Below, in pieces: positions 1-64,000 of a DNA stretch of 64,000 nucleotides (position 1 is its first letter; each line of letters begins with the position of its first letter). The notes beneath the pieces were generated by a model that was not told the DNA's origin, did not search any database, and saw only the letters and a program-made list of their open reading frames with translations. The position numbers were made by a program, and so were the translations under genes. This stretch comes from Candidatus Brocadia pituitae (GTDB lineage Bacteria > Planctomycetota > Brocadiia > Brocadiales > Brocadiaceae), in assembly GCA_017347445.1 (NCBI GenBank), contig AP021856.1:3852613-3916612 (forward strand). Direction: 5' to 3'.

Positions 1-52
1 AAACACAAATGATTCTCTAACGTTTTTTATGCAAATCCTAATTAATTTCCCA

Positions 53-967
53 TCACTTTTCAGGAAACCAAAATACAAGGAACTCCCTTGTTGACGAAAG
101 AACCTTTTCGGCATTTTCTAATGCCTTACTGGCATCTTCTTCCTCATACTCTTCAAATGGCAACCATAAACAATCGCCTATTATCCCAGGATACCTGCTA
201 AGACTGACTTCTGGCTCTATGCCTTCTGCTATCTCTGCTATTGAAATAAGCTTTCTTTTCCACGTCTCTGGTATATTTTGTTCATATAATGCCTTCCTGA
301 GTATCTCGCCAACAAAATGTGTTTTCTGGAAAAAGCCAAAGCCAATAAGAACAGCCTTTACGCATTTCTCAACCGACTGCTGAGAGTGATATACGGACTT
401 ATCATAAAAACCCTCCTCAAGTAACCTTTTACTAATCAGATAATCCCTCTCACCGTCTTTAAACATGGCCATGGCAAAGTCTTTATTGCTTACTCGTGAA
501 AGATACGTAACAACACCATATTCTGAAGGGAATTTCCAGCCATCTTCTAGTCGCTCAATACCTCTCATTCTTATATAATGCTTTGTTTTATCAATCAAAT
601 TTTTTAAAAAATCGTTTCTATCCAGAAGAACTACTCCATCCTCTGCTATGTCAAGAAATAGCGGATTATGATTCATAAAGTTTGAGATCGTCTCTTCTGG
701 TGTCAATAAAAGTATGTCCATTGGCAAAGCAGGAAGACCTTGTTTTATTTGCACTATCTCATTTCCTCTCCTGTGCCTTTTTGGATTAATCCCTTCTGCG
801 ACAATAAGGATATCAACGTCTGAATGCAGCGTATCACTGCCCTTTGCCCTGGAACCAAACACAATCGCCCCGTATACATCAAAAGATGCCCTGGTATTTT
901 CAAGAGCTATTTTAATTTGTGCAAACTTATTTCTTTCCATGTTATTTTGTATGATTGTCTCTATCAA
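53..967 (-). CDS. fused nucleotidyltransferase (MNT) - HEPN domain protein
   Basis: The N-terminal ~110 residues are a minimal nucleotidyltransferase: GSRAKG followed about ten residues later by SDVDILI, the G-S and D-x-D motifs that bind nucleotide and metal. The second half (about 165-290) is a HEPN domain with the typical helix SVYHSQQSVEKCVKAVL. MNT and HEPN are usually two adjacent genes acting as antitoxin and toxin, with the MNT partner AMPylating the HEPN partner; here they are one 304-residue chain. The start is a TTG whose last two bases lie in the stop of the upstream radical SAM gene (TTGA overlap), so translation is probably coupled; an ATG at 940 is the alternative. Its place at the tail of a polysaccharide cluster leaves open a role other than toxin-antitoxin, such as nucleotidyl transfer to an aminoglycoside-like substrate. 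Confidence 0.75.
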   Translation of the reverse strand: MIETIIQNNMERNKFAQIKIALENTRASFDVYGAIVFGSRAKGSDTLHSDVDILIVAEGINPKRHRRGNEIVQIKQGLPALPMDILLLTPEETISNFMNHNPLFLDIAEDGVVLLDRNDFLKNLIDKTKHYIRMRGIERLEDGWKFPSEYGVVTYLSRVSNKDFAMAMFKDGERDYLISKRLLEEGFYDKSVYHSQQSVEKCVKAVLIGFGFFQKTHFVGEILRKALYEQNIPETWKRKLISIAEIAEGIEPEVSLSRYPGIIGDCLWLPFEEYEEEDASKALENAEKVLSSTREFLVFWFPEK

Positions 968-2034
968 ACAAATCTCAAATGTTCGCTATCTGCATTTAAA
1001 TACTCTAGAATAAGCCGGTTTTTTTCGTTTGCCACACAGTGGTGGTTACAAACTTTGGCAGGATTCACCTTAAAAAATTTGGCTTTGTCAGTCAACCAGA
1101 AATCTCTAAACCTTTGCTCCTTTATAGAACCGATGAGTGCCTCTTCAAGATTATAGGCCTTGTCCTGGCATGGATAAATATTAAGATCGGCGCCGATGAC
1201 GGGAAGTATCTGGAGATACGGACACCAGGTATAATCCTTTTTAAATTTTACATCCAGTTCATGATAGGCATCAAATATTTCAAATATCTCATCTTCAAAA
1301 TCTTCTTTCGCCCTTTCTGCTTGTTTCTTAACCAGATCAAAAAAAGGTCTATGGTATGCATTATTCTCTGCGCCATCGTTGCTCACGATGCAGGGGGACA
1401 CCTTTACATTGTTGACGCCAGTATCTTTGAGTTTCTTGATAAATGGGTAGACATGTCCGGCATTATGTTTATCAATGACAAAACTTACGCCCAAATAACA
1501 TTTCCCGCCCAATTTCTTGAAATTTTCCATATTCTTCATTACTTTTGTGAATTCGCCCTTTGCGACTCCCCGATAAAAGGCATAACTTTCATCATCCCAT
1601 CCATCGATAGAAATGCGCAACCAGGTACCGCGGTGGGCAAAAATCTCAGCAACTTCTCCCTGCAACCGTGCCCCATTGGTTAAGGATGCAAATTTTATCG
1701 GTGTCTGTGCTAGCTTCTTTACCGCGTCCGGCAGGTAAGGATAGTAAAACGGGTCTCCGCCCCCGCTAAAAGTGACCGCCTTTACCCCTATTTCCACAAG
1801 GTCATCAATAATTTCAGACATCTTTTCTTTGGGGATAAAATCCCTCTTATTCATATCCTTACCGAGTTGTAAATTATCCGCCTTATATGCGCAATACCAG
1901 CAGTTGTGACCACAGGCATTGGTAGGCTTAATCCTTATGTGGATTGGCGGAAGTATCTCCTCTTTCTGGACTGGCAAGGAGTCGATCTTCTTTTGATAAT
2001 GAAATATTTTTAATTTTGTATATAAAAGTCCCAT
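964..2034 (-). CDS. radical SAM protein with SPASM-like C-terminus
   Basis: The protein has 356 residues with the radical SAM cluster motif CGHNCWYC (C-x3-C-x2-C) near residue 40 and the GGGDP SAM-binding motif about 50 residues later. The C-terminal third carries further cysteines (CPYL, YPCQ, VCNHHC) in the style of a SPASM/twitch domain that holds auxiliary Fe-S clusters. SPASM proteins mostly modify peptides or sugars; the substrate is not evident. It is the penultimate gene of the leftward polysaccharide cluster and overlaps the MNT-HEPN gene. The family call is secure; a sugar or glycan-precursor substrate is inferred from the neighbours only. Confidence 0.85.
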   Translation of the reverse strand: MGLLYTKLKIFHYQKKIDSLPVQKEEILPPIHIRIKPTNACGHNCWYCAYKADNLQLGKDMNKRDFIPKEKMSEIIDDLVEIGVKAVTFSGGGDPFYYPYLPDAVKKLAQTPIKFASLTNGARLQGEVAEIFAHRGTWLRISIDGWDDESYAFYRGVAKGEFTKVMKNMENFKKLGGKCYLGVSFVIDKHNAGHVYPFIKKLKDTGVNNVKVSPCIVSNDGAENNAYHRPFFDLVKKQAERAKEDFEDEIFEIFDAYHELDVKFKKDYTWCPYLQILPVIGADLNIYPCQDKAYNLEEALIGSIKEQRFRDFWLTDKAKFFKVNPAKVCNHHCVANEKNRLILEYLNADSEHLRFV

Positions 2035-2169
2035 AGTGAAAAATCAAATTGGATGCTGATTTTCGCAGATAAACACAGATATATTTTTCCTCAAATTATC
2101 AAATGCCTTACGTTCAATTTCTGGTTTACTGTCAAAATTAAGCAAAAGCCCAATCTCCATATCAGTTGC

Positions 2170-2265
2170 TTTTAAATAATTTAATGTTAAGGAATTTCAA
2201 TCGCCCCCCATAATCCCCCCGTTTACGGTGGGAAACAGGGGGGAAAGTTGCCGAAGGCCTAATTC
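2170..2265. repeat. dispersed intergenic repeat, copy A
   Basis: This G/C-tract-rich stretch includes GGAATTTCAAT, runs of C and G separated by CCGTTTACGG, and GCCGAAGGCCT. An inverted, clearly related copy (about 80 percent by eye) lies at 38651-38745. It fills much of the 275-base gap between the radical SAM and methyltransferase genes; no coding potential is seen there. Confidence 0.6.
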
Positions 2266-2309
2266 AAAAATCTTTATAATCCGCGTTCATCTGCGTCCAA
2301 AATTATTCT

Positions 2310-2981
2310 TTACTCGAAGTAGATAAACTCATAATCACCCGTATAACTAAACTCATTGAATAACCATATCCATTCCTGTGGTTTAAAAAAACTCTCGCAG
2401 GTGAGCGCCCAGCATTCGAGGTTAAACAACTCGTCTTCATTTCGGTATCCCTCCACGACGATATATTTATTTTTCCCCACCCTTTCTATCTCTTTTACTG
2501 CCGTCTTAAGTTCGAATAGATGGAGATTGTGGAGTGTCGTTATCGAAATCACCAGGTCAAAGGTATTGTTCCCAAAGGGATAAACATCCTGTGCTTTGTA
2601 TGGAAATAAATGTTCTTTTATGTCCTCTTTGGCATTTTTCAGTCCGTACTCTGAAATATCAAAACCGGTAATACTGCAGTTTGGTAAAAGTTTTTTGAAC
2701 TCATAGAGGAGAAAACCCTTTCCGCAACCGACATCAAGGATCTTTGCATCATCCGGAAGACGATATGTCTCGATTAATTTTCTGGCAACGGCTTCCCACC
2801 TGCCATCGTATTTGTATCCGCCGTATCCATATCGTCTATCCCCGTCCCAGTATTCCTGTCCATATTTTTTAGCAACTTGCATACATTCAATCTTATTATC
2901 TGTCATTCTTCCAACATAATCTCTTTTTGTCTTTTTATGTAAGGGGGTTACTATGTTTAAAAGCCTTCCCACGTCTCCCAT
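2310..2981 (-). CDS. class I SAM-dependent methyltransferase
   Basis: The 223-residue protein has the glycine-rich SAM-binding motif ILDVGCGKGFLLYEF at about 80-95 and the later acidic motif FDLVISITTLHNL, typical of a Rossmann-fold methyltransferase. A tract of WDGDRRYGYGGYKYDGRW precedes the fold. The gene starts nine bases after the transketolase C-terminal gene; AAGGAG sits almost against the ATG at 2981, so a start a few codons inside is possible. Context suggests methylation of a sugar or lipid-linked sugar intermediate of the surface glycan; the substrate cannot be read from the sequence. Confidence 0.85.
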   Translation of the reverse strand: MGDVGRLLNIVTPLHKKTKRDYVGRMTDNKIECMQVAKKYGQEYWDGDRRYGYGGYKYDGRWEAVARKLIETYRLPDDAKILDVGCGKGFLLYEFKKLLPNCSITGFDISEYGLKNAKEDIKEHLFPYKAQDVYPFGNNTFDLVISITTLHNLHLFELKTAVKEIERVGKNKYIVVEGYRNEDELFNLECWALTCESFFKPQEWIWLFNEFSYTGDYEFIYFE

Positions 2982-2990
2982 TCTCCTTTC

Positions 2991-3908
2991 TTACACGGTT
3001 ACTTTTTTTCTTATATATTCTGCTATTTTGGCTGCCGAAATCCCGAAATATTCTCTCATACCATTCAAATCTTTGATTGCATGAATAAATTCATCCCGGA
3101 TGCCGAGGGTAAACAGTTTCCACCCTGGATTTATTTTTACATATTCTCTTGACAGCATAGAGCCGATTCCGCTATTCAGGAAATGTTCTTCCACGGTAAT
3201 AACGTATTTCATATTTTTTAACAGAGAAAACAATTTTTCTGTATTTATTGGAATAACCATCGGAATTGAGATAAGTTTGGGAAGGATTCTATCCTTTTTC
3301 AACATCTCTCTGGCTTTCAAAACTTCTAAGCCAATAGACCCGTGGAAAACAATGGCTACATCTTCACCGTCTTCTATCAGTTGGGGTTCGGTTATATCAA
3401 AATTTTCATTTTTGTGGATATTGGGTTCACCTCTCTTGGCAAGCCGAACATATACGGGCGATTCACAGTTTAAAGAGTATTTCGCCGCCAGTTTTGCTTC
3501 TATGGGGTCGATAGGAGAAAAGACCTTCATGTTTGGAAGGGTTTGTGCTATCCCCAGATCTTCTACAGAATAATGGGTCATTCCCTGGGGAGAGTAAGTG
3601 ATCCCGCTTCCGATACCCACCAGGGTAACCGGCAGTTCCTGATAACAGATGTCGTTTCTCACTTGCTCGTAACAACGATACAGTACAAAGGGAATTATGT
3701 TATAAACATAAACCTTAAAACCAGTCATAGCAAGCCCTGCAGAAAAACTAATCATATTCTGCTCAGCAACACCAAGATTCAAGAACCTTTCGGCTTGCTT
3801 CTCTTTGAATTCATCAAAGACGCCAAGACCTGCATCGCCGCTTATAATGAAAACGTCTTCTCTTGTTTTACATGTGTCAATTATGGTATTAATAAAAGTA
3901 TTTCTCAT
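2991..3908 (-). CDS. transketolase, C-terminal subunit (pyrimidine-binding + C-terminal domains)
   Basis: The 305 residues correspond to the second half of transketolase. The sequence FLNLGVAEQNMISFSAGLAM holds the catalytic glutamate that activates thiamine diphosphate, and the C-terminal regulatory-type domain follows from about 185. Its partner, the ThDP-binding N-terminal half, is at 4525-5319 on the same strand, with an orphan gene between. Split transketolases of this type (tktC/tktN) occur in archaea and bacteria, often as a second set beside the housekeeping enzyme. Location inside a polysaccharide cluster suggests transfer of a two-carbon ketol unit to a nucleotide sugar or sugar phosphate, which is inference. 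Confidence 0.9.
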   Translation of the reverse strand: MRNTFINTIIDTCKTREDVFIISGDAGLGVFDEFKEKQAERFLNLGVAEQNMISFSAGLAMTGFKVYVYNIIPFVLYRCYEQVRNDICYQELPVTLVGIGSGITYSPQGMTHYSVEDLGIAQTLPNMKVFSPIDPIEAKLAAKYSLNCESPVYVRLAKRGEPNIHKNENFDITEPQLIEDGEDVAIVFHGSIGLEVLKAREMLKKDRILPKLISIPMVIPINTEKLFSLLKNMKYVITVEEHFLNSGIGSMLSREYVKINPGWKLFTLGIRDEFIHAIKDLNGMREYFGISAAKIAEYIRKKVTV

Positions 3909-3983
3909 AAGAATGGGTGATCAATTCTTTATATAATCAATAACCTATATTTGGAAGTATCATTAATGTTTAAGTATTAAAAA

Positions 3984-4328
3984 TTATCTCGCAGTTTCAC
4001 TTCCTAAATTCAATGTCTTTAAACTTTCTTGTGTTTCCTCTAACAACCAACCTACTCCTTGTATGTCACTTTTACCTTTTTCCCACTTTTCTACATACAC
4101 CCGATCCACTTTGTTTACTATCATCATATTTATTATTACAGGAAATAACTCATTACCAACAGCATTCACCGTAGAAGTCGCACTCTCTATTGAAGAAACC
4201 ACATTACTCACTGTATCCGCTACTTCCGTTTTAATCGTAACACCCGAAGACCCAATTGTAAGTGAAGCTGACCAGCTAGGCGCAAAATAAACCCTATCAT
4301 ACCAATACTTTACTTTTGTTTGCTCCAT
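3984..4328 (-). CDS. hypothetical 114-residue protein between split transketolase genes
   Basis: I do not recognise this protein. It begins MEQTKVKYWYDRVYFAPSW, continues with a Ser/Thr/Val-rich stretch that may be amphipathic helix (about 28-60), then a hydrophobic patch LFPVIINMMIV, and ends in a charged tail. There is no signal peptide or cysteine. A strong AAAGGAG lies eight bases before the ATG, so it is very likely translated. It sits between the two halves of a split transketolase, where normally no gene intervenes; it could be an accessory subunit or a recent insertion. An overlapping reading frame on the other strand is not credible. Confidence 0.6.
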   Translation of the reverse strand: MEQTKVKYWYDRVYFAPSWSASLTIGSSGVTIKTEVADTVSNVVSSIESATSTVNAVGNELFPVIINMMIVNKVDRVYVEKWEKGKSDIQGVGWLLEETQESLKTLNLGSETAR

Positions 4329-4524
4329 ACAAACTCCTTTAAAAAAGCCATGAAAATTGCAACTCCATGTACATGATAATATGTATACTTTACCTTTTTT
4401 GTTCCCTGTTTTCGCAGGGAAGACATGCGGGAAAAAGTTTTCCCAAAAAAGACGTTTTTGCAGGGTAATACTAGATCGTGTTACGATGCTTTCTTTTTAA
4501 GTAATTTTAGTCTTATAGAAAAGC

Positions 4525-5319
4525 TCATTCACTGTCTAATTCACAAAGTGCTTTATTTTTATGTTCATCCGTCACAATATAATAATGCCATATAAGCTGA
4601 TCCTGCATGAACGAAACTCCTTTCCCTTTCGTCGTATGTGCAATAATTATTTTTGGTTTTCCCTGAGTATCTTCAGCGCAGGCGCCTTTAATGGCATTAT
4701 GATCATGGCCGTCAATTTCTACTGCATGCCAGCCGAAAGCTTGCCATTTTGCTTTTACCGGCTCGAAAGTGCATATCTCGCGTGCCCTTCCATACCCCTG
4801 GAGGTTGTTGTAGTCCATGATAGCGGTAAAGTTATCCAATCTAAGTTTTGAACCAAAGAAGGCGCCTTCCCAGATCGATCCCTCCTGTGATTCACCATCG
4901 CCGATTAAAGCGTATACCCTTCTCTCTTCTTTTTTTTTCTTAAAGCCAAAGGCCATTCCAATTCCCATATTAAATCCATGACCCAGAGAACCTGCCGATA
5001 CCTCCACCCCGTTTGCCGTAAATCTATCAAGGTGCGCCGGAAGGGTTCCCTCATTTTGATAATAGCCGGCCAGGGTCTTCCTATCGATAATTCCTCTCGT
5101 AGCTAATGTGCTGTAAAGGGACATTGCAGCATGTGCCTTGCTTAAAATAAAGATATCCCGTTTTTCCCATGGATGGAGGTTGAGCACATCAAAATACAGC
5201 ACCGTTAAAATGTCTACACAGGACAAAGAAGACCCGACATGAGGGCTCTTCGATTGATTTGCCAGCTCAATAATTGTCTTTCTTATCTCTTTCGATATCT
5301 GTACATTTTTCAACTTCAT
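4525..5319 (-). CDS. transketolase, N-terminal (ThDP-binding) subunit
   Basis: The 264 residues cover the first domain of transketolase. They include HVGSSLSCVDIL at the start of the fold and the ThDP/metal motif GDGESQEGSIWEGA followed by NNLQGYG at about 140-180 (GDG-x25-30-N signature). Length matches tktN-type subunits. The start overlaps the end of the upstream GT9 gene by four bases (ATGA), indicating co-translation. The active site should form only with the C-terminal subunit encoded 617 bases downstream. A role in making an unusual sugar rather than in the pentose phosphate pathway is inferred from the surrounding glycan genes. Confidence 0.92.
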   Translation of the reverse strand: MKLKNVQISKEIRKTIIELANQSKSPHVGSSLSCVDILTVLYFDVLNLHPWEKRDIFILSKAHAAMSLYSTLATRGIIDRKTLAGYYQNEGTLPAHLDRFTANGVEVSAGSLGHGFNMGIGMAFGFKKKKEERRVYALIGDGESQEGSIWEGAFFGSKLRLDNFTAIMDYNNLQGYGRAREICTFEPVKAKWQAFGWHAVEIDGHDHNAIKGACAEDTQGKPKIIIAHTTKGKGVSFMQDQLIWHYYIVTDEHKNKALCELDSE

Positions 5320-6272
5320 AATGCTTTCTCTTTCCTCAGCATTTCCCGTGATGTCTCAATGACTTTATCTATATTGATTTCATTCATACAATTGAGCCCC
5401 GTTATACATTTTGAATAATAGCAGGGCATATAGGTGCATGCCTGATGAGAATGAATCACCTTCCCCTTATCATACAGATAAATCTCCTGTGAATCCGTTG
5501 AACCGAAAATTCCTATTACGTTTTTCTTAAAGGTAAAGGCGAGATGTATCCCAAGACTGTCTGTTGATATGATGAGTTTACAGGAATGTATCCAGTCCAT
5601 ATATTCATATAAATCCTTCAACCCCCGCTGCCACGACACGGTGTATCCGGCATGCTGGAGTTTTTTTTCGAGTTCTTTCCATCGTTCCATAGGCATGGCT
5701 TTTGTTGGCCACTTAGACCCAACTTCATAATTTAATCCAACATCATGCATCTCCTCTGTTTTTGGTTTATAGCCAATGATATATTCCTGCCCCTTCCATT
5801 CCACACCCAGCATCTCAATGAGGACTTTTTGCCAGAAATCTTTTGTGTTATTGGTCTTCTTCTTTTTCTCTATGTAATCGATAAAACTTAAACCACTTTC
5901 ATATGCATGGTATCTTCCTGTAACGCTGTCAAACCGGAAACCATACCGTGTCCATCCGTCAATCATGTCAGAGAGTGCCGCCACGCCGGGTATCTTTTCA
6001 AGGTTTATAAGGACATCAAATTTTTCCCTCATGAGCTGGAATGGCACAAAGGCATCCCACATAAGAATTCTGTCAATAAATTTGTTTCCATGCAAAAGTT
6101 GCTCTGCATTTTCAGAGACGAGCCATGTTATATGGGAATCTGGATATTTTTCTTTCAATGCCCAAAGGACAGGCGTTGTCCTGAGTACGTCTCCCAAGCT
6201 GGGAACTCGCCCTATTTCTGTATCCAGGGTTTCAGAATAACCAAGTTTGATAATGAGAATCTTCACTGTCAT
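5316..6272 (-). CDS. glycosyltransferase family 9 (heptosyltransferase-like)
   Basis: The 318-residue protein has the GT9 layout: an N-terminal Rossmann domain beginning KILIIKLGYSETLDTE and containing GDVLRTTPVLWALKEKYP, and a C-terminal nucleotide-binding domain with STDSLGIHLAF and IFGSTDS. Classic family members move heptose from ADP-heptose onto LPS. This copy departs from WaaC/WaaF in the C-terminal motif (STDSLGIHLAF instead of the usual GGDTGPTHLA), so donor and acceptor may differ. Four-base overlap with the transketolase N subunit and 20-base spacing from the upstream glycosyltransferase place it in one operon. Confidence 0.85.
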   Translation of the reverse strand: MTVKILIIKLGYSETLDTEIGRVPSLGDVLRTTPVLWALKEKYPDSHITWLVSENAEQLLHGNKFIDRILMWDAFVPFQLMREKFDVLINLEKIPGVAALSDMIDGWTRYGFRFDSVTGRYHAYESGLSFIDYIEKKKKTNNTKDFWQKVLIEMLGVEWKGQEYIIGYKPKTEEMHDVGLNYEVGSKWPTKAMPMERWKELEKKLQHAGYTVSWQRGLKDLYEYMDWIHSCKLIISTDSLGIHLAFTFKKNVIGIFGSTDSQEIYLYDKGKVIHSHQACTYMPCYYSKCITGLNCMNEINIDKVIETSREMLRKEKAL

Positions 6273-6292
6273 GAGTATCTCCCGGAAATAGA

Positions 6293-7765
6293 TTATTGTA
6301 TAAACTTCGTCTCTTGCACCAGGACGTCTGTTTCTTTACCCATAGTGTTTACTCTCGTTATCTTAGCCTTCTCATAGAAATCAATCAACCGATCAATATG
6401 CCTTTTCATGGATAGCTCCTCCCTGGCGCGCTTGACATTGGCCTTGAGTTTCTCATAGTCATACCTTTTGATTATTTCAGCAAGAGCATCAATTTCATCC
6501 TGGTCTATCACAATGCCGATTTCGTATTTTTTAACTACAGATACAATATAGCCAAACTCCTTATTGATAATAACTGGCAGTCCTGCAGACAGGTACGTAA
6601 AAAACTTCGTTGGAATACAGGTATTGAAATGAAATGCATTCATCTTCGTGCCTTTTGTTTTATGTATCATAACAGCGAAATCATATCTTGAGAATGCTTT
6701 TGTCGCTCTATCAAGGGGAACTCCATATTGAAATTTGAAACCAGGAGAATCTGCAGCGAACTGAACATAGTCTGCATATAAGGTTTTAATCTGCATCGGG
6801 GAAAAATGCGGAGAAAGATATATATGGAAACATAATCCCTGATGAATAAAATTTTTGGCAAGATCAAGAAATTGTGCAGCGCCGTAGATTTCTCTGGGAT
6901 GATGAGAAGGAGCAACAATACCACCATAGACCAGGTATGTCCTGCCGTCTTTTCGGGAATATTTCTCTTCTTCCTCGAAAAACTCATCACATACATATGT
7001 CGGAAATTCAAGCATCGGTACCTTTGAGTTATGGCGCAACTGCAATTTTTCTCCTGCAACAAGGGTGTTCATGGTGAGAACTACACCGTCCGCTTTCTTA
7101 AAGAGAAATTCCTCTGAAAAACAATCTATCTGGGTATCCTTTGGTTTTTTGCGTAATTCTTCCGGGTTATTTGCCGAAGGCTCAAAAGAAGGAGGATCAA
7201 TAAATCCGGCAATTGTGCCAGTGCAGCTAAAACAGCATGCCAGAACACCCAAAAAGTAGTAATGAAGCGATCCGTGAATATGTACCCGGTAAGGCTTTGT
7301 TTCGATAAGAATACGAATGACCTCAAAATAAGAATTATACACATAAACCGCATCGAAATATTGCCTGAAAAATCCAACAAGCCAGGGATTTTCGGTAAGG
7401 AGTATCGTCTCAAATTCACCCGTTTTTCTCAAGTAGATACTCATTCCCACGCTATTAAACGTTAAACCTGTTATAAACAAAACTTTTTTCTTATGCGACG
7501 GGCTGTTTATCTTGTTGACAATCCCTCTCCACGAAAGACTATTTAAGTAACCTCCTATCCCCATTGCAATGATTTTTCTTATCAACTGCTTTATCGTTTT
7601 CTTATATCTGTGATATTTACCAAATTCTATCTTCTCTTTTAAAAAATGATATAGTTGAGGGTTTGTTTCACCGGCTTTGGATAGCCGATGTTTCATCTCT
7701 TTTTCTCTGCACAGACCATGAATCATAGATTTTTCGCCCTCATTAGATTTAAGCATACAACCCAA
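6293..7765 (-). CDS. glycosyltransferase, GT4-like (GT-B fold)
   Basis: The 490-residue protein carries the C-terminal donor-binding signature of GT-B enzymes, PTKFFTYLSAGLPVIINKEF near residue 400, after an N-terminal Rossmann-like domain (VLFITGLTFNSVGMSIYLR). The first ~75 residues are basic and poorly conserved-looking; several in-frame ATGs (codons 4, 14, 24) make the true start uncertain, and no strong ribosome site precedes the first. It lies between the flippase and the GT9 gene and probably adds a sugar to the lipid-linked surface oligosaccharide. Confidence 0.8.
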   Translation of the reverse strand: MGCMLKSNEGEKSMIHGLCREKEMKHRLSKAGETNPQLYHFLKEKIEFGKYHRYKKTIKQLIRKIIAMGIGGYLNSLSWRGIVNKINSPSHKKKVLFITGLTFNSVGMSIYLRKTGEFETILLTENPWLVGFFRQYFDAVYVYNSYFEVIRILIETKPYRVHIHGSLHYYFLGVLACCFSCTGTIAGFIDPPSFEPSANNPEELRKKPKDTQIDCFSEEFLFKKADGVVLTMNTLVAGEKLQLRHNSKVPMLEFPTYVCDEFFEEEEKYSRKDGRTYLVYGGIVAPSHHPREIYGAAQFLDLAKNFIHQGLCFHIYLSPHFSPMQIKTLYADYVQFAADSPGFKFQYGVPLDRATKAFSRYDFAVMIHKTKGTKMNAFHFNTCIPTKFFTYLSAGLPVIINKEFGYIVSVVKKYEIGIVIDQDEIDALAEIIKRYDYEKLKANVKRAREELSMKRHIDRLIDFYEKAKITRVNTMGKETDVLVQETKFIQ

Positions 7766-7848
7766 GTCGTCCCAATTGCACCACAGAGCATTTATGCCCC
7801 TAAAAGGTGCATCCGGCCTTCAGGTGCAAATTATACAGAAAATCATCA

Positions 7849-9354
7849 TCAACGAACTGCAGACAGAGACTGCCATACAACGCGATAATTCCTGTCTTTA
7901 TAAATGATTACCCCACAAACAATCAGCAATGTGATACTGGCCAGAATCAATCCGGTATATCTGTTTGAAAAGAAGTGCCCTATGAGTATATGGGACACAG
8001 AAAAAATTATCATACTGACTGCAACAGGAAATCCTATGGAACGACACACAACACGGAACAGGGAAGAAATGTTGAAGAGCCTTTGAAGCCAAAAAAAGAG
8101 AAAAGTATCTGAAAGAATAAAGGCTAATAAGACGCCTATGGCACATCCAGAGAGACCAAACTTTATTGAAAGCATGGGACAGAACAGTACCGTGGCGACA
8201 GAAGCGACAACGCCACCATAAAATGGAATCTTATATGATCCCACCCCCGTCAAAACCGAGGTAACCGGCCCGCACAGAATGTTCATCATATAGGCAACCG
8301 ATAAAATCCTCAGGATAGAAACGGCATTTTCATAACCATTACCCAACCAGGCCACAATCAAGGTATCCGCAAATGCGGAAACGAACAAAAACAACGGACA
8401 CACAATTAACGATGTATAGCGAAAGACCGTTTGAAAAACCTCTCTTGATTTCTCAATACCGTCAGATGCATGAATCTTCGATATTGCAGGCATGATGGGT
8501 ACAACAAAGGAACCACACAATCCCCACAGAAAAGATACCAATCGGTGAGCAATATCATATAAAGCCAGGCTATTGACACCAAGAAAATAGTTAACGATAA
8601 GTTTATCGAATTGAAGGTGCATCATTGCCACAACATTGCTCATGGCGCCATATACACTAAATCCCCAAATTTCCCTTAATGTTTTAAGATCAAAAAGAAA
8701 AGGGTTGAAGGTTAAATAAGGAGCAATTCTTTTGCTGACATAAACATACAGTGCAATAACGATGATACAAGATATGCCACCGGCAAAGACAAGCCCTTTG
8801 ATTTCCCAGCCAAAATATAAAAACAGCACGGAAAGGGCAAACTTGATTACCGACGAGATGCTATCTACCGTATTGGTTACATCCATTCTTTGCAGACCAT
8901 TGAGAAATGATGGATAAATACTGAAGACCATTGTAAGACAAAACACAAGCACCGAGATTATTAAGACAAAGGATACCGTTTCTTTCGGGATATGAATGGG
9001 TTTTACCAGGGTGTCTACGATGAGTCCTTTACTGACAAATGCCAGGAGAAATAAGATAAAAAATAAAAACAGATACACAACAAAAAGGGTGTTAAAAATT
9101 TGTATCATTTTACGATGATCTCCCTGACCATCGTATTCTGCAGTATATTTTGTTATAGCCGGACTCAATCCCATATCCATTACAGAAGAATACGCGAGGA
9201 GAGTTTGTATCATAATCCATACCCCATATCCCTCAATCCCAACAAATTTAATGATAATAGGGACTATCGCTAAGCCTATGGGAAGGATGATCACTCTTCG
9301 GATTAGGGTATAAATTGAGTTTCCAACAATTTTTTTGTAGATTTCTGAAGGCAT
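7849..9354 (-). CDS. oligosaccharide flippase (Wzx/MATE-like)
   Basis: This 501-residue polytopic membrane protein has about 12-14 hydrophobic helices spread over the whole length, beginning with the amphipathic YTLIRRVIILPIGLAIVPII and the GIEGYGVW element common to polysaccharide-export (MOP superfamily) flippases. It should move an undecaprenyl-linked oligosaccharide across the inner membrane. GGGG lies about seven bases upstream of the ATG. Together with the flanking transferases it shows that the cluster makes an exported glycan, by a Wzx-type rather than ABC route; no Wzy polymerase or chain-length regulator is visible in the window. Confidence 0.9.
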   Translation of the reverse strand: MPSEIYKKIVGNSIYTLIRRVIILPIGLAIVPIIIKFVGIEGYGVWIMIQTLLAYSSVMDMGLSPAITKYTAEYDGQGDHRKMIQIFNTLFVVYLFLFFILFLLAFVSKGLIVDTLVKPIHIPKETVSFVLIISVLVFCLTMVFSIYPSFLNGLQRMDVTNTVDSISSVIKFALSVLFLYFGWEIKGLVFAGGISCIIVIALYVYVSKRIAPYLTFNPFLFDLKTLREIWGFSVYGAMSNVVAMMHLQFDKLIVNYFLGVNSLALYDIAHRLVSFLWGLCGSFVVPIMPAISKIHASDGIEKSREVFQTVFRYTSLIVCPLFLFVSAFADTLIVAWLGNGYENAVSILRILSVAYMMNILCGPVTSVLTGVGSYKIPFYGGVVASVATVLFCPMLSIKFGLSGCAIGVLLAFILSDTFLFFWLQRLFNISSLFRVVCRSIGFPVAVSMIIFSVSHILIGHFFSNRYTGLILASITLLIVCGVIIYKDRNYRVVWQSLSAVR

Positions 9355-9368
9355 TTTTTTCCCCGTTG

Positions 9369-9563
9369 TCAGTTAATGAGCTTGCCTGTCCCAGATTTTT
9401 TCCTCTTTTTTCGTTCCAAATCCATAATTATCTGCCGGTATTTCTCTGCAAATACCGTCTCGCAAACTTCAATTAATAACGCAGTGAGGCTGTCTGCTAC
9501 CGTTCTGCCTATCACGTTTTTGTGAAAAACGCCAAAAATCCTTCTTACGAAAACAACTAGCAT
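9369..9563 (-). CDS. hypothetical 64-residue basic protein overlapping carbamoyltransferase
   Basis: The small frame starts at ATG 9563, seven bases inside the end of the carbamoyltransferase gene (a GTG at 9590 is an alternative), and stops 14 bases before the flippase. The product MLVVFVRRIFGVFHKN... ends in a very basic tail DLERKKRKKSGTGK. An AGGAG lies about 16 bases upstream of the ATG. I do not recognise a family; tight packing between two cluster genes is the main support. It is too polar overall to be a confident membrane protein. Confidence 0.4.
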   Translation of the reverse strand: MLVVFVRRIFGVFHKNVIGRTVADSLTALLIEVCETVFAEKYRQIIMDLERKKRKKSGTGKLIN

Positions 9564-11272
9564 TTGCTTACGATAAAATCTCCTATACACAGCACGTCCA
9601 GTCCCGTATCAAAAAAGCATTTGATAGCATCCCTTGGACTGCACACAATAGGTTCGCCCTTAATATTAAAGGAGGTATTCAGGATTACCGGCACTCCTGT
9701 GTATTGACGGAAATTGTCGAGCAATTCCCAAAACAGTCTGTTTGTCTGCCGCGAAATAAATTGCGGCCTGCAGGTCCCATCGACGTGCGTTACCGCAGGA
9801 ATGGCGGTCCTTTTTTCATCCTTTACCTTGCAGGCAGTTATCATGTACCGATCTTTGTAATTTGTAACGAGATATTCGTTGGCATATTCCTCCATGATCG
9901 AAGGGCAAAAGGGCCTGAACGGCTCCCTGAACTTTACCCGCATGTTTATGATATCTTTATTTTCTGGCTTTCCCGGGTCGAAAAGAATAGACCTGCCGCC
10001 TAATGCCCTGGGACCCGATTCCATCTTTCCCTGAAACCACCCGATTATCTTTTGGTCTGCCAATGCCCTTGCGGCCTCTTGCGCGATGTTGTCAGCCTTC
10101 CGGTACCGGAGGTTTCTTTCTTTGAGAATCGATTCGATCTCATCGTTGCTATAGTGTGGCCCCCAGTAAACATGATCGATCTTTTGGGCCATATCTTCTT
10201 CTGAAAATTTTTGTGATACATATAAGGCGGCGCCCAGCGAAAGGCCTGCATCGCCTGCATTCGGGAAAACAGAATAGTTTTCCACGATATTATCTTCGAT
10301 AATTTTCTGATTTAATTTTACATTGAGAAATACTCCGCCTGCAGTCACCAGGTTTCTTGCATGCCCTTTTTTTACCCAGTATCTGATAAAACTTAATAAC
10401 GATTCTTCCAGTAAATCCTGCACCTCAGCTGCAACATTTTCTGCACCATACCGATCTACGATCGTTTTCATTTTGCCTGCATCAGGAAAATGCCAGTGAA
10501 AGGCATCACATTCCTTAAAGTACTTAACAGCGCCAAAATCGGTCCCTTTTGTGACTTCTCCATTTTGATAGCACGGCAGGTAATGGACAAGCATTTCTTT
10601 ATTAAGGACGGCACTTCTGTCACCATACGGCGCGAGCCCCATGGTCTTCCCTTCTCCGTCACCGACCCACCATCCGATGGCCTCTGTTACCAGGCTATAG
10701 AACCATCCAAAGGAGCCCGAAGTGCCATATCGTTTTATTTCCGTTATCGTCCCGCGGGAACCATTCCAAACGGCCAGGGAGGTTCCATCGCCGACTCCGT
10801 CGCAGGTAATTATCAGACAATCCTGATACCCTGAGGTATAGTATGCTGCTGCTGCATGAGACAGATGATGGTCTACCTTAATTACCCTCGTCTTCGGCGC
10901 GAGGTGAAAAAACTTCAGGTAAAGCGGAGGGGTTTCATGATACGCGATTTTATCCTTGATCATGCCCTTTAGTTTTTTTCTGATGGATTGGTAGGGCAGG
11001 TTTTGTCTAACGATGCGGTTAAAATCTTCGTCGGTCAGATTCAGGAGTATTTTCAGTTTAAGGTCAGCGATTTCACCCGATACCGCAATGAAGTCAAGTT
11101 CTTCAAATGAGATTTTTCCTGTTGTGAGGCAGAAGTTTATGGAATTTACCGGTGGTCCTGCATAATGTTTTATCCGGATAAACCGCTCTTCTGATACATC
11201 AGCTACGATTTGCCCGTCAATTATTAAGGAACTGCCACTGTCATGGCCGATATGGATTCCCAGCGTTTTCAT
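9557..11272 (-). CDS. carbamoyltransferase, NodU/CmcH family
   Basis: The 571-residue protein has the N-terminal Kae1-like domain typical of O-carbamoyltransferases: LGIHIGHDSGSSLI at the start, DHHLSHAAAAYYTSG at about 135-150 and CDGVGDGTS. The C-terminal YrdC-like half carries GPRALGGRSILFDP and FREPFRPFCPSI. The family transfers carbamoyl from carbamoyl phosphate, through a carbamoyl-adenylate, onto a hydroxyl of a sugar or antibiotic. Here the acceptor is probably a sugar of the surface glycan made by the downstream genes. It is the first gene of the leftward run, behind a 377-base non-coding stretch. Confidence 0.92.
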   Translation of the reverse strand: MKTLGIHIGHDSGSSLIIDGQIVADVSEERFIRIKHYAGPPVNSINFCLTTGKISFEELDFIAVSGEIADLKLKILLNLTDEDFNRIVRQNLPYQSIRKKLKGMIKDKIAYHETPPLYLKFFHLAPKTRVIKVDHHLSHAAAAYYTSGYQDCLIITCDGVGDGTSLAVWNGSRGTITEIKRYGTSGSFGWFYSLVTEAIGWWVGDGEGKTMGLAPYGDRSAVLNKEMLVHYLPCYQNGEVTKGTDFGAVKYFKECDAFHWHFPDAGKMKTIVDRYGAENVAAEVQDLLEESLLSFIRYWVKKGHARNLVTAGGVFLNVKLNQKIIEDNIVENYSVFPNAGDAGLSLGAALYVSQKFSEEDMAQKIDHVYWGPHYSNDEIESILKERNLRYRKADNIAQEAARALADQKIIGWFQGKMESGPRALGGRSILFDPGKPENKDIINMRVKFREPFRPFCPSIMEEYANEYLVTNYKDRYMITACKVKDEKRTAIPAVTHVDGTCRPQFISRQTNRLFWELLDNFRQYTGVPVILNTSFNIKGEPIVCSPRDAIKCFFDTGLDVLCIGDFIVSKC

Positions 11273-11361
11273 GCATCAGCTTTTTAAATGCAGTGACGAC
11301 CCTTCCCTGTCATCGCGCTTGTGCAGGTGATATTTTGGTTGTGACTACGGAGCATAAGAAA

Positions 11362-11394
11362 TTCCTCCCGCAGAACATCCATTTGCGGGAGGAA
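11362..11394. terminator. perfect 11-bp hairpin in the 11273-11649 gap
   Basis: TTCCTCCCGCA and TGCGGGAGGAA form a perfect 11-bp inverted repeat around an 11-base loop. No T-run follows directly on the minus strand, so it may be a rho-independent-like stop, an mRNA-end stabiliser or a small repeat. The 377-base gap around it contains no gene that I can support. Confidence 0.4.
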
Positions 11395-11536
11395 CCTGGG
11401 GTCTCTCTATTGGGAGATATGAGAGATCTCGTGAATACAACAAATGTTTAATTTTCTAAACGTTTACTATTTAAAACATTTCTCTGGAAAATGTCAACAG
11501 AAAAATAAAAAATTCTACATAGTAATACACCAGTGC

Positions 11537-11571
11537 GTAGATTGGGTTTCATTTCATTTAACCCAATCTAC
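11537..11571. terminator. perfect 12-bp hairpin downstream of the exported protein gene
   Basis: GTAGATTGGGTT and AACCCAATCTAC form a perfect 12-bp stem with an 11-base loop, about 80 bases after the stop of the gene at 11650-12243. Likely a transcription terminator or mRNA end structure for that gene, although the following T-run is weak. Confidence 0.45.
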
Positions 11572-11649
11572 CTGGCTCATCGACGAGTAGGTTGATAAAA
11601 AAACAAGAAGAGATATCCATTTACCTGTTTTCTTCAAAACCATTTGCAA

Positions 11650-12243
11650 TCAAACGCCCTTTTCCTGTTTCTGCAGAAATTCATCGATCTGTTTCTTAAT
11701 CCTTTCCGCTTCGTCCTTGCCTAAAATGTGCCCGGCAAGGTCTGCGGCAATATCTGCAGCCTGATCTGCGGAGATACCCTTAACCCTTGAAATCTTCCAC
11801 ATGCCATCTTCAATTACCAGCGTGCACTCCCCGAATCGTTCTTTCGTAGGTAATGCACCACGGTCTAAAAGAGATTTTATATCTTCTGTATTCCGGGTAA
11901 ACCTTAGGGTTTCTTCCATATCGGGAATTTTCGAGTGGATTTTTACCAGGCTGGTGTTATTACCCGCAGAAGTGCTCATGATCTCTTGCCTCGCGGCATT
12001 ATGAGCAAGGTCAATGATTTCGGCAAGCCTTAAAGGGGCGATTTTTTTAACATATTGTATAAGTTTCATCCAATTGATAATCGTGGTGTCAGTCTTAGAG
12101 ATGAAGGAGTATGCCTTGTCGTAATTGTTGTTTCGTACGGCATCAAGGTATTTCTCCACGATCACCCTTGGCGGGTCCTGAGCCTGGCTGAGCCCGGTAG
12201 AGACAATCATGACAACAAAGAATATTAAACATATCTTTTTCAT
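11650..12243 (-). CDS. exported protein, DUF4878/NTF2-like
   Basis: The 197-residue protein begins with a clear signal peptide (MKKICLIFFVVMIVSTGLSQAQ, cleavage probably after SQA). The mature part starts VIVEKYLDAVRNNNYDKAYSFIS, the pattern of DUF4878/SnoaL-like small alpha+beta cone domains found in secreted or lipid-anchored proteins. A later strand LVIEDGMWKISRVKG fits the same fold. The C-terminus is a charged helix (KDEAERIKKQIDEFLQKQ). A very strong GGGGGGAAGG precedes the ATG. The function is unknown; it is a monocistronic gene. Confidence 0.65.
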   Translation of the reverse strand: MKKICLIFFVVMIVSTGLSQAQDPPRVIVEKYLDAVRNNNYDKAYSFISKTDTTIINWMKLIQYVKKIAPLRLAEIIDLAHNAARQEIMSTSAGNNTSLVKIHSKIPDMEETLRFTRNTEDIKSLLDRGALPTKERFGECTLVIEDGMWKISRVKGISADQAADIAADLAGHILGKDEAERIKKQIDEFLQKQEKGV

Positions 12244-12629
12244 GGTACCTTCCCCCCTGAAATTGTTTTCGAAGTTTGCTACTGCTGAATTTTATCACGA
12301 TGAACCAAATTTGTCATGAGAAATAATGGATTGTATCAGTTTTTCACCTGAAAATAATAACCCACATTCATTTTGAGCGAAGCGAAGAATCTTTTTTACC
12401 ACGCGGGGTGACATTTTTATTATCTCTTGTGAGCCAGAGGATCATGGATGTTTCATTTTGTTTAACAGAAGGTAGTTGTTTTATATTTTATCTCACGATT
12501 GAAGATGTGTTATAATATATTTTTAAACATATACACAGATGAGAGGAGAAGGTGTGCCGGAAAGAATGATATAACATCGGCAGCCTATACCATAATTTCT
12601 TAAAGATTCAACTGAAAAGGAGGTAATAA
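12244..12629. other. non-coding gap with repeat fragment
   Basis: This 386-base stretch has no supported gene. Around 12367-12410 there is a fragment TTTTGAGCGAAGCGAAGAATC followed by GGGGTGACATTTTT, related in style to the repeat at 30530-30600 and 63180-63215. A TATAAT at 12511 could be a -10 box for the DUF1264 gene but lacks a convincing -35. Confidence 0.4.
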
Positions 12630-13385
12630 ATGCTTCGATGTTCATGCAAAATAATTGCGAATATCCTGACGTTTGTTGTAGTTTTTGCGTTTCTTAGTTT
12701 GATGTTTATTCCGTTAAGAGACGTTGTGGCAGAAAAAGGTGAACATGGTGTTGAAAATGTTAATAAATTAAAGTATGCAGATCCAGTCAAGGATATACAT
12801 CTTTACCTCTGCGCATTCCATATCGCCAAGAACAATCCGAAATTTGAGATAGAAGCCCATCATTATTGCTCGATGCGGAATCTCAATATTGAGGGTGGCG
12901 ATATCCATCAGTGTGTCATATATGATTCCAGGGAAGCGCCTGCAAGACTCCTTGGTATTGAATACATCATCAGCAACGAAACCTACCAAACGCTTCCGGC
13001 CGGGGAAAAGAAGTATTGGCATCCTCATGCGTATGAGATCATATCCGGACAACTTATCGTACCCGATTTGGCCGACATGGGCGACAATGCCCTTGAAGGT
13101 TTTTTGGCGAGCTGGGGTAAGACTTTCCATACCTGGCCTGATCCAACCACTGAGATCCCAATGGGTGAACCGCTTCTCATGTGGTCTGCCGGTGCTGACG
13201 GACAGATCAGCAAAGGAATAATAGAAAAACGAGACAAGCAGTTCGGCATCTCTTCTGACGAACTCCGGAAACGAAGAAAGAACTATGGATACCAGGTCCC
13301 GAACGTGGATGTTCCAAAGTCAATCGATGAAGTTGGCCGTCAATGGACGAGCAAGGGACCGGATAAGCCGGAGAAATTAAAATAA
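12630..13385 (+). CDS. exported DUF1264 (OBAP-type) protein
   Basis: The 251-residue protein has an N-terminal hydrophobic signal (about 10-35). The body matches DUF1264, the family of plant oil-body-associated proteins with bacterial homologues: DIHLYLCAFHIAKNNP, IEAHHYCSMRNLN, QCVIYDSREAPARLLGIEYI, WHPHAYEIISGQLI and the end motif KTFHTWPDP. The biochemical role of the family is not known. An AGGAGG six bases before the ATG fixes the start. Plant members lack such a leader; here the product should reach the periplasm or the membrane. Confidence 0.85.
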   Translation: MLRCSCKIIANILTFVVVFAFLSLMFIPLRDVVAEKGEHGVENVNKLKYADPVKDIHLYLCAFHIAKNNPKFEIEAHHYCSMRNLNIEGGDIHQCVIYDSREAPARLLGIEYIISNETYQTLPAGEKKYWHPHAYEIISGQLIVPDLADMGDNALEGFLASWGKTFHTWPDPTTEIPMGEPLLMWSAGADGQISKGIIEKRDKQFGISSDELRKRRKNYGYQVPNVDVPKSIDEVGRQWTSKGPDKPEKLK

Positions 13386-13484
13386 ACTCCATTTTTAAGA
13401 TGGTAGGGAAATTCTTATAAAGCTGGCAGGGAAGAGGCAAAGCTGTACTCCTCGACAAGGTAAGCTTTTCAGGAATCTCTCATT

Positions 13485-15068
13485 TTACCGGTATTTTCGC
13501 AATATCCGGCCATGCGTTGCGCCGTTATGCTTGCCACCGGCAATCGTTATCTTTCCGTTTACTAACACGTATTCTATTCCTTCCGAATACTGGTGTGGTT
13601 CAGTAAATGTGCTTTTGTCCGTAACCTTTTTGGGATTTATAATGGTTATGTCTGCAAAATATCCTTCTTTTATCAAACCCCTTCTGTCCAGCCCTGCTTT
13701 TTCTGCGGGCAGTCCCGTCATTTTTTGGATTGCCTTCTCTTCAGAGAGGAGTTGTCTTTCGAGACAAAATTTTCTCAAGACACGGGAAAAGGTGCCGTAG
13801 CTTCGCGGATGTGGCTTGCCGCTATGCAGGATTCCCTGGTTGGCACGCAGAGAACTATCAGAACCAACAAAGACAAAATCCCATCCCAGGATCGTTTCCA
13901 GGTTTTCTTTGCACATGCTGAATAAAAAAATATCTACCCTTGTGTCTTCTTCAATAAGTAAATCAAAAATAGTTTCCAGGGGAGGTTTGTCGAGAAGCAC
14001 TGCAATTTCTGAGATTCTTTTTCCTTCCATCCATTTGTTTTTGTCATTACAGACGGACGAAATCATGATTTCATGCCAGGTGGCGTCATCGTGTTCCTGT
14101 GATATTTCCTTGGTAATGAGTTTGCGGGTATTCTGGTCTTTCAGCCGTTGTATTTCTTTTTCCGTGCCACCTTCATATATCCAGGGTGGCAATATGACAT
14201 CAAGATCGGTAGCCGCGGCAATGTATGGATACCGGTCACACGTTAGGTCAACTCCTTCATCCCGGGCACGATCAATCATCATTTTGATATCCTTAATTTT
14301 ATGCCAATTTTTTCTCCCAGAGGTCTTAAGGTGTGATACCTGCAAGCTGACTCCGGAGTGCTTTGATATCTCTATTGCCTCGGTAAGGGCTTCTGCAAGG
14401 GTATTACCCTCATTCCGTATATGGGTTGCATAAAAACCGTCGTATTTAGCAACCACTTTGCACATTTCTGCGACTTCATGAAGATTTGCATAACAGCCCG
14501 GCGGGTAAATGAGGCCGCTGGACATACCAAAAGCCCCGGCCTCCATGGCTTCTTCCAGGTCACTGCCCATGTGAGTTAACTCATGGGGATGAGGCTGCCT
14601 GTTTTCATATTCAAGCGTACATGCCCTGATATTTCCATGGCCAACGAGAAACGCCCTGTTGATAGAGCTCTTTGCTTTTTCTGCGGTGTCATAAAACCCT
14701 GTTGCTGATTGCCAGGTAGGAACAATACCATATTTTGCTAATCCCTGAGAGCGTCTTTCTAAAAGTTTCCCACGCAGGGGGAAGGCTGATAGGCCGCAAT
14801 TTCCGCAAATCTCTGTCGTTACGCCATCGCGTATCTTACTATCACTTTCAGGACGGGCTAGCCATAAAAAATCACTATGAGAATGGATATCAATAAATCC
14901 AGGTGCGACAATCATTTCTTGCGCCTCTATGATTGTGGCCGCATTTTGGGGAATATGTTGATTCATAAAAACGATCTTATCGTCTTTAATGGCAATATCG
15001 GTCGTGCGCCTGCGCATACCCGTACCATCAATGACGGTACCGTTTTTTATGATTACATCAATATTCAT
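13485..15068 (-). CDS. N-acyl-D-amino-acid deacylase (D-aminoacylase)
   Basis: An amidohydrolase-superfamily enzyme of 527 residues from ATG 15068 (a TTG two codons earlier is less likely). The N-terminal IIKNGTVIDGTG strand is followed by APGFIDIHSHSD, the first metal-binding H-x-H, then EICGNCGLSAFPL, which includes the Cys-containing metal loop of D-aminoacylases, and later QVSHLK and VGSDSSL with the catalytic aspartate. Family members remove acyl groups from N-acyl-D-amino acids and can release D-amino acids from peptidoglycan-type material. It is monocistronic, convergent with the DUF1264 gene. Confidence 0.9.
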   Translation of the reverse strand: MNIDVIIKNGTVIDGTGMRRRTTDIAIKDDKIVFMNQHIPQNAATIIEAQEMIVAPGFIDIHSHSDFLWLARPESDSKIRDGVTTEICGNCGLSAFPLRGKLLERRSQGLAKYGIVPTWQSATGFYDTAEKAKSSINRAFLVGHGNIRACTLEYENRQPHPHELTHMGSDLEEAMEAGAFGMSSGLIYPPGCYANLHEVAEMCKVVAKYDGFYATHIRNEGNTLAEALTEAIEISKHSGVSLQVSHLKTSGRKNWHKIKDIKMMIDRARDEGVDLTCDRYPYIAAATDLDVILPPWIYEGGTEKEIQRLKDQNTRKLITKEISQEHDDATWHEIMISSVCNDKNKWMEGKRISEIAVLLDKPPLETIFDLLIEEDTRVDIFLFSMCKENLETILGWDFVFVGSDSSLRANQGILHSGKPHPRSYGTFSRVLRKFCLERQLLSEEKAIQKMTGLPAEKAGLDRRGLIKEGYFADITIINPKKVTDKSTFTEPHQYSEGIEYVLVNGKITIAGGKHNGATHGRILRKYR

Positions 15069-15186
15069 AGGCAACCGCTCTGGTTAGGAAAAGATTGGTT
15101 TTTGTGCCAATCTATGATTGAGCGCTGCATTGTGGGAGGTTATTTTCCAATAGCGTTGGCAGAGGGGATGCTCTTTTTCTCCTCTA

Positions 15187-15396
15187 TCATTTTTCTTCCC
15201 GAAGGATAGAAGGCTCATCCAGACCCAACACATAATCGGTATCCCTATGGGCTGAGTCAAGGTCCTTTTTTATGTTATCCATGTGTCTTTTGTTATGGTA
15301 TTTGTCTGATGAAGAGCAGCTTGCTAAAAAACCAAGCACAAATATGCTTATTAAAAAAAGGATACTCTTTTGTATAACGATTTTTTGTTTTTTCAA
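15187..15396 (-). CDS. small lipoprotein
   Basis: The 69-residue protein has a basic N-terminus, a hydrophobic stretch and a lipobox LASC at about 24-27, so it should be lipidated at that cysteine and processed by LspA, encoded at 57.3 kb. The mature part is polar (SSSDKYHNKRHMDNIKKDL). It starts with TTG directly after the rpoN stop (TAATTG), with AAAGGAGT inside the last rpoN codons as ribosome site; translation is therefore coupled to rpoN. No function can be assigned. Confidence 0.7.
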   Translation of the reverse strand: MKKQKIVIQKSILFLISIFVLGFLASCSSSDKYHNKRHMDNIKKDLDSAHRDTDYVLGLDEPSILREEK

Positions 15397-16824
15397 TTAA
15401 TACTCCTTTCTTTGTCTTGAAGAGGGTATTTTCATAATGCGTCGATACTTTGTTACCGTCCTTCTCGCAATAGCTATGCCAGATGCGTGTAATTGTTCAG
15501 CAACCTCTTCGTCACTCAGAGGATTAGCCTTATTTTCTTTTGCAACAATCTCGGCAAGTTTCTGCCGGATAGCTTCCCATGATTCCATGGATCCATCGAC
15601 GTTCTGAAAACCCCCGGTAAAGAAAAACTTTATTTCAAAGATGCCTTGAGGAGTTTGAATATATTTATGTGCGATGGCACGGCTTACTGTTGAGACGTGT
15701 ACTTTAACAATATCTGCAACGTCTTGCATCTTGAGTGTCCGTAACCGGTGAATTCCCTCGTCGAGAAAATCCTTTTGTAATTCCACGATCTTGCAGGCCA
15801 CCTTATATAACGTACTTCGCCGCTGTTCAATAGCATCGATCAGCCACTTCGCTGATTCGATCTTCTTTTGAATATACTGACGGGTTGAAGTGTCGGTGCC
15901 GGATTCATTCAGAAATTTCTTATAAAAAGAACTGATATGCAAATGAGGTAAATTGGTATTATCGATCAGAAATACCTCGTATTTTCCGTCAATGTATTCC
16001 ACTTTTACCTCAGGAACCACATATGGGATGGTTTCATCGCAAAAGAGAGAGCCTGGCTTGGGATTTAACGTCCGGATAAATTCCACCTGTCTCTTTACTA
16101 CCTCAAGGCTGTAGCCGGTTTTTTTTGCGATAAGGGGATATTTCTTCATTTCAATGTCTTCCAGATGATTCAGGAGCAACTCCTTTGTCAGTTGGTAGTT
16201 TTGGTCCCGCTTGTCAAGTTGCAGCATTAAACACTCTTGCAGGTTTCTCGCCCCAACACCGGGCGGTTCCAATGCCTGCACCAGCCTTAACGCCTCTTTG
16301 ATCTCTTCCAGAAGAATGGGTTTTTCAAGAGACTGCAGGATTTCTTCGAGCGGACTCGCCAAATATCCGGATTTATCGATGGAATAAATGATATTTTCGC
16401 ATGCTTCGGTAAGGTTCGCCGGTGCATCAACCAATGACAACTGTCCCATTAAATAATCATGAAGCGACATGGGTTTAGCAGCCGTGTTTTCTAGTGCCTC
16501 TTGCTTCTGGTCGCGTTCCTCTGAGCCGGCGTTTCTCCGTACCGTTGTCTGTGAATAAAACTCACGCCAGTCTTCGGCAATATCCCCCAGCTTGTCAATT
16601 TCATCTCCTTTTTCAGCCTGAACAGCCTCATCTCCCTCCTTGAGATTCTCGTCTTTCTTTTCATCAACGACCTCTTCCAGGACAGGATTATCAACCATTT
16701 CTTGTTGAATGTGTTCAACAAGAGCCAGTAAGGGCAATTGAAGAATTTCTATTGATTGGATAATTTGGGGAGATAATTTCAGTTTCTGCTGAAGTTGTGG
16801 CATTAAGGATGATTGCATTTTCAT
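15397..16824 (-). CDS. rpoN: RNA polymerase sigma-54 factor
   Basis: The 475-residue protein has all parts of RpoN. The glutamine/leucine-rich activator-interacting region (QLQQKLKLSPQIIQSIEILQ) begins near residue 9, followed by an acidic linker (about 55-85), the core-binding domain (100-300), a helix-turn-helix with LKMQDVADIVKVHVSTVSRA, and the RpoN box ARRTVTKYRRIMKI near the C-terminus that contacts the -24 element. Sigma-54 serves promoters that need an AAA+ activator. The gene follows recR by 28 bases and probably belongs to the dnaX-ybaB-recR operon. Confidence 0.97.
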   Translation of the reverse strand: MKMQSSLMPQLQQKLKLSPQIIQSIEILQLPLLALVEHIQQEMVDNPVLEEVVDEKKDENLKEGDEAVQAEKGDEIDKLGDIAEDWREFYSQTTVRRNAGSEERDQKQEALENTAAKPMSLHDYLMGQLSLVDAPANLTEACENIIYSIDKSGYLASPLEEILQSLEKPILLEEIKEALRLVQALEPPGVGARNLQECLMLQLDKRDQNYQLTKELLLNHLEDIEMKKYPLIAKKTGYSLEVVKRQVEFIRTLNPKPGSLFCDETIPYVVPEVKVEYIDGKYEVFLIDNTNLPHLHISSFYKKFLNESGTDTSTRQYIQKKIESAKWLIDAIEQRRSTLYKVACKIVELQKDFLDEGIHRLRTLKMQDVADIVKVHVSTVSRAIAHKYIQTPQGIFEIKFFFTGGFQNVDGSMESWEAIRQKLAEIVAKENKANPLSDEEVAEQLHASGIAIARRTVTKYRRIMKIPSSRQRKEY

Positions 16825-16852
16825 GAAACATCACCTTCCGTAAAAATTGACT

Positions 16853-17461
16853 TTAAACTTCTGCCATCTCATTTCTGCCATTAATGGCATCAGCGACAAT
16901 TGCCGTATTTGCATATTCAAGATAACTTCCTGTTGGTAATCCACGCGCAAGTCTTGTTACCTTTGCCCCTGAGGGTGACAGGTGTTTGTGAATATACAGC
17001 GCAGTCGCATCGCCTTCCATATTTAAGTTGGTAGCCAGAAGGACTTCCTTGATATGGCCGGCATTCACTCGCTGCAAAAGTTTTTCAATAGTCAAGGAAT
17101 CCGGATGAATGCCTTCCAAAGGAGAAATATGCCCCTGGAGCACATGGTAAAGGCCCCGGTATTTCCCCGTCTTTTCTATCGTCAGAAAATCGGCAAGTTG
17201 TTCTACAACACAAATCATCGATCTGTCCCTTGAGAGATCGCTGCAAATATGACACGGGTCGTTTTCTGAAACATTGAAACAGGTCGAGCAGGTCTTCACA
17301 AGTTTTTTTACGTCACGGATGGCGCAGGCAAGCTGCATCGCCTCCTCTGTTGCCAGCTTCAGGATATAGCAGGCAAGACGTTCTGCCGTTTTTTGCCCTA
17401 TGCCAGGCATCTTGCCAAATTCAGTGATGAGCTTTATTACGGATTGTGGATACGCATTCAA
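16853..17461 (-). CDS. recR: recombination mediator RecR
   Basis: The 202-residue protein has the usual RecR length and order: N-terminal helix-hairpin-helix (GKMPGIGQKTAERLACYIL), the C4 zinc finger CSTCFNVSENDPCHIC at about 57-72, a Toprim domain (SMICVVEQ, later TNLNMEGDATALYI) and the C-terminal ARGLPTGSYLEYAN. It works with RecF/RecO to load RecA on gapped DNA. It lies 32 bases after ybaB in the same direction. Confidence 0.97.
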   Translation of the reverse strand: MNAYPQSVIKLITEFGKMPGIGQKTAERLACYILKLATEEAMQLACAIRDVKKLVKTCSTCFNVSENDPCHICSDLSRDRSMICVVEQLADFLTIEKTGKYRGLYHVLQGHISPLEGIHPDSLTIEKLLQRVNAGHIKEVLLATNLNMEGDATALYIHKHLSPSGAKVTRLARGLPTGSYLEYANTAIVADAINGRNEMAEV

Positions 17462-17493
17462 AATGAAAAACCTCTGAAAACAGATTCTCCGGA

Positions 17494-17844
17494 TTACATG
17501 CCCCCTAAAAGCCCCTGCATGCCAGGTATATTTAATCCGCCGGTAAGTTTTCCCATCTCGGCCTGGTACAACTCCTGTGATTTTTTAAACGCCTGAGAAA
17601 CGGCGGAAAGGATAAGATCTTCAAGCATCTGAACGTCCTGGGGATCTACGACCTCGGGATCGATCTTAATGGAGAGGATTTCCTGTTTTCCATTCATGTG
17701 CACCGTCACCATCCCGCCTCCGGAACTGGCTTCTACGACGCGTTCCTTCAAATCATTTTGGACGTCTTCCATCTGTTTTTGCATCTTTTGGGCCTGCTTC
17801 TGCGCCTGTTTCATCATTTCCGCAATATTGCCAAAACCTTTCAT
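17494..17844 (-). CDS. ybaB: YbaB/EbfC nucleoid-associated protein
   Basis: The 116-residue protein has the typical YbaB features: an N-terminal [21 protein letters not shown] helical region rich in Gln and Met, [20 protein letters not shown] in the beta core, and a Gly/Met-rich C-terminus. The family forms dimers that bind DNA and is nearly always found between dnaX and recR. The ribosome site GGAGG lies in the last dnaX codons, seven bases before this ATG, so the two are coupled. Confidence 0.95.
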
Positions 17845-17847
17845 GTG

Positions 17848-19527
17848 TTAGCCTCCTTTCGTATGCGTCTTAACAACGTGACCACCAAAAAGCTCCAGTG
17901 TCTTTTTCACTGCCGGTTCAGAAATGAGCGCATCAACTGCCTGCCGATCAGAAGAGTCCCGGCCGGAGGATACCGGCGTCTTGCTTTTTTCAGGGATTCC
18001 ATTTTTTGACACGGTCAGCTTGAGTTTTACCTTGCCCTGCACCGCCTCTTTCGCACATTGTTCGATAAACTTTTTCTCTTCCATCTGGTCCAGTTTTTCT
18101 TTATGAAAGGAACACTTGCCGGGGAATTCAACCGTCATTTCCCCATCTTTGAACCCCATAAACTGGCCTTCTTTCAAAAGCGCCCAGGTTGATTTTTTCT
18201 TGCTCTGGATTAACAGAAGAATCTTTTCCCATGCATTTTTTTCATCATGCCCCCCCCCTAATGCACCATCCTGGTTTACCAATGGTGTGGAATATTCTTC
18301 AGCTGTTGGTTCTAAAACCATCTGCCGGGCAACAGGTTCCTGGCGAAGGGCAGTCTCCGCATCCTTTGTTACGGGTTTGTCGTTGTGATGGAGAAGACCT
18401 TCTTCTAAGGTTGCAAGCCTTTCAACGATATCATATAATGAACCCACGGATTCCATCCGGCATATCTTTACCACGGCTATCTCCAGCAAAATACGCTGTA
18501 AGAGAGAATCCGTCGTGCGCATCCTTGCATCGGAAAATATTTGCACCATGTACATCAGGGCATCCTGGGAAAAGGAATTCCCGTATTTTTGTATCAAAGA
18601 CGCATTGAACTCTATCCAGGTTGCCTCCTTGCCACACGAAGAGGATATCAACAGCTCCCGCACACAGGAGAGTAACTGATCGATGCATTCTCCGGAAGTC
18701 TTTCCCTCACTTAAGATCTCATTTACCATTTTCAGGGCAGACGATGCATCTTTCCTGACAAAACTATCAAACAGGGCAAGTATCTTGTCTTCATCGATAC
18801 AGCCCAGGACAAAATTTACGTCCTCCGGAGATATCCGGTCCTTGCAAAACGAGAGAATTTGGTCTAACACTGATTGAGAATCCCGCAACCCTCCCCTGGC
18901 ATATCGCGCTATCATATGAATGGCAGCGGCATCAACCTGAACCCCTTCCGTCTTGCAAATGTCTGATAGCCGCTTTTCAATGTCATGGACAGAAATATTC
19001 CTGAAGTCGAATCTCTGGCATCGGGACTGCACCGTTTCAGGAAGACGATTCACGGCAGTTGTAGCAAAGATGAACTTGACGTGTGACGGAGGTTCTTCAA
19101 GGGTTTTCAGGAGGGCATTAAATGCCTCACGGGTAAGCATATGGACTTCGTCAATAATGTAAATTTTATAACGGGCACGAGACGGGGCGTAACTTACATT
19201 TTGCCGGATGTTCCGGACTTCATCGATCCCCCGGTTTGATGCGCCATCAATCTCCAAGACGTCGATGTCATTGCCTTCAGAAATGCACCGGCAGATGTCG
19301 CAGGCATTGCAAGGCGTATCCGTGGGTCCGTGTTTACAATTCAATGCCTTTGATAGTATCCGTGCCATCGAGGTCTTTCCCACTCCTCGCGGACCAGCCA
19401 GTAAGTAAGCATGGGCAACCCTGCTGGTGCGGATTGCATTCCGGAGTGTTGTGACAATAGGTTCTTGTCCTACCAGATCTTCAAAAGTTTGCGGGCGATA
19501 TCGACGGGCTAATACAACATATGACAT
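17848..19527 (-). CDS. dnaX: DNA polymerase III subunits gamma/tau
   Basis: The 559-residue clamp-loader ATPase has Walker A GPRGVGKTS at about 45, a four-cysteine zinc module (CKHGPTDTPCNACDIC), Walker B IYIIDEVHML and sensor 1 FIFATT. Domain III follows to about 365 and a tau-like C-terminal region extends beyond. Housekeeping replication gene, probable head of the dnaX-ybaB-recR-rpoN operon. I saw no obvious A-run slippery site for gamma production, but did not search exhaustively. Confidence 0.96.
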   Translation of the reverse strand: MSYVVLARRYRPQTFEDLVGQEPIVTTLRNAIRTSRVAHAYLLAGPRGVGKTSMARILSKALNCKHGPTDTPCNACDICRCISEGNDIDVLEIDGASNRGIDEVRNIRQNVSYAPSRARYKIYIIDEVHMLTREAFNALLKTLEEPPSHVKFIFATTAVNRLPETVQSRCQRFDFRNISVHDIEKRLSDICKTEGVQVDAAAIHMIARYARGGLRDSQSVLDQILSFCKDRISPEDVNFVLGCIDEDKILALFDSFVRKDASSALKMVNEILSEGKTSGECIDQLLSCVRELLISSSCGKEATWIEFNASLIQKYGNSFSQDALMYMVQIFSDARMRTTDSLLQRILLEIAVVKICRMESVGSLYDIVERLATLEEGLLHHNDKPVTKDAETALRQEPVARQMVLEPTAEEYSTPLVNQDGALGGGHDEKNAWEKILLLIQSKKKSTWALLKEGQFMGFKDGEMTVEFPGKCSFHKEKLDQMEEKKFIEQCAKEAVQGKVKLKLTVSKNGIPEKSKTPVSSGRDSSDRQAVDALISEPAVKKTLELFGGHVVKTHTKGG

Positions 19528-19723
19528 GAGCCTTCACCTTGATAATTACTCATAACGAATCTTTTCATTCATTATACTTTCTCATCTGATGTATATCAAT
19601 ATACTTTCTTTCGTCACGGCGAACGGAAACTGGTGAGACAAGCGCCTTGCCATAAGAATTGAGCAAAAGGGCCGTGCACTTTTTTTTGTCCCCATTCCCA
19701 TTAATTTGTCTATGTAGTAAGCT

Positions 19724-19826
19724 CAGGCCAGACTGACTCACGGCACATAAGGATATATGCTTATGGCTGCTTGCTTCCGCACCTGACCAGGTTCACACAA
19801 TCTCTTATTGCATGAGATCCGGCCTT
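19724..19826 (-). ncRNA. ffs: signal recognition particle RNA, small bacterial type
   Basis: Read on the minus strand, the segment contains the conserved SRP domain IV apex: CCTGGTCAGGTGCGGAAGCA then AGCAGCCATAAGC, with the GGAA tetraloop and the asymmetric AGCAG strand that binds Ffh. The ends GGCCGGA (19824-19818) and TCTGGCC (19732-19726) pair to close the molecule, giving about 100 nt, the short 4.5S-like form. It sits between tRNA-Ser(GGA) and dnaX, its usual place in many bacteria. The exact 5' and 3' ends are estimated from the closing helix. Confidence 0.92.
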
Positions 19827-19953
19827 CATCACCACTTACATCGGCAAGGATAATGTTCTTTGGGTCCTCGAAAAAGCGATCGATCCTGCTATAGCGGGTT
19901 GCAGGTTACAGGGAACCGCTAGCTCCCCATCTAGCACGGCCTGTAGGACAAAC

Positions 19954-20046
19954 TGGCGGAGAGGGCGGGAGTCGAACCCGCGATACCGATTTTGTCGGTA
20001 TACGCGCTTTCCAAGCGCGCTCATTCGGCCTCTCTGACACCTCTCC
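19954..20046 (-). tRNA. tRNA-Ser (GGA)
   Basis: The minus strand folds into a 93-nt class II tRNA. Acceptor GGAGAGG pairs with CCTCTCC and ends in G-CCA, so CCA is encoded. The anticodon stem CGCGC/GCGCG encloses TTGGAAA, giving anticodon GGA. A long variable arm (ACCGACAAAATCGGT) and T-arm with GGTTCGACTCC follow. The long variable arm and anticodon identify serine. Confidence 0.97.
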
Positions 20047-20307
20047 CCTTAATAAGTTTTTAAAAATGATACCAAAAATTTCAGAAGATGTTTACGTTAA
20101 AGCAGGAACTTGGGAAATTCTCACATCTGCAACGCTCATCTTCCGGCAGCGCCCAGTTTAGTTTCCCGGCTTTTTTTCACTACGCTCTGAGTCTTGTCAT
20201 AGCTCTCGATCAAGAGCTGGGAGTTTGGCATCAGGCCCAGCAGCACGGTCGCGTAATCCATAAGATCAAAATGATCATGGTTTCCGCCAAAAGGGTTCAT
20301 GCAAAAC

Positions 20308-20397
20308 TGGCGGAGAGGGTGGGATTCGAACCCACGTCCCGCTTTTGCGAGAAACGGTTTTCGAGACCGTCCCGATCAACCACTCTGGCACCTCTCC
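20308..20397 (-). tRNA. tRNA-Ser (CGA)
   Basis: A second class II tRNA of 90 nt. Acceptor GGAGAGG pairs with CCTCTCC then G-CCA. The anticodon stem ACGGT/ACCGT encloses CTCGAAA, giving anticodon CGA. The variable arm CTCGCAAAAGCGGG and T-loop GGTTCGAATCC are clear. It reads UCG. It shares acceptor and T-stem sequence with the GGA isoacceptor 260 bases downstream, suggesting local duplication and divergence. Confidence 0.97.
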
Positions 20398-20409
20398 GAC
20401 TCCCGTGGT

Positions 20410-20455
20410 TTAAACGGTTTAAACCGTTTAATCTGTTCAAGCCGTTTGAACAGAT
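20410..20455. repeat. two adjacent perfect inverted repeats
   Basis: Bases 20410-20431 are a 22-bp perfect palindrome centred on AAACGGTTTAAACCGTTT. It is followed directly by ATCTGTTCAA / TTGAACAGAT (20431-20455), a perfect 10-bp hairpin. They lie between tadA and tRNA-Ser(CGA) and can end tadA transcription or protect RNA ends. The CGGTTTAAACCG core recurs at 31.27 kb. Confidence 0.6.
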
Positions 20456-20458
20456 AAG

Positions 20459-20929
20459 TTATTTAGTACGGCAGTTTTCTAAAAAGAACTTTTGTAGCAG
20501 ATACTTACATTCGCTGGCAAGAACACCCGGCACAACTTCCAGACGGTGATTGAACCTGGGCTCCTGCACAAGATTTAACACGGATACGCACGCCCCGGCC
20601 TTTTTATCCACCGTTCCATACACAAGGGTATCTACCCTTGACTGTACTAATGCCCCGGCGCACATTGCACAAGGTTCCAGGGTTACATAGAGGGTTGTTC
20701 CCCGTAAACGCCAGTTTTCTAAATAGGCAGCAGCTTGCGTTATTGCGATCATCTCGGCGTGGGCAGTAGGATCCTTGAGCATTTCACGCTGATTATGAGC
20801 GCGGGCAATAATACGGTCATCATAAACAATTACCGCTCCTACGGGCACCTCATTCTTTTCCACGGCCTTTTCTGCTTCCACGATAGCCTGTTTCATGAAA
20901 TATTCATGCTTTTGTACATCAATCATCAT
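20459..20929 (-). CDS. tadA: tRNA-specific adenosine-34 deaminase
   Basis: This CDA-fold enzyme has the zinc and proton-shuttle motif HAEMIAI and PCAMCAGAL (PCxxC), the TadA pattern, plus EVPVGAVIV upstream. TadA converts A34 to inosine in tRNA-Arg(ACG). The longer open frame back to 20980 would begin inside the neighbouring tRNA-Arg gene, so I take the ATG at 20929, which gives 156 residues, the usual length. It lies immediately downstream of a tRNA-Arg(ACG) gene, its own substrate, on the same strand. Confidence 0.95.
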   Translation of the reverse strand: MMIDVQKHEYFMKQAIVEAEKAVEKNEVPVGAVIVYDDRIIARAHNQREMLKDPTAHAEMIAITQAAAYLENWRLRGTTLYVTLEPCAMCAGALVQSRVDTLVYGTVDKKAGACVSVLNLVQEPRFNHRLEVVPGVLASECKYLLQKFFLENCRTK

Positions 20930-20953
20930 AAAACGCTTTATCAGAGTGTAAAA

Positions 20954-21027
20954 CGCGCCCAGGAGGATTTGAACCTCCAACCTCCGGATTCGTAGTCCGT
21001 GACTCTATCCAATTGAGCTATGGGCGC
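20954..21027 (-). tRNA. tRNA-Arg (ACG)
   Basis: The minus strand gives a 74-nt class I tRNA. Acceptor GCGCCCA pairs with TGGGCGC plus discriminator G; the D-arm is AGCTCAATTGGATAGAG. The anticodon loop CTACGAA gives anticodon ACG, which needs A34-to-I editing, and the T-arm is GGAGGTTCAAATCCTCC. CCA is not encoded (TTT follows), unlike the two serine tRNAs nearby, so CCA must be added by the nucleotidyltransferase. Confidence 0.96.
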
Positions 21028-21228
21028 TAACGATAGTTTTCTGGCTTGTGAGAGCACAGACGCCGTGCCCTGAACATGGATTTCCTCAGCAGTAAATGTG
21101 AAGCCCATTGTCACAAAATAACGGATTCTTCAGCAAATTGCATTTAAAAGCAAAGGATTATTTCCTTTGGTGGAGGCGTGTACATCGATAAGCGACAAAA
21201 GCAAGTATAAGCATATCAAAAGTCATTG

Positions 21229-21969
21229 TCAAGATATAATCCCTCTTTCCTTTAAACTAACATGCCTTCCATTGCCGATAATGATGTGGTCGAGGACTTT
21301 TATGCCAATGAGGGTTCCAACTTCTGCAAGGCGTTGCGTTATCTGAATGTCTTCTTTGCTGGGTTCCGGATCGCCTGAAGGGTGATTGTGGACAAAGATC
21401 ACCGAGGCCGCAGACTCCTTAATTGCCGGATTGAATACCTCCCTGGGGTGAACGATGCTTGAGGTAAGGCTCCCCGCAGAGACCGACAGTTCCTTAATAA
21501 CACGGTTTTTATTGTCAAGTAAAACAACCGCAAAGATTTCCTGCTTCTTTCCGCGCAAACGTTCGTGGAAATGATCAAAGATGTCGTTGCTGCACTTAAA
21601 TTGCTGAAGGGGCTGTACCGAAATGGTAGAAAACCGCTTCGCAATAGCCAGTGATGCCTTTATCTGTGCAGCTCGCGCCGGACCTATTCCTTTTATCTCG
21701 CATAATTCACCAACGGAGGCCATGCTCAACCGCCGGAAATCCCCATACTCAGAAAGCAGCTGTTGTGCTAAATCAACAGCGCTGTAATTGGTCGTGCCAT
21801 CGCGAATGATGATTCCTAAGAGTTCTGCGTCCGTCAGATGCTCATCGCCGCTTTGGATAAGCCGTTCCCGCGGCCTCTCATGGGTAGGGAGTTGTTTTAT
21901 TGTGGGACGTTTCTTTTCTTCCTTCATGACTACACTGACCATGCCGTATGAATGGTACGCTAAGGTCAT
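21229..21969 (-). CDS. radC: RadC-family JAB/MPN protein
   Basis: The 246-residue protein has the RadC order: an N-terminal UPF0758 region (RERLIQSGDEHLTDAELLGI), a helix-hairpin-helix (LCEIKGIGPARAAQIKA) and the JAMM/MPN+ motif HNHPSGDPEPSKED that would bind zinc. The name is historical; a DNA-repair role is unproven. The likely start is the Met at codon 15 (MKEEKKRP), since the first 14 codons have no family look and no ribosome site is clear at either. Confidence 0.95.
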   Translation of the reverse strand: MTLAYHSYGMVSVVMKEEKKRPTIKQLPTHERPRERLIQSGDEHLTDAELLGIIIRDGTTNYSAVDLAQQLLSEYGDFRRLSMASVGELCEIKGIGPARAAQIKASLAIAKRFSTISVQPLQQFKCSNDIFDHFHERLRGKKQEIFAVVLLDNKNRVIKELSVSAGSLTSSIVHPREVFNPAIKESAASVIFVHNHPSGDPEPSKEDIQITQRLAEVGTLIGIKVLDHIIIGNGRHVSLKERGIIS

Positions 21970-22169
21970 AAAAATGTTTATTTTTCAAAAAACTAAATTG
22001 TTACATTCTCTGGTAGGTTACCTCTATCACCGACAGATTATACTTCAGGAATTCCCCCTGTCAACAAAATGTCTTTGCGTACCCGTTACCGAAAAAATAT
22101 TTGATTAAACATCACACCTTGTTTATAGTACCATGAAAATAGAAAAGCAATTCTTTAGGAGATTTACCA

Positions 22170-22736
22170 ATGTGCACCACGGATTCGGCCGTTCCTGAAT
22201 TTCAAGACGCTATTACGCCATATCGGAATCCTGTTGAGGGATGCAGGGCATTAATCAGAAAAGCGATAGAACTCGGCTGTGCGCAGGCAGTTATCATCCA
22301 TCCCGATACCATCACTGTCGGACGGTGGGTACAATTAAAGTGCAAATATGGATGTGAGGAATATGGGAAAAAACTTACCTGCCCACCCCACTCACCTTCG
22401 TTTGAGGAGATGAAAGAAATTCTCAGGGAATATAACAGTGCGTTGCTTCTCCACGGACACCTGAGCTGGCAGATGCGGTATATTACGGCAGAAATCGAAA
22501 AAATGGCATTTTCCCTGGGCTATTATAAAGCCTTTGGGTTGGGAGCAGGCCCCTGCAAATTATGCGAGAATTGTGATACCGCGCATTCCTGTGTTCGTAC
22601 CATGGAAGCAAGACCCTCAATGGAGGCATGCGGTATCGATGTCTATCAGACAGCAAGGAATCATAACTTAAAAATTGAGACGCTGAAAAACCACAATGAC
22701 GAAGTCAATATATACGGCCTGATATTACTGGAATAA
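22170..22736 (+). CDS. DUF2284 cysteine-rich metal-binding protein
   Basis: The 188-residue protein has the DUF2284 cysteine pattern: KCKYGCEEYGKKLTCPPHSP near residues 60-80, then GAGPCKLCENCDTAHSC and RPSMEACGIDV. Eight or more conserved cysteines suggest a metal or Fe-S site. The function of the family is unknown; homologues are common in anaerobes. GGAG lies about eight bases before the ATG. It is followed 21 bases later by a phasin-like gene. Confidence 0.85.
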   Translation: MCTTDSAVPEFQDAITPYRNPVEGCRALIRKAIELGCAQAVIIHPDTITVGRWVQLKCKYGCEEYGKKLTCPPHSPSFEEMKEILREYNSALLLHGHLSWQMRYITAEIEKMAFSLGYYKAFGLGAGPCKLCENCDTAHSCVRTMEARPSMEACGIDVYQTARNHNLKIETLKNHNDEVNIYGLILLE

Positions 22737-22757
22737 ATTGATTAAGGAGGAAAAAAG

Positions 22758-23072
22758 ATGGTGACAGATTTCATTAATAAGGTAATCAACCTTGGTTTCG
22801 GGGCATTGCTGATAACGAAAGAAAATATTGAGGAAGTCATCGATGAAATGGTAAAAAAAGGGGAAATCAAAAAAGAAGAGGCAAAGGCACAGGTAAATGA
22901 ACTTTTTAAAAAAGTTTTATCAAGTAAACAGGAACTTGAATCGAAGATCGAAAAGATCGTGGAGAATGCGCTCCATAAGCTGGATATACCCACGCGGAAG
23001 GAACTTCAGCAGATGCAGAAAAAACTCGATGAGATTATCAAAAGGCTGGAAGCAAGAGAAGACCAGACGTAG
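22758..23072 (+). CDS. phasin-family-like coiled-coil protein
   Basis: The 104-residue, highly charged helical protein opens DFINKVINLGFGALLITKEN, continues with a segment EEVIDEMVKKGEIKKEEAKA and ends in a coiled coil ELQQMQKKLDEIIKRLE. The order resembles the polyhydroxyalkanoate-synthesis regulator/phasin family often found next to UbiB-type genes. A strong AGGAGG precedes the ATG. The role is unproven; no PHA synthase is in the window. Confidence 0.7.
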   Translation: MVTDFINKVINLGFGALLITKENIEEVIDEMVKKGEIKKEEAKAQVNELFKKVLSSKQELESKIEKIVENALHKLDIPTRKELQQMQKKLDEIIKRLEAREDQT

Positions 23073-23215
23073 TAACAAAGTACCAAATAACAAACGCCAA
23101 AAAAAACAAATAAATCCCAATTAACCAAATTCCAAACTAAGAGTTTTGATCGTTTGACATTGTAATTTGCAATTTATTTGAAATTTGTAATTTGGTATTT
23201 GTGAAAAACTTGTAT
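23073..23215. repeat. AT-rich inverted-repeat-like intergenic element
   Basis: Between the phasin-like and ubiB genes, AGTACCAAATAACAAACG at the left and TTTGTAATTTGGTATTTGTG at the right are imperfect inverted copies around an A/T-rich centre that again contains CCAATTAACCAAATTCC and AATTTGCAATTT. It looks like a small dispersed element and has no coding potential. Confidence 0.4.
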
Positions 23216-23251
23216 GTTTTCACTTGCCAGGCTTTGGAAACGAATTAATCC

Positions 23252-24940
23252 ATGCAACTCAGAAAAATAGGGCAAAAGATTCGGGACATACGCCGTTTTA
23301 ATCAAATTCTCAGGATATTGACTAAACACGGGTTTGGATTTGCCATCCAGCAGCTTCATTTAGAAGATCATCTTATCGGAAGGGGCATTATCAAAACGCG
23401 GATATTGCACCGTTTTACCGAACCCCTGGAGTCCCGCGCCGTCCGGCTCAGAAAGGTATTGGAAGAACTTGGCCCTACCTTTATAAAATTTGGCCAAATA
23501 CTCAGCGTTCGCCCGGATCTGATTCCTTTAGACCTCTGCAATGAACTGAGCAAGCTCCAGGACCGTGTCCCCCCATTTGGTTACGAAGACGTCAGAAAGC
23601 AGATAAAGGAGTCCTTTGGAAAATATCCGGAAGAATTATTTGCCTCATTTGATCCTGATCCCCTGGCAGCGGCCTCACTCGGTCAGGTGCATCGGGCGCA
23701 ACTCCAGACAGGTGATAGCGTTGTCGTAAAGGTGCAACGTCCTGGTATCCGCAGAATGATTGAAACGGATGTCGATATCCTTTACGCCTTAGCCCAGCTG
23801 GCCAGCCGATATATGCAGGATATCAAATTTTTTAACCCCGTCGGTATCATAGATGAATTTTCCAAGGTAATAACAAAGGAGATCGATTTTACCTGCGAGG
23901 CACATAATATTGATAGATTTCGCAAAAACTTTAAGGATTGTACAACGGTTCGTATTCCCGGTGTCTTTTGGGACTATACCAAATCCCGGGTCATTACCAC
24001 AGAAGAGATCAAGGGCATTCGACTGAATGAATACTTGAACCAGCCACACACCGCCGAAGAAAAGAAAGCCGTAGCTGCAAATGGCGCTAATGCCGTCCTG
24101 CAGCAAATATTTATTGACGGATTCTTTCATGCAGACCCTCACCCGGGAAATATCTTCATCCTGCCCGATAACGTAGCTGCTTTCATAGATTTTGGCATGG
24201 TGGGCAGGTTAGACGAAGACACGAAAGATGTTATTATAAGCCTCCTGATTGCCGTATCCATGAAAAATATCAACGGCATCCTGAAGGCATTGGAAAGGCT
24301 GGGCACCTTTATTGAGGATGACTCCATGCAAGATTTCAAGAATGATATCGATGATTTTCTGGAAAGGTACTACGATATCCCTTTGAAGCAGATTGAGTTG
24401 TCTGTCATACTCCCGCAAACCATTGATCTCATGACACGCCACAAGTTAAAGATACCCCCGCAATTCCACATCTTAATCAAGACACTTGCTACCATTGACG
24501 GCGTTGCCAGGCAATTAGATCCGGATTTTAATACCATAGCGCACACGAGACCCTTTGTAGAAAGGCTGGTCCGTGAGCGATACGATCCGAAACGCGTTTT
24601 TAAAGAGGTAACGTCATATTCAGCGGAACTCCTTGATATTCTAAAACTCATACCAAGAGATACCTATGAAATTGTGAAAAAGATAAAAAGGGGGAAGCTC
24701 AAGATTGAATTTGAGCATCAGGGTCTCTCGAAATTTATTTCTGAAATGGACAAATCGAGCAACCGGATCTCATTTAGTCTCGTCATCTCCGCCCTGATTA
24801 TCGGATCTTCCTTGATTATTATGACCAACAGAGGTCCCCTCGTATACGGCTTTCCGATCCTGGGCATTCTGGGATTTGTCTTTGCCGGCTTTCTTGGATT
24901 GGGACTCGCCATAGGGGTTTTGAGATCGGGGCGTTTGTAA
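23252..24940 (+). CDS. UbiB/ABC1-family atypical kinase
   Basis: The 562-residue protein carries the UbiB signature: the KxGQ-like FIKFGQILSVRPDLIP near residue 75, the A-rich loop AAASLGQVHRAQL, the ATP-site lysine in VVVKVQRPG, and the catalytic loop FFHADPHPGNIFIL with FIDFGMVGRL. Two C-terminal transmembrane helices (about 510-560) anchor it in the membrane. Family members act in quinone or isoprenoid-lipid metabolism as ATPases/kinases. The partner gene upstream (phasin-like) is a frequent neighbour. No clear ribosome site precedes the ATG. Confidence 0.92.
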   Translation: MQLRKIGQKIRDIRRFNQILRILTKHGFGFAIQQLHLEDHLIGRGIIKTRILHRFTEPLESRAVRLRKVLEELGPTFIKFGQILSVRPDLIPLDLCNELSKLQDRVPPFGYEDVRKQIKESFGKYPEELFASFDPDPLAAASLGQVHRAQLQTGDSVVVKVQRPGIRRMIETDVDILYALAQLASRYMQDIKFFNPVGIIDEFSKVITKEIDFTCEAHNIDRFRKNFKDCTTVRIPGVFWDYTKSRVITTEEIKGIRLNEYLNQPHTAEEKKAVAANGANAVLQQIFIDGFFHADPHPGNIFILPDNVAAFIDFGMVGRLDEDTKDVIISLLIAVSMKNINGILKALERLGTFIEDDSMQDFKNDIDDFLERYYDIPLKQIELSVILPQTIDLMTRHKLKIPPQFHILIKTLATIDGVARQLDPDFNTIAHTRPFVERLVRERYDPKRVFKEVTSYSAELLDILKLIPRDTYEIVKKIKRGKLKIEFEHQGLSKFISEMDKSSNRISFSLVISALIIGSSLIIMTNRGPLVYGFPILGILGFVFAGFLGLGLAIGVLRSGRL

Positions 24941-24984
24941 AATAAAAGAAATTAAATCTTGCAAGTCTTTAATCCGGTAGAAGT

Positions 24985-25065
24985 AATATTGACAGGATTA
25001 ACAGGATAATCAGGATGAATTAGGATGATTTTTAACTTGTTAATCCCTGTATATCTTGTCTAAGG
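24985..25065. repeat. intergenic repeat GACAGGATTAACAGGAT type
   Basis: ATTGACAGGATTAACAGGAT on the left and TTGTTAATCCCTGTATATC on the right are imperfect inverted arms of about 20 bases flanking ATCAGGATGAATTAGGATGA. The same kind of AACAGGAT element is common in intergenic DNA of many bacteria. It lies before the toxin-antitoxin island. Confidence 0.45.
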
Positions 25066-25172
25066 TAGCTGAACTATCCAAAATGATATTGATAATTCTT
25101 TATCACGTAACTACTGTATATTTATTTCGGATAAAAGGATAGATTTGTTAACATCTATTTAAAGGAGGTCAC

Positions 25173-25361
25173 ATGGAACTGATCAAGGACTATATCGTGG
25201 ATGAAACAGGAAAGGTAAAAAAGGTTGTTTTGGATTACGATGCGTTCAAAATACTTGAAGGACTTATGCTGGATTTAGGATTGGCAAAGGCTATGGAAGA
25301 AGTAAAAGATGACGAAGAGCTCTCCCTTGAAGAAACAAAAGTACTTTTAGGCAATAATTAA
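25173..25361 (+). CDS. type II antitoxin, partner of RelE-type toxin
   Basis: The 62-residue acidic protein begins MELIKDYIVDETGKVKKVVL with a short beta-strand that could mediate dimerisation, followed by helices ending in DDEELSLEETKVLLGNN. It precedes the toxin with a one-base overlap (TAATG), the usual antitoxin-first arrangement. AAAGGAGG four bases upstream of the ATG drives high translation. The fold class (Phd- or RHH-like) is not certain. Confidence 0.8.
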   Translation: MELIKDYIVDETGKVKKVVLDYDAFKILEGLMLDLGLAKAMEEVKDDEELSLEETKVLLGNN

Positions 25362-25627
25362 TGCAAGTAAAGTACAAACATGCTTTCATAAAAGATATAA
25401 AGCAACTACCTCCTGAGATAAAAGAAGGTGTTGAACGTCTTTCACTATATGAAATCCCCAAACTCAAAGACATTACCGAAATAAAAAACCTGAAAAAGAT
25501 AAAGGGACACCCCAGTTTTTATAGAATAAGAATCGGCGATTACAGGCTAGGTATTGAGTATAGGGAGACTACTATAGTATTTATGAGAGTCCTCAACAGA
25601 AAAGAGATATACAGATACTTCCCATAA
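25361..25627 (+). CDS. RelE/ParE-superfamily toxin
   Basis: The 88-residue basic protein has the RelE fold pattern: KHAFIKDIKQLPPEIKEGVE helices, then IKGHPSFYRIRIGDYRLGIEY and the C-terminal strand VFMRVLNRKEIYRYFP. The RIRIGDYR arginines and late Arg/Tyr positions match ribosome-dependent mRNA interferases. Together with the preceding gene it forms a complete type II toxin-antitoxin module. Confidence 0.9.
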   Translation: MQVKYKHAFIKDIKQLPPEIKEGVERLSLYEIPKLKDITEIKNLKKIKGHPSFYRIRIGDYRLGIEYRETTIVFMRVLNRKEIYRYFP

Positions 25628-25812
25628 CAGTTATACGAAGAATCAAAATCATGTTTCAAAGAATTGTTGCAATGTAGAATTTGATAGAGTAAAGGAACTT
25701 CATACCAACCCTGGAAGAATACATGGAATCCCATCAGATTGAGTTCGTAATCATCCCATATAACCTCTTCCGGCGGGGTAACGGGTAAAAATAAACCCTG
25801 CACAATATAAAA

Positions 25813-25847
25813 TTGACAATGTGTATTGTTCTCATATAATATACACA
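25813..25847 (+). promoter_or_regulatory. sigma-70 promoter with overlapping operator for vapBC
   Basis: TTGACA (25813-25818) and TATAAT (25835-25840) are separated by 16 bases, a near-consensus promoter. TGTGTAT (25820-25826) and ATACACA (25841-25847) form an inverted repeat that straddles the -10 box, the expected place for autorepression by the antitoxin-toxin complex. GGAGG at 25849 then serves the antitoxin ATG at 25863. Confidence 0.75.
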
Positions 25848-25862
25848 TGGAGGTAATTGAAA

Positions 25863-26072
25863 ATGACACATGCTTTAAAAATAAGAAAACAGTTCATCCT
25901 TAACCCTGAGAAGATCAAGGCAGTTAAAAAAATTATGAATGCTAAGACAGATACAGAGGCTATTGAAAGGGCTATGGACACCGTCATCGCGGACAGCAAA
26001 ATAAAGAATATTCTCATGGCAATCAAAGGCAAGGGGTCTATCAAAGACATCTATGGCAGATGCAAGGATTAA
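25863..26072 (+). CDS. VapB-type antitoxin
   Basis: The 69-residue protein begins MTHALKIRKQFILNPEKIKAV and contains NAKTDTEAIERAMDTVI, the ribbon-helix-helix style seen in antitoxins of PIN toxins. The start is taken at ATG 25863, nine bases after GGAGG; an upstream TTG is unlikely. It overlaps the toxin gene by 20 bases. Confidence 0.8.
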   Translation: MTHALKIRKQFILNPEKIKAVKKIMNAKTDTEAIERAMDTVIADSKIKNILMAIKGKGSIKDIYGRCKD

Positions 26073-26484
26073 GGCAATTCTGGACACGTCCATGTATATT
26101 CCTTTCATAAACGACGGCGTTATTCCCCCCATTCTGGAGATTGATATCGGAAAACCTGTAATCTATCTAAGCGCTGTAGTTATTGCTGAACTCTATGCAG
26201 GGTCATTTGATAATCAATCTGTTAAACTTCTTGATAAGCTGTATAAGGCCTTTTATGATACGCAAAGGATAGTTACCCCCTCCGCAAACGATTGGCAAAC
26301 TACGGGCAAGGTTGTTGCTAAACTTGGAGGAAAATACGGCTTCGGGAACATATTTTTGTCAAGGATACAGAATGACGTCCTTATTGCCCTTTCCGCAAAG
26401 CAGATCGGATCGTCTGTTATTACCAATAACGTAAAGGATTTTTTACGGGTAAAAGAATTCGTGAATTTCAACCTGATCGCATAA
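26053..26484 (+). CDS. VapC-type PIN-domain toxin
   Basis: The 143-residue protein shows the acidic PIN residues: LDTSMYI (first Asp) near residue 10, ELYAG (Glu) near 46, QNDVLIALSAKQIG (Asp) near 110 and ITNNVKDF near the end. PIN toxins are Mg-dependent RNases, classically cutting initiator tRNA or rRNA. The first motif has DTSMYI in place of the more common DTN, otherwise it looks intact. It is translationally coupled to the antitoxin. Confidence 0.88.
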   Translation: MADARIKAILDTSMYIPFINDGVIPPILEIDIGKPVIYLSAVVIAELYAGSFDNQSVKLLDKLYKAFYDTQRIVTPSANDWQTTGKVVAKLGGKYGFGNIFLSRIQNDVLIALSAKQIGSSVITNNVKDFLRVKEFVNFNLIA

Positions 26485-26491
26485 TGAAAAC

Positions 26492-26653
26492 ATGTCCCTG
26501 AAAAACTATCAGATAAAGGTTGTCGGCGAATTAAAGAGATTTTTCCAGACAGCAAGGGAAATCAAGGACGTTATTAAAACAACCAGAAAAGCCCTGTCTG
26601 AAAACCTGCGACATACACTCAACTTGAGGAAGGAAAGGAAGACGAGACACTAA
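26492..26653 (+). pseudogene. N-terminal fragment of restriction-type (Res/DEAD) helicase
   Basis: A 53-codon frame starting MSLKNYQIKVVGELKRFFQT eight bases after vapC resembles the first residues of type III restriction Res subunits and related superfamily 2 helicases (LKxYQxxVxxxL). It then runs into unrelated basic sequence and a stop, with no Walker motifs. It looks like the stump of a larger gene whose body has been deleted. Confidence 0.45.
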
Positions 26654-26724
26654 GGCATTTAATGAGGTAAAGTATGTTCTAAGGATTTAAAAACTCAAGC
26701 ATCTCAACAAAAAAAACGTTAACT

Positions 26725-27636
26725 ATGAATGAATCAAAAATCCACAATTTGGATGAGCTTATCGAGTCGTTTATAAATTACCTCCTTGTTGAATGCGGTT
26801 TGGCACGGAATACCATCCTCAGTTACAGTCACGACCTGCAGATATTCACCACCTTCCTGCATTCGAAAGACATATCGGACTTTGACGGTGTCCGTCCCGA
26901 TACGATTACGAGCTTTATCATTTCTGAAAAGAAACGCGGCCTTTCCATAAACTCCATAACCCGCACCATTGTGGCCATACGCATGTTATACAAATTCCTC
27001 CTCTCCGAGGGAAAACTCCAGTCAAACCCATTTACCGTAATTGATTCACCAAAGCTCTGGAAGAGACTGCCGGAAGTCATTTCCATTCACAAGATTGACG
27101 ACCTCCTTTCTGTCCCCAACACACAAACGAAATTAGGGATGAGAAATAAGGCCATTCTCGAACTTATGTATGCCACTGGTGCACGGGTGTCAGAGGTTGT
27201 TGCCATTCAGATGGATTGGGTTAACCTCGAATATCGTTATATGAAGTGCAGGGGAAAAGGCTCAAAGGAGCGCATTGTACCCCTTGGCACAAAGGCAATC
27301 GATGCAATTCAGAGCTATCTGAAATTTGCCAGACCTAAAATAAAGAACAGCGGGGATAGTACCTATCTATTTCTTTCAAAGGCAGGGAAACCGCTCAGGA
27401 GAGAGAATATATGGGTTGTCGTGAAAAACTGCGCCTTAAAAGCAGGTATCCATGGCCATATTTCGCCGCACAAGCTAAGGCACTCGTTTGCCACTCATCT
27501 GCTGGAAAACGGCGCCGACCTGCGTGCCGTGCAAGAAATGCTGGGACATGTCAATGTCTCCACCACTCAAATTTATACCCACGTTGGCAAGCACCACCTC
27601 AAAGCCGTTCACCGGCAATATCATCCGCGGGCTTAA
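26725..27636 (+). CDS. tyrosine recombinase XerC/XerD type
   Basis: The 303-residue protein has an N-terminal SAM-like core-binding domain (LVECGLARNTILSYSHDLQIF) and the catalytic domain with all active residues: TGARVSEVV (Arg), GKGSKERIVPLG (Lys), HKLRHSFATHLLENG (His, Arg), LGHVNVSTTQIYTHV (His, Tyr). Length equals XerD, which resolves chromosome dimers at dif. I could not find a dif-like site nearby. It directly follows a toxin-antitoxin island, so a role as the integrase of that island is also possible. Confidence 0.9.
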   Translation: MNESKIHNLDELIESFINYLLVECGLARNTILSYSHDLQIFTTFLHSKDISDFDGVRPDTITSFIISEKKRGLSINSITRTIVAIRMLYKFLLSEGKLQSNPFTVIDSPKLWKRLPEVISIHKIDDLLSVPNTQTKLGMRNKAILELMYATGARVSEVVAIQMDWVNLEYRYMKCRGKGSKERIVPLGTKAIDAIQSYLKFARPKIKNSGDSTYLFLSKAGKPLRRENIWVVVKNCALKAGIHGHISPHKLRHSFATHLLENGADLRAVQEMLGHVNVSTTQIYTHVGKHHLKAVHRQYHPRA

Positions 27637-27668
27637 ATAGTCAGCGGTTCACGGGTAATTTCCGGTTA

Positions 27669-30260
27669 TCACACGTCGCACAAAGGATTATGATGCACCG
27701 CCATTTTATCAAACGCCTCGGCGGGCAGTGGTTTGCAGAATAAATATCCCTGCATCTCATCGCATTGGCGCTGTTTTAAGAATACGAGTTGTTCTTCATT
27801 TTCAACTCCTTCGGCAACAACTTTGAATTTAAGATTTTGCGCCAAGGCAATAACTGACGACACAATTATTTTGTCATTCTGATCAGTTGCGATACCACTC
27901 ACGAAATGCTGACTGATTTTTAACTTATGAATGGGAAATTTTTTGAGATAATACAGAGAGGAAAAGCCTGTACCAAAATCATCGATAGAAATCTGAATGC
28001 CCAGGGAACTTAATTGTCCCAGCTTATCGATTGTTGTTTCTATGTCTTGCATTGCAACGCCCTCGGTGATTTCTAGCCCCAGAAATTGCGGATCCAGGCC
28101 GGTCTTTTTTAAGGCCGATAAGACCATTTCCACAAGATTGGACTGCTGGAATGTATGAACTGAAATGTTTACTGCTACCGACAAGGGTGGATGTCCGGCG
28201 TCCTGCCACGCCTTGCATTGTGCACAAACGGTACACAACACTAATTCATCCACGAAGACGATTAGACGGGTGTTTTCTGACAGGGGGATGAATTCTTCCG
28301 GGAGGACCAGTCCCCGTTCCGGGTGTCTCCAGCGCACCAGCGCTTCCATGCTGACGACCTGTCCCGTGCTGATATTCACAAGAGGTTGATAGTAGACCAC
28401 AAATTCCTCACGCTCCAAAGCACGGCGAATGTTGCTTTCCAGCAGCATCTTTTCAAAAGATTTGGCGTGTATGGCTGCAGTGTAAAACTGATAGTTGTTC
28501 TTTCCCTGTTCCTTAGCGTAGTACATGGCGGCGTCTGCATTCCTCAGCAGGGTTTCTACACTATCGCCATGGTTGGGATAGATGGCAATGCCAATGCTCG
28601 CGGTAATATAGAGTTCTTGCTCGTTGATAATCCATGTTCGCTTGAATTCATCGAGGATTTTGCACGCAATAGTGTCCACGTGGCCAGCCTGGGCGATGCC
28701 CACGATTAAAAGCGTAAATTCATCGCCGGCGAAGCGGGCAACGGTGTCTTCCTCTCGCACACAACTTTTCAATCGGTCGGCGACCTCGTGCAATAACTGG
28801 TCTCCCATAGCATGCCCCAACGCATCGTTTATGGCCTTGAATCTATCCAGGTCGACAAACATCACGGCAAGCATCTCATTCATGCGATGTGCATGAGCTA
28901 AGGCCAGGGTTAGGCGATCATTGAATAATATGCGATTGGGAAGGGAGGTAAGGTTGTCATGAAAAGCCATATGCTTAACTTTTTCTTCCATCCATTTCCG
29001 ATCGGTGACATCGTTCGCCAGCACAACCTCAGCACGTCTTCCTGCAAAGGTTATCGTATGTGAGCTTACTTCAACGTAGACGATACTGCCGTCTTTTTTC
29101 CGGTGCCGCCAAATACCTGAAGTGCCGAATCCTGTGATAATCTTTGATACATTATTAAGAGGATCTGAGACATCCTCAAAAGGACGAATGTCCTTAATCG
29201 TCATTGCAAGAAATTCTTCTCGGGAATAACCATAGTGGTGAATAGCAGCGTTGTTGACAGCAAGAAACGAGAGCGTTTCTCGATCGTACATCCACATCGG
29301 ATGAGGGTTGTTTTCAAACAAGATCTGGTATTGTTCTTCGCTATCGTGCAGGGCGGTTTCTACCCGCTCACGTATTTCTATTTCTTTCTGGAGTTTTTTG
29401 TTTACCTGCATCAGCGTCACGGTGCGTTCTGCCACGCGTTGTTCTAAAGATTCGTTGAGTGTCCTCAGTTCTTTCTCCAGCTTCTTGTGCTCAGTGATGT
29501 CCAGAACTATTCCATTCAGCTGAACCGCCTTACCCGCATTGTCAAAAATAGCCACGGCCTCTGAGTGGACAATGCGCTCTGAGCCATCTGGCAAAACTAT
29601 GCGATAGTCAATACAGTAAGGTTTTCGCTCATAGAAGGTCTCGTAAATAGATTTTTTCACATATTCTCTGTCAGCGGGGTGAACGAAATTCAACAATGCC
29701 TCATATGTTGCTCCAGATGACCGTGGAGAGAGACCAAAGATATGGCATGTCTCATCAGACCAGTTTAATTCATCTTTTGCTACGTTCCACTCCCAATTTC
29801 CCATGTGTGCAATTCGCTGCGCATTGGCAAGGCTGTCTTCGCTTTTCTGCCGTGCATCTTCTGCCAGATGATACTTTCTTCGTTTCTCCATCGCGCTTAT
29901 TTCCCGTTCAATAGCGGGAACAAGCCGTGTCAGATCATTCTTCATGACATAGTCATGAACTCCGGCTTCCATACATGCCACTGCATTCCCCTCGCTGATA
30001 GAACCTGACACGATGATGAGTGGCAAGTCGAGTCCGCTGAGTTGCAATTGTGTTAATGCCCCAATTGCGCTGAAGTACGGCATGGAGTGATCGGCAAGAA
30101 TGATATCCCAAGTACGATTTTCGAGCATCATCTTCATGGTTGAGGCTGTCTCGACTCTTTCGTATATTGGCTTATACCCGCAGCGCTGTAATTCACGCAA
30201 CAACGGTTCTATATTGCCCGCTGAATCCTTGACAAACAAAACACGAAGTGGTTTCTTCAT
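27669..30260 (-). CDS. receiver-PAS-PAS-GGDEF-EAL signalling protein
   Basis: The 863-residue c-di-GMP protein has a receiver domain (about 5-125, phospho-acceptor Asp in ILADHSMP), two PAS domains (about 155-260 and 310-430) joined by a coiled coil, a GGDEF domain (435-595) with RFAGDEF, and an EAL domain (605-855) with MEALVRW and DDFGTGFSSL. AGDEF is a tolerated variant, so both cyclase and phosphodiesterase activity remain possible. Its start overlaps the stop of a truncated receiver gene by four bases (ATGA). Confidence 0.93.
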   Translation of the reverse strand: MKKPLRVLFVKDSAGNIEPLLRELQRCGYKPIYERVETASTMKMMLENRTWDIILADHSMPYFSAIGALTQLQLSGLDLPLIIVSGSISEGNAVACMEAGVHDYVMKNDLTRLVPAIEREISAMEKRRKYHLAEDARQKSEDSLANAQRIAHMGNWEWNVAKDELNWSDETCHIFGLSPRSSGATYEALLNFVHPADREYVKKSIYETFYERKPYCIDYRIVLPDGSERIVHSEAVAIFDNAGKAVQLNGIVLDITEHKKLEKELRTLNESLEQRVAERTVTLMQVNKKLQKEIEIRERVETALHDSEEQYQILFENNPHPMWMYDRETLSFLAVNNAAIHHYGYSREEFLAMTIKDIRPFEDVSDPLNNVSKIITGFGTSGIWRHRKKDGSIVYVEVSSHTITFAGRRAEVVLANDVTDRKWMEEKVKHMAFHDNLTSLPNRILFNDRLTLALAHAHRMNEMLAVMFVDLDRFKAINDALGHAMGDQLLHEVADRLKSCVREEDTVARFAGDEFTLLIVGIAQAGHVDTIACKILDEFKRTWIINEQELYITASIGIAIYPNHGDSVETLLRNADAAMYYAKEQGKNNYQFYTAAIHAKSFEKMLLESNIRRALEREEFVVYYQPLVNISTGQVVSMEALVRWRHPERGLVLPEEFIPLSENTRLIVFVDELVLCTVCAQCKAWQDAGHPPLSVAVNISVHTFQQSNLVEMVLSALKKTGLDPQFLGLEITEGVAMQDIETTIDKLGQLSSLGIQISIDDFGTGFSSLYYLKKFPIHKLKISQHFVSGIATDQNDKIIVSSVIALAQNLKFKVVAEGVENEEQLVFLKQRQCDEMQGYLFCKPLPAEAFDKMAVHHNPLCDV

Positions 30261-30448
30261 CTAAGCCACTTCTCCTCTCTACTAAGGAGATAATCCAGCG
30301 CTTCAGCCCCATCACTCGCCACCACCGTGTTCACAATGGTGTGTTTTTTAAATGCACGGAGTGTCAGTTCCACATCGTCCGGATTATCTTCTACAGGCAA
30401 GATAGTTTTAGATTGTGAATTGGAGATCATCGATTTTTGATTTGCCAT
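30257..30448 (-). pseudogene. truncated response-regulator receiver domain
   Basis: The 63-residue frame contains the first half of an Rcp1-type receiver: ILPVEDNPDDVELTLRAFKK with the acidic pair, then VASDGAEALDYLL, and it ends at a stop exactly where the phospho-acceptor strand (LDLxLP) should follow. With no acceptor Asp it cannot be phosphorylated. It overlaps the next gene by ATGA, so the truncation may have removed the rest of one receiver gene and joined it to the c-di-GMP gene. Confidence 0.7.
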
Positions 30449-30529
30449 AATTACATTCCGTTAGCAATTTTGTCTTCAGTTTTTTAGATTTACCATCTAT
30501 AGTAGACGCTTAAAGAAAATTGTCATTAT

Positions 30530-30600
30530 GAGGGCGCTAGCCCGAAGCGATCTTCCTATGACTGTCATTCCGGGCAAAGCGAGAAATCTCATGATATACT
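30530..30600. repeat. dispersed repeat fused to sensor remnant
   Basis: TGTCATTCCGGGCAAAGCGA followed by GAAATCTCATGA, preceded by GCCCGAAGCGATCTTCC, is the kind of short dispersed intergenic sequence (TCATTCCGAGCGAAGCGAAGAATCT style) found repeatedly in some genomes. Related fragments are at 12367-12410 and 63155-63215. It replaces the 3' end of the sensor gene. Confidence 0.5.
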
Positions 30601-31112
30601 TCACCGGTCGTTCCCATTCCGATACGGTTCGTTGTGATCTCATTCAGGGCTGAAACGGAATAGGCATTGACAGTCACACCAAGTGTTTTCCTCCCATGCC
30701 TTGCAATAATAGGTGCAGAAACAAAGGTGCAGTTTGTATCAAAGTCGGAGGAATAATGCATCTGATCAATATACGTTTCGCCATAGCTCTTTCGCATGTC
30801 TTCCGGAAATACCTCGTCTCCGGAAAAATCTCTGCCGATTAATCTTTCATCGGCGGATGAAACTACTTTGCCGTCCTTTTTCACAAGGGCTATTGCTATA
30901 AGATTCAGGTTGAGTGACAGCTTTCTCGTTTTTCTCTCTGCAAGGTATTTGCTTAAGCGGACTATTGCATGCTGTTTCACATTTTCTCCACGAGTGATTG
31001 TCTCAAAATACCTTCTGATGAATCCATCGGTGCCGAAGTCCGCCGTGCGTATCTCAATTTTTTCCATAAGAGACAGGACATGCTGTTCTTTTGACTTTGC
31101 AATTGCTTTCAA
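30537..31112 (-). pseudogene. remnant of a Cache-type sensor protein
   Basis: The 191-codon frame resembles the extracytoplasmic sensor part of a histidine kinase or chemoreceptor: FETITRGEN, an ALVKKDGKVVSSADERLIG strand-turn, VSAPIIARHGRKTLGV and then GTTGEVY, which normally leads into the end of the Cache domain. No transmembrane helix precedes it (the frame has only a TTG start) and no kinase follows; after GEVY it runs into a repeat-like tail HEISRFARNDSHRK and stops. It is therefore a gene fragment cut at both ends. Confidence 0.6.
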
Positions 31113-31204
31113 ATCTTCAAAGTCTGATACTTTAAGGTGTTCTTTGCGTGGAGATAGTTGATCGTCGTGGTCACAGCAATTTGAAAATACCCTTATAACA
31201 AAAA

Positions 31205-31260
31205 AGCCTTACTGCAAAGAAGTTAATTAAAAAACATCTTCGGCAGTAAGGCTATCTTTT
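31205..31260. terminator. bidirectional rho-independent terminator
   Basis: AGCCTTACTGC (31205-31215) pairs perfectly with GCAGTAAGGCT (31243-31253). A T-run follows on the plus strand (ATCTTTTTTT) and, read on the minus strand, TTTTTT follows the other arm. Suited to stop transcription from both sides. Confidence 0.7.
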
Positions 31261-31288
31261 TTTATAAGCGGTTTAAACCGCTTATAAA
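31261..31288. repeat. 28-bp perfect palindrome
   Basis: TTTATAAGCGGTTT followed by its exact reverse complement AAACCGCTTATAAA. It lies directly after the terminator at 31205-31260 in the 31113-31524 gap, which otherwise holds no gene. The central CGGTTTAAACCG is shared with the palindrome at 20410-20431. Confidence 0.7.
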
Positions 31289-31524
31289 GACCCATTACTT
31301 TGCGCACCCTGATTGCTCAAGGTTTGCCTTTATCGTAAATGTATCTTATAGGTACTGACTTATCAAAGACCAAAAGATCACTGATAATTTATTTCAAAAT
31401 AAACTACCAATTATATTTGCATTTTATATAATATTATGAGAGCATTGTCAATGTCAATAATTTTTTTTTCTTCAAGGAAAGCCAACCGGCAAGCAACGCA
31501 TTGCCGCCTTTGTATGGAATTCCA

Positions 31525-33060
31525 TTATTGCAGCTGAGCACCCGAAACACAACGCAATGCCATACGGTATTCATTTAGAGCCTCCTTTAGTTGTCCTCGC
31601 TGCACATAGGTGTTACCTAAAGATACATGAGCCTTATATGAATCCGGCGTTAACTCAAGCATCTTTCTAAATGAGCTAATTGCTGGCGGGGGGTCTCCGT
31701 TTTTTGCATGTAACCATCCTAAACACAGATAGGCTTCTGCATAATCAGATTTTATTTCCAAAACATCCCTTATCTCCCGGAATTTTTGCTCAAGAGAAGG
31801 AATCTTTCCGCGAATCCATCCATAATCATTTGTGATCTCACTCTTCTTTGACATAGTATCCAGAGCCATGTTACACATCGTTATTGCTTCTTGGATCTGA
31901 TCTTGTGAGGCGTAAAGAAAAGCTGTTAATGCTTGAATATCGGCATTTTCAGGCTCATATAGCATAGCTCGTTCTACGATTTCTTTTGCTTCTTTAAATA
32001 AATCACATTGGACATACGTCCATCCAAGGTATGCATACGTAGGGATGTCACCCGGATATCTGTATAAAATCTCTTTGCATATTTCAGCCGCTTTCTCTGT
32101 CTCGTCATTTCTGCCATACGCCATAATCAGAAGCCAATATGCCGTTTTGCTCCCCGGATATATCTTTAAGGCATCTTGCGCCATGGCTATTGCTTTATTA
32201 AACCTGTGCGAACTCAGGCAACGCTTACCTTCCACAATAAGATTTTCAAGGGTGTTATCTCTGATTTTTTTTGCATTACCTAATGTTTGTAATGCCTCGC
32301 TCAACATCCGCTTGGTAAAATAAAAACACGCCAGATAGACATGTGCATCTACCCGATCAGGCTCGATAGATATTGCCTTCTGGATATCTGCAATGGACAT
32401 GTCCGGCATCCCTTTCTCTGCATAGGCACAGGCTAATTTGATATAGGCCTCCGCGCAATCGGGTTTTAATTGCAAAATATCCTCGTATTCTTGTATAGCC
32501 TGATCAATCCCGGAAAGGGTTTCTTTTCCGTCCATGCATTTCAGTTTTAGTGCTTGTTTATATGCGTTGAGGGCGTCTCCCAGCTTTCCTAGTTGAACAT
32601 AAGAGAAGCCCATCACTTCATGTGCACCCCGGAATTCTTTTATCAGATCAATAAAATCCACAAACTCTGCTACGAATTCCCTGGCCGCAGCAGGAGTATC
32701 TTTTGTCATGGGATAGTCAAAGGATGTGTTTTGAAGAATTGGATTTAGTTGAAATATCTTCTGGAATTCCGCTACGGCACAGGGGATCAATCCTTTCTGG
32801 CTATAGGCCCATCCGAGATAAGCATGGACTTCCACGTTATCCGGATACAACTCGGCTATTTTTTGTAAATCTGGTATGGCAAGATCGATGAGCCCCCTTT
32901 CGGCAGAGAGCTTTGCCTTTTCATACCGTGGTTTTTCCCAGATACTAAGAGAAGGGTTGATTGTTTTTAATTCTGCCGTGACACTGATAGAAAAAAATAA
33001 CCCTTGCATAACAAGGGCTATCACAGAAACAAAGTTTATGAATTTTACCATACGCAGCAT
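31525..33060 (-). CDS. exported tetratricopeptide-repeat protein
   Basis: A 511-residue protein from ATG 33060 (GGAAG four bases upstream of CCCT-ATG; the frame is open further back to a TTG). A signal sequence MVKFINFVSVIALVMQGLFF is followed by about ten TPR units, e.g. LGWAYSQKGLIPCAVAEFQK, YIKLACAYAEKGMPDMSIAD, LGNTYVQRGQLKEALNEYRM. TPR arrays serve as protein-binding scaffolds, here in the periplasm. No enzymatic domain is seen. It may be co-transcribed with the amt gene upstream. Confidence 0.85.
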   Translation of the reverse strand: MLRMVKFINFVSVIALVMQGLFFSISVTAELKTINPSLSIWEKPRYEKAKLSAERGLIDLAIPDLQKIAELYPDNVEVHAYLGWAYSQKGLIPCAVAEFQKIFQLNPILQNTSFDYPMTKDTPAAAREFVAEFVDFIDLIKEFRGAHEVMGFSYVQLGKLGDALNAYKQALKLKCMDGKETLSGIDQAIQEYEDILQLKPDCAEAYIKLACAYAEKGMPDMSIADIQKAISIEPDRVDAHVYLACFYFTKRMLSEALQTLGNAKKIRDNTLENLIVEGKRCLSSHRFNKAIAMAQDALKIYPGSKTAYWLLIMAYGRNDETEKAAEICKEILYRYPGDIPTYAYLGWTYVQCDLFKEAKEIVERAMLYEPENADIQALTAFLYASQDQIQEAITMCNMALDTMSKKSEITNDYGWIRGKIPSLEQKFREIRDVLEIKSDYAEAYLCLGWLHAKNGDPPPAISSFRKMLELTPDSYKAHVSLGNTYVQRGQLKEALNEYRMALRCVSGAQLQ

Positions 33061-33093
33061 AGGGTCTTCCGATTTTAGCAAAAACGCGAACAC

Positions 33094-33118
33094 CTTTAAC
33101 CCCGTCGGGGTTTTAAAG
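33094..33118 (-). promoter_or_regulatory. stable hairpin between amt and the TPR gene
   Basis: CTTTAACCCC-GTC-GGGGTTTTAAAG makes a stem of about ten pairs with a three-base loop and a small TT bulge. It lies in the 108-base spacer after amt and could be an amt terminator, an attenuator or a processing site. On the minus strand it is not followed by a clear T-run. Confidence 0.4.
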
Positions 33119-33168
33119 CCTGACAAGGTGGACTCACAGTTCGTCTTTTCCTATTCGTTCTGGTTAAG

Positions 33169-34488
33169 TTAGTACCCTTTTATCCCCCCGGTTGAAACAA
33201 ATTCCGGGTAGGTCGGCGTCATATGTTCTGAAATATCAAGTCCCATCGTCTCGTCTTCTTCACTCACGCGTCCCAACCCTATAGCCTTCAGCCCGCCGAA
33301 GATAATAATGGCGCATACACACGAATAGGCGATACAGATGATGAATCCCAGGGCTTGTATGCCGATATGACAACTGACGCCATGATAGGAAGGCCGTATA
33401 AGACCCATAACGCCAGTTGCAATACCCCCAATAGCGCCCGAGGTGCAATGGACGCCACAGGTACCAACGGTATCGTCGATCCCTATTTTGTCCAGTGACT
33501 TTACCACCAGCGGAATAATTCCTCCGCTGATTACCCCCACGACCAGAGCAAAACCGGGATGGGTAAAACCCACACCTGCGCAGATAGAGACCATGCCTGC
33601 AATCGCCCCGTTTCCGGTGGTGAGCGGGTCTGGTTTATTATTCACCAGCCAACCCCCAAACATTGAGCCCAGGATACCGCCCGCCATGCTCATCGTAACA
33701 TTGATCGTTGTGGTAGGTAAATCGTTTACCAGGATGCTGATCATTTTCCGGGCAGTTTCCGCGCCGGTTGGCTCGCACAACGATCCGACCAATACCGACC
33801 CAACATTAAAACCATAGAAACACACACACAAGATAAATACCCCCAGCATCGTTTGTGAAACATTATGTCCAGGGATGGTATAACATTCGCCACGTCCAAA
33901 CTCAAACAACCATGTCTTCTTACTCATGCGTGCATATTTCTCCATTCGCGGCCCCACAATCATTGCGGCAATAAGGGCTGTTAAACCTCCCTGAAAATGT
34001 ACCACCACGGACCCTGCATAATCCACATAGCCCCACCGCAACAGCGGTCCTGCCGACCATGCCAGCCATCCAAAAAACGGATACATGAAACCGCAATAGA
34101 GCACGACGTAAATCAGATACGCCTTAAAGCTAAATCTCTCTGAAATGGAACCCGAAGCTATTGAGCATGAAACCAGGCAAAATCCCCACATGGTAAACCA
34201 ATGTCCATACACATTCAGTTTGTCCACATGTCCCGGATCGGTTACTCCAAGAAGGCAGTAGTTCCAGTTACCAGAGAAAATGGCGAACCCGAACAGCCAC
34301 CAGACCAGGGAACCAAGCCCTATATTAGCGCAGATCTTCATATAGACGTGGGTGGCATTCTTAGACCGGACCTGCCCGCTCTCCAGGAACGCAAAACCAG
34401 CCTGCATAAAAAAGACTAAAATTCCGGTAATAATTAACCAAAATATATAGATAATCAGAATAATATCTCTTGCTAATATGTCTACCAT
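33169..34488 (-). CDS. amt: ammonium transporter, Amt family
   Basis: A 439-residue polytopic protein with eleven hydrophobic helices. The FMQAGFAFLESGQVRSKN motif after the first helix is characteristic of Amt. The twin histidines appear in DYAGSVVVHFQGG and TCGVHCTSGAIGG, and GFNVGS lies by the pore gate. The start at ATG 34488 has GGAGA seven bases upstream; the extra eight codons upstream are unlikely. No GlnK gene is adjacent. The CGVHCTSGAIGG segment departs from the common GVHGVGGxxG. Confidence 0.93.
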   Translation of the reverse strand: MVDILARDIILIIYIFWLIITGILVFFMQAGFAFLESGQVRSKNATHVYMKICANIGLGSLVWWLFGFAIFSGNWNYCLLGVTDPGHVDKLNVYGHWFTMWGFCLVSCSIASGSISERFSFKAYLIYVVLYCGFMYPFFGWLAWSAGPLLRWGYVDYAGSVVVHFQGGLTALIAAMIVGPRMEKYARMSKKTWLFEFGRGECYTIPGHNVSQTMLGVFILCVCFYGFNVGSVLVGSLCEPTGAETARKMISILVNDLPTTTINVTMSMAGGILGSMFGGWLVNNKPDPLTTGNGAIAGMVSICAGVGFTHPGFALVVGVISGGIIPLVVKSLDKIGIDDTVGTCGVHCTSGAIGGIATGVMGLIRPSYHGVSCHIGIQALGFIICIAYSCVCAIIIFGGLKAIGLGRVSEEDETMGLDISEHMTPTYPEFVSTGGIKGY

Positions 34489-34966
34489 AAGGTATCTCCT
34501 TTTTCCAAACACATCGGACCACAGGCGTACGAAAGTCGCTCATAATTTTTGCTGTCACAAAATATACTACCACTATCAAAAAAAGTAATCAATAGAATAT
34601 TCACAGCAATGTCAAAGTTCGTACGGACATAGTGGGGGTTGTTTTCAATGCTCCAATGTTCACAACTTAGTCCGGCTTTCACAATTCGAGGGGTAGGCAA
34701 ACCGCTAAGCTAGGAAAACCAAGGGATCGTGGAAGAAGATCGTCACTACAAGGCCTTTTGAACATTTTGCATTTTACGTCTCAGAAAAGCACAGGGTTGC
34801 AGGCAGTTGGCTTGTTTGGTTTTAGGAAAAATAGGAACAGCGTTCTTTTATAAAAAATCATTGACGGGCTCGATAAAGAAATGCAGGCATTAGGTGTCGT
34901 GCGGACGCTTGTCCTGCCAGTGAAGGGAGTTTAAGGTCGTTGCCGAAGTTCGCCTGATTTAGGTCT
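34489..34966. other. non-coding gap between amt and the GH15 gene
   Basis: This 478-base stretch holds the amt ribosome-binding site and leader at its left end. I see no gene, RNA fold or clear promoter in the rest. Confidence 0.4.
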
Positions 34967-37294
34967 TTAAGCCATTTTCATCGTGATTGCCCCTACCGGG
35001 CAACATTTTTCAAATCCCGGCTTGATGTCCCAGGTGGCAGTCTTGCCGGCAATAATTTTTGCCTTGTCGTCAACCACATCAATAGCCCCATTTGCGTTTG
35101 CAACGCAGATTCCGCACCCCACACAGCGCCTCTGATCTATTTTCACGGTAATATGTTCACCGTCTTTTTTGAAATTCGCCTCATCAAGGTACTGAATCTG
35201 TTCATGATCAGAGACGGCACCAGAATATACCGGTAAATGTTTTTTTATTTGTTGACGTCCTCCCCGATCATAATGAAATATTGACCGACCGCACCGTTCG
35301 CACGTATGTAACTCCTGCAATTTTTCCAGGTAATCCATTACCGTTTGCACTACCGTGGCGTGGCTCCATGTCAGAGGAGAGACGGAAATCGGTTCACCGG
35401 TAAACGGGTTTATCTGCTCTGCCAGCACACCGGAGGGTAATGCGCGTGATACCGTCCAGCGGAGAGTGTTCACCACCCGTTCAAGATCTTCGACAGACTT
35501 TGCGATTGACACGTAGTATTGCGCCAGCCACATGGTACAGATAATCCATGGATTTCCCGGAATCGTGCCATCATTTCCGATACGCTGGTATCCGTCATTC
35601 TCATACCGGGCAATCCCGCCTATCTTTGTCCTGACCCATAAGGCATCTTCGATTGCCTTCATCGTATTTTGTATCTTGATGTCAAAGGGATCATACACGC
35701 CAAAGGCAAACATCCCGTACAGGCTGGCATCGATGGTTGCATCAATTTCATAATCCCCATCTTTCTTTGGATAGATCATGCGCAGGAATCTCTGATGTTC
35801 CTCGCTGTAAAGATATTGATCGATAGCCTTTTTGATCTGGGCTGCAGTCTCCCGATATAATAAGGCCTTTTCAGTATGATAAAAGATGTCAGAAAGGTTT
35901 GCCGCAGCTATGAGTCCGCCATATACCGTGGCTGTGGTGAAGGACAGGATACCGCGCCTTTCTTCCCACAGATCATAGGAAGGAAGCGGCAACCCCGTCT
36001 GTTCATCCCGGTAACTTACCAGAAAGTCCGCGGCTTTTTCCACAAAGGAATGATAGAGGGGGCGTAGCTCGTCCATCTTCCGGTACAGATCGTAGTAACG
36101 CCATATTGCCCACAGAATCAGTGCTGTCTCATCTTCCTGGATAGGTACATGTATCTCTTCTCCCTTTACCCAGGGATGCCAGGAACTGCCGAAAGAGCCA
36201 TCGGGGTTGTATTTATGCAATAAAAATCCGTCTTCCACCATAACGCTGGCACAGAAATTATAGGAGGCGATGGTGTTTGCGCAAAAGTTAAAAAAATTCC
36301 GGCATGCGTTTGTGTATCCAGCCTTCATGAGTGCATAGGAGACCATGGCGCCGTCTCGTGGCCACATATAACTATAGGTGTCTTTTGCAAACTGCTTAAT
36401 ATCGGAATCATTTGCAGCAATGATAGCGCCGCCGCTGTCTATCTGGGTCGTAAGGATTAACAGGCTTCTTTTAAAAAGGTCAACAACGTCGGCAGGCAGA
36501 TTCCCGAAGTTAAATTCCTCTTTATTTACCCAATGTCGCCAGTAACTTGCCGTTCTATCGATTATTTTTTGCGGTTTATCGTGCAAAAGAATGTCATTCA
36601 GGGCGTCTACCTCGCTGTAATTCCTGCCAGCAGCGATCCAATAATAGACAACGGATTCACCATGGGGTGGAATTTCCAATGAAACGCCGATGGTCGAGTC
36701 AACCGATCCCTGTGCTATGGGATTGCCACCCAAGATACCGTCTTCGGCGTCACGCCAGGTCCCTTCAGCGCCGCGGAGTCTCTTAATTCCCGTTGCGTAT
36801 TCTCTCACTCCCCATACATCTCCGGCAGAGCAATTGATCAAAAAATACCGTGGCCCTTTGTAATGAATAAGGCAATTTAGCTTTGCGTCGTAAAATACGG
36901 TATCGCCAATCTCGTTTTCCATGACGCTCATATCCTGATGGAAAAAAAGTCGGACTTCTCTTTCGTATTTTCTGAGATTCCGGATAATTACCTTGCGCAT
37001 ATAGATGCTCTTCTCGAAATCGACAACATCGTTGCAGGCAAGCAGAAGCCCCATCCTTTCATGGGATGCCCGGACATCCGTCACAAGGGTTTCTTGCAAA
37101 TACCCCATGCTGATCTTCCAGTCCTTTGCATTGACCCACGAAAAGCCTTCGTGCGTCCATACGCCAAATCTGCAGGGATAGCCGAGGGTTTGATTTTCTT
37201 TGCCTACGCGCGGGTAGTACAAGTCCCTGATTGTGTAGTCAGTGTCAAATGCGATTAATAACGAACCGTTTCCAACGGGAATATCTCTAGGCAC
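34967..37294 (-). CDS. GH15 glucoamylase-like enzyme fused to [4Fe-4S] ferredoxin domain
   Basis: This is a 775-residue protein. Residues 1-250 form the N-terminal beta-sandwich of bacterial GH15 enzymes (IPVGNGSLLIAFDTDYTIRD). The (alpha/alpha)6 barrel (about 260-655) holds YMWPRDGAM at 310-318, the general-acid region DLWEERRGILSFTTATVYGG at 442-461 and PLTWSHATVV near the end. GH15 enzymes release glucose from the non-reducing ends of alpha-glucans. The last 110 residues are unusual: a CERC pair at 665-668, then a mono-cluster ferredoxin (CVGCGICV at 724-731 and the closing CCPVGAI at 764-770), enough ligands for one [4Fe-4S] cluster. The frame is continuous, with no sign of a sequencing fusion. 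The electron-transfer role in a glycosidase is unexplained. Confidence 0.88.
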   Translation of the reverse strand: MPRDIPVGNGSLLIAFDTDYTIRDLYYPRVGKENQTLGYPCRFGVWTHEGFSWVNAKDWKISMGYLQETLVTDVRASHERMGLLLACNDVVDFEKSIYMRKVIIRNLRKYEREVRLFFHQDMSVMENEIGDTVFYDAKLNCLIHYKGPRYFLINCSAGDVWGVREYATGIKRLRGAEGTWRDAEDGILGGNPIAQGSVDSTIGVSLEIPPHGESVVYYWIAAGRNYSEVDALNDILLHDKPQKIIDRTASYWRHWVNKEEFNFGNLPADVVDLFKRSLLILTTQIDSGGAIIAANDSDIKQFAKDTYSYMWPRDGAMVSYALMKAGYTNACRNFFNFCANTIASYNFCASVMVEDGFLLHKYNPDGSFGSSWHPWVKGEEIHVPIQEDETALILWAIWRYYDLYRKMDELRPLYHSFVEKAADFLVSYRDEQTGLPLPSYDLWEERRGILSFTTATVYGGLIAAANLSDIFYHTEKALLYRETAAQIKKAIDQYLYSEEHQRFLRMIYPKKDGDYEIDATIDASLYGMFAFGVYDPFDIKIQNTMKAIEDALWVRTKIGGIARYENDGYQRIGNDGTIPGNPWIICTMWLAQYYVSIAKSVEDLERVVNTLRWTVSRALPSGVLAEQINPFTGEPISVSPLTWSHATVVQTVMDYLEKLQELHTCERCGRSIFHYDRGGRQQIKKHLPVYSGAVSDHEQIQYLDEANFKKDGEHITVKIDQRRCVGCGICVANANGAIDVVDDKAKIIAGKTATWDIKPGFEKCCPVGAITMKMA

Positions 37295-37344
37295 AATTGT
37301 CTTCCTTCTGATAATTTGATGTTAAGAAATTTTAAGCAATAGTT

Positions 37345-37494
37345 CCACCCCCCCGATGGGGGTGGTTAAGGTGGGAGTGAAAGAAGAATACTTACCCGCC
37401 CCTGACCAGCTCATCAAAGGGAGGGAGGGAATAAGCCACCCCTGAATCCCCTCCCAAGAGGGGACTTTTCAAAGTCCTCTTTTGGGAGGAGGGG
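37345..37494. repeat. hairpin-rich repeat (two inverted repeats)
   Basis: CCACCCCC/GGGGGTGG (37345-37365) is an 8-bp hairpin. CCTCCCAAGAGGGGACTTT and AAAGTCCTCTTTTGGGAGG (37450-37489) form a stem of about 19 pairs with a two-base loop. Both look like small dispersed (REP/MITE-like) elements in the gap between the GH15 and pcm genes. Confidence 0.55.
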
Positions 37495-37521
37495 CTTCCG
37501 GAATCTGTGTTCGATGTACGA

Positions 37522-38187
37522 TTACTCTCCTTTCCAGCCTTCTTCACCAATGAGTGGCACAAAGGCACATTCCAGGACATTCCGGTCTTCTGCTCCCTTT
37601 TCCCGCTTTACTATCTGGTGTAATACCTGATTATAAGGATTCCCCATAGGTATTATCAATCGTCCACCCATTTCAAGCTGATCTAACAAACTTTTTGGGG
37701 CGTGCGGGGCACAGGCAGTAACTATAATTCCCTGGAAAGGGGCATTGTCAGGCAATCCCGGACTTCCGTCTCCTACGATGACGTCTATATTATCATACCC
37801 CGCCTGATGTAAAATGGCTTTTGCCCTTGATGCAAGCGCTGCATGACGTTCAACGGTATAAATGTGATTTGCCAGTCTGCTGAGTATTGCCGCCTGATAT
37901 CCCGAACCGGTTCCTATTTCCAGCACCTTTTCATCCCCTTTTAATTCAAGACACTGCGTCATGATGGCTACCATATAGGGTTGCGAGATGGTTTGTCCTT
38001 CTCCAATAGGCAACGGACAATCATCATACGCAGCGTGCCGGTAGGCTTCCGGTACAAAAAGGTGCCTGGGCACTTCCAGCATTGCCTTCAGTACTCGTTT
38101 GTCGTGAATACCCCGATTCACAAGTTGGTATTGTACCATGTGAAACCGGTCTGTGGCATATGTGTCGCTGTTTTGTGAAGTATCCAA
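37522..38187 (-). CDS. pcm: protein-L-isoaspartate O-methyltransferase
   Basis: The 221-residue protein has the Pcm signature GEGQTISQPYMVAIMTQ followed by the SAM motif VLEIGTGSGYQAAIL, and PFQGIIVTACAP and GGRLIIPMG further on. It repairs isoaspartyl residues in damaged proteins by carboxyl methylation. Length and motif order are normal. It is monocistronic, with repeats downstream. Confidence 0.96.
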   Translation of the reverse strand: MDTSQNSDTYATDRFHMVQYQLVNRGIHDKRVLKAMLEVPRHLFVPEAYRHAAYDDCPLPIGEGQTISQPYMVAIMTQCLELKGDEKVLEIGTGSGYQAAILSRLANHIYTVERHAALASRAKAILHQAGYDNIDVIVGDGSPGLPDNAPFQGIIVTACAPHAPKSLLDQLEMGGRLIIPMGNPYNQVLHQIVKREKGAEDRNVLECAFVPLIGEEGWKGE

Positions 38188-38264
38188 AGTGTACCTTCTA
38201 AAACATTATTTATCAACATGACGGATGCAATACCTGTGGGGCTCAACAACACAAAAAGTTGTCT

Positions 38265-38330
38265 TCAAATCTTTTCCTCGCCGTTGAAAAAATAGATCAC
38301 AGAATTGGTATCAAGCAAGTAGCCAGACAT
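38265..38330 (-). pseudogene. 21-codon stump of a PIN (VapC) toxin
   Basis: On the minus strand, directly after the antitoxin stop (TAA-T-ATG), a frame reads MSGYLLDTNSVIYFFNGEEK plus one residue and then stops. YLLDTNxVIYFxNGE is the conserved first strand and catalytic Asp of PIN toxins. The remaining ~110 residues are missing; Pcm coding sequence starts 78 bases further on. The toxin is therefore dead. Confidence 0.8.
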
Positions 38331-38331
38331 A

Positions 38332-38538
38332 TTAATCCCATTCGCTTCTGATTTTTTTTTGATACGCTAGCCCATTACCCCTTTTTTTAAGTATACCTTT
38401 GAAACGAGAAAGTTTTGGAATTTTGCGTGACCCTTCTTCTACAATAGTTATGAGCAGTATTGCCTTTTTAAGAGGCGGCATGGCTTCTTTATAAATAATT
38501 TTACCATTTTCGTAATATGCCTCTATAGTTTTATACAT
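38332..38538 (-). CDS. antitoxin-like protein left beside a dead PIN toxin
   Basis: The 68-residue protein starts MYKTIEAYYENGKIIYKEAM, the pattern of AF2212/DUF104-like antitoxins (short beta N-terminus), with a basic tail KGILKKRGNGLAYQKK. It immediately precedes the PIN stump, in the antitoxin-toxin order. It may still be made and could cross-neutralise a related toxin or simply be decaying. Confidence 0.65.
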   Translation of the reverse strand: MYKTIEAYYENGKIIYKEAMPPLKKAILLITIVEEGSRKIPKLSRFKGILKKRGNGLAYQKKIRSEWD

Positions 38539-38639
38539 AATTTTTCCTCTTTCAAAATATTCTTGTGTTGACAGACGTATTAGATGTTCTCATTGGTTTT
38601 GTAACGTATGCGGATTGGGTTAAATAAATCTTTTGAACC

Positions 38640-38815
38640 CGCTATCAATCTGTAATTTAATGAGGCCTTCGGCTACTTTCCCCCCTGTTCCCCCCCCCCG
38701 TAAACAGGGGGAACAGGGGGGGTAATTGAAATTCCTGAACATAAATTTATAACCACCCCATTCCCCTCCTTGGCAAGGAGGGGATAAAGGGGAGGTCTTC
38801 CATCAAGTATTGAGT
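38640..38815. repeat. dispersed intergenic repeat, copy B, with hairpins
   Basis: 38651-38745 is an inverted relative of the sequence at 2170-2265 (GAGGCCTTCGGC, C-tract, CCGTAAACAGGG, G-tract, ATTGAAATTCCTGAACAT). Next to it, CCCCTCCTT-GGC-AAGGAGGGG (38763-38783) is a perfect 9-bp hairpin. The stretch lies between the antitoxin and rtcB genes and has no gene. Confidence 0.6.
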
Positions 38816-38884
38816 AATTATATGCGCCATTAAAATGTTCTGAAGACCCGCACAAATAAAAATGAAAATCCTTATACGACCAAG

Positions 38885-40336
38885 CTACCCCTTAATAACA
38901 CACAACGGCTTTAGCTGGGCAATTTTTTTACCAATACCGGCGTGTTCCACGACATTCACGACTTCGGTCACATTCTTATATGCCTCAGGGATCTCCTCAT
39001 CCAGAGTGGCACGGCTGTCGGCACGGACGAGGATCCCCTTTTCCTTCAGTTCCTGGGCAATGCTGCGGCCTTTGGATGCCTTTACTGCCTGATTTCTGCT
39101 CATAACCCTGCCCGCTCCATGACAGGTGCTTCCAAAGGTATCGGCATAGGCCTTCTCAGTGCCAACAAGCACATACGAACAGCGTCCCATATCTCCCGGT
39201 ATCAGTACCGGTTGTCCCACAGATTTATAGGTATCCGGGGTATGTGGATGATTCGGCGGAAATGCGCGCGTTGCCCCTTTCCGGTGCACACATAAACGCT
39301 TCTGCTCTCCCTCCACGATATGTTCTTCAAATTTGGCAATATTATGACACACATCATAAATCAGGGATATTTGCGACTCTTTTGGACCTATGTGTAAGGC
39401 GCTTTCAAAGGACTCTCTTACCCAGTGGGTGATCATCTGCCGGTTGGCAAAGGCATAGTTAGCGGCGCCGGCCATGGCAGCGAGGTATTCCCGCCCTTCC
39501 GGAGAGCTGATCGGGGCACAGCAGAGTTGCCGGTCAGGGAGTTCTATATTATATTTCCGTGATGCATTAATCATGATCCGTATGGAGTCGTCACAGACCT
39601 GATAACCCAGTCCTCTTGAACCCGTGTGTACCACGATGGTAATCCCGTCTCTTATGAGCCCCAATACTCGGGCAATTTCTTCGTCATACACCTCCGAGAC
39701 ATAGCCAACCTCAACAAAATGATTTCCAGAACCTAACGTGCCTAATTGTGTCCGCCCCCGTTCTAAGGCGCGATCCGAAACCAGCTCCGGGTCTGCTCCC
39801 GGAATGCAACCCTGTTCTTCGATATGCTCCAGGTCTTCCTTGGTGCCATAACCCTGCGAGACTGCCCATCGCGCCCCATCTCTGAGCACGTTTTTTTCGT
39901 CTTGATGGGAAAGCTTTAAATCCTTGCGGTGTGATCCAACCCCCGACGGAATATTGGCAAAGAGGGTATTAACCAGGGATTCCATTTTGTGGGAAATTTC
40001 TGTATGATAAAGCCCTGTCCGCAGCAGTCTTACCCCGCAGTTGATGTCATATCCCACGCCACCAGGGGATACCACGCCCTCATCAGCATCAAATGCAGCT
40101 ACGCCCCCAATAGGAAATCCATATCCCCAATGAATATCAGGCATTCCCAGGGAATGTCTAACGATCCCCGGCAGATGCGCGACATTAATCACCTGCTGAA
40201 GACTTTCATCTTTTTGAATTTCTTTCAGCATTTGTTCGTCGGCATACACAATGCCATCCACTCGCATCTTTCCTTCTCTGGGGATACGCCAACGATAGTC
40301 GTCTATCTTTTGAATTTTGTATTTGTCGTCTGCCAT
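38885..40336 (-). CDS. rtcB: RNA-splicing ligase RtcB
   Basis: The 483-residue protein has the RtcB hallmarks: MPDIHWGYGFPIGGVAAFD, PGGVGYDINCGVRLL (metal-binding Asp/Cys), GTLGSGNHFVEV, VVHTGSRGLGYQV, YDVCHNIAKFE and the late GTCHGAGRVMSR with the GMP-accepting histidine. It joins 2',3'-cyclic phosphate or 3'-phosphate RNA ends to 5'-OH using GTP and Mn. The start is at ATG 40336 with AAGGGGG seven bases upstream. Its activator archease is the next gene upstream on the same strand. Confidence 0.96.
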   Translation of the reverse strand: MADDKYKIQKIDDYRWRIPREGKMRVDGIVYADEQMLKEIQKDESLQQVINVAHLPGIVRHSLGMPDIHWGYGFPIGGVAAFDADEGVVSPGGVGYDINCGVRLLRTGLYHTEISHKMESLVNTLFANIPSGVGSHRKDLKLSHQDEKNVLRDGARWAVSQGYGTKEDLEHIEEQGCIPGADPELVSDRALERGRTQLGTLGSGNHFVEVGYVSEVYDEEIARVLGLIRDGITIVVHTGSRGLGYQVCDDSIRIMINASRKYNIELPDRQLCCAPISSPEGREYLAAMAGAANYAFANRQMITHWVRESFESALHIGPKESQISLIYDVCHNIAKFEEHIVEGEQKRLCVHRKGATRAFPPNHPHTPDTYKSVGQPVLIPGDMGRCSYVLVGTEKAYADTFGSTCHGAGRVMSRNQAVKASKGRSIAQELKEKGILVRADSRATLDEEIPEAYKNVTEVVNVVEHAGIGKKIAQLKPLCVIKG

Positions 40337-40443
40337 ACACAAACCCCCTTTTCCACAAAAATGGAAAGCGTTAACCGTCAGTTACCGGCATTCAGCTCAT
40401 AGATAAGCGTTTCTGGACGAACGGTTTTTTGCCCAAATTTCAC

Positions 40444-40860
40444 TTACAAATCAAATATCACTCGTGCCTTCCAACAGTCATTTTCCCGGACAACTGATAA
40501 GCAGTGATACGTAACTGCCTTAATCTCCGTTTTTATCACGTGTTTATCTTCTTCCATCACATCGCCTCGTACGACGGCATCTAACTGATTGTCCGTAATA
40601 TCCACAATACAAAAATCATGGAACAGGAGATTTTTTACGTCATGCAAATACAAGAGCTCATTTAACCAATTAACCAGTAACTGTTCCTTATCTATCCCGG
40701 AAATGCTTATTTTATATTCGACCTTACCTTCTACCTTTGACAGATCGGTAATGATATCAAATAAGGCAAACGCCGCATTGGTAAATAATTCCTGCAATGA
40801 GGCGCCATAGACATCGATCCCGATGTCTGCGGTGTGGTCTATAAGTATATATTTCTCCAT
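40444..40860 (-). CDS. archease
   Basis: The 138-residue protein from ATG 40860 reads MEKYILIDHTADIGIDVYGA, with the metal-binding DHTADIG, then LFTNAAFALFDIITD and the late VRGDVMEEDKHVIKTEIKAV. Archease stimulates RtcB guanylylation and multiple turnover. The longer open frame (53 more codons) lacks family similarity. Adjacent to rtcB, which supports the functional pair. Confidence 0.93.
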   Translation of the reverse strand: MEKYILIDHTADIGIDVYGASLQELFTNAAFALFDIITDLSKVEGKVEYKISISGIDKEQLLVNWLNELLYLHDVKNLLFHDFCIVDITDNQLDAVVRGDVMEEDKHVIKTEIKAVTYHCLSVVRENDCWKARVIFDL

Positions 40861-41024
40861 TTTCAAGCCAGGCACGGACAAACTTGTTTTGTTAACGCCA
40901 CCCTGTGATATTAAAATTCCTTGAATTTCAAAGGACTTCTGCGACTTTTTCCTGGAGAGCGAAGAGTCTCTTTCCTCTGCAAACCGCATAAATAAAATGA
41001 AGATTTCTCTACGGCCCAATTACC

Positions 41025-41486
41025 TTACGGCATGATAAAATCGTGCTCAGGATGCCTGATGGTGAGCACGGGGCAAGGTGCCTTTCGTACTACCTTTTCT
41101 GCCACACTGCCCATAATTGCGTGAGAGATACCGGTCCTGCCGTGCGTGCCGATCACGATCAGGTCAATCTTATATTCCTTTGATACCTTGATGATTTCAG
41201 CAAACGGAACCCCCTGGATAATAAGAGCTTCAACTGCTATCTTGCCTCTTGTATCTTCCGTTACACATCTGAGCAGTCTCTCGCGCAGTTTCGCAAGAGT
41301 CTCTTCGTCCACAATATTGATGTCGTAGAGGTCCGGATTGTTGATGTCATAAACACGGATATCTAAAACATGCATCAGATAAAGCTTTGCGTGGTATTTT
41401 TCAGCGAATTCGATCGCATAGTTGAGTGCCATTTCTGAATAAACCGAATAATCAACCGGGCAGAGTATATTTTTTATACTGATCAT
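41025..41486 (-). CDS. universal stress protein (UspA family)
   Basis: The 153-residue protein begins MISIKNILCPVDYSVYSEMALNY in the Usp manner and ends with the ATP-binding IGTHGRTGISHAIMGSVAEK (G-x2-G-x9-G-S pattern), so it probably binds ATP. The start is ATG 41486 with GGGAGGG seven bases upstream. The open frame reaching 41561 is only the shadow of the decayed lon gene next door. Confidence 0.93.
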   Translation of the reverse strand: MISIKNILCPVDYSVYSEMALNYAIEFAEKYHAKLYLMHVLDIRVYDINNPDLYDINIVDEETLAKLRERLLRCVTEDTRGKIAVEALIIQGVPFAEIIKVSKEYKIDLIVIGTHGRTGISHAIMGSVAEKVVRKAPCPVLTIRHPEHDFIMP

Positions 41487-41512
41487 GTTTCTTCCCTCCC
41501 TTTTGGATATAA

Positions 41513-42052
41513 GAGCATTGTATCTTGCTACGGATTTCCTTGTCAATTTCTTCGTAGTCATCCCTGTTTTTTTGTGGTAGTACGACTGTCTTTGCCCCTG
41601 CCTTTATGGCTGCAAGCACTTTCTCCTTTGTGATGCCTCTACAAAGATGATATCGCCGCCTGTCTCAGTCCAGCCAAGGCCGATAGCGATACCAATCCGG
41701 TCTTCTTCTCGGCAACCTGGTAAAAAATTCTTGGATCAAGAATTTTCTCCACAATTTCCAGACTTATTTCATGGTTGATCAGTTAGCCTGCAACGATCTC
41801 TTTGGCTATTTTCCTGCCTAGGGCACGCACAATCGATTTTCCCAATGATATTTTTCCGGTACTCGATGGCCCGCAAAAGCAAAGGGTAGAGCCTTTCAAT
41901 ACGAATTCCTTATTCAGATACTGGAATACGACCCTCAATCATTTCCTGGGATCGACCATTTCCAGTAATTTCAGCTTTTCGTTTGTCGGCAATTCCAAAC
42001 AAACCGCCGCCAGGTCTGCCAATACGGAAGGATTATTGAGGGTATCAATCAT
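41513..42052 (-). pseudogene. lon: decayed lon protease gene
   Basis: On the minus strand several short blocks appear in the order of Lon. From ATG 42052: NNPSVLADLAAVCLELPTNE (end of the N-domain), stop. Then TLCFCGPSSTGKISLGKSIV and RALGRKI (Walker A; the intact form is GPPGVGKTSLG), stop. Then [20 protein letters not shown] and EAS (entry of the protease domain), and, after a frame change, [20 protein letters not shown] with NRDDYEEI (C-terminal protease part). Most of the AAA module and the Ser-Lys catalytic region are deleted, with at least two stops. The protein cannot be made. Confidence 0.88.
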
Positions 42053-42138
42053 GGAATAATGGTAATAATTTCTGGTAATGTTCCGTAGGCCTGCTTATGA
42101 ACAGTGAATGATGCCTACTTCATTATTTTGATTCAGCC

Positions 42139-43263
42139 TTACACGGATTCGTTCCGATGCACCTTTCTTGCCATCTTTGCTGCATAGAGCGACCTGCTTG
42201 CTAGCTCAATCAAATCAGTAATGCTTTTCGTTGTCTTCGTAAGGGAACTTGTCCCCACCGTTACCTTAAAATGAATGCTTATGTTTTTCTCGTCGTCTTT
42301 AATGAAACATTTTTCGACAGAATCTACCAAGAGATCCGATATCCTGTCCAATTCTCCGGCATCAATTTCCGGCAGGATAATGAAGAATTCGTCATCTCCA
42401 AACCGGGAAACCACATCAGATGATTGAATATGCTTATGGAGGCATTTTGAAATTTCTGTAAGAATGAGGTCTCCCATAAAGTATCCATATTGGCTATTAA
42501 TTGCCTCAAGCTGGTCAATATCCATCATAAGGCATGACAATGCCTTGTTTTGTGCTAACGCCCGATTAAACTCGTTCTGCAGAATTACGAGGGAATACCG
42601 CTTGTTGTAGGCATTGGTTAAACTGTCGCGCACTGCATGATGATTGACCATAGTGTTTAATTGATGCACCCTGGCATTTAGGCTTTGTACATTCTTATCG
42701 GTTATTTTCTTTTCTTCGGAATTCATCAGAATACCGTTATAGTGAGTCACGTTGCCCCATTCATTTCTGATGGGATTGAGAAAGTCAGAAACCCAGACAT
42801 ACGCCCCGTCTTTTTTTAATATCCGGTAGTCTACTTTCGAGGCATCTCCTCCCTGGAGTCTCTGAACGAGTTTTGAGACCTTTTCCTGATCATCCGGGTG
42901 TATAAGCTGAAGCATGAAATTTCGTGTCTTGCAAATATCCTCTGGTTTATATCCCGTCAGCTTTTCAATTCCATTGCTCACATATTTCACCGACCCATCA
43001 AACAGGGAAATGTAGACGGTCTCCGGGACGGTATTCATAACCCTGTGAAACAGGTCTTCAGAAATTTTATTCGCCTCCTTTTCATTTGATTTGCCATGTC
43101 CCTCGTTATAAACGAGAAACTGCAGGGTACAACAAAAAGCTAGCACGACAAGGCCAAAGGTAAGCCCGTTCAGTTTAAAAATACTTACCATAAAGCAATT
43201 CACGGCAATCAAAATGCCGATAGAGCAATACGGGTATCTGACGATCAAGTTTCTCAATTCCAT
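42139..43263 (-). CDS. PAS-GGDEF protein, probably degenerate cyclase
   Basis: The 374-residue protein has two N-terminal transmembrane helices (about 10-55), a PAS domain with PAC motif (about 70-190: SNGIEKLTGYKPEDI), a short coiled coil and a GGDEF domain (about 215-370). The active-site motif reads RFGDDEF rather than RFGGDEF, replacing the second glycine by aspartate, a position close to invariant in active enzymes. It may act as a GTP or c-di-GMP sensor rather than a cyclase. GGGGAAAAAG precedes the ATG. Confidence 0.88.
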   Translation of the reverse strand: MELRNLIVRYPYCSIGILIAVNCFMVSIFKLNGLTFGLVVLAFCCTLQFLVYNEGHGKSNEKEANKISEDLFHRVMNTVPETVYISLFDGSVKYVSNGIEKLTGYKPEDICKTRNFMLQLIHPDDQEKVSKLVQRLQGGDASKVDYRILKKDGAYVWVSDFLNPIRNEWGNVTHYNGILMNSEEKKITDKNVQSLNARVHQLNTMVNHHAVRDSLTNAYNKRYSLVILQNEFNRALAQNKALSCLMMDIDQLEAINSQYGYFMGDLILTEISKCLHKHIQSSDVVSRFGDDEFFIILPEIDAGELDRISDLLVDSVEKCFIKDDEKNISIHFKVTVGTSSLTKTTKSITDLIELASRSLYAAKMARKVHRNESV

Positions 43264-43312
43264 CTTTTTCCCCTGGATTTTGCCTCAATTCAAGGAGTGT
43301 CTAAAAAATAAT

Positions 43313-45184
43313 TTACGAAGCTTGGGTAACAGGTGCATTCTTCCCATTTGACCGGTGGAGTTCCTCCAGGAGTTTTTTCAGATCTTCTCCCTCGATAACT
43401 TCCTGTTCCATAAGCGTCTTGGCCATACCCTGTAAAATATCCTTCTTTTCTGTTAGTAGTCCCTTTACACGGTGAGACGATTCGTCTATAATCCTCTTGA
43501 TCTCCAAATCGATTTCCCGTGCCGTTTCCTCGCTATATTCTTTACTCGCAGCAAACCCACCGTTCAGAAAGAGTGGCCGATCGCCCTGCTCGAAGGTTAC
43601 CATGCCCATCTTTTCGCTCATGCCGTATTCCTTTACCATTAATTTAGCGATTTCCGTTGCCTTTTCCAAATCATTCTGGGCGCCTGTTGATATTTCGTTG
43701 AAGACAATCTCCTCTGCAATTCTTCCCCCAAGTAATATTGCAATGCGGTCAAGGAGTTCCGCCCTCGTCATAAGATACCGGTCTTCAGTAGGTTTTTGCA
43801 AGGTATACCCCAGCGCCCCGATACCGCGGGGTATCATTGAGATCTTGCGCACAGGGTCTGCATGTGGCATTGAGCATGCCACCAGCGCATGGCCTGATTC
43901 GTGATGGGCAACGATCTCCTTCTCTTTCTTGTTCATCAGACGCTTTTTCTTTTCGAGGCCTGCCATAATACGGTCAATGGCCTCTTCAAACTCCGGCATA
44001 CCTGCCGCCTTTTTATTTCTTCTTGCCGCAAGCAATGCCGCTTCGTTGACAAGATTGGCCAGATCAGCGCCGACAAAACCAGGTGTCATCGCTGCAATCG
44101 AATGCAGGTCAATCTCCTTTTCCAATTTCACATCTTTCACGTGTACTTTCAGTATTGCCTCACGACCGTGAAGATCGGGGCGATCAACGACCACCTGGCG
44201 ATCAAATCTGCCGGGTCTTAAGAGAGCGGAATCTAACATCTCCGGACGGTTGGTGGCTCCCATAATAATTACGCCCTTGTTGGAATCAAAACCGTCCATC
44301 TCCACCAGCAACTGGTTTAAAGTTTGTTCCCGCTCATCGTGTCCGCCCATAGGATTAGCGCCACGGGCCTTGCCGAGTGCATCAAGTTCATCGATAAAGA
44401 TAATACAGGGGGCTTTCTGGTCAGCCTGGTTAAATAGATCCCTTACCCGTGCAGCGCCCACTCCAACAAACATCTCGACGAATTCTGAACCACTCATGTT
44501 AAAAAAAGGTACTCCGGCCTCGCCTGCCACGGCTTTTGCCAGGAGGGTTTTGCCTGTCCCGGGAGCGCCGACGAGCAAGACACCCTTTGGGATTTTTCCA
44601 CCCAGGGCACGAAACTTTTCAGGCGTCTTCAGAAATTCAATAATCTCCTGCAACTCTTCCTTGGCCTCGTCGATACCTGCAACATCGTCAAAGGTTACAT
44701 TCAGGTCTTCCTGTGCATAGAGTCGGCCTTTGCTTTTACCAAATGTCATAATACTGCTTGCAGGACCAAATCGTTTAAATACAAGACGCCAAACTACAAA
44801 TAAGATTAATAATGGCATGACCCAGGAGAAAAAGAACGTTCTCAGCCATGGGCTCTCATAATGTCCTGCATATTTCACCCCCATAGATTCCAGGTCTTTC
44901 ACCAGGTCCTGGTCTTCAACGCGTGCGGTAACAAAGATGGCATTTTTTGTGGTGCCACGCTCCAACTCACGAAGTTTGCCTCGAATCATCATATGGCTAA
45001 TATGGCATTCGAGAACGTTTCCCTCTTTAACCATCTTTTTGAAATCACTGTACGAAACATCCCTTACCCCGGGGTTCATGAGGTACATTTGGAGTAAAAT
45101 AAAAAAACCAAAGGCGATAATAATATGCCAGACAGAAAACTTCTTTGGCATTTTAAACGGTATTTTTTTGAAATCCTTGAGCAT
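43313..45184 (-). CDS. ftsH: ATP-dependent zinc metalloprotease FtsH
   Basis: The 623-residue membrane protease has two transmembrane helices (about 18-38 and 112-132) around a small extracytoplasmic domain, the AAA module with [19 protein letters not shown] and the second-region ATNRPEMLD, and the protease with zinc site HESGH (usual form HEAGH) and the third ligand in a later helix. It degrades membrane proteins and short-lived regulators. AAGGAG lies five bases before the ATG. It is close to the dead lon gene and could carry part of that load. Confidence 0.97.
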
Positions 45185-45465
45185 GTATACTCCTTAAATA
45201 GAAACTACAGCAAGTAAATATTTCTGGATAATACCACATCCCCCCCTGCGAGAGTTTTCATCCTGTTCTTTTCACGATCACCGACAAACTGGTCTTACGA
45301 GATAGTTATAACAGATAATCGAAGCTATTCATAACCTATTTTAGCAAAAAGAGCTAAAACACACAAAAGAACTTTAAAACAAAGACCTTTGAAATACCGG
45401 GTAATATTCATACAATAGATACACGGACAAATTTATTGTTGTTAAAATCAAGGATTTTGAGAAAT

Positions 45466-47481
45466 ATGAATTTTTGCAGGTTATCCACCCGTTGTGAGAT
45501 TTTACCAATCGTACTTATTAGTGTGCTGGCAGTTATCACTTTTCTTAATTCACTCAGCAACACTTTCGTTTATGACGATGTTTTTACGATAACCGACAAC
45601 TATTTTATCAGGGAGTGGGAAAATTTTCCTGCCTTATTTACTGATGAGTATTTCAACACTTCAGGCGAAGTAACCTATCGCCCTGTTGTTACCCTTTCGT
45701 ATTTTATCGATTATTCGTTATGGAATCTCAATCCCCTTGGCTTTCACCTCACCAATATTTTGCTTCATACCACTTGCGCAGCGCTTGTTTATCTGATGCT
45801 GTCTTTCGTAATAAGGAATAGCATCATTTCATTTCTTTCGGGCATTTTTTTTGCCTCTCATCCCCTATTGACGGAGGTTGTGAATGGAGTCAGTTACCGG
45901 GAAGATCTTTTAGCTACCGCCTTTTTTCTTGGCACCGTGGTATTATGCGTTCAATCACGGAGGCATTTTCGCGCTTACCTCTTTCTCTACCCCTGCTCTA
46001 TAATCTCTTACCTCCTGGCTTTGTGTTCCAAGGAAACAGCGATCACCCTGCCTATGATTCTTTTTCTTTTTGACCGGGTTTTTCATGATACTGATGGGAT
46101 AAAAAAAACTGCTATGAAATACTATTTAGGATTTATTCTGGTGAGCGGTTTTTATCTGTTTCTGAGATTTGTTTGGTTTCATAATCCCGTGGAAAAACAG
46201 TTGCAGTATCCTGATAATAGTTTCCTGGTAAACGTGCTCACCATGCCAAAGATTATCGTGACCTATGTAAAACTGTTATTTTTCCCTGTGGGTTTTAGTG
46301 CAGAGTATTCGATACTATCCACAAAAACTCCGTTTGATACAACGTTTATTTGCAGTATTGGGTTTCTCATTGTCCTGGGAATAATTACCTGGAGAATGTA
46401 TCGTCATTCAAAGCTGGTATATTTTTTTGTACTCTGGTTTTTCATTACGCTGTTACCTACGTTGAATATTATTCCGATAGCAAATATTATGGCCGAGAGG
46501 TATCTGTATCTTCCGTCCGTGGGGTTTTGTGTGGTTTTATCGTGCATAGTTATGGAAATATGGAGGTTGCCGGCTGTCTTTCTTTTGGGAAAAACACGGG
46601 AAACGGAATATGGGAAAACCGGAAACCTCAATATTTTCACCGCGCACCTTCCGGGCAATTTAAACAACAACCCGCGCCGGCCGCTTTTCCTGTTCATGAC
46701 GTGCCTGGTTGCAGTCCCTGTTTTCCTTTATTCGCTGTCTGCAATGAGTAGAAACGGCATCTGGAGAGACCAATTTACGTTTTGGTCAGAAGCGGTGAAG
46801 GTTTCGCCCGATAGTTCCAGGGCACATAATAATTTGGGGATGATTTATCTTCAGGAAGGCAAACCGTCTTTGGCGATTTGTGAATTTCAAAAGGCTATCG
46901 TGGTTGAGTCAGATCCTGAGTATCATCACAATTTAGGGATGGCGTACCAGAAAGAAGGCAGAAGCGATGAAGCGTTTAACGAATATCAACGTGTTTTAAC
47001 CGCAAATCCTGCCTCTGCTATCACCTATAATAATATGGGTAATATCCTGATCGACAAAGGACAGATTGATGAGGGCATTTTAAAATTTAAAGAGGCGATT
47101 CGACTGAAACCGAAATACTACGATGCACACTTCAATCTCGGGCTTGCCTATTTCAAAAAAGGATTATTTGACGCTTCGCTCAATGAGTTTATACTTGCTA
47201 TTTTTTATGAACCTGATCATGCCGAAGCGTATAGTTGCCTGGGTACCGTTTATGCCAACATGGGACTTTTCGATGAAGCGATTGGAGCAATTGAGAAGGC
47301 AATACAACTAAGGCCTGATTATTCCCCTGCATATAAAAATCTCGGTATACTCTATCTTAATCATAAAAAGAATGCTCACAAGGCAGTATCCCTTTTGCGG
47401 GAGTTTATCAGGCTGGATCCAAAGAATAAAGATGCAGAGATGATTATGAATACGATAAAAGAAATTCAGGCATCAAAATAG
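45466..47481 (+). CDS. polytopic membrane protein with C-terminal TPR array (TMTC-like)
   Basis: A 671-residue protein from ATG 45466. About eleven transmembrane helices occupy residues 10-430, with an acidic loop after the first helix (TFVYDDVFTITDNYF), a DE/DD pattern known from GT-C type transferases such as TMTC O-mannosyltransferases. At least six TPR units follow (LGMIYLQEGKPSLAICEFQK, MGNILIDKGQIDEGILKFKE). A glycosyltransferase function using lipid-linked sugar is suggested by the topology, not proven. It has no operon partner. Confidence 0.8.
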   Translation: MNFCRLSTRCEILPIVLISVLAVITFLNSLSNTFVYDDVFTITDNYFIREWENFPALFTDEYFNTSGEVTYRPVVTLSYFIDYSLWNLNPLGFHLTNILLHTTCAALVYLMLSFVIRNSIISFLSGIFFASHPLLTEVVNGVSYREDLLATAFFLGTVVLCVQSRRHFRAYLFLYPCSIISYLLALCSKETAITLPMILFLFDRVFHDTDGIKKTAMKYYLGFILVSGFYLFLRFVWFHNPVEKQLQYPDNSFLVNVLTMPKIIVTYVKLLFFPVGFSAEYSILSTKTPFDTTFICSIGFLIVLGIITWRMYRHSKLVYFFVLWFFITLLPTLNIIPIANIMAERYLYLPSVGFCVVLSCIVMEIWRLPAVFLLGKTRETEYGKTGNLNIFTAHLPGNLNNNPRRPLFLFMTCLVAVPVFLYSLSAMSRNGIWRDQFTFWSEAVKVSPDSSRAHNNLGMIYLQEGKPSLAICEFQKAIVVESDPEYHHNLGMAYQKEGRSDEAFNEYQRVLTANPASAITYNNMGNILIDKGQIDEGILKFKEAIRLKPKYYDAHFNLGLAYFKKGLFDASLNEFILAIFYEPDHAEAYSCLGTVYANMGLFDEAIGAIEKAIQLRPDYSPAYKNLGILYLNHKKNAHKAVSLLREFIRLDPKNKDAEMIMNTIKEIQASK

Positions 47482-47658
47482 AAAGGCTTTTACGCTATCG
47501 GCTGCAAAGAACGCCCTAAGCTGCATTGCCATAGGTAAATATGCCGCGAGGTATCTGTGGCGGGTAGTAAAGAGTGATTATACTGTTGTTACCACTCTCC
47601 CAGCTGTGCAGGTCTTCCTGTCTCGTTGTGCTAGGTTAGGTTTGCATCACACGTCTAC

Positions 47659-49140
47659 TTAGAGAAGCAGGTTTCCGTTGAATTGCAATTTTCTATCAAC
47701 CTTATTTTTTAATTCCTCTTCGTCCAAGGCAAAGCCAGGACTGATCTCGATTGAACCAATCACATTATCGTGCGAATCAGTGGGGATGGAAACACCTATA
47801 TTCCGCAACCACCGTCCAAACTGATTGGTCATATCTTGTCTTGAGGTTGCCGGAGAGTTTTCTCCTTCCATATTCTTTATAGGTGAAAATTCATCTTTAC
47901 GCAGTACCTCCATAATCACGCTTTTTTTAACGTGTCTCAATATATCAAAAATAAAACCCTCGAATTTGATCGCATTGTTTTGTTTAGGATCGATCACATT
48001 CCCACATTCGCCTAAGTACGGGACCTTTTTTATTGCAGCATGATATGGGAGGGCCTCGCCTTGCTGATATACTTTTTCGAGGAAACGAATATTTATCACA
48101 TGAATCGCGATGTTTCCGGCATGGTATTTCAGCGAGCCATCTTCATTTTTTGCATGCATGTCTTTTCGGCTGAGTTCGCTGTATTCAATCATGTGTAGGT
48201 TTTTATCGATATATACTACGATTCCCACCTTTTCTTCGGGGTTACCTTTTTTAACAACTTTCAGTGATATCTCAGCTGCGTCTTCCAAATGATATCCAAC
48301 AAAGACGGGATCGGCCATCTTTATTAGAACGTTGTCAACCTGATGATAGAAGATGTTTTTAATACCGCATTGCTTCATGTTGTTTAAAATGCCCTTTTCC
48401 TTAAGGGCCATAAGGACTCCTCCGTGTCCGTTGGGGCTCATAATGATATTTGATTTTGAATCCATCAATACATTTCCCTGTAAGTCAACGACGGGGAGCA
48501 TGCCTTGTGTGAAAAAAGATATCTGATGGGGATCCAGTCCAAAAAATGTGTGAGCTTTGAAAAAATTTTGCGTTGCGGAGTCGTTATTTTGACTGGTCAT
48601 GATGTACCATGGAATTCTGGTATTGTATCTTTTCTGGACGGCAAGTATTTTTTCTGCATGGAGTTGAAAAATGCTCTTTCTGGTAATCGGTGAGATGGGG
48701 AACGTTCCTTTCGGTCCGTTGATTCCCAACCTTGTTCCATCACCGCCAGCAACCGTAAGAATGGCAACTTCTCCTCTTTGTATGGAGTTTTCACCGATAA
48801 GCCTTGTCCTCTGTGCTTTTTCCTTTTCAGCATCATTTTTTGGAGGTGCAATGATAGAAGGAGGAATCAAGTTGTCCTGAGATGTTTTGGTTGGTTTTAA
48901 TACTGCGTCATTGAACAGCTTCTTGATAAGGCAAAAATCGATAGTAGCTACCTGGTCTAAAAGATTCTTTTTTTCCGAGAGAGTTAGTTCATTCCACCAC
49001 CCGAAGATATGGGTTTGACCGGCTTCAAAGGCATTTTCAATAGCGTGTATAGAACCCGGGTATCCTTTTTCTAATAGTTCCCTTGTTAAGGTGTTGTAAT
49101 CTACCGGAAGATCTATAGATGGCAAATTAGCAGATTTCAT
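47659..49140 (-). CDS. UDP-sugar pyrophosphorylase, eukaryote-like UDPGP type
   Basis: The 493-residue enzyme has the nucleotide-binding loop VAGGDGTRLGINGPKGTF near residue 132 and, later, PNGHGGVLMALKEKG and the metal/uridine site FYHQVDNVLIKM. These match the UAP1/UDPGP family, which makes UDP-GlcNAc (or UDP-GalNAc, UDP-Glc) from UTP and sugar-1-phosphate. Most bacteria use the unrelated GlmU; this type is mainly eukaryotic and found in scattered bacteria. An AGGAG lies 11 bases before the ATG. It would supply precursors for surface glycans. Confidence 0.9.
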   Translation of the reverse strand: MKSANLPSIDLPVDYNTLTRELLEKGYPGSIHAIENAFEAGQTHIFGWWNELTLSEKKNLLDQVATIDFCLIKKLFNDAVLKPTKTSQDNLIPPSIIAPPKNDAEKEKAQRTRLIGENSIQRGEVAILTVAGGDGTRLGINGPKGTFPISPITRKSIFQLHAEKILAVQKRYNTRIPWYIMTSQNNDSATQNFFKAHTFFGLDPHQISFFTQGMLPVVDLQGNVLMDSKSNIIMSPNGHGGVLMALKEKGILNNMKQCGIKNIFYHQVDNVLIKMADPVFVGYHLEDAAEISLKVVKKGNPEEKVGIVVYIDKNLHMIEYSELSRKDMHAKNEDGSLKYHAGNIAIHVINIRFLEKVYQQGEALPYHAAIKKVPYLGECGNVIDPKQNNAIKFEGFIFDILRHVKKSVIMEVLRKDEFSPIKNMEGENSPATSRQDMTNQFGRWLRNIGVSIPTDSHDNVIGSIEISPGFALDEEELKNKVDRKLQFNGNLLL

Positions 49141-49657
49141 AAATATCTTTTCTCCTGATCAGTCAATAAGACTCACGAACCCTTTTCAATTCGACAGGCT
49201 ATAAATATCCCATTTTTGAGAAATGTCCACAAAAGCTTATAGGCATCACTTGATTCTGTGGCTGAAAAACCTTTTTGCTGTAACGGAAGTATCGGCAAAA
49301 ATGGTCAGAATTTTATTACTATTATGTCTGTTCTGTTGCCGGAAATGGGTTTCGCCAAAGACATCTATTTTCAGGCATAATGGATGAAAAACATGAATGG
49401 TTTTAGAGGAGTCAGCATATAGGTTCGTCTTGCCACTTACCACTGGACAAACAAAAAGTCAGCGTTGGATTATTATCGTATTTTTTGTAAGCGCAGCCCT
49501 TTTTACTTGCACACTTGCCATATTATAAAAAATTTCACATGAACAGCAAGAAATTTTCCCCGCAGTGTATGTAAACGCTTTTAAGAATTTAGACTTGAAA
49601 TACCTTTGCAATAACAGTAACCTTAGGCTTTATTTTATTAATCGTAAAGGGCATTAC
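49141..49657. other. non-coding gap
   Basis: This 517-base stretch between divergent genes contains only short frames without ribosome sites or recognisable domains. It presumably holds promoters for both sides, but I could not identify convincing boxes. Confidence 0.4.
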
Positions 49658-51988
49658 ATGAAAAAAGGCCTGCTTATCATTTTGGTTGCTGTTTGTTTTG
49701 TGATAGGAACAGGAACATTTGTGTATATCTTTGCAAAACGGGCAACCTCTGATGCATCGATAAAGAATCGATTGTTAGGCATGATGAAACAATTTGGAGA
49801 TGCGGAAATTGATTCTGTGCATATCGATTTTTTAGAAGGCATTACGATAGAAAACCTTTTGTTTATCGGTACTTCTGAAGATATACGAGGCAAAACGCTC
49901 AAAATTCCCCGTATTATATTAAAGCACGATCCACAATACCTTATAAAAGGGCAATTCGTTATTACTCATGCTATTATTGTCTCACCAGAGTTAACGGTTG
50001 AAAAGCCAACGGATATTTGGTCGCTTCTTGATGCTATTAAGGTAAATTTTGATAAGGCAATAACACCCCCGTATATGAATGTTTTACGGCAGGGTATCGA
50101 GATTAGAGATTTGAAGATACATATCAAAGAAGACCCGCAAACGTCCAGTCAGGAAATTAAATTGTCAGGCATAGATATTGTGTTTTTGCCATACGCGGGT
50201 TCCTTCAAAGATATTATTATCAAAGGAAGCATTGATGATGAATTTCTGGGGAATTATTCATTTACGATGAAACTTTTTCCTGACGGGCCTCGTCTTGATA
50301 TTGAGGCATACGCAAATAATATCATGATGAACGAGGAGTTTTGTGGCAGATTCCCTTACATAGGAAAGATGCTGTGGGAAGATTACGAACCTGTGGGGAG
50401 AGTCAGTGCTTCCTGTAATGCCTATTTTGATAATAAGGGTAAACAGAAAAAGATGGATTACGTCATCAGTGTCAATCTTCATGGGTTGAAGGCCATGCAT
50501 AAATATTTACCGGAACCGATGTATGATTTGAATGGCGAGTTGGAATTAAACACGGCAAGGATATATCTGAGAGGAATTGAAGCATATATCAAGTGCGGAG
50601 AATTTGCCTCTCTGGCCGAGCTGAGCGGCGCATTCGATCTCTACGGATCAAAAAAGACCTTTGCAGTAAAAATTGATAATCTCTTTATGAGCCAGGAATT
50701 GTTAAAAAAGGTGCCCGATATTAGCGAGTATGTGTACACAAAGATACAACCCTCTGGTCTGGTAGATTTGACTTTTCAATATAATGAAGGAGAGCACCAG
50801 AAACGGGATTATTACCTGAATGTAAAGGGCAAAGGCCTGGAGGTGAAGCTTGCAGATTTTCCCTTACCTATTTCATCAATAACCGGGGAGCTCAATCTTG
50901 CCAATAATATTATGGTATTTAAAAATGCCAGCGGTTTTATAGAATGTGGAGATCAGTTCGTTTTTACTGAAATGAACGGTGTGTATGATGTGAATAGCAA
51001 TCGAAAGATATTTCATTTCCATGCGCCAGATGTATCGCTGACAGAGTCCTTTTTTAAAAATCTGCCTAACGCGGCAATGGGAGAAAAGATTTGGACACAT
51101 CTGAGTCCGGCGGGTAAGGTAGGAATTAGTGGCACTTTCCAGGGTTTTTTGGAACAAAAGGATTTCGATTATACCATGGAGGTTGAACTCAAAGGTTGTG
51201 AGATTCTTGCCGGCACATATAAGATCCCTCTCCAGGGAATGGAAGGAAGGATCAAGCTTGATAAGCGGGGGATTCTGGGTAAACACATTAGTGCGCGATG
51301 TTGTGGCGGAAAGGTAGAAGGAGGCCTCGTTTTTAAGACAGACAGTAACCCGGATCAATACGAAGGAGAGGTAAATTTTACGGGAATTACACTGGAGGAA
51401 CTGACACGTAAAATTGGAAACAAAGAAAATGCCTTATCGGGTTTACTGTATGGAAATGTTAAATTCCAGGGGAGCGGTGTAGACCCTAAGGGTCTTTCCG
51501 CTAAGGGGAAAGTCAATGTAAATGAAGGTTATCTTTCTGAGGTTCCGATCATCCTGAATATTTTCAATGTCCTTAACCTCAGCCTGCCAAAAAAAGAAAG
51601 TTTTCATAGTGCAAAGGTAAAATTTAACATTGAAGATGGTGTAATCCATGTCACCGAAGGGATGGTTTATAGCGACACCGTTGAACTGAGTGGGCGTGGA
51701 GATATTAATTTTAACGGAAATGTTCACATCGATGTTGCTGCCGGATTCAATAAAGGTTTCTTTTCTCAGCTCCCCATTGTAGGAAAATTTTTCGACCTGA
51801 TCGTCGGCGGCGTGCGAAAACAATTGACGATGGTAGAAATCAAGGGCACATTTTCTAACCCAAAAACTCATTCGGTGCCTTTTAGGCCTTTTACCCGGTC
51901 TATTGAGAGTATGTTTGAAATATTACCAAAACACGAGCTGAATACGACTTCAGACGGTAAAAAGAAGGAGGAGGCAGGGAAACTATAG
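49658..51988 (+). CDS. AsmA-like protein
   Basis: The 776-residue protein starts MKKGLLIILVAVCFVIGTGT, a signal anchor, with AAAGGG upstream of ATG 49658. It continues as a long beta-rich chain with the C-terminal AsmA motifs LSGLLYGNVKFQGSGVDPKG, LSAKGKVNVNEGYL and ELSGRGDINFNGNV. AsmA/TamB-like proteins are thought to bridge the periplasm and carry phospholipids to the outer membrane. This supports a double-membrane envelope. It is six bases upstream of the acyl-CoA synthetase gene, an unexplained pairing. Confidence 0.85.
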   Translation: MKKGLLIILVAVCFVIGTGTFVYIFAKRATSDASIKNRLLGMMKQFGDAEIDSVHIDFLEGITIENLLFIGTSEDIRGKTLKIPRIILKHDPQYLIKGQFVITHAIIVSPELTVEKPTDIWSLLDAIKVNFDKAITPPYMNVLRQGIEIRDLKIHIKEDPQTSSQEIKLSGIDIVFLPYAGSFKDIIIKGSIDDEFLGNYSFTMKLFPDGPRLDIEAYANNIMMNEEFCGRFPYIGKMLWEDYEPVGRVSASCNAYFDNKGKQKKMDYVISVNLHGLKAMHKYLPEPMYDLNGELELNTARIYLRGIEAYIKCGEFASLAELSGAFDLYGSKKTFAVKIDNLFMSQELLKKVPDISEYVYTKIQPSGLVDLTFQYNEGEHQKRDYYLNVKGKGLEVKLADFPLPISSITGELNLANNIMVFKNASGFIECGDQFVFTEMNGVYDVNSNRKIFHFHAPDVSLTESFFKNLPNAAMGEKIWTHLSPAGKVGISGTFQGFLEQKDFDYTMEVELKGCEILAGTYKIPLQGMEGRIKLDKRGILGKHISARCCGGKVEGGLVFKTDSNPDQYEGEVNFTGITLEELTRKIGNKENALSGLLYGNVKFQGSGVDPKGLSAKGKVNVNEGYLSEVPIILNIFNVLNLSLPKKESFHSAKVKFNIEDGVIHVTEGMVYSDTVELSGRGDINFNGNVHIDVAAGFNKGFFSQLPIVGKFFDLIVGGVRKQLTMVEIKGTFSNPKTHSVPFRPFTRSIESMFEILPKHELNTTSDGKKKEEAGKL

Positions 51989-51994
51989 GCAGCT

Positions 51995-54085
51995 ATGATA
52001 GAACACTTCTTTTCACCGAATGCTGTTGCCATCATCGGAGCCTCCCGTGAGGAGGGGAAGGTGGGGCATGATGTACTGAAGAATTTGATTACCTGCGGAT
52101 ACGAAGGGAAGGTCTATCCCGTAAATCCCAAAGCGGACAATATCCTGGGAATCAAGACGTACCCCAGCCTCAGGGAAATTAAAGGCATCATTGATCTTGC
52201 GGTTATTGTTGTCCCCGCTCCGCATGTCCTTGCGATGGTTGATGAATGCTATGCTCAGGGAATTGATTCGATTATTGTCATCAGCGCTGGCTTTAAAGAG
52301 AGCGGTATTGAGGGTGCTGCGCGAGAGCGGGAATTACTCCAGAAGATCAGGCAGTATTCGATGCGCATGCTTGGGCCAAACTGCCTCGGATTGATTGATA
52401 CGAAATCAGCCCTCAATGTCTCTTTTGCCGCTGATATGCCTGCACCAGGCAATATTGCATTTATCTCCCAATCTGGCGCATTGTGTACATCAGTTTTGGA
52501 TTGGGCAATGCATGAATGCATTGGGTTTTCCAAATTTATTAGCATGGGGAACAAGACAGATATTAATGAGGCAGACCTCATACAAGTAGTTGAAAATGAT
52601 GACCAGACAAAGGTTGTTCTCGGTTATTTAGAGGGGGTAAACAATGGTACCGCCTTCATGGATGCCGCCCGGAAAATTACGAGAGAGAAACCGATGATCC
52701 TGGTAAAATCGGGAGGCACCGTGGCAGGCGCAAAGGCAGCCTCATCGCATACGGGAACATTGGCTGGCGCTGAGAATGCCTTTGATGCAGCTTTTAAACA
52801 GTCAGGGATTTTACGCGCAAGGACGATTGAAGAACTATTTGACTATGCAAGGATATTCAGCCAACAACCCCTTCCCAAAGGTCCACGGATCGCGATTATT
52901 ACCAATGCCGGAGGACCAGGAATTATTGCGGCAGACGCGGTAGAACGGTCAACATTGAAAATGGCAACCTTTTCCAAAGACACCCTGGACATCCTGCGTT
53001 CTTCTCTGCCGGCGATGGCAAATGTGTATAATCCTGTCGATGTCCTCGGAGATGCAAAGGCAGACCGGTATCAATTTGTCGTCGAAAAAGTCCTCGAAGA
53101 CCCTCATGTTGATATGGTTCTTATTATTTTGACGCCTCAGGCCATGACGGAAATCGAAAAGACGGCGGAGGCGATAGGCGAAATTGCAAATCGCACCAGT
53201 AAACCCGTCGTAACCTCCTTCATGGGCGGCAAAAGGATCGGGGCGAGTTTAAAAGTCATGTGCCAGAGAAAAGTCCCGAATTATTCATTCCCTGAAAGGG
53301 CAATATCAGCAGTCGAGGCTATGTACAAATACACCCTATGGCGTGAAAAACCAATTCCCGAAATAAAAAAAATACCTGTTCAAAGAGAAGAAGTAGTATC
53401 GGTCTTTAAAAAGGTCAGACAGGCTGGACGCCAGTCCCTGGGCGAAGATGAGGCAAAAGAGGTAATTTCAGTCTATGGTTTCAGGATTCCAAAGAGTATT
53501 TTTGCTGCCTCGGAAGCAGAGGCCGCCCAAGCGGCTGGGGAGATCGGATACCCGGTTGTCGCAAAGATTTCTTCACCTGACATCCTGCATAAATCTGATT
53601 TTGGGGGAGTAGTCGTTGGGATTAAAAACGATGCAGAGATTCGCAGGTTTTTTTGTGAGATTACCCAAAAGGCAAGACGGCTTGTGCCCACTGCAGAAGT
53701 AAGGGGTATCTTAGTGCAACAGATGATTACCGGCGGCAAGGAAGTGATCTTGGGCATGTCGCGTGACCCGCAATTCGGTCCTTTGTTGATGTTTGGTCTG
53801 GGTGGTATTTATATAGAGGTGCTCAGGGATGTCACGTTCCGGATAGCGCCGATAGGGTTGCACGAAGCGGAGGAAATGGTGCATGAGATCCGATCGCTTC
53901 CTCTTTTGAAAGGGGTGCGCGGTGAAAGACCGGCAGACATCCGCGCCCTTACCGATCATATTGTAAGGCTTTCTCAGTTGGTAACGGATTTCCCAGAAAT
54001 TATGGAGATGGATATCAATCCGTTGATGGTATTTCCCAACGGAGATGGCACAATGGCCATCGATGCACGTATAACAATATCGTAG
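51995..54085 (+). CDS. ADP-forming acyl-CoA (acetyl-CoA) synthetase, fused alpha-beta
   Basis: The 696-residue protein has a CoA-binding domain at the N-terminus (VAIIGASREEGKVGHDVL, VYPVNPK), a succinyl-CoA-ligase-like domain with the catalytic-histidine region SSHTGTLAGAENAF near residue 255, and a C-terminal ATP-grasp domain from about 470 (GYPVVAKISSPDILHKSDFG). It makes acetate plus ATP from acetyl-CoA, ADP and phosphate, or the reverse. It is typical of archaea, anaerobes and some planctomycetes. A related DRTGG-domain gene follows 231 bases later. Confidence 0.92.
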   Translation: MIEHFFSPNAVAIIGASREEGKVGHDVLKNLITCGYEGKVYPVNPKADNILGIKTYPSLREIKGIIDLAVIVVPAPHVLAMVDECYAQGIDSIIVISAGFKESGIEGAARERELLQKIRQYSMRMLGPNCLGLIDTKSALNVSFAADMPAPGNIAFISQSGALCTSVLDWAMHECIGFSKFISMGNKTDINEADLIQVVENDDQTKVVLGYLEGVNNGTAFMDAARKITREKPMILVKSGGTVAGAKAASSHTGTLAGAENAFDAAFKQSGILRARTIEELFDYARIFSQQPLPKGPRIAIITNAGGPGIIAADAVERSTLKMATFSKDTLDILRSSLPAMANVYNPVDVLGDAKADRYQFVVEKVLEDPHVDMVLIILTPQAMTEIEKTAEAIGEIANRTSKPVVTSFMGGKRIGASLKVMCQRKVPNYSFPERAISAVEAMYKYTLWREKPIPEIKKIPVQREEVVSVFKKVRQAGRQSLGEDEAKEVISVYGFRIPKSIFAASEAEAAQAAGEIGYPVVAKISSPDILHKSDFGGVVVGIKNDAEIRRFFCEITQKARRLVPTAEVRGILVQQMITGGKEVILGMSRDPQFGPLLMFGLGGIYIEVLRDVTFRIAPIGLHEAEEMVHEIRSLPLLKGVRGERPADIRALTDHIVRLSQLVTDFPEIMEMDINPLMVFPNGDGTMAIDARITIS

Positions 54086-54160
54086 CGTGGGTGGTTTATT
54101 CCCAGTATAATGCCAATCTCGAGGGATTTGTGCTACCTTTTTCGATTCATTAGGCCTCCC

Positions 54161-54197
54161 TGCGACTACACATAGTAGTCGCAGGCTTTAGCCTGCG
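54161..54197. repeat. two abutting small hairpins (REP-like)
   Basis: TGCGACTAC-acata-GTAGTCGCA (54161-54183) is a 9-bp hairpin overlapping CGCAGGC-ttta-GCCTGCG (54180-54197). The second is a widespread REP-like motif. Further on, TTGAATTTCCTGAACATGAA (54264-54283) resembles an end of the repeat at 38.7 kb. Confidence 0.55.
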
Positions 54198-54316
54198 TGG
54201 AGCTTGTGTTAAACTCTTGTGAGTATGTCCCAGGAACGCACCCTAAAGGGATGCGGTTACCTGATTGAATTTCCTGAACATGAACTTGAATGTTTACTGC
54301 AGAAAAGGGGCTTGTC

Positions 54317-55387
54317 ATGATACCCATATTTATTGCTTCTGTTTCACCTTTCTCCGGGAAGAACGTAATCTGTCTTGGGCTGGGATTAAAATTCAAACGA
54401 GATGGATACCGTGTCGGGTACTTTAAACCCGTTGGATTTTCACCGGTGTATGTTGAGGGGGTTCCCACCGATGAGGATGCTGTTTTCCTTTCGGGAGCGC
54501 TGGAAGTCGATATGCCGCTCCAGTCCATTTGTCCGGTTGTATTGACTGACGACACCTTCAGGCGCCTGATGAGTGGTGAGGAACTCCATGTCCGGCAGAA
54601 AACTCTTGCCGCCTTCAATCGTGCCTCTCAGGGAAATGATATTATGATTACACGCGGCATGGGAAGGCTTTCTAGTGGTACGTGCCTGCGTTTTTCAGAA
54701 CTGGATTTTATTAAAGAATCCGGGGCAAAAGTAATCTTTGCCGATAAATTTCAATCGCATATCGACATGCTCGATGGATTTCTCTATGCATCCAAAATGC
54801 TCGGAGAACAATTGCTGGGCGTGGTGTTTAATCTTGTCCCCCCTGCACAATTGAATTATGCACGGGAGGTTTTAGCGCCGTTTCTCAAACACAATGGTAT
54901 TACCGTCTTGGGGATTATCCCGAAAGATCCCATCCTGAGCGCCGTACCGATAAGGGAAATTGTCAGTGTCCTGAACGGAAAGATTCTTTGTTGCGAGGAG
55001 AAGGCAGATGAATTGATTGAACATTTCATGATAGGCGCAATGAGTGTTGAGAGCGCGCTGAGCTATTTCCGAAAGATCTCAAACAAGGCGGTTATTACTG
55101 GAGGCGACCGGAGCGACATACAACTTGCCGCCCTCGAAACTCCGACAAGATGTCTCATCCTTACGGGTGAATTGCTTCCCAGTGTTGCTATTCTAGGGCG
55201 TGCACAAGAGGTTGGTGTGCCAATTGTAGTGGTTCGGTCGGATACAGCCTCGACCCTCGATGCCTGCGAAAACCTTTCGGGATACGTCAGTCTGCATTCG
55301 AAGTCAAAGATACAACGTGCCGCTGAAGTGGTAACAAGGGAAATTGATTTTAAGGCGGTATACCAACGATTGGGGTTATCGAAATAA
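54317..55387 (+). CDS. DRTGG/AAA_26 protein (Pta N-terminal-like)
   Basis: The 356-residue protein begins MIPIFIASVSPFSGKNVICL, a dethiobiotin-synthetase-like P-loop fold, and has a DRTGG domain in the second half (AVITGGDRSDIQLAALET, LILTGELLPSVAILGRA). The same two domains form the N-terminal regulatory part of long phosphotransacetylases, but the catalytic Pta domain is absent here. Lying after ADP-forming acetyl-CoA synthetase, it may sense or regulate acetyl-CoA flux (inference). The start is ATG 54317, eight bases after AAGGGG. Confidence 0.85.
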   Translation: MIPIFIASVSPFSGKNVICLGLGLKFKRDGYRVGYFKPVGFSPVYVEGVPTDEDAVFLSGALEVDMPLQSICPVVLTDDTFRRLMSGEELHVRQKTLAAFNRASQGNDIMITRGMGRLSSGTCLRFSELDFIKESGAKVIFADKFQSHIDMLDGFLYASKMLGEQLLGVVFNLVPPAQLNYAREVLAPFLKHNGITVLGIIPKDPILSAVPIREIVSVLNGKILCCEEKADELIEHFMIGAMSVESALSYFRKISNKAVITGGDRSDIQLAALETPTRCLILTGELLPSVAILGRAQEVGVPIVVVRSDTASTLDACENLSGYVSLHSKSKIQRAAEVVTREIDFKAVYQRLGLSK

Positions 55388-55599
55388 TATCTCCAGAATT
55401 TCTAAACTACTCCGCTTATTTTATACTTCTTTTCATTCGACTGGTAAACCGTATTTTACGTAGTCCATCGGGAAGTCTTAGTAAAAAAGTGTGACATGGC
55501 ACACTTTTTCTGCGTTGCTTGAAAAAACCCATCTTTTGTTCATATTTGTTTCCATCCGTTTTTAACCCAACTTTCGCAATTCGCACCCAAAAACAGTTA

Positions 55600-56098
55600 T
55601 TTTGAGGCAGGTATTACCGTGAGACCGTCCGGGTGAAAATTCTTCAGCAAGAATCGGGGTTCTGCGTCTCTGTGGAAAGCCAGACCGGGTAGCCAAGAAG
55701 CGTTCCATGCGTCGCCGCAGACTCGAGTGGCTGTGGAGGAGCCTGCACGTGCTTCGCCAATCGAAAGCACATCACTCGATATGACCTGCTCATGCATATT
55801 GGGGCGTTAAGGAAAGAATCCGGACGAGACTTTGGGCTGATTCGTATCTCTCTGCCAAATCCGCGAGAACCGGCGAACGAGAACATGTCTCATTTCAGCC
55901 TGGATCGTGAACGCCTGCGGTGAACGTTGCTGCGTGTGGGACGCTATCTGCTTCGTTCCAATATGCAGGCCGTTGCGCCTAAAACTGTTTGGGAATCGTA
56001 GCTGCTTTTGACCCGCACAGAACAGTCATTTAAGGATTTGAAGGGATCGTTTTCTCTCCGTCCCATCTGGCACTAATGGGAAACTTGTCCTCGTTAAA
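55600..56098 (+). pseudogene. IS1634/IS4-like transposase fossil
   Basis: Three plus-strand frames together give a C-terminal transposase: VKILQQESGFCVSVES; VAKKRSMRRRRLEWLWRSLH; DLLMHIGALRKESGRDFGLI leading into MSHFSLDRERLR, a stop, VGRYLLRSNMQAVAPKTVWE, a stop, then TRTEQSFKDLKGSFSLRPIW. The last block contains the catalytic Glu with Lys seven positions on (E-x6-K of the YREK motif). There are two in-frame stops and two frame shifts, and no N-terminus or clear end repeats. It is a dead insertion sequence. Confidence 0.8.
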
Positions 56099-56250
56099 AC
56101 GGGGAAGATAATTGAATCCTATATTTTCGTCTCTTTTTTGCTTTTTGTCTCCACACGGCATTGCGAAGGCCGGGTTAACATGCATGCGGGAGAGACGTAA
56201 GAAAAAATTATCGCTGTAGTGTTAATAAAGAGCCGTATAGTTTTTTTACG

Positions 56251-56280
56251 TTGACTTACTCTCTATCTATTCGGTAAAAT
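56251..56280 (+). promoter_or_regulatory. putative sigma-70 promoter of the Cys4 small protein
   Basis: TTGACT (56251-56256) and TAAAAT (56275-56280) are separated by 18 bases, 52 bases before the ATG of the small gene. An AAGGAG follows upstream of the ATG. Confidence 0.5.
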
Positions 56281-56332
56281 TTTATTATTATTCGATTTTA
56301 TATTTCTACTAACCCTTAAGGAGTCTGAGTAG

Positions 56333-56524
56333 ATGAAAAATAAAAAGCCGAAAAAGAGCATTTGTTTTGGATGTAATTACGCAATTGTTTTGGATGGTAA
56401 AATTGCTTTTTGTAACATCCTTATGCGTGACGTGGCTTATAAGTCTTGTACTGCCTTTGAGCGGAATTGGCAAATTGATGATATTGTTCCGGAAAAGACA
56501 AAAGAAAGAAAAAAGGAGCAATAA
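56333..56524 (+). CDS. small basic Cys4 protein
   Basis: The 63-residue protein starts MKNKKPKKSICFGCNYAIVL. Cysteines at 11, 14, 27 and 39 (CxxC-x12-C-x11-C) could bind zinc or an Fe-S cluster; no histidines are present. Both ends are strongly basic. AAGGAG nine bases upstream, a promoter at 56251 and a terminator at 56561 make it a self-contained small gene. I do not recognise a family. Confidence 0.6.
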   Translation: MKNKKPKKSICFGCNYAIVLDGKIAFCNILMRDVAYKSCTAFERNWQIDDIVPEKTKERKKEQ

Positions 56525-56560
56525 AAACCCCGGTTTCAGAGATTATATTATAGATCAAAA

Positions 56561-56605
56561 AAAACGGACAGTGTTCTGTTTCTGAAGGCTGTTCGTTTTT
56601 TATTT
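56561..56605 (+). terminator. rho-independent terminator
   Basis: AAACGGACAG (56562-56571) pairs with CTGTTCGTTT (56589-56598), with one G-U, and is followed by a T-rich run TTTTTTATTTTAT. It is placed 37 bases after the stop of the small Cys4 gene. Confidence 0.75.
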
Positions 56606-56705
56606 TATAGAACTTTTTCGGCAGGACTTGCCGGGTCAGAAGAGCAGCAACCGATAGTTTCGCTGATTGTTTTCCTTTTTTCACCTAGTTTAGTTTCAAA
56701 TTTTG

Positions 56706-56734
56706 TTGACTATATTTAAGCTACATGATATTAT
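56706..56734 (+). promoter_or_regulatory. putative sigma-70 promoter of the dksA-lspA pair
   Basis: TTGACT (56706-56711) and TATTAT (56729-56734) are exactly 17 bases apart. It lies 178 bases before the DksA-type ATG, leaving a fairly long untranslated leader. Confidence 0.5.
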
Positions 56735-56912
56735 TAGGACTTACCGTTTACGCTTCAGTCCACGTACTATAGTTCTGAAAATGATATAATCTTTTTGGCC
56801 CCGGAAAAGAAACCTTCCAAAAGGTATGTCTTCATAGAGTACTCATGACGTTACAGGATGTAACATGTGCGATTCAATTCGTTATCTCTTTATTTAATTC
56901 ACGGAGAATAAA

Positions 56913-57293
56913 ATGAAAGAAGAATTTGCCCAGTTCAAAAAACTCCTCCTTTCGTTAAGGGAAAGACTTGTTGGAAAAGTAGATTCTATGCAAGGGGAGG
57001 CATTAAAAAGATCCAGGCAAGATGCATCGGGGGATTTGTCGAATGTTCCGATACATATGGCAGATGTAGGTACGGACAATTACGAAAGGGATCTGATGAT
57101 TGAGCTTATTCAAACTGGGGAAGAAAGTCTCCGCAATATTGATACGGCCCTGGAAAAAATTGAGGAAGGTACGTTTGGTGTTTGTGAGTTGTGCGGGAAA
57201 AAAATAAATAAGGAGCGCTTAAAGGCTATACCCTATGCAAAGCTTTGCATAGATTGCCAAAGAGATGAGGAAACAGATAGCGTCTTAAAATAG
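56913..57293 (+). CDS. DksA/TraR-type zinc-finger protein
   Basis: The 126-residue protein has a coiled-coil N-terminal part (about 1-85) and a C-terminal C4 zinc finger CELCGKKINKERLKAIPYAK followed by LCIDCQ. This is the DksA/TraR layout of proteins that enter the RNA polymerase secondary channel. The coiled-coil tip does not show the DxxDA of classical DksA, so ppGpp synergy is uncertain. Six bases separate it from lspA. Confidence 0.9.
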   Translation: MKEEFAQFKKLLLSLRERLVGKVDSMQGEALKRSRQDASGDLSNVPIHMADVGTDNYERDLMIELIQTGEESLRNIDTALEKIEEGTFGVCELCGKKINKERLKAIPYAKLCIDCQRDEETDSVLK

Positions 57294-57299
57294 CTTTTT

Positions 57300-57776
57300 A
57301 TGAAAGCCATCGTTACCTTTGTTATTACTGCTGCAGTCGGTGTTATCTTCGATATAGTAACAAAAGGGATTGTTTTTTCTCAAATAAGTGAATTCGATAA
57401 AATAACGTTAATTCCCGGATTAATCAATATATTGCAGGGTAAAAATAACGGCGTTGTTTTTGGAATGTTTCCCGGCAGAACCAGCCTCTTTATTGTTTTT
57501 TCCATGGTAGCAATTGCTATCATTATCTTTATTTTTATCAAATCTGACAAGGCTCATTTCATATCAAATCTTGCTTTAGGTCTTGTTTTGGCAGGTGCTC
57601 TTGGGAATTTATGGGATAGGATAAGATACGGCTATGTAAGGGATTTTATTGATTTACATATTGGAAATAAATTTCACTGGCCTACTTTTAATATTGCCGA
57701 TAGCCTCATTTGTGTTGGTGTCGCTTTGATGGTTTTTTGTTCTTTCGCAGCTTCAAAGACAAAGACAGTTCTTTAA
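57300..57776 (+). CDS. lspA: lipoprotein signal peptidase II
   Basis: The 158-residue protein has four transmembrane helices and the LspA motifs NNGVVFGMF, GNLWDRIRYGYVRDFIDLH and FNIADSLICVG, the last two containing the two catalytic aspartates. It removes signal peptides from prolipoproteins such as the one at 15187-15396. No good ribosome site is visible, so translation probably depends on the upstream gene. Its end overlaps the convergent ilvE gene by four bases. Confidence 0.96.
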   Translation: MKAIVTFVITAAVGVIFDIVTKGIVFSQISEFDKITLIPGLINILQGKNNGVVFGMFPGRTSLFIVFSMVAIAIIIFIFIKSDKAHFISNLALGLVLAGALGNLWDRIRYGYVRDFIDLHIGNKFHWPTFNIADSLICVGVALMVFCSFAASKTKTVL

Positions 57777-58639
57777 AAACCACCCGTTCTTGTCAGATCG
57801 CGATATCCTTTTAGTAATTCAAGGGTAGTCTTTCCCGGTGTACCATTTCCAATTACCCTGCCATCGATTTTCACGACGGGAATAATTTCAGCGGCTGTTC
57901 CTGTTAAAAAACATTCATCGGCAATATATACGTCGTATCGGGTCATTAAATATTCTTTCACCTGAATACCTATCTTTGAGGCTAGTTCCATTACAACATT
58001 TCTCGTAATGCCAATTAATATTCCAGCACTTGCCGGCGGTGTTAAGAGGACGTTGTCTTTTAAAATAAAAATATTATCACCAGCGCATTCTGCGACATAT
58101 CCGTCCTTATTCAGCATTAACGCTTCTCCGGCTCCTGCCTCGAGAGACTCCAGTTTCGCTAAGATATTATTGAGATAATTGAGAGATTTGATTTTTGGAT
58201 CAAGGGCAGAAAAATGATTCCTGATCGTAGTGACCGTAACAATATCAAGTCCTTTTTCATAAAGTGCTTTTGAATATAATTCAATCGTATCCGTGATAAT
58301 GATAATCTGCGGCGTTGCACATTTGTTCGGGTCTAATCCGAGTTTTCCAACACCGCGGGTAACAACGAGGCGGATATAGGAATCCGTCAGATTATTGGCA
58401 GACATGGTTTTTTCAATCGCTTCTGCCATTTCATTCTTTGTTATGGGTATCCTGAGGGCTATTGCCTTTGCGGAATCGTAAAGTCTGTCCATGTGCTGCT
58501 GCAGCATAAAAATTTTTCCGTTATAGGCGCGAATGCCTTCAAACACCCCGTCTCCGTAAAGTAATCCATGGTCAAAAACGGATATTTTAGCGTCTTCCTG
58601 AGGAAGTATTTGACCATTGAGATAAATCTTCAAACCCAT
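57773..58639 (-). CDS. ilvE: branched-chain amino acid aminotransferase
   Basis: The 288-residue fold-type IV PLP enzyme carries DHGLLYGDGVFEGIRAYNG at about 25, the PLP lysine region KSLNYLNNILAKLES near 155, EALMLNKDGYVAEC with the conserved Glu and later ECFLTGTAAEIIPVVKIDG. Motifs fit IlvE rather than D-amino acid transaminase or aminodeoxychorismate lyase, though these are hard to separate by eye. It makes Val, Leu and Ile from their keto acids. Confidence 0.9.
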   Translation of the reverse strand: MGLKIYLNGQILPQEDAKISVFDHGLLYGDGVFEGIRAYNGKIFMLQQHMDRLYDSAKAIALRIPITKNEMAEAIEKTMSANNLTDSYIRLVVTRGVGKLGLDPNKCATPQIIIITDTIELYSKALYEKGLDIVTVTTIRNHFSALDPKIKSLNYLNNILAKLESLEAGAGEALMLNKDGYVAECAGDNIFILKDNVLLTPPASAGILIGITRNVVMELASKIGIQVKEYLMTRYDVYIADECFLTGTAAEIIPVVKIDGRVIGNGTPGKTTLELLKGYRDLTRTGGF

Positions 58640-58669
58640 CTCTCTACTTTCAACTCCTTTCTCTTCCCT

Positions 58670-59356
58670 CTATTCCATAATGCTTCCGTCAACAATTCTC
58701 ACCACCCGCCCGGCGTGCTTCGCCATGTCTTCGTCGTGGGTAACAATCACAACGGTCTGATTCATTCTTTTGTTCACTTCCCAGATCAATTCCCGGATTT
58801 CATGGCCTGTCTTTGTATCTAGGTTGCCGGTAGGCTCATCACACAACAACAACTCCGGATCATTAATCAGCGCCCTTATGATGGCAACCCGCTGTCTTTC
58901 GCCGCCAGAGAGTTGCGAAGGTTTGTGCGTTACCCGCTCCCCAAGACCAACCTGCTTCAACAGGGAAATTGCGCGGTCGGTATAACCTTTCATCGCCACC
59001 CCGCCTTTTAAGAACCTGTGTCCGATAAAGCGCGGCAGCATAACATTCTCTAAGGCAGTAAAATCGGGCAGGAGATGGTAAAACTGGAAGACAAAACCAA
59101 AAATGCAGTTTCGCATGTATGCCTGCTTCTTTGCACTCAACTCGGTAAGATTGGTTTCCTTGTAAATGACGGAACCAGATGTTGGCGTATCCAAAATCCC
59201 CAAAATGTGCAATAACGTACTCTTTCCAGCGCCAGAGGCACCCACAATGACAACAATCTCGCCTTTTTCAATGGTTAAATTAATCCCACGTAAAACAGGT
59301 ACGGTGCGATCACCATTCTTGTATTCCTTCACCAACTCTTTCGCTTGTAGCAGCAT
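58670..59356 (-). CDS. ABC transporter ATPase, LolD/MacB type
   Basis: The 228-residue ATPase has Walker A GASGAGKST, the signature LSGGERQRVAI, Walker B LLLCDEPTGNLD and a switch histidine in VIVTHDEDMAKHA. It resembles LolD, which powers lipoprotein release from the inner membrane. The start is ATG 59356 with GGGAG four bases before TGAA-ATG. The matching permease (LolC/E) is not adjacent, so partner and substrate are open. Confidence 0.88.
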   Translation of the reverse strand: MLLQAKELVKEYKNGDRTVPVLRGINLTIEKGEIVVIVGASGAGKSTLLHILGILDTPTSGSVIYKETNLTELSAKKQAYMRNCIFGFVFQFYHLLPDFTALENVMLPRFIGHRFLKGGVAMKGYTDRAISLLKQVGLGERVTHKPSQLSGGERQRVAIIRALINDPELLLCDEPTGNLDTKTGHEIRELIWEVNKRMNQTVVIVTHDEDMAKHAGRVVRIVDGSIME

Positions 59357-59839
59357 TTCACTCCCTGTTCTCTGCCCCAATCACCTACCGAGAACAAATC
59401 TTTTCATGGGTAACGTGTGTAGCAAGTGACTATATCATACCTATCATGGATTAGTCAATTATTTATTTAGGATTTTACGGTATTTTTATGGATTCTTATC
59501 TACTTATATTTCTTTGATTTTTCGGTAGTTTAAGGCATTCAGGGCAAGACAGATCTTGCTTCTTTTGTCTCCCCCCTTGATATGCTTTTTTTACCAGCTG
59601 AGATAACGGGTCAAGAGTGGCTTTTGTGAATCTTGGAAGCAGACATATTGTGAAACCTTAGACTTTGAAGGATTTTGCTACGTATTTACGCCTTTTTATT
59701 GAATGATTTTGTATTGATTTCTTCTGGTAAACTGCTATCATAATCATACCAGCAAACAATCCTTAAAAAGGGACCTCCTGTCTCTTACAAACCTATTGAA
59801 TTGCATATTCAATCAAAACTCTTAGCGTTATTATTAAAT
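59357..59839. other. non-coding gap between divergent genes
   Basis: This stretch is A/T-rich with no recognisable gene or RNA. It separates lolD (leftward) from the hydrolase gene (rightward) and must contain both promoters. Confidence 0.4.
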
Positions 59840-60649
59840 ATGGAAAATACTCCTGAAACGGATTTTGTGAAATTTCTTGGTACAGCTGGTGCCAGGATTG
59901 TCGTGTCCAAACAACTGCGTGCGTCAGGAGGGATGTGGTATTCCCTTCAGGGTTGTAACGTGTTGGTCGATCCCGGACCGGGATGTCTTGTCAGGTGCAT
60001 TTCAAGCAGACCGAAGATGGACCCTATGACACTGGATGCCATTATTCTTACCCATCGACACCTTGATCATGCCGCTGATGTGAATGTCATGATCGAAGCG
60101 ATGACCGAGGGAGGGTTTAAGAAGCGAGGCACCCTTTATACGCCTGAAGATGCCTTAACAGAAGACCCTGTAGTTTTTCAATATGTAAGAAGCTATATCC
60201 CACAGATAGAAATCATCAGAAAGGGCGGCAGATATAAACTTACGGATACGGTATCTTTCGAAACACCCCTGAGGCACCAACATCCAAGTGAGACATACGG
60301 TATAAATTTCTTTACTCAGGACTATACGATTTCATTGATTGTGGATACCCGCTATTTCCCTGAATTATTAAAGCATTATACGGGAGAGATTCTCATTGTT
60401 AACGTAGTTCGTTATACCGTGGATAAAGATATGAAAAGCTGGCTTTATCATCTCAGTGTTGCAGATGTGAAAGAAATTGTCAGAATCCTGAAGCCGAAAG
60501 TAACGATATTGAACCACTTTGGTATGACGATGATTAAGGCGCAACCTCGTATCGTTGCTGAAAGATTATCTCAAGAAACGGGACGAAAGATTATTGCTGC
60601 TGGAGATGGAATGAAATTTAGCTTCACTGATATGAAAAATGAAGAATAG
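59840..60649 (+). CDS. metallo-beta-lactamase-fold hydrolase
   Basis: A 269-residue protein from ATG 59840 (a TTG 13 codons earlier is possible; neither has a strong ribosome site). GTAGARIVVSKQLRASGGMW precedes the metal motif THRHLDHAADVNVM (HxHxDH). A later VDTRYFPE and ILNHFGMTMIK supply further ligands. The shape resembles RNase Z/PhnP-like phosphodiesterases, but the substrate is unknown. Confidence 0.85.
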   Translation: MENTPETDFVKFLGTAGARIVVSKQLRASGGMWYSLQGCNVLVDPGPGCLVRCISSRPKMDPMTLDAIILTHRHLDHAADVNVMIEAMTEGGFKKRGTLYTPEDALTEDPVVFQYVRSYIPQIEIIRKGGRYKLTDTVSFETPLRHQHPSETYGINFFTQDYTISLIVDTRYFPELLKHYTGEILIVNVVRYTVDKDMKSWLYHLSVADVKEIVRILKPKVTILNHFGMTMIKAQPRIVAERLSQETGRKIIAAGDGMKFSFTDMKNEE

Positions 60650-60659
60650 CGACGTGTCG

Positions 60660-60875
60660 TTAACCTATTTTTAGTTTCGTTATTGTATCGATGTTATCCT
60701 TAATTTCTTTGACCTCTTTGATTTCTTTCCCTACACCTTTAAAACCTTGCCGGAAATTTGCATAGCTTTTTCCTGCATTCTTCATGATATTCGGAAGTCT
60801 CCTGCCAAATACCACAAAAACAATGATGCCAATTACAATCCACTCCCAACCGCCTGGCATACTAATCATATTCAT
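60660..60875 (-). CDS. tatA: twin-arginine translocase subunit TatA/TatE
   Basis: The 71-residue protein has one N-terminal transmembrane helix (EWIVIGIIVFVVFG), the FGRRLPNIMKNAGKSYANFR hinge and amphipathic helix, and a charged tail KEIKEVKEIKDN. It forms the protein-conducting pore with TatC for folded proteins. TatC is not in the window. AAGGGGAAG precedes the ATG; the third codon (ATG) gives better spacing. Confidence 0.93.
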   Translation of the reverse strand: MNMISMPGGWEWIVIGIIVFVVFGRRLPNIMKNAGKSYANFRQGFKGVGKEIKEVKEIKDNIDTITKLKIG

Positions 60876-60884
60876 CTTCCCCTT

Positions 60885-61865
60885 TTATATCCGTCTTGTA
60901 ACGATGTAATCTGCCAGCTCCATGAGTGTCATTTTGTATTGAGATTCAGGGAGCGGGGCAATTTCCTCCTGAGCCTTTTTTACCATATTTTTAGCAGTAG
61001 TAAATGCATATTCTACCGCATCATGTTCTGTTAACAACTCCATAATGGCGCTCTTTGTCTCTTTTGCGTCATGCTGAAATATCAACTCCCTGGTTGATTC
61101 AAGCTTATTCTTAGGAAGCTGGTTCACCAAGCGGATGAGTGGTAATGTAAGCTTGCCTTTCTGGATATCGGTGTTTAACGACTTTCCAATTTCTTCTTCC
61201 GTACCCATCACGTCAAGGCAATCATCCACAATCTGAAATGCCATACCAATCTTTAAACCGTACGTGGACAACATTTCAGAAACTTTGCGATTTGCTCCGG
61301 CAAACACGGCCCCTAAACGGCAGCTAGCAGCACATAATGAAGCTGTCTTTCGCTCGATAATGTCAAAATAATCATTTTCGTTCAAGCCGATATCATATCG
61401 CCTTTGCAATTGGATAAGTTCACCCTCCGACATGACATTTACCGTCTGAGAAAGCAGAAGGGTTGCAATTTGAGAATCAAGGGATGATAATATGGTAAAT
61501 CCTCTGGAAAACAGGTAGTCTCCAAAGAGAATGGAAATTTCTCTTCCCCATTTGGAATTAATGCTTTCAACGTGCCGCCTCATCGCGGCTTCGTCGATAA
61601 TATCATCATGAACAAGGGTTGCAGTATGAACCATTTCCACGACTACGGCTATGTCTACATGCTGCGGGACAACATTTCCTGCGCATTTCCCTGACAATAA
61701 TACCAAGGCAGGCCGTAACCGTTTCCCTTTATATTTGCTGATGTGAATAATGAGATCGGCTAAAGAATTGTTGCTCGGTTGCAATTCTTTATGGAATCGC
61801 GTTTCAACCTCATCCATGAGGGTTTTTATTGAATCAAAGATACCCACAGGTTCCACAATTGACAA
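60885..61865 (-). CDS. polyprenyl diphosphate synthase
   Basis: The 326-residue protein has the first Asp-rich motif LVHDDIIDEAAMRRH and second motif QIVDDCLDVMG of trans-prenyl synthases, plus KGKRLRPALVLL early on. Length and motifs fit the octaprenyl/heptaprenyl class that makes the quinone side chain (IspB/HepT). The open frame starts with TTG at 61865; GTG 61856, nine bases after GGAG, fits better. It is next to tatA. Confidence 0.92.
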   Translation of the reverse strand: MSIVEPVGIFDSIKTLMDEVETRFHKELQPSNNSLADLIIHISKYKGKRLRPALVLLSGKCAGNVVPQHVDIAVVVEMVHTATLVHDDIIDEAAMRRHVESINSKWGREISILFGDYLFSRGFTILSSLDSQIATLLLSQTVNVMSEGELIQLQRRYDIGLNENDYFDIIERKTASLCAASCRLGAVFAGANRKVSEMLSTYGLKIGMAFQIVDDCLDVMGTEEEIGKSLNTDIQKGKLTLPLIRLVNQLPKNKLESTRELIFQHDAKETKSAIMELLTEHDAVEYAFTTAKNMVKKAQEEIAPLPESQYKMTLMELADYIVTRRI

Positions 61866-62016
61866 GCTCCTTTTATTAATTATAGCGAGTAGTAGAGAAA
61901 AGTTATATTATCAAGCGATATTGAAAAAGTCAATCTTCTTTTCTGCTGATTCTTCATTCCACACCTATTTGGTACTGTTCCGTTCTTTTTGCCCTTATGA
62001 CAACGTCAGATACCGG

Positions 62017-63138
62017 TCATTTCGCATCTGAGGCCGAAGGTAATTTCACTAACTCAAGAACCGCCTGAAAGACATCCTCCGGGGTAATAGAAGAGACGCA
62101 GGTAACATGATCGCAGGTGCGTTTCTCGCAAGGGCTACAAGGCATGTCTTTTCTTACCACTAGGGCATTATCATCGTAAGGAGCATAAAGGGAAGGATCC
62201 TTAGGTCCAAAAATTGCAATGGTAGGTATTCCCATACACGAAGCAAGATGGGTGGGCCCTGTATCCCCGCCAATAAAAAGATGTGCATGTTGCAATAAGG
62301 CTATCAGTTGTTTTATTGATGCAGTCCTGCATGCAATAGTGGCATGATCATGATACTGCATGAAAGAAAGAATATCTTTTACAAGGTTGTATTCCTGCGC
62401 ACTCCAGGTAAAGACAACCGCATAGTTCATTTCTTTTATTAATTTGTCCGCAAGAAAGGCGTAGTTTTCAGGCGGCCAGCGTTTAAATTTACCAAACATG
62501 CTGGTTCCCGGATGAAGTACTGCAATAAGCTTTCCCTGAAGATGATGCCGGGAAATAAAATCATTTATAGAAAGACGGTCGCTATCTGAAATCGAAAATA
62601 CCGGCCTTTGGTAGCATGCCGTTATACCCATGCCCTGCAGAAGGCTGAAATATTTGTTAATCCTGTGCATCTTCTTTTGTTGTGGCTGAATCCGTATATT
62701 AGTAAAAATAAAATTTCCTTCCTTGCAATATCCTTTAGAAAAACCAACCCGTGTCTTTGCACTACTCAAATAAGCCAAAAGCCCGCTTTTGAAATTACCA
62801 TGAAAATCGAAAGCAACGTCATATTCCCTTCCCCTTAATTTCCGTAAAAACGTACGCAATTCTGCAGCTATCTTAAAATATTTATGCGGATGCCGCAGGG
62901 CCGTTTGCCATTTTTTTCTGGGAAAGACAATGACTTCGTCTATTCCCGGAAGCGCTTCAACCAGGTCTTTTACTTTGTCCTCCACAAGCCATGCAATAGA
63001 GGCGGCAGGAAATGCCTGCCTCAAGTTTATTACAGAAGGTATAACGTGAACAATATCACCCATGGCGCCCAACCGTACAACCAGAATATTTCTGATATTA
63101 TCGAATTGTCTTCTCATCTTTGTAACAAAAATAGGCAC
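62017..63138 (-). CDS. GT9 heptosyltransferase-like (WaaC/WaaF type)
   Basis: The 373-residue GT9 enzyme is closer to LPS heptosyltransferases than the copy at 5.3 kb: NILVVRLGAMGDIVHVIPSV at the start, VLHPGTSMFGKFKRWPPENY, then FIGGDTGPTHLASCMGIPT and IFGPKDPSLYAPY. It would transfer heptose to the Kdo/inner core. A C-terminal CSPCEKRTCDHVTC cluster is typical for the family. The start may be GTG 63138 or ATG 63117. The kinase-like gene that follows on the other strand also acts on the LPS core. Confidence 0.9.
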   Translation of the reverse strand: MPIFVTKMRRQFDNIRNILVVRLGAMGDIVHVIPSVINLRQAFPAASIAWLVEDKVKDLVEALPGIDEVIVFPRKKWQTALRHPHKYFKIAAELRTFLRKLRGREYDVAFDFHGNFKSGLLAYLSSAKTRVGFSKGYCKEGNFIFTNIRIQPQQKKMHRINKYFSLLQGMGITACYQRPVFSISDSDRLSINDFISRHHLQGKLIAVLHPGTSMFGKFKRWPPENYAFLADKLIKEMNYAVVFTWSAQEYNLVKDILSFMQYHDHATIACRTASIKQLIALLQHAHLFIGGDTGPTHLASCMGIPTIAIFGPKDPSLYAPYDDNALVVRKDMPCSPCEKRTCDHVTCVSSITPEDVFQAVLELVKLPSASDAK

Positions 63139-63388
63139 TTATATACTTCGCTCCCCGCAGAATGACATTTTCGCATTATTCTGTTATTTTGAGGGGGTGA
63201 AACGACCGAAGAATCGCAGGTTTGAAATTCCTAAACATTAAATTACTATAAGCTTTGTACCACCGGTTTTCAATAAGAATTCAATTTGCGTTTGTATTCA
63301 TTTCCGTGCCGATATATAATCTTATGCAAAGCAGTTTTCCAAAGACGGCATGCCGATGAATGGCTTTTTTCCTTAAATAATAACGCTT

Positions 63389-64000
63389 ATGTTACCGAAG
63401 TCTATGGTATTATCCGCTTTTTCCGTGGTGAAAGAAGGAAATACCACTTTATTGGTAAAAGACCAGTATAAAGAAATTCTCTTCACTATGGCTTTTCATC
63501 CGAAAGCTTTTGAAGGCAGCAAGAAAGAGACCGGTACGGTAAAATTTGGGAGAGGGACGTATTTAACTATTCCTGTCTCCGGAAACAACAGGGAAAGGTT
63601 TATTATCCGGAACTACCGGCATGGTGGCCTATTCGGTAAACTTTTGGGCGGTATCTTTTATAATGAGAAAAGACCGGTCAGTGAAGTAGCGGTCAACGAA
63701 ATCGCTCTACAAAAAGACGTCCCATCTGCGGAAGTAGTTGCCGTAATCAAGAGAAGATTGTGGGGTTTGTTTTATAAGGCAGACTTTATCTCCAGGGAAA
63801 TTCCTGATGCGGTTGACCTTATCCAATTGATAACAGAATCTTCCCTGATATTCATCAAAAGATTTAAGAAGCCTATCATCCTTGTGTTGGCAAGGCTTTT
63901 AAGGGATATGCACGATGCCGGAATATTTCATGCAGACTTACATCTGAAAAATATCCTCGTGAAACGTAATACAACCGGAGAGTTTCATGCGTATATTATA
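63389..64000 (+). CDS. lipopolysaccharide kinase family (WaaP/Kdo kinase-like), partial
   Basis: The gene begins at ATG 63389 and runs off the right edge (204 codons seen). The sequence includes NYRHGGLFGKLLGGIFYNEK, VVAVIKRRLWGLFYKADF and the kinase catalytic loop FHADLHLKNILV (HxDLHxxNIL). This is the InaA/WaaP/KdkA family that phosphorylates heptose or Kdo of the LPS inner core. Together with the divergent heptosyltransferase it indicates an LPS-core locus continuing beyond the window. Confidence 0.85.
   Translation, partial: MLPKSMVLSAFSVVKEGNTTLLVKDQYKEILFTMAFHPKAFEGSKKETGTVKFGRGTYLTIPVSGNNRERFIIRNYRHGGLFGKLLGGIFYNEKRPVSEVAVNEIALQKDVPSAEVVAVIKRRLWGLFYKADFISREIPDAVDLIQLITESSLIFIKRFKKPIILVLARLLRDMHDAGIFHADLHLKNILVKRNTTGEFHAYII

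Follow-up and report, generated by a model that had tools for sequence, protein, structure and literature searches.

A stretch of 64,000 nucleotides of the Candidatus Brocadia pituitae genome (hereafter, the window) encodes a GH15 glycoside hydrolase continued, in the same reading frame, by a C-terminal ferredoxin domain of the single-cluster [4Fe-4S] type. The fusion is real and no frameshift artefact. It is conserved among anammox bacteria, a point that the first-pass annotation of this DNA understated. Both parts are of known kinds (GH15 enzyme and single-cluster ferredoxin), and what appears to be new is their fusion: a literature search on GH15 and 4Fe-4S returned no report of such a protein, and the available portion of an extensive review on alpha-glucan enzymes in prokaryotes does not mention a ferredoxin.

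The fusion gene and its reading frame

The gene is a single open frame on the minus strand (34967-37294), which starts with GTG at 37294, stops at 34967, and encodes 775 aa. Its features are listed below by window coordinates and strand, with the basis of each assignment in brackets.

34967..37294, minus: GH15-ferredoxin gene (open frame; length and domain order the same in 28 distinct sequences)
37301..37306, minus: Shine-Dalgarno-like AGGAAG, 6 bases before the GTG (direct sequence reading)
35330..37294, minus: GH15 enzyme with N-terminal beta domain and alpha/alpha barrel, residues 1-655 (PF00723, TIGR01577, Foldseek 1lf6)
36239..36274, minus (36239-36304 with C331 and C338 just before): anammox-clade insertion of about 10 aa near an active-site loop, with invariant C348 (sequence comparison)
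35963..35965, minus: predicted general acid E444, DLWEE motif (invariant in 58 sequences; aligns with WEE of glucoamylases 1lf6 and 27xj)
35417..35419, minus: predicted general base E626, LAEQ motif (invariant in 58 sequences; aligns with EQ of 1lf6 and 27xj)
35246..35329, minus: CxxCG tail segment, residues 656-683 (CxxC invariant; also in ferredoxin-less homologues L002, L128, L156, and L163)
35291..35302, minus: CxxC pair C665/C668 (sequence and alignment)
35159..35245, minus: variable linker, probably disordered, residues 684-712 (conservation, model confidence, dN)
34970..35158, minus: single-cluster [4Fe-4S] ferredoxin domain, residues 713-775, with C724, C727, C730, C765, and an extra C764 (Pfam, structure-profile match, invariant cysteines)

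The first-pass annotation had placed a GH15 enzyme in the same frame as a single-cluster ferredoxin, and both the profile matches and the 28 distinct full-length sequences agree with this. A search for the same domain order in other genomes recovered the fusion in 29 genomes of the order; no frameshift was found near residue 660, and close relatives carry the fusion as well. By sequence, the relatives Brocadia carolinensis (88%) and Brocadia sapporoensis (86%) assign the window to an anammox Brocadia. The uninterrupted order in the 28 sequences, the invariant cysteines of the tail, and the dN/dS of the ferredoxin (see below) thus indicate that the arrangement is due neither to chance nor to a frameshift. 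An assembly error, frameshift, or read-through joining two separate genes is a practically negligible explanation, already refuted by the relatives, as the frame recurs intact in independent assemblies and the window belongs to a genome assembled as a single contig of 4.08 Mb.

The catalytic part and the C-terminal tail

Residues 1-655 had been described as a complete GH15 enzyme, and the profile searches bore this out. The PF00723 match (residues 276-651, 108 bits against a cut-off of 22) assigned the protein to GH15, and the TIGR01577 oligosaccharide amylase model was matched over nearly its whole length (residues 13-656) with 334.9 bits, which is below its curated equivalog cut-off of 820.7, so that the protein is related to that family but is not assigned to it. 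The models of archaeal GH15 trehalases NF041084 and NF041085 gave 83 and 67 bits, below their curated cut-offs of 820 and 1000, respectively. The best Foldseek match of the GH15 part was the bacterial glucoamylase 1lf6 (E=1.6e-28). The protein shares with these oligosaccharide amylases and glucoamylases the (alpha/alpha)6 barrel, the N-terminal beta domain, both catalytic Glu residues, and the WPRDG motif, whose catalytic-site residues W311, R313, and D314 are invariant in the 58-sequence alignment, in which archaeal and bacterial homologues are included. Reading of the sequence (MPRDIPVGNGSLL) by eye showed no signal peptide; therefore, the protein is probably cytoplasmic.

What sets the fusion protein apart from known GH15 proteins is the linker, the ferredoxin, and, close to the active site, the insertion, which spans about 10 aa and brings an additional Cys. 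The insertion is present in the fused proteins and in two ferredoxin-less close relatives but not in the paralogues, and model confidence is <50 at residues 344-353. The cysteines C331, C338, and C348 by the active-site loop may represent a second redox feature, possibly a disulfide switch; since they also occur in the ferredoxin-less relatives, their presence is not linked to that of the ferredoxin.

The tail begins with the CxxCG segment, which is under strong constraint. The CxxC pair noticed earlier at residues 665-668 is indeed present; however, it is no part of the ferredoxin, as the segment is found in the paralogue encoded by the same genome and in ferredoxin-less homologues from Nitrospirota and other Planctomycetota. 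The CxxCG segment therefore most likely arose before the ferredoxin was acquired, as judged from the sequence comparison. The linker that follows has a mean conservation of 62%, a pLDDT <50 at residues 678-698, and, in every comparison, the highest dN among the four segments.

The four ferredoxin cysteines expected within residues 724-765 were identified as C724, C727, C730, and C765. All seven cysteines of the tail, five of them in the ferredoxin, are invariant in the 28 distinct full-length sequences, that of the window included. When searched alone, the domain scored above the Pfam cut-offs for Fer4 and Fer4_15; for Fer4_15, the score was 24.5 against a gathering cut-off of 22.4, falling to 16.9, below the cut-off, inside the whole protein, and two homologues remained just under it (20.8 and 21.5). 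The Thermotoga maritima ferredoxin (1rof/1vjw) was matched with E=3e-4 by sequence and 1e-6 as a profile. The ligand pattern of Fer4_15, C-x2-C-x2-C ... C-P, is found at the four cysteines and is conserved, and the 34 residues between C730 and C765 equal the spacing of the third and fourth ligands in the T. maritima protein. The motif C-x2-C-x2-C-x34-C-P, a similar length, and a similar predicted order of strands and helices are shared with 1vjw/1rof, Pyrococcus 2z8q, and Fer4_15. Unlike free-standing single-cluster ferredoxins, the domain is tethered to a glycosidase, has one more invariant cysteine, Cys764, next to its fourth ligand, and contains no counterpart of the second Cys pair that is conserved in 1vjw. 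The domain is predicted to bind a [4Fe-4S] cluster. The structure model of the tail alone was too poor for use (pLDDT 54), and no domain interface linking the cluster with the active site was seen.

Distribution and evolution of the fusion

The fusion was found in 29 of the 62 genomes of the order, namely in 27 of 33 Brocadiaceae, including Brocadia, Jettenia, Kuenenia, and others, and in two genomes of the family that contains Scalindua. Outside the order, full-length GH15 matches among 392 sampled Planctomycetota genomes ended near residue 675 or earlier, and no GH15 match in 296 Nitrospirota genomes and 58 genomes of a further phylum reached the ferredoxin. About 60 GH15 homologues from many phyla ended before residue 700 with no ferredoxin alongside; overall, the homologues compared stop at approximately residue 660-700, and those examined all lack a ferredoxin. 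The ferredoxin tail was absent from the long frames L121-L133 and L156-L163 where the C terminus was recovered (L121, L122, L125, L129, and L161 left out), and a motif scan of ferredoxin-less GH15 loci showed no separate ferredoxin gene beside GH15. The view that the arrangement is uncommon was thus upheld: among the genomes and phyla sampled, it is confined to the anammox order, although in other phyla GH15 may have been joined independently to a different ferredoxin.

On the phylogenetic tree, the fused proteins formed one fully supported clade together with two ferredoxin-less proteins, L019 and L110. The AU test weakly rejected the ferredoxin carriers as a single clade (p=0.041, a marginal value), which favours loss of the ferredoxin in L019 and L110. 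A hidden or frameshifted ferredoxin 3' of GH15 in these two loci was discarded after a six-frame check, as none was found and the kinase gene described below begins at once. The existence of two natural relatives without the ferredoxin suggests that catalysis probably does not depend on it. In comparisons with five close relatives, dN/dS was 0.10-0.27 for the ferredoxin and 0.03-0.07 for GH15; the ferredoxin is under purifying selection, less tight than that on GH15. The host genome also encodes a ferredoxin-free GH15 paralogue. Thanks to this paralogue and to the relatives that naturally lack the domain, the role of the ferredoxin can be tested directly with recombinant protein.

Several individual loci deserve mention. 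L019 (JACQQJ010000004.1) comes from a MAG labelled Nitrospinota; its GH15 is 82% identical and is accompanied by an anammox-type kinase, and the MAG is probably mis-binned or the sequence transferred. In genome G034 (contig C160:8970-12902), GH15 is missing and the end of the ferredoxin, about 43 residues, persists upstream of the kinase, likely as a remnant of decay. In genome G016 (C1:3881042-3881263), a second ferredoxin-like stretch that resembles the fusion tail is degenerate and contains two stops.

Gene neighbours and the putative role of the ferredoxin

Since, to our knowledge, GH15 hydrolysis involves neither electrons nor electron-accepting chemistry and glycosidases need no redox cofactor, the most likely role of the ferredoxin would be a regulatory one, and an iron-sulfur module kept on a glycosidase across anammox lineages suggests an unrecognised link between redox or NO status and the use of carbohydrate stores. 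We assign a probability of roughly 0.45 to the reading that the ferredoxin lets the redox, O2, or NO state modulate the hydrolysis of storage glucan. The cytoplasmic GH15 exo-alpha-glucosidase would act on storage alpha-glucan or maltodextrin to free glucose, and the C-terminal [4Fe-4S] ferredoxin would be its in-built regulator. A change in the redox state of the cluster, or attack by O2 or NO that damages or nitrosylates it, would affect how active the enzyme is or how it binds a partner, and glucan breakdown would thereby track the redox or NO state of the cell. This reading is favoured by the intact catalytic machinery, the true mono-cluster profile, the selection on the ferredoxin in 29 genomes, the redox-related context, and the ferredoxin-free paralogue in the same genome.

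The context consists mainly of a histidine kinase gene, which in most loci is followed by genes for two receiver proteins. In 13 of the 28 fused loci, the stop codon of the fusion gene overlaps the kinase start by 4, 11, or 17 bases, and one more has a gap of 11 bp. The kinase carries the Tll0287-like haem domain PF11845 with CxxCH, HAMP, HisKA, HATPase, and two REC domains, as do the Tll0287/DUF3365 (sCache_heme) HAMP histidine kinases; it is the product of a partner gene and no part of the fusion protein. It is the ancestral operon partner of the fusion, in a redox-related operon that would couple the enzyme to a haem-c (Tll0287-type) sensor kinase and two receivers. HAMP-linked Tll0287 domains show NO-sensor properties according to a 2026 preprint that mentions neither anammox nor Planctomycetes (PMC12889525), and NO is an anammox intermediate (PMC7438415, abstract). 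A more specific, tentative proposal is that the fused [4Fe-4S] ferredoxin gates the glycoside hydrolase allosterically and that the enzyme, together with the co-encoded haem kinase, couples anammox storage-glucan breakdown directly to NO, O2, or redox state.

Besides the poor tail model and the lack of a visible interface between cluster and active site, three observations count against the regulatory reading. The operon is broken in the genome of the window itself, where the kinase lies at contig positions 88583-91000, approximately 276 kb away across the contig ends (a distance that assumes a circular chromosome). L019 and L110 keep the kinase overlap without a ferredoxin, which the operon thus does not require. 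Finally, the kinase is retained in four genomes that have no full-length GH15-ferredoxin, one of them perhaps cut at a contig end.

The ferredoxin might instead be a docking or localisation module that tethers GH15 to a partner, such as the kinase or an oxidoreductase, or to glycogen granules, leaving catalysis outside redox control. The variable, probably disordered linker suits a tethered module, and the close translational coupling with the kinase and the intact GH15 domain of the two relatives without ferredoxin also speak for docking; yet within the tail nothing is better conserved than the cluster cysteines, so that the cluster itself seems important, and we regard docking as rather unlikely. 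It is improbable that the domain serves as an electron carrier to or from a redox partner, such as rubrerythrin or flavodiiron proteins, with the fusion merely co-regulating sugar supply and reductant use. A rubrerythrin gene lies directly upstream of the fusion in about 10 loci of the Kuenenia type and two further genera, and its product of about 162 aa, for which all domain matches were of the rubrerythrin type, probably has no rubredoxin domain of its own; however, no rubrerythrin is adjacent in most Brocadia, the window included, and no reductase was recognised nearby. Least probable among these functional alternatives is a structural or vestigial cluster, gained once with the ferredoxin and kept for the stability of the C-terminus. 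The higher dN/dS of the ferredoxin relative to GH15 and the AU result, which fits loss in L019 and L110, agree with it, but all cysteines are retained from Brocadia to the Scalindua-containing family and dN/dS is still well under 1.

Returning to regulation of glucan breakdown, the earlier suggestion that the protein responds to redox state, iron, or oxygen is indirectly supported by the gene context (haem-sensor kinase, rubrerythrin, and ROS genes); the regulation itself and its direction are putative. Glycogen, the substrate proposed earlier, is likewise putative, the closest family model being oligosaccharide amylase. Anammox bacteria reportedly store and use glycogen (Okabe et al. 2021, as cited in PMC13253579). 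The glycogen phenotype of a Sulfolobus GH15 mutant fits a catabolic role (PMC11046441); taken together, these two points make a role in glucan breakdown plausible. Classical phosphorylases were also found, so that the GH15-ferredoxin protein would not be the sole route. Anammox bacteria remove much of the world's fixed nitrogen, and O2 reaches them in oxygen-minimum zones as well as in reactors. Among the electron sources proposed for periods of oxygen exposure is the use of glycogen (PMC13253579).

Some further features of the neighbourhoods were observed. In the host genome (C1:85500-96000; L120:1759-9033), the kinase and two receiver genes are divergent and lie beside genes for a rubrerythrin-like protein, a di-haem cytochrome c peroxidase, and a superoxide dismutase. 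In L012 (4424-5349), a DUF433/PIN-like pair of toxin-antitoxin type, recognised by eye, separates the fusion gene from the kinase, and the last ferredoxin residues are repeated before the kinase, as if an insertion had duplicated the end. The intergenic region 5' of the gene in the window (37295-37520) is rich in CCCCTC/GAGGGG and is perhaps an interspersed repeat; no repeat pair at 14 bases was found in it, and Rfam gave no match within 34000-38900. The genes for RtcB RNA ligase and archease, a known functional pair, adjoin on the same strand (window 38885-41019).
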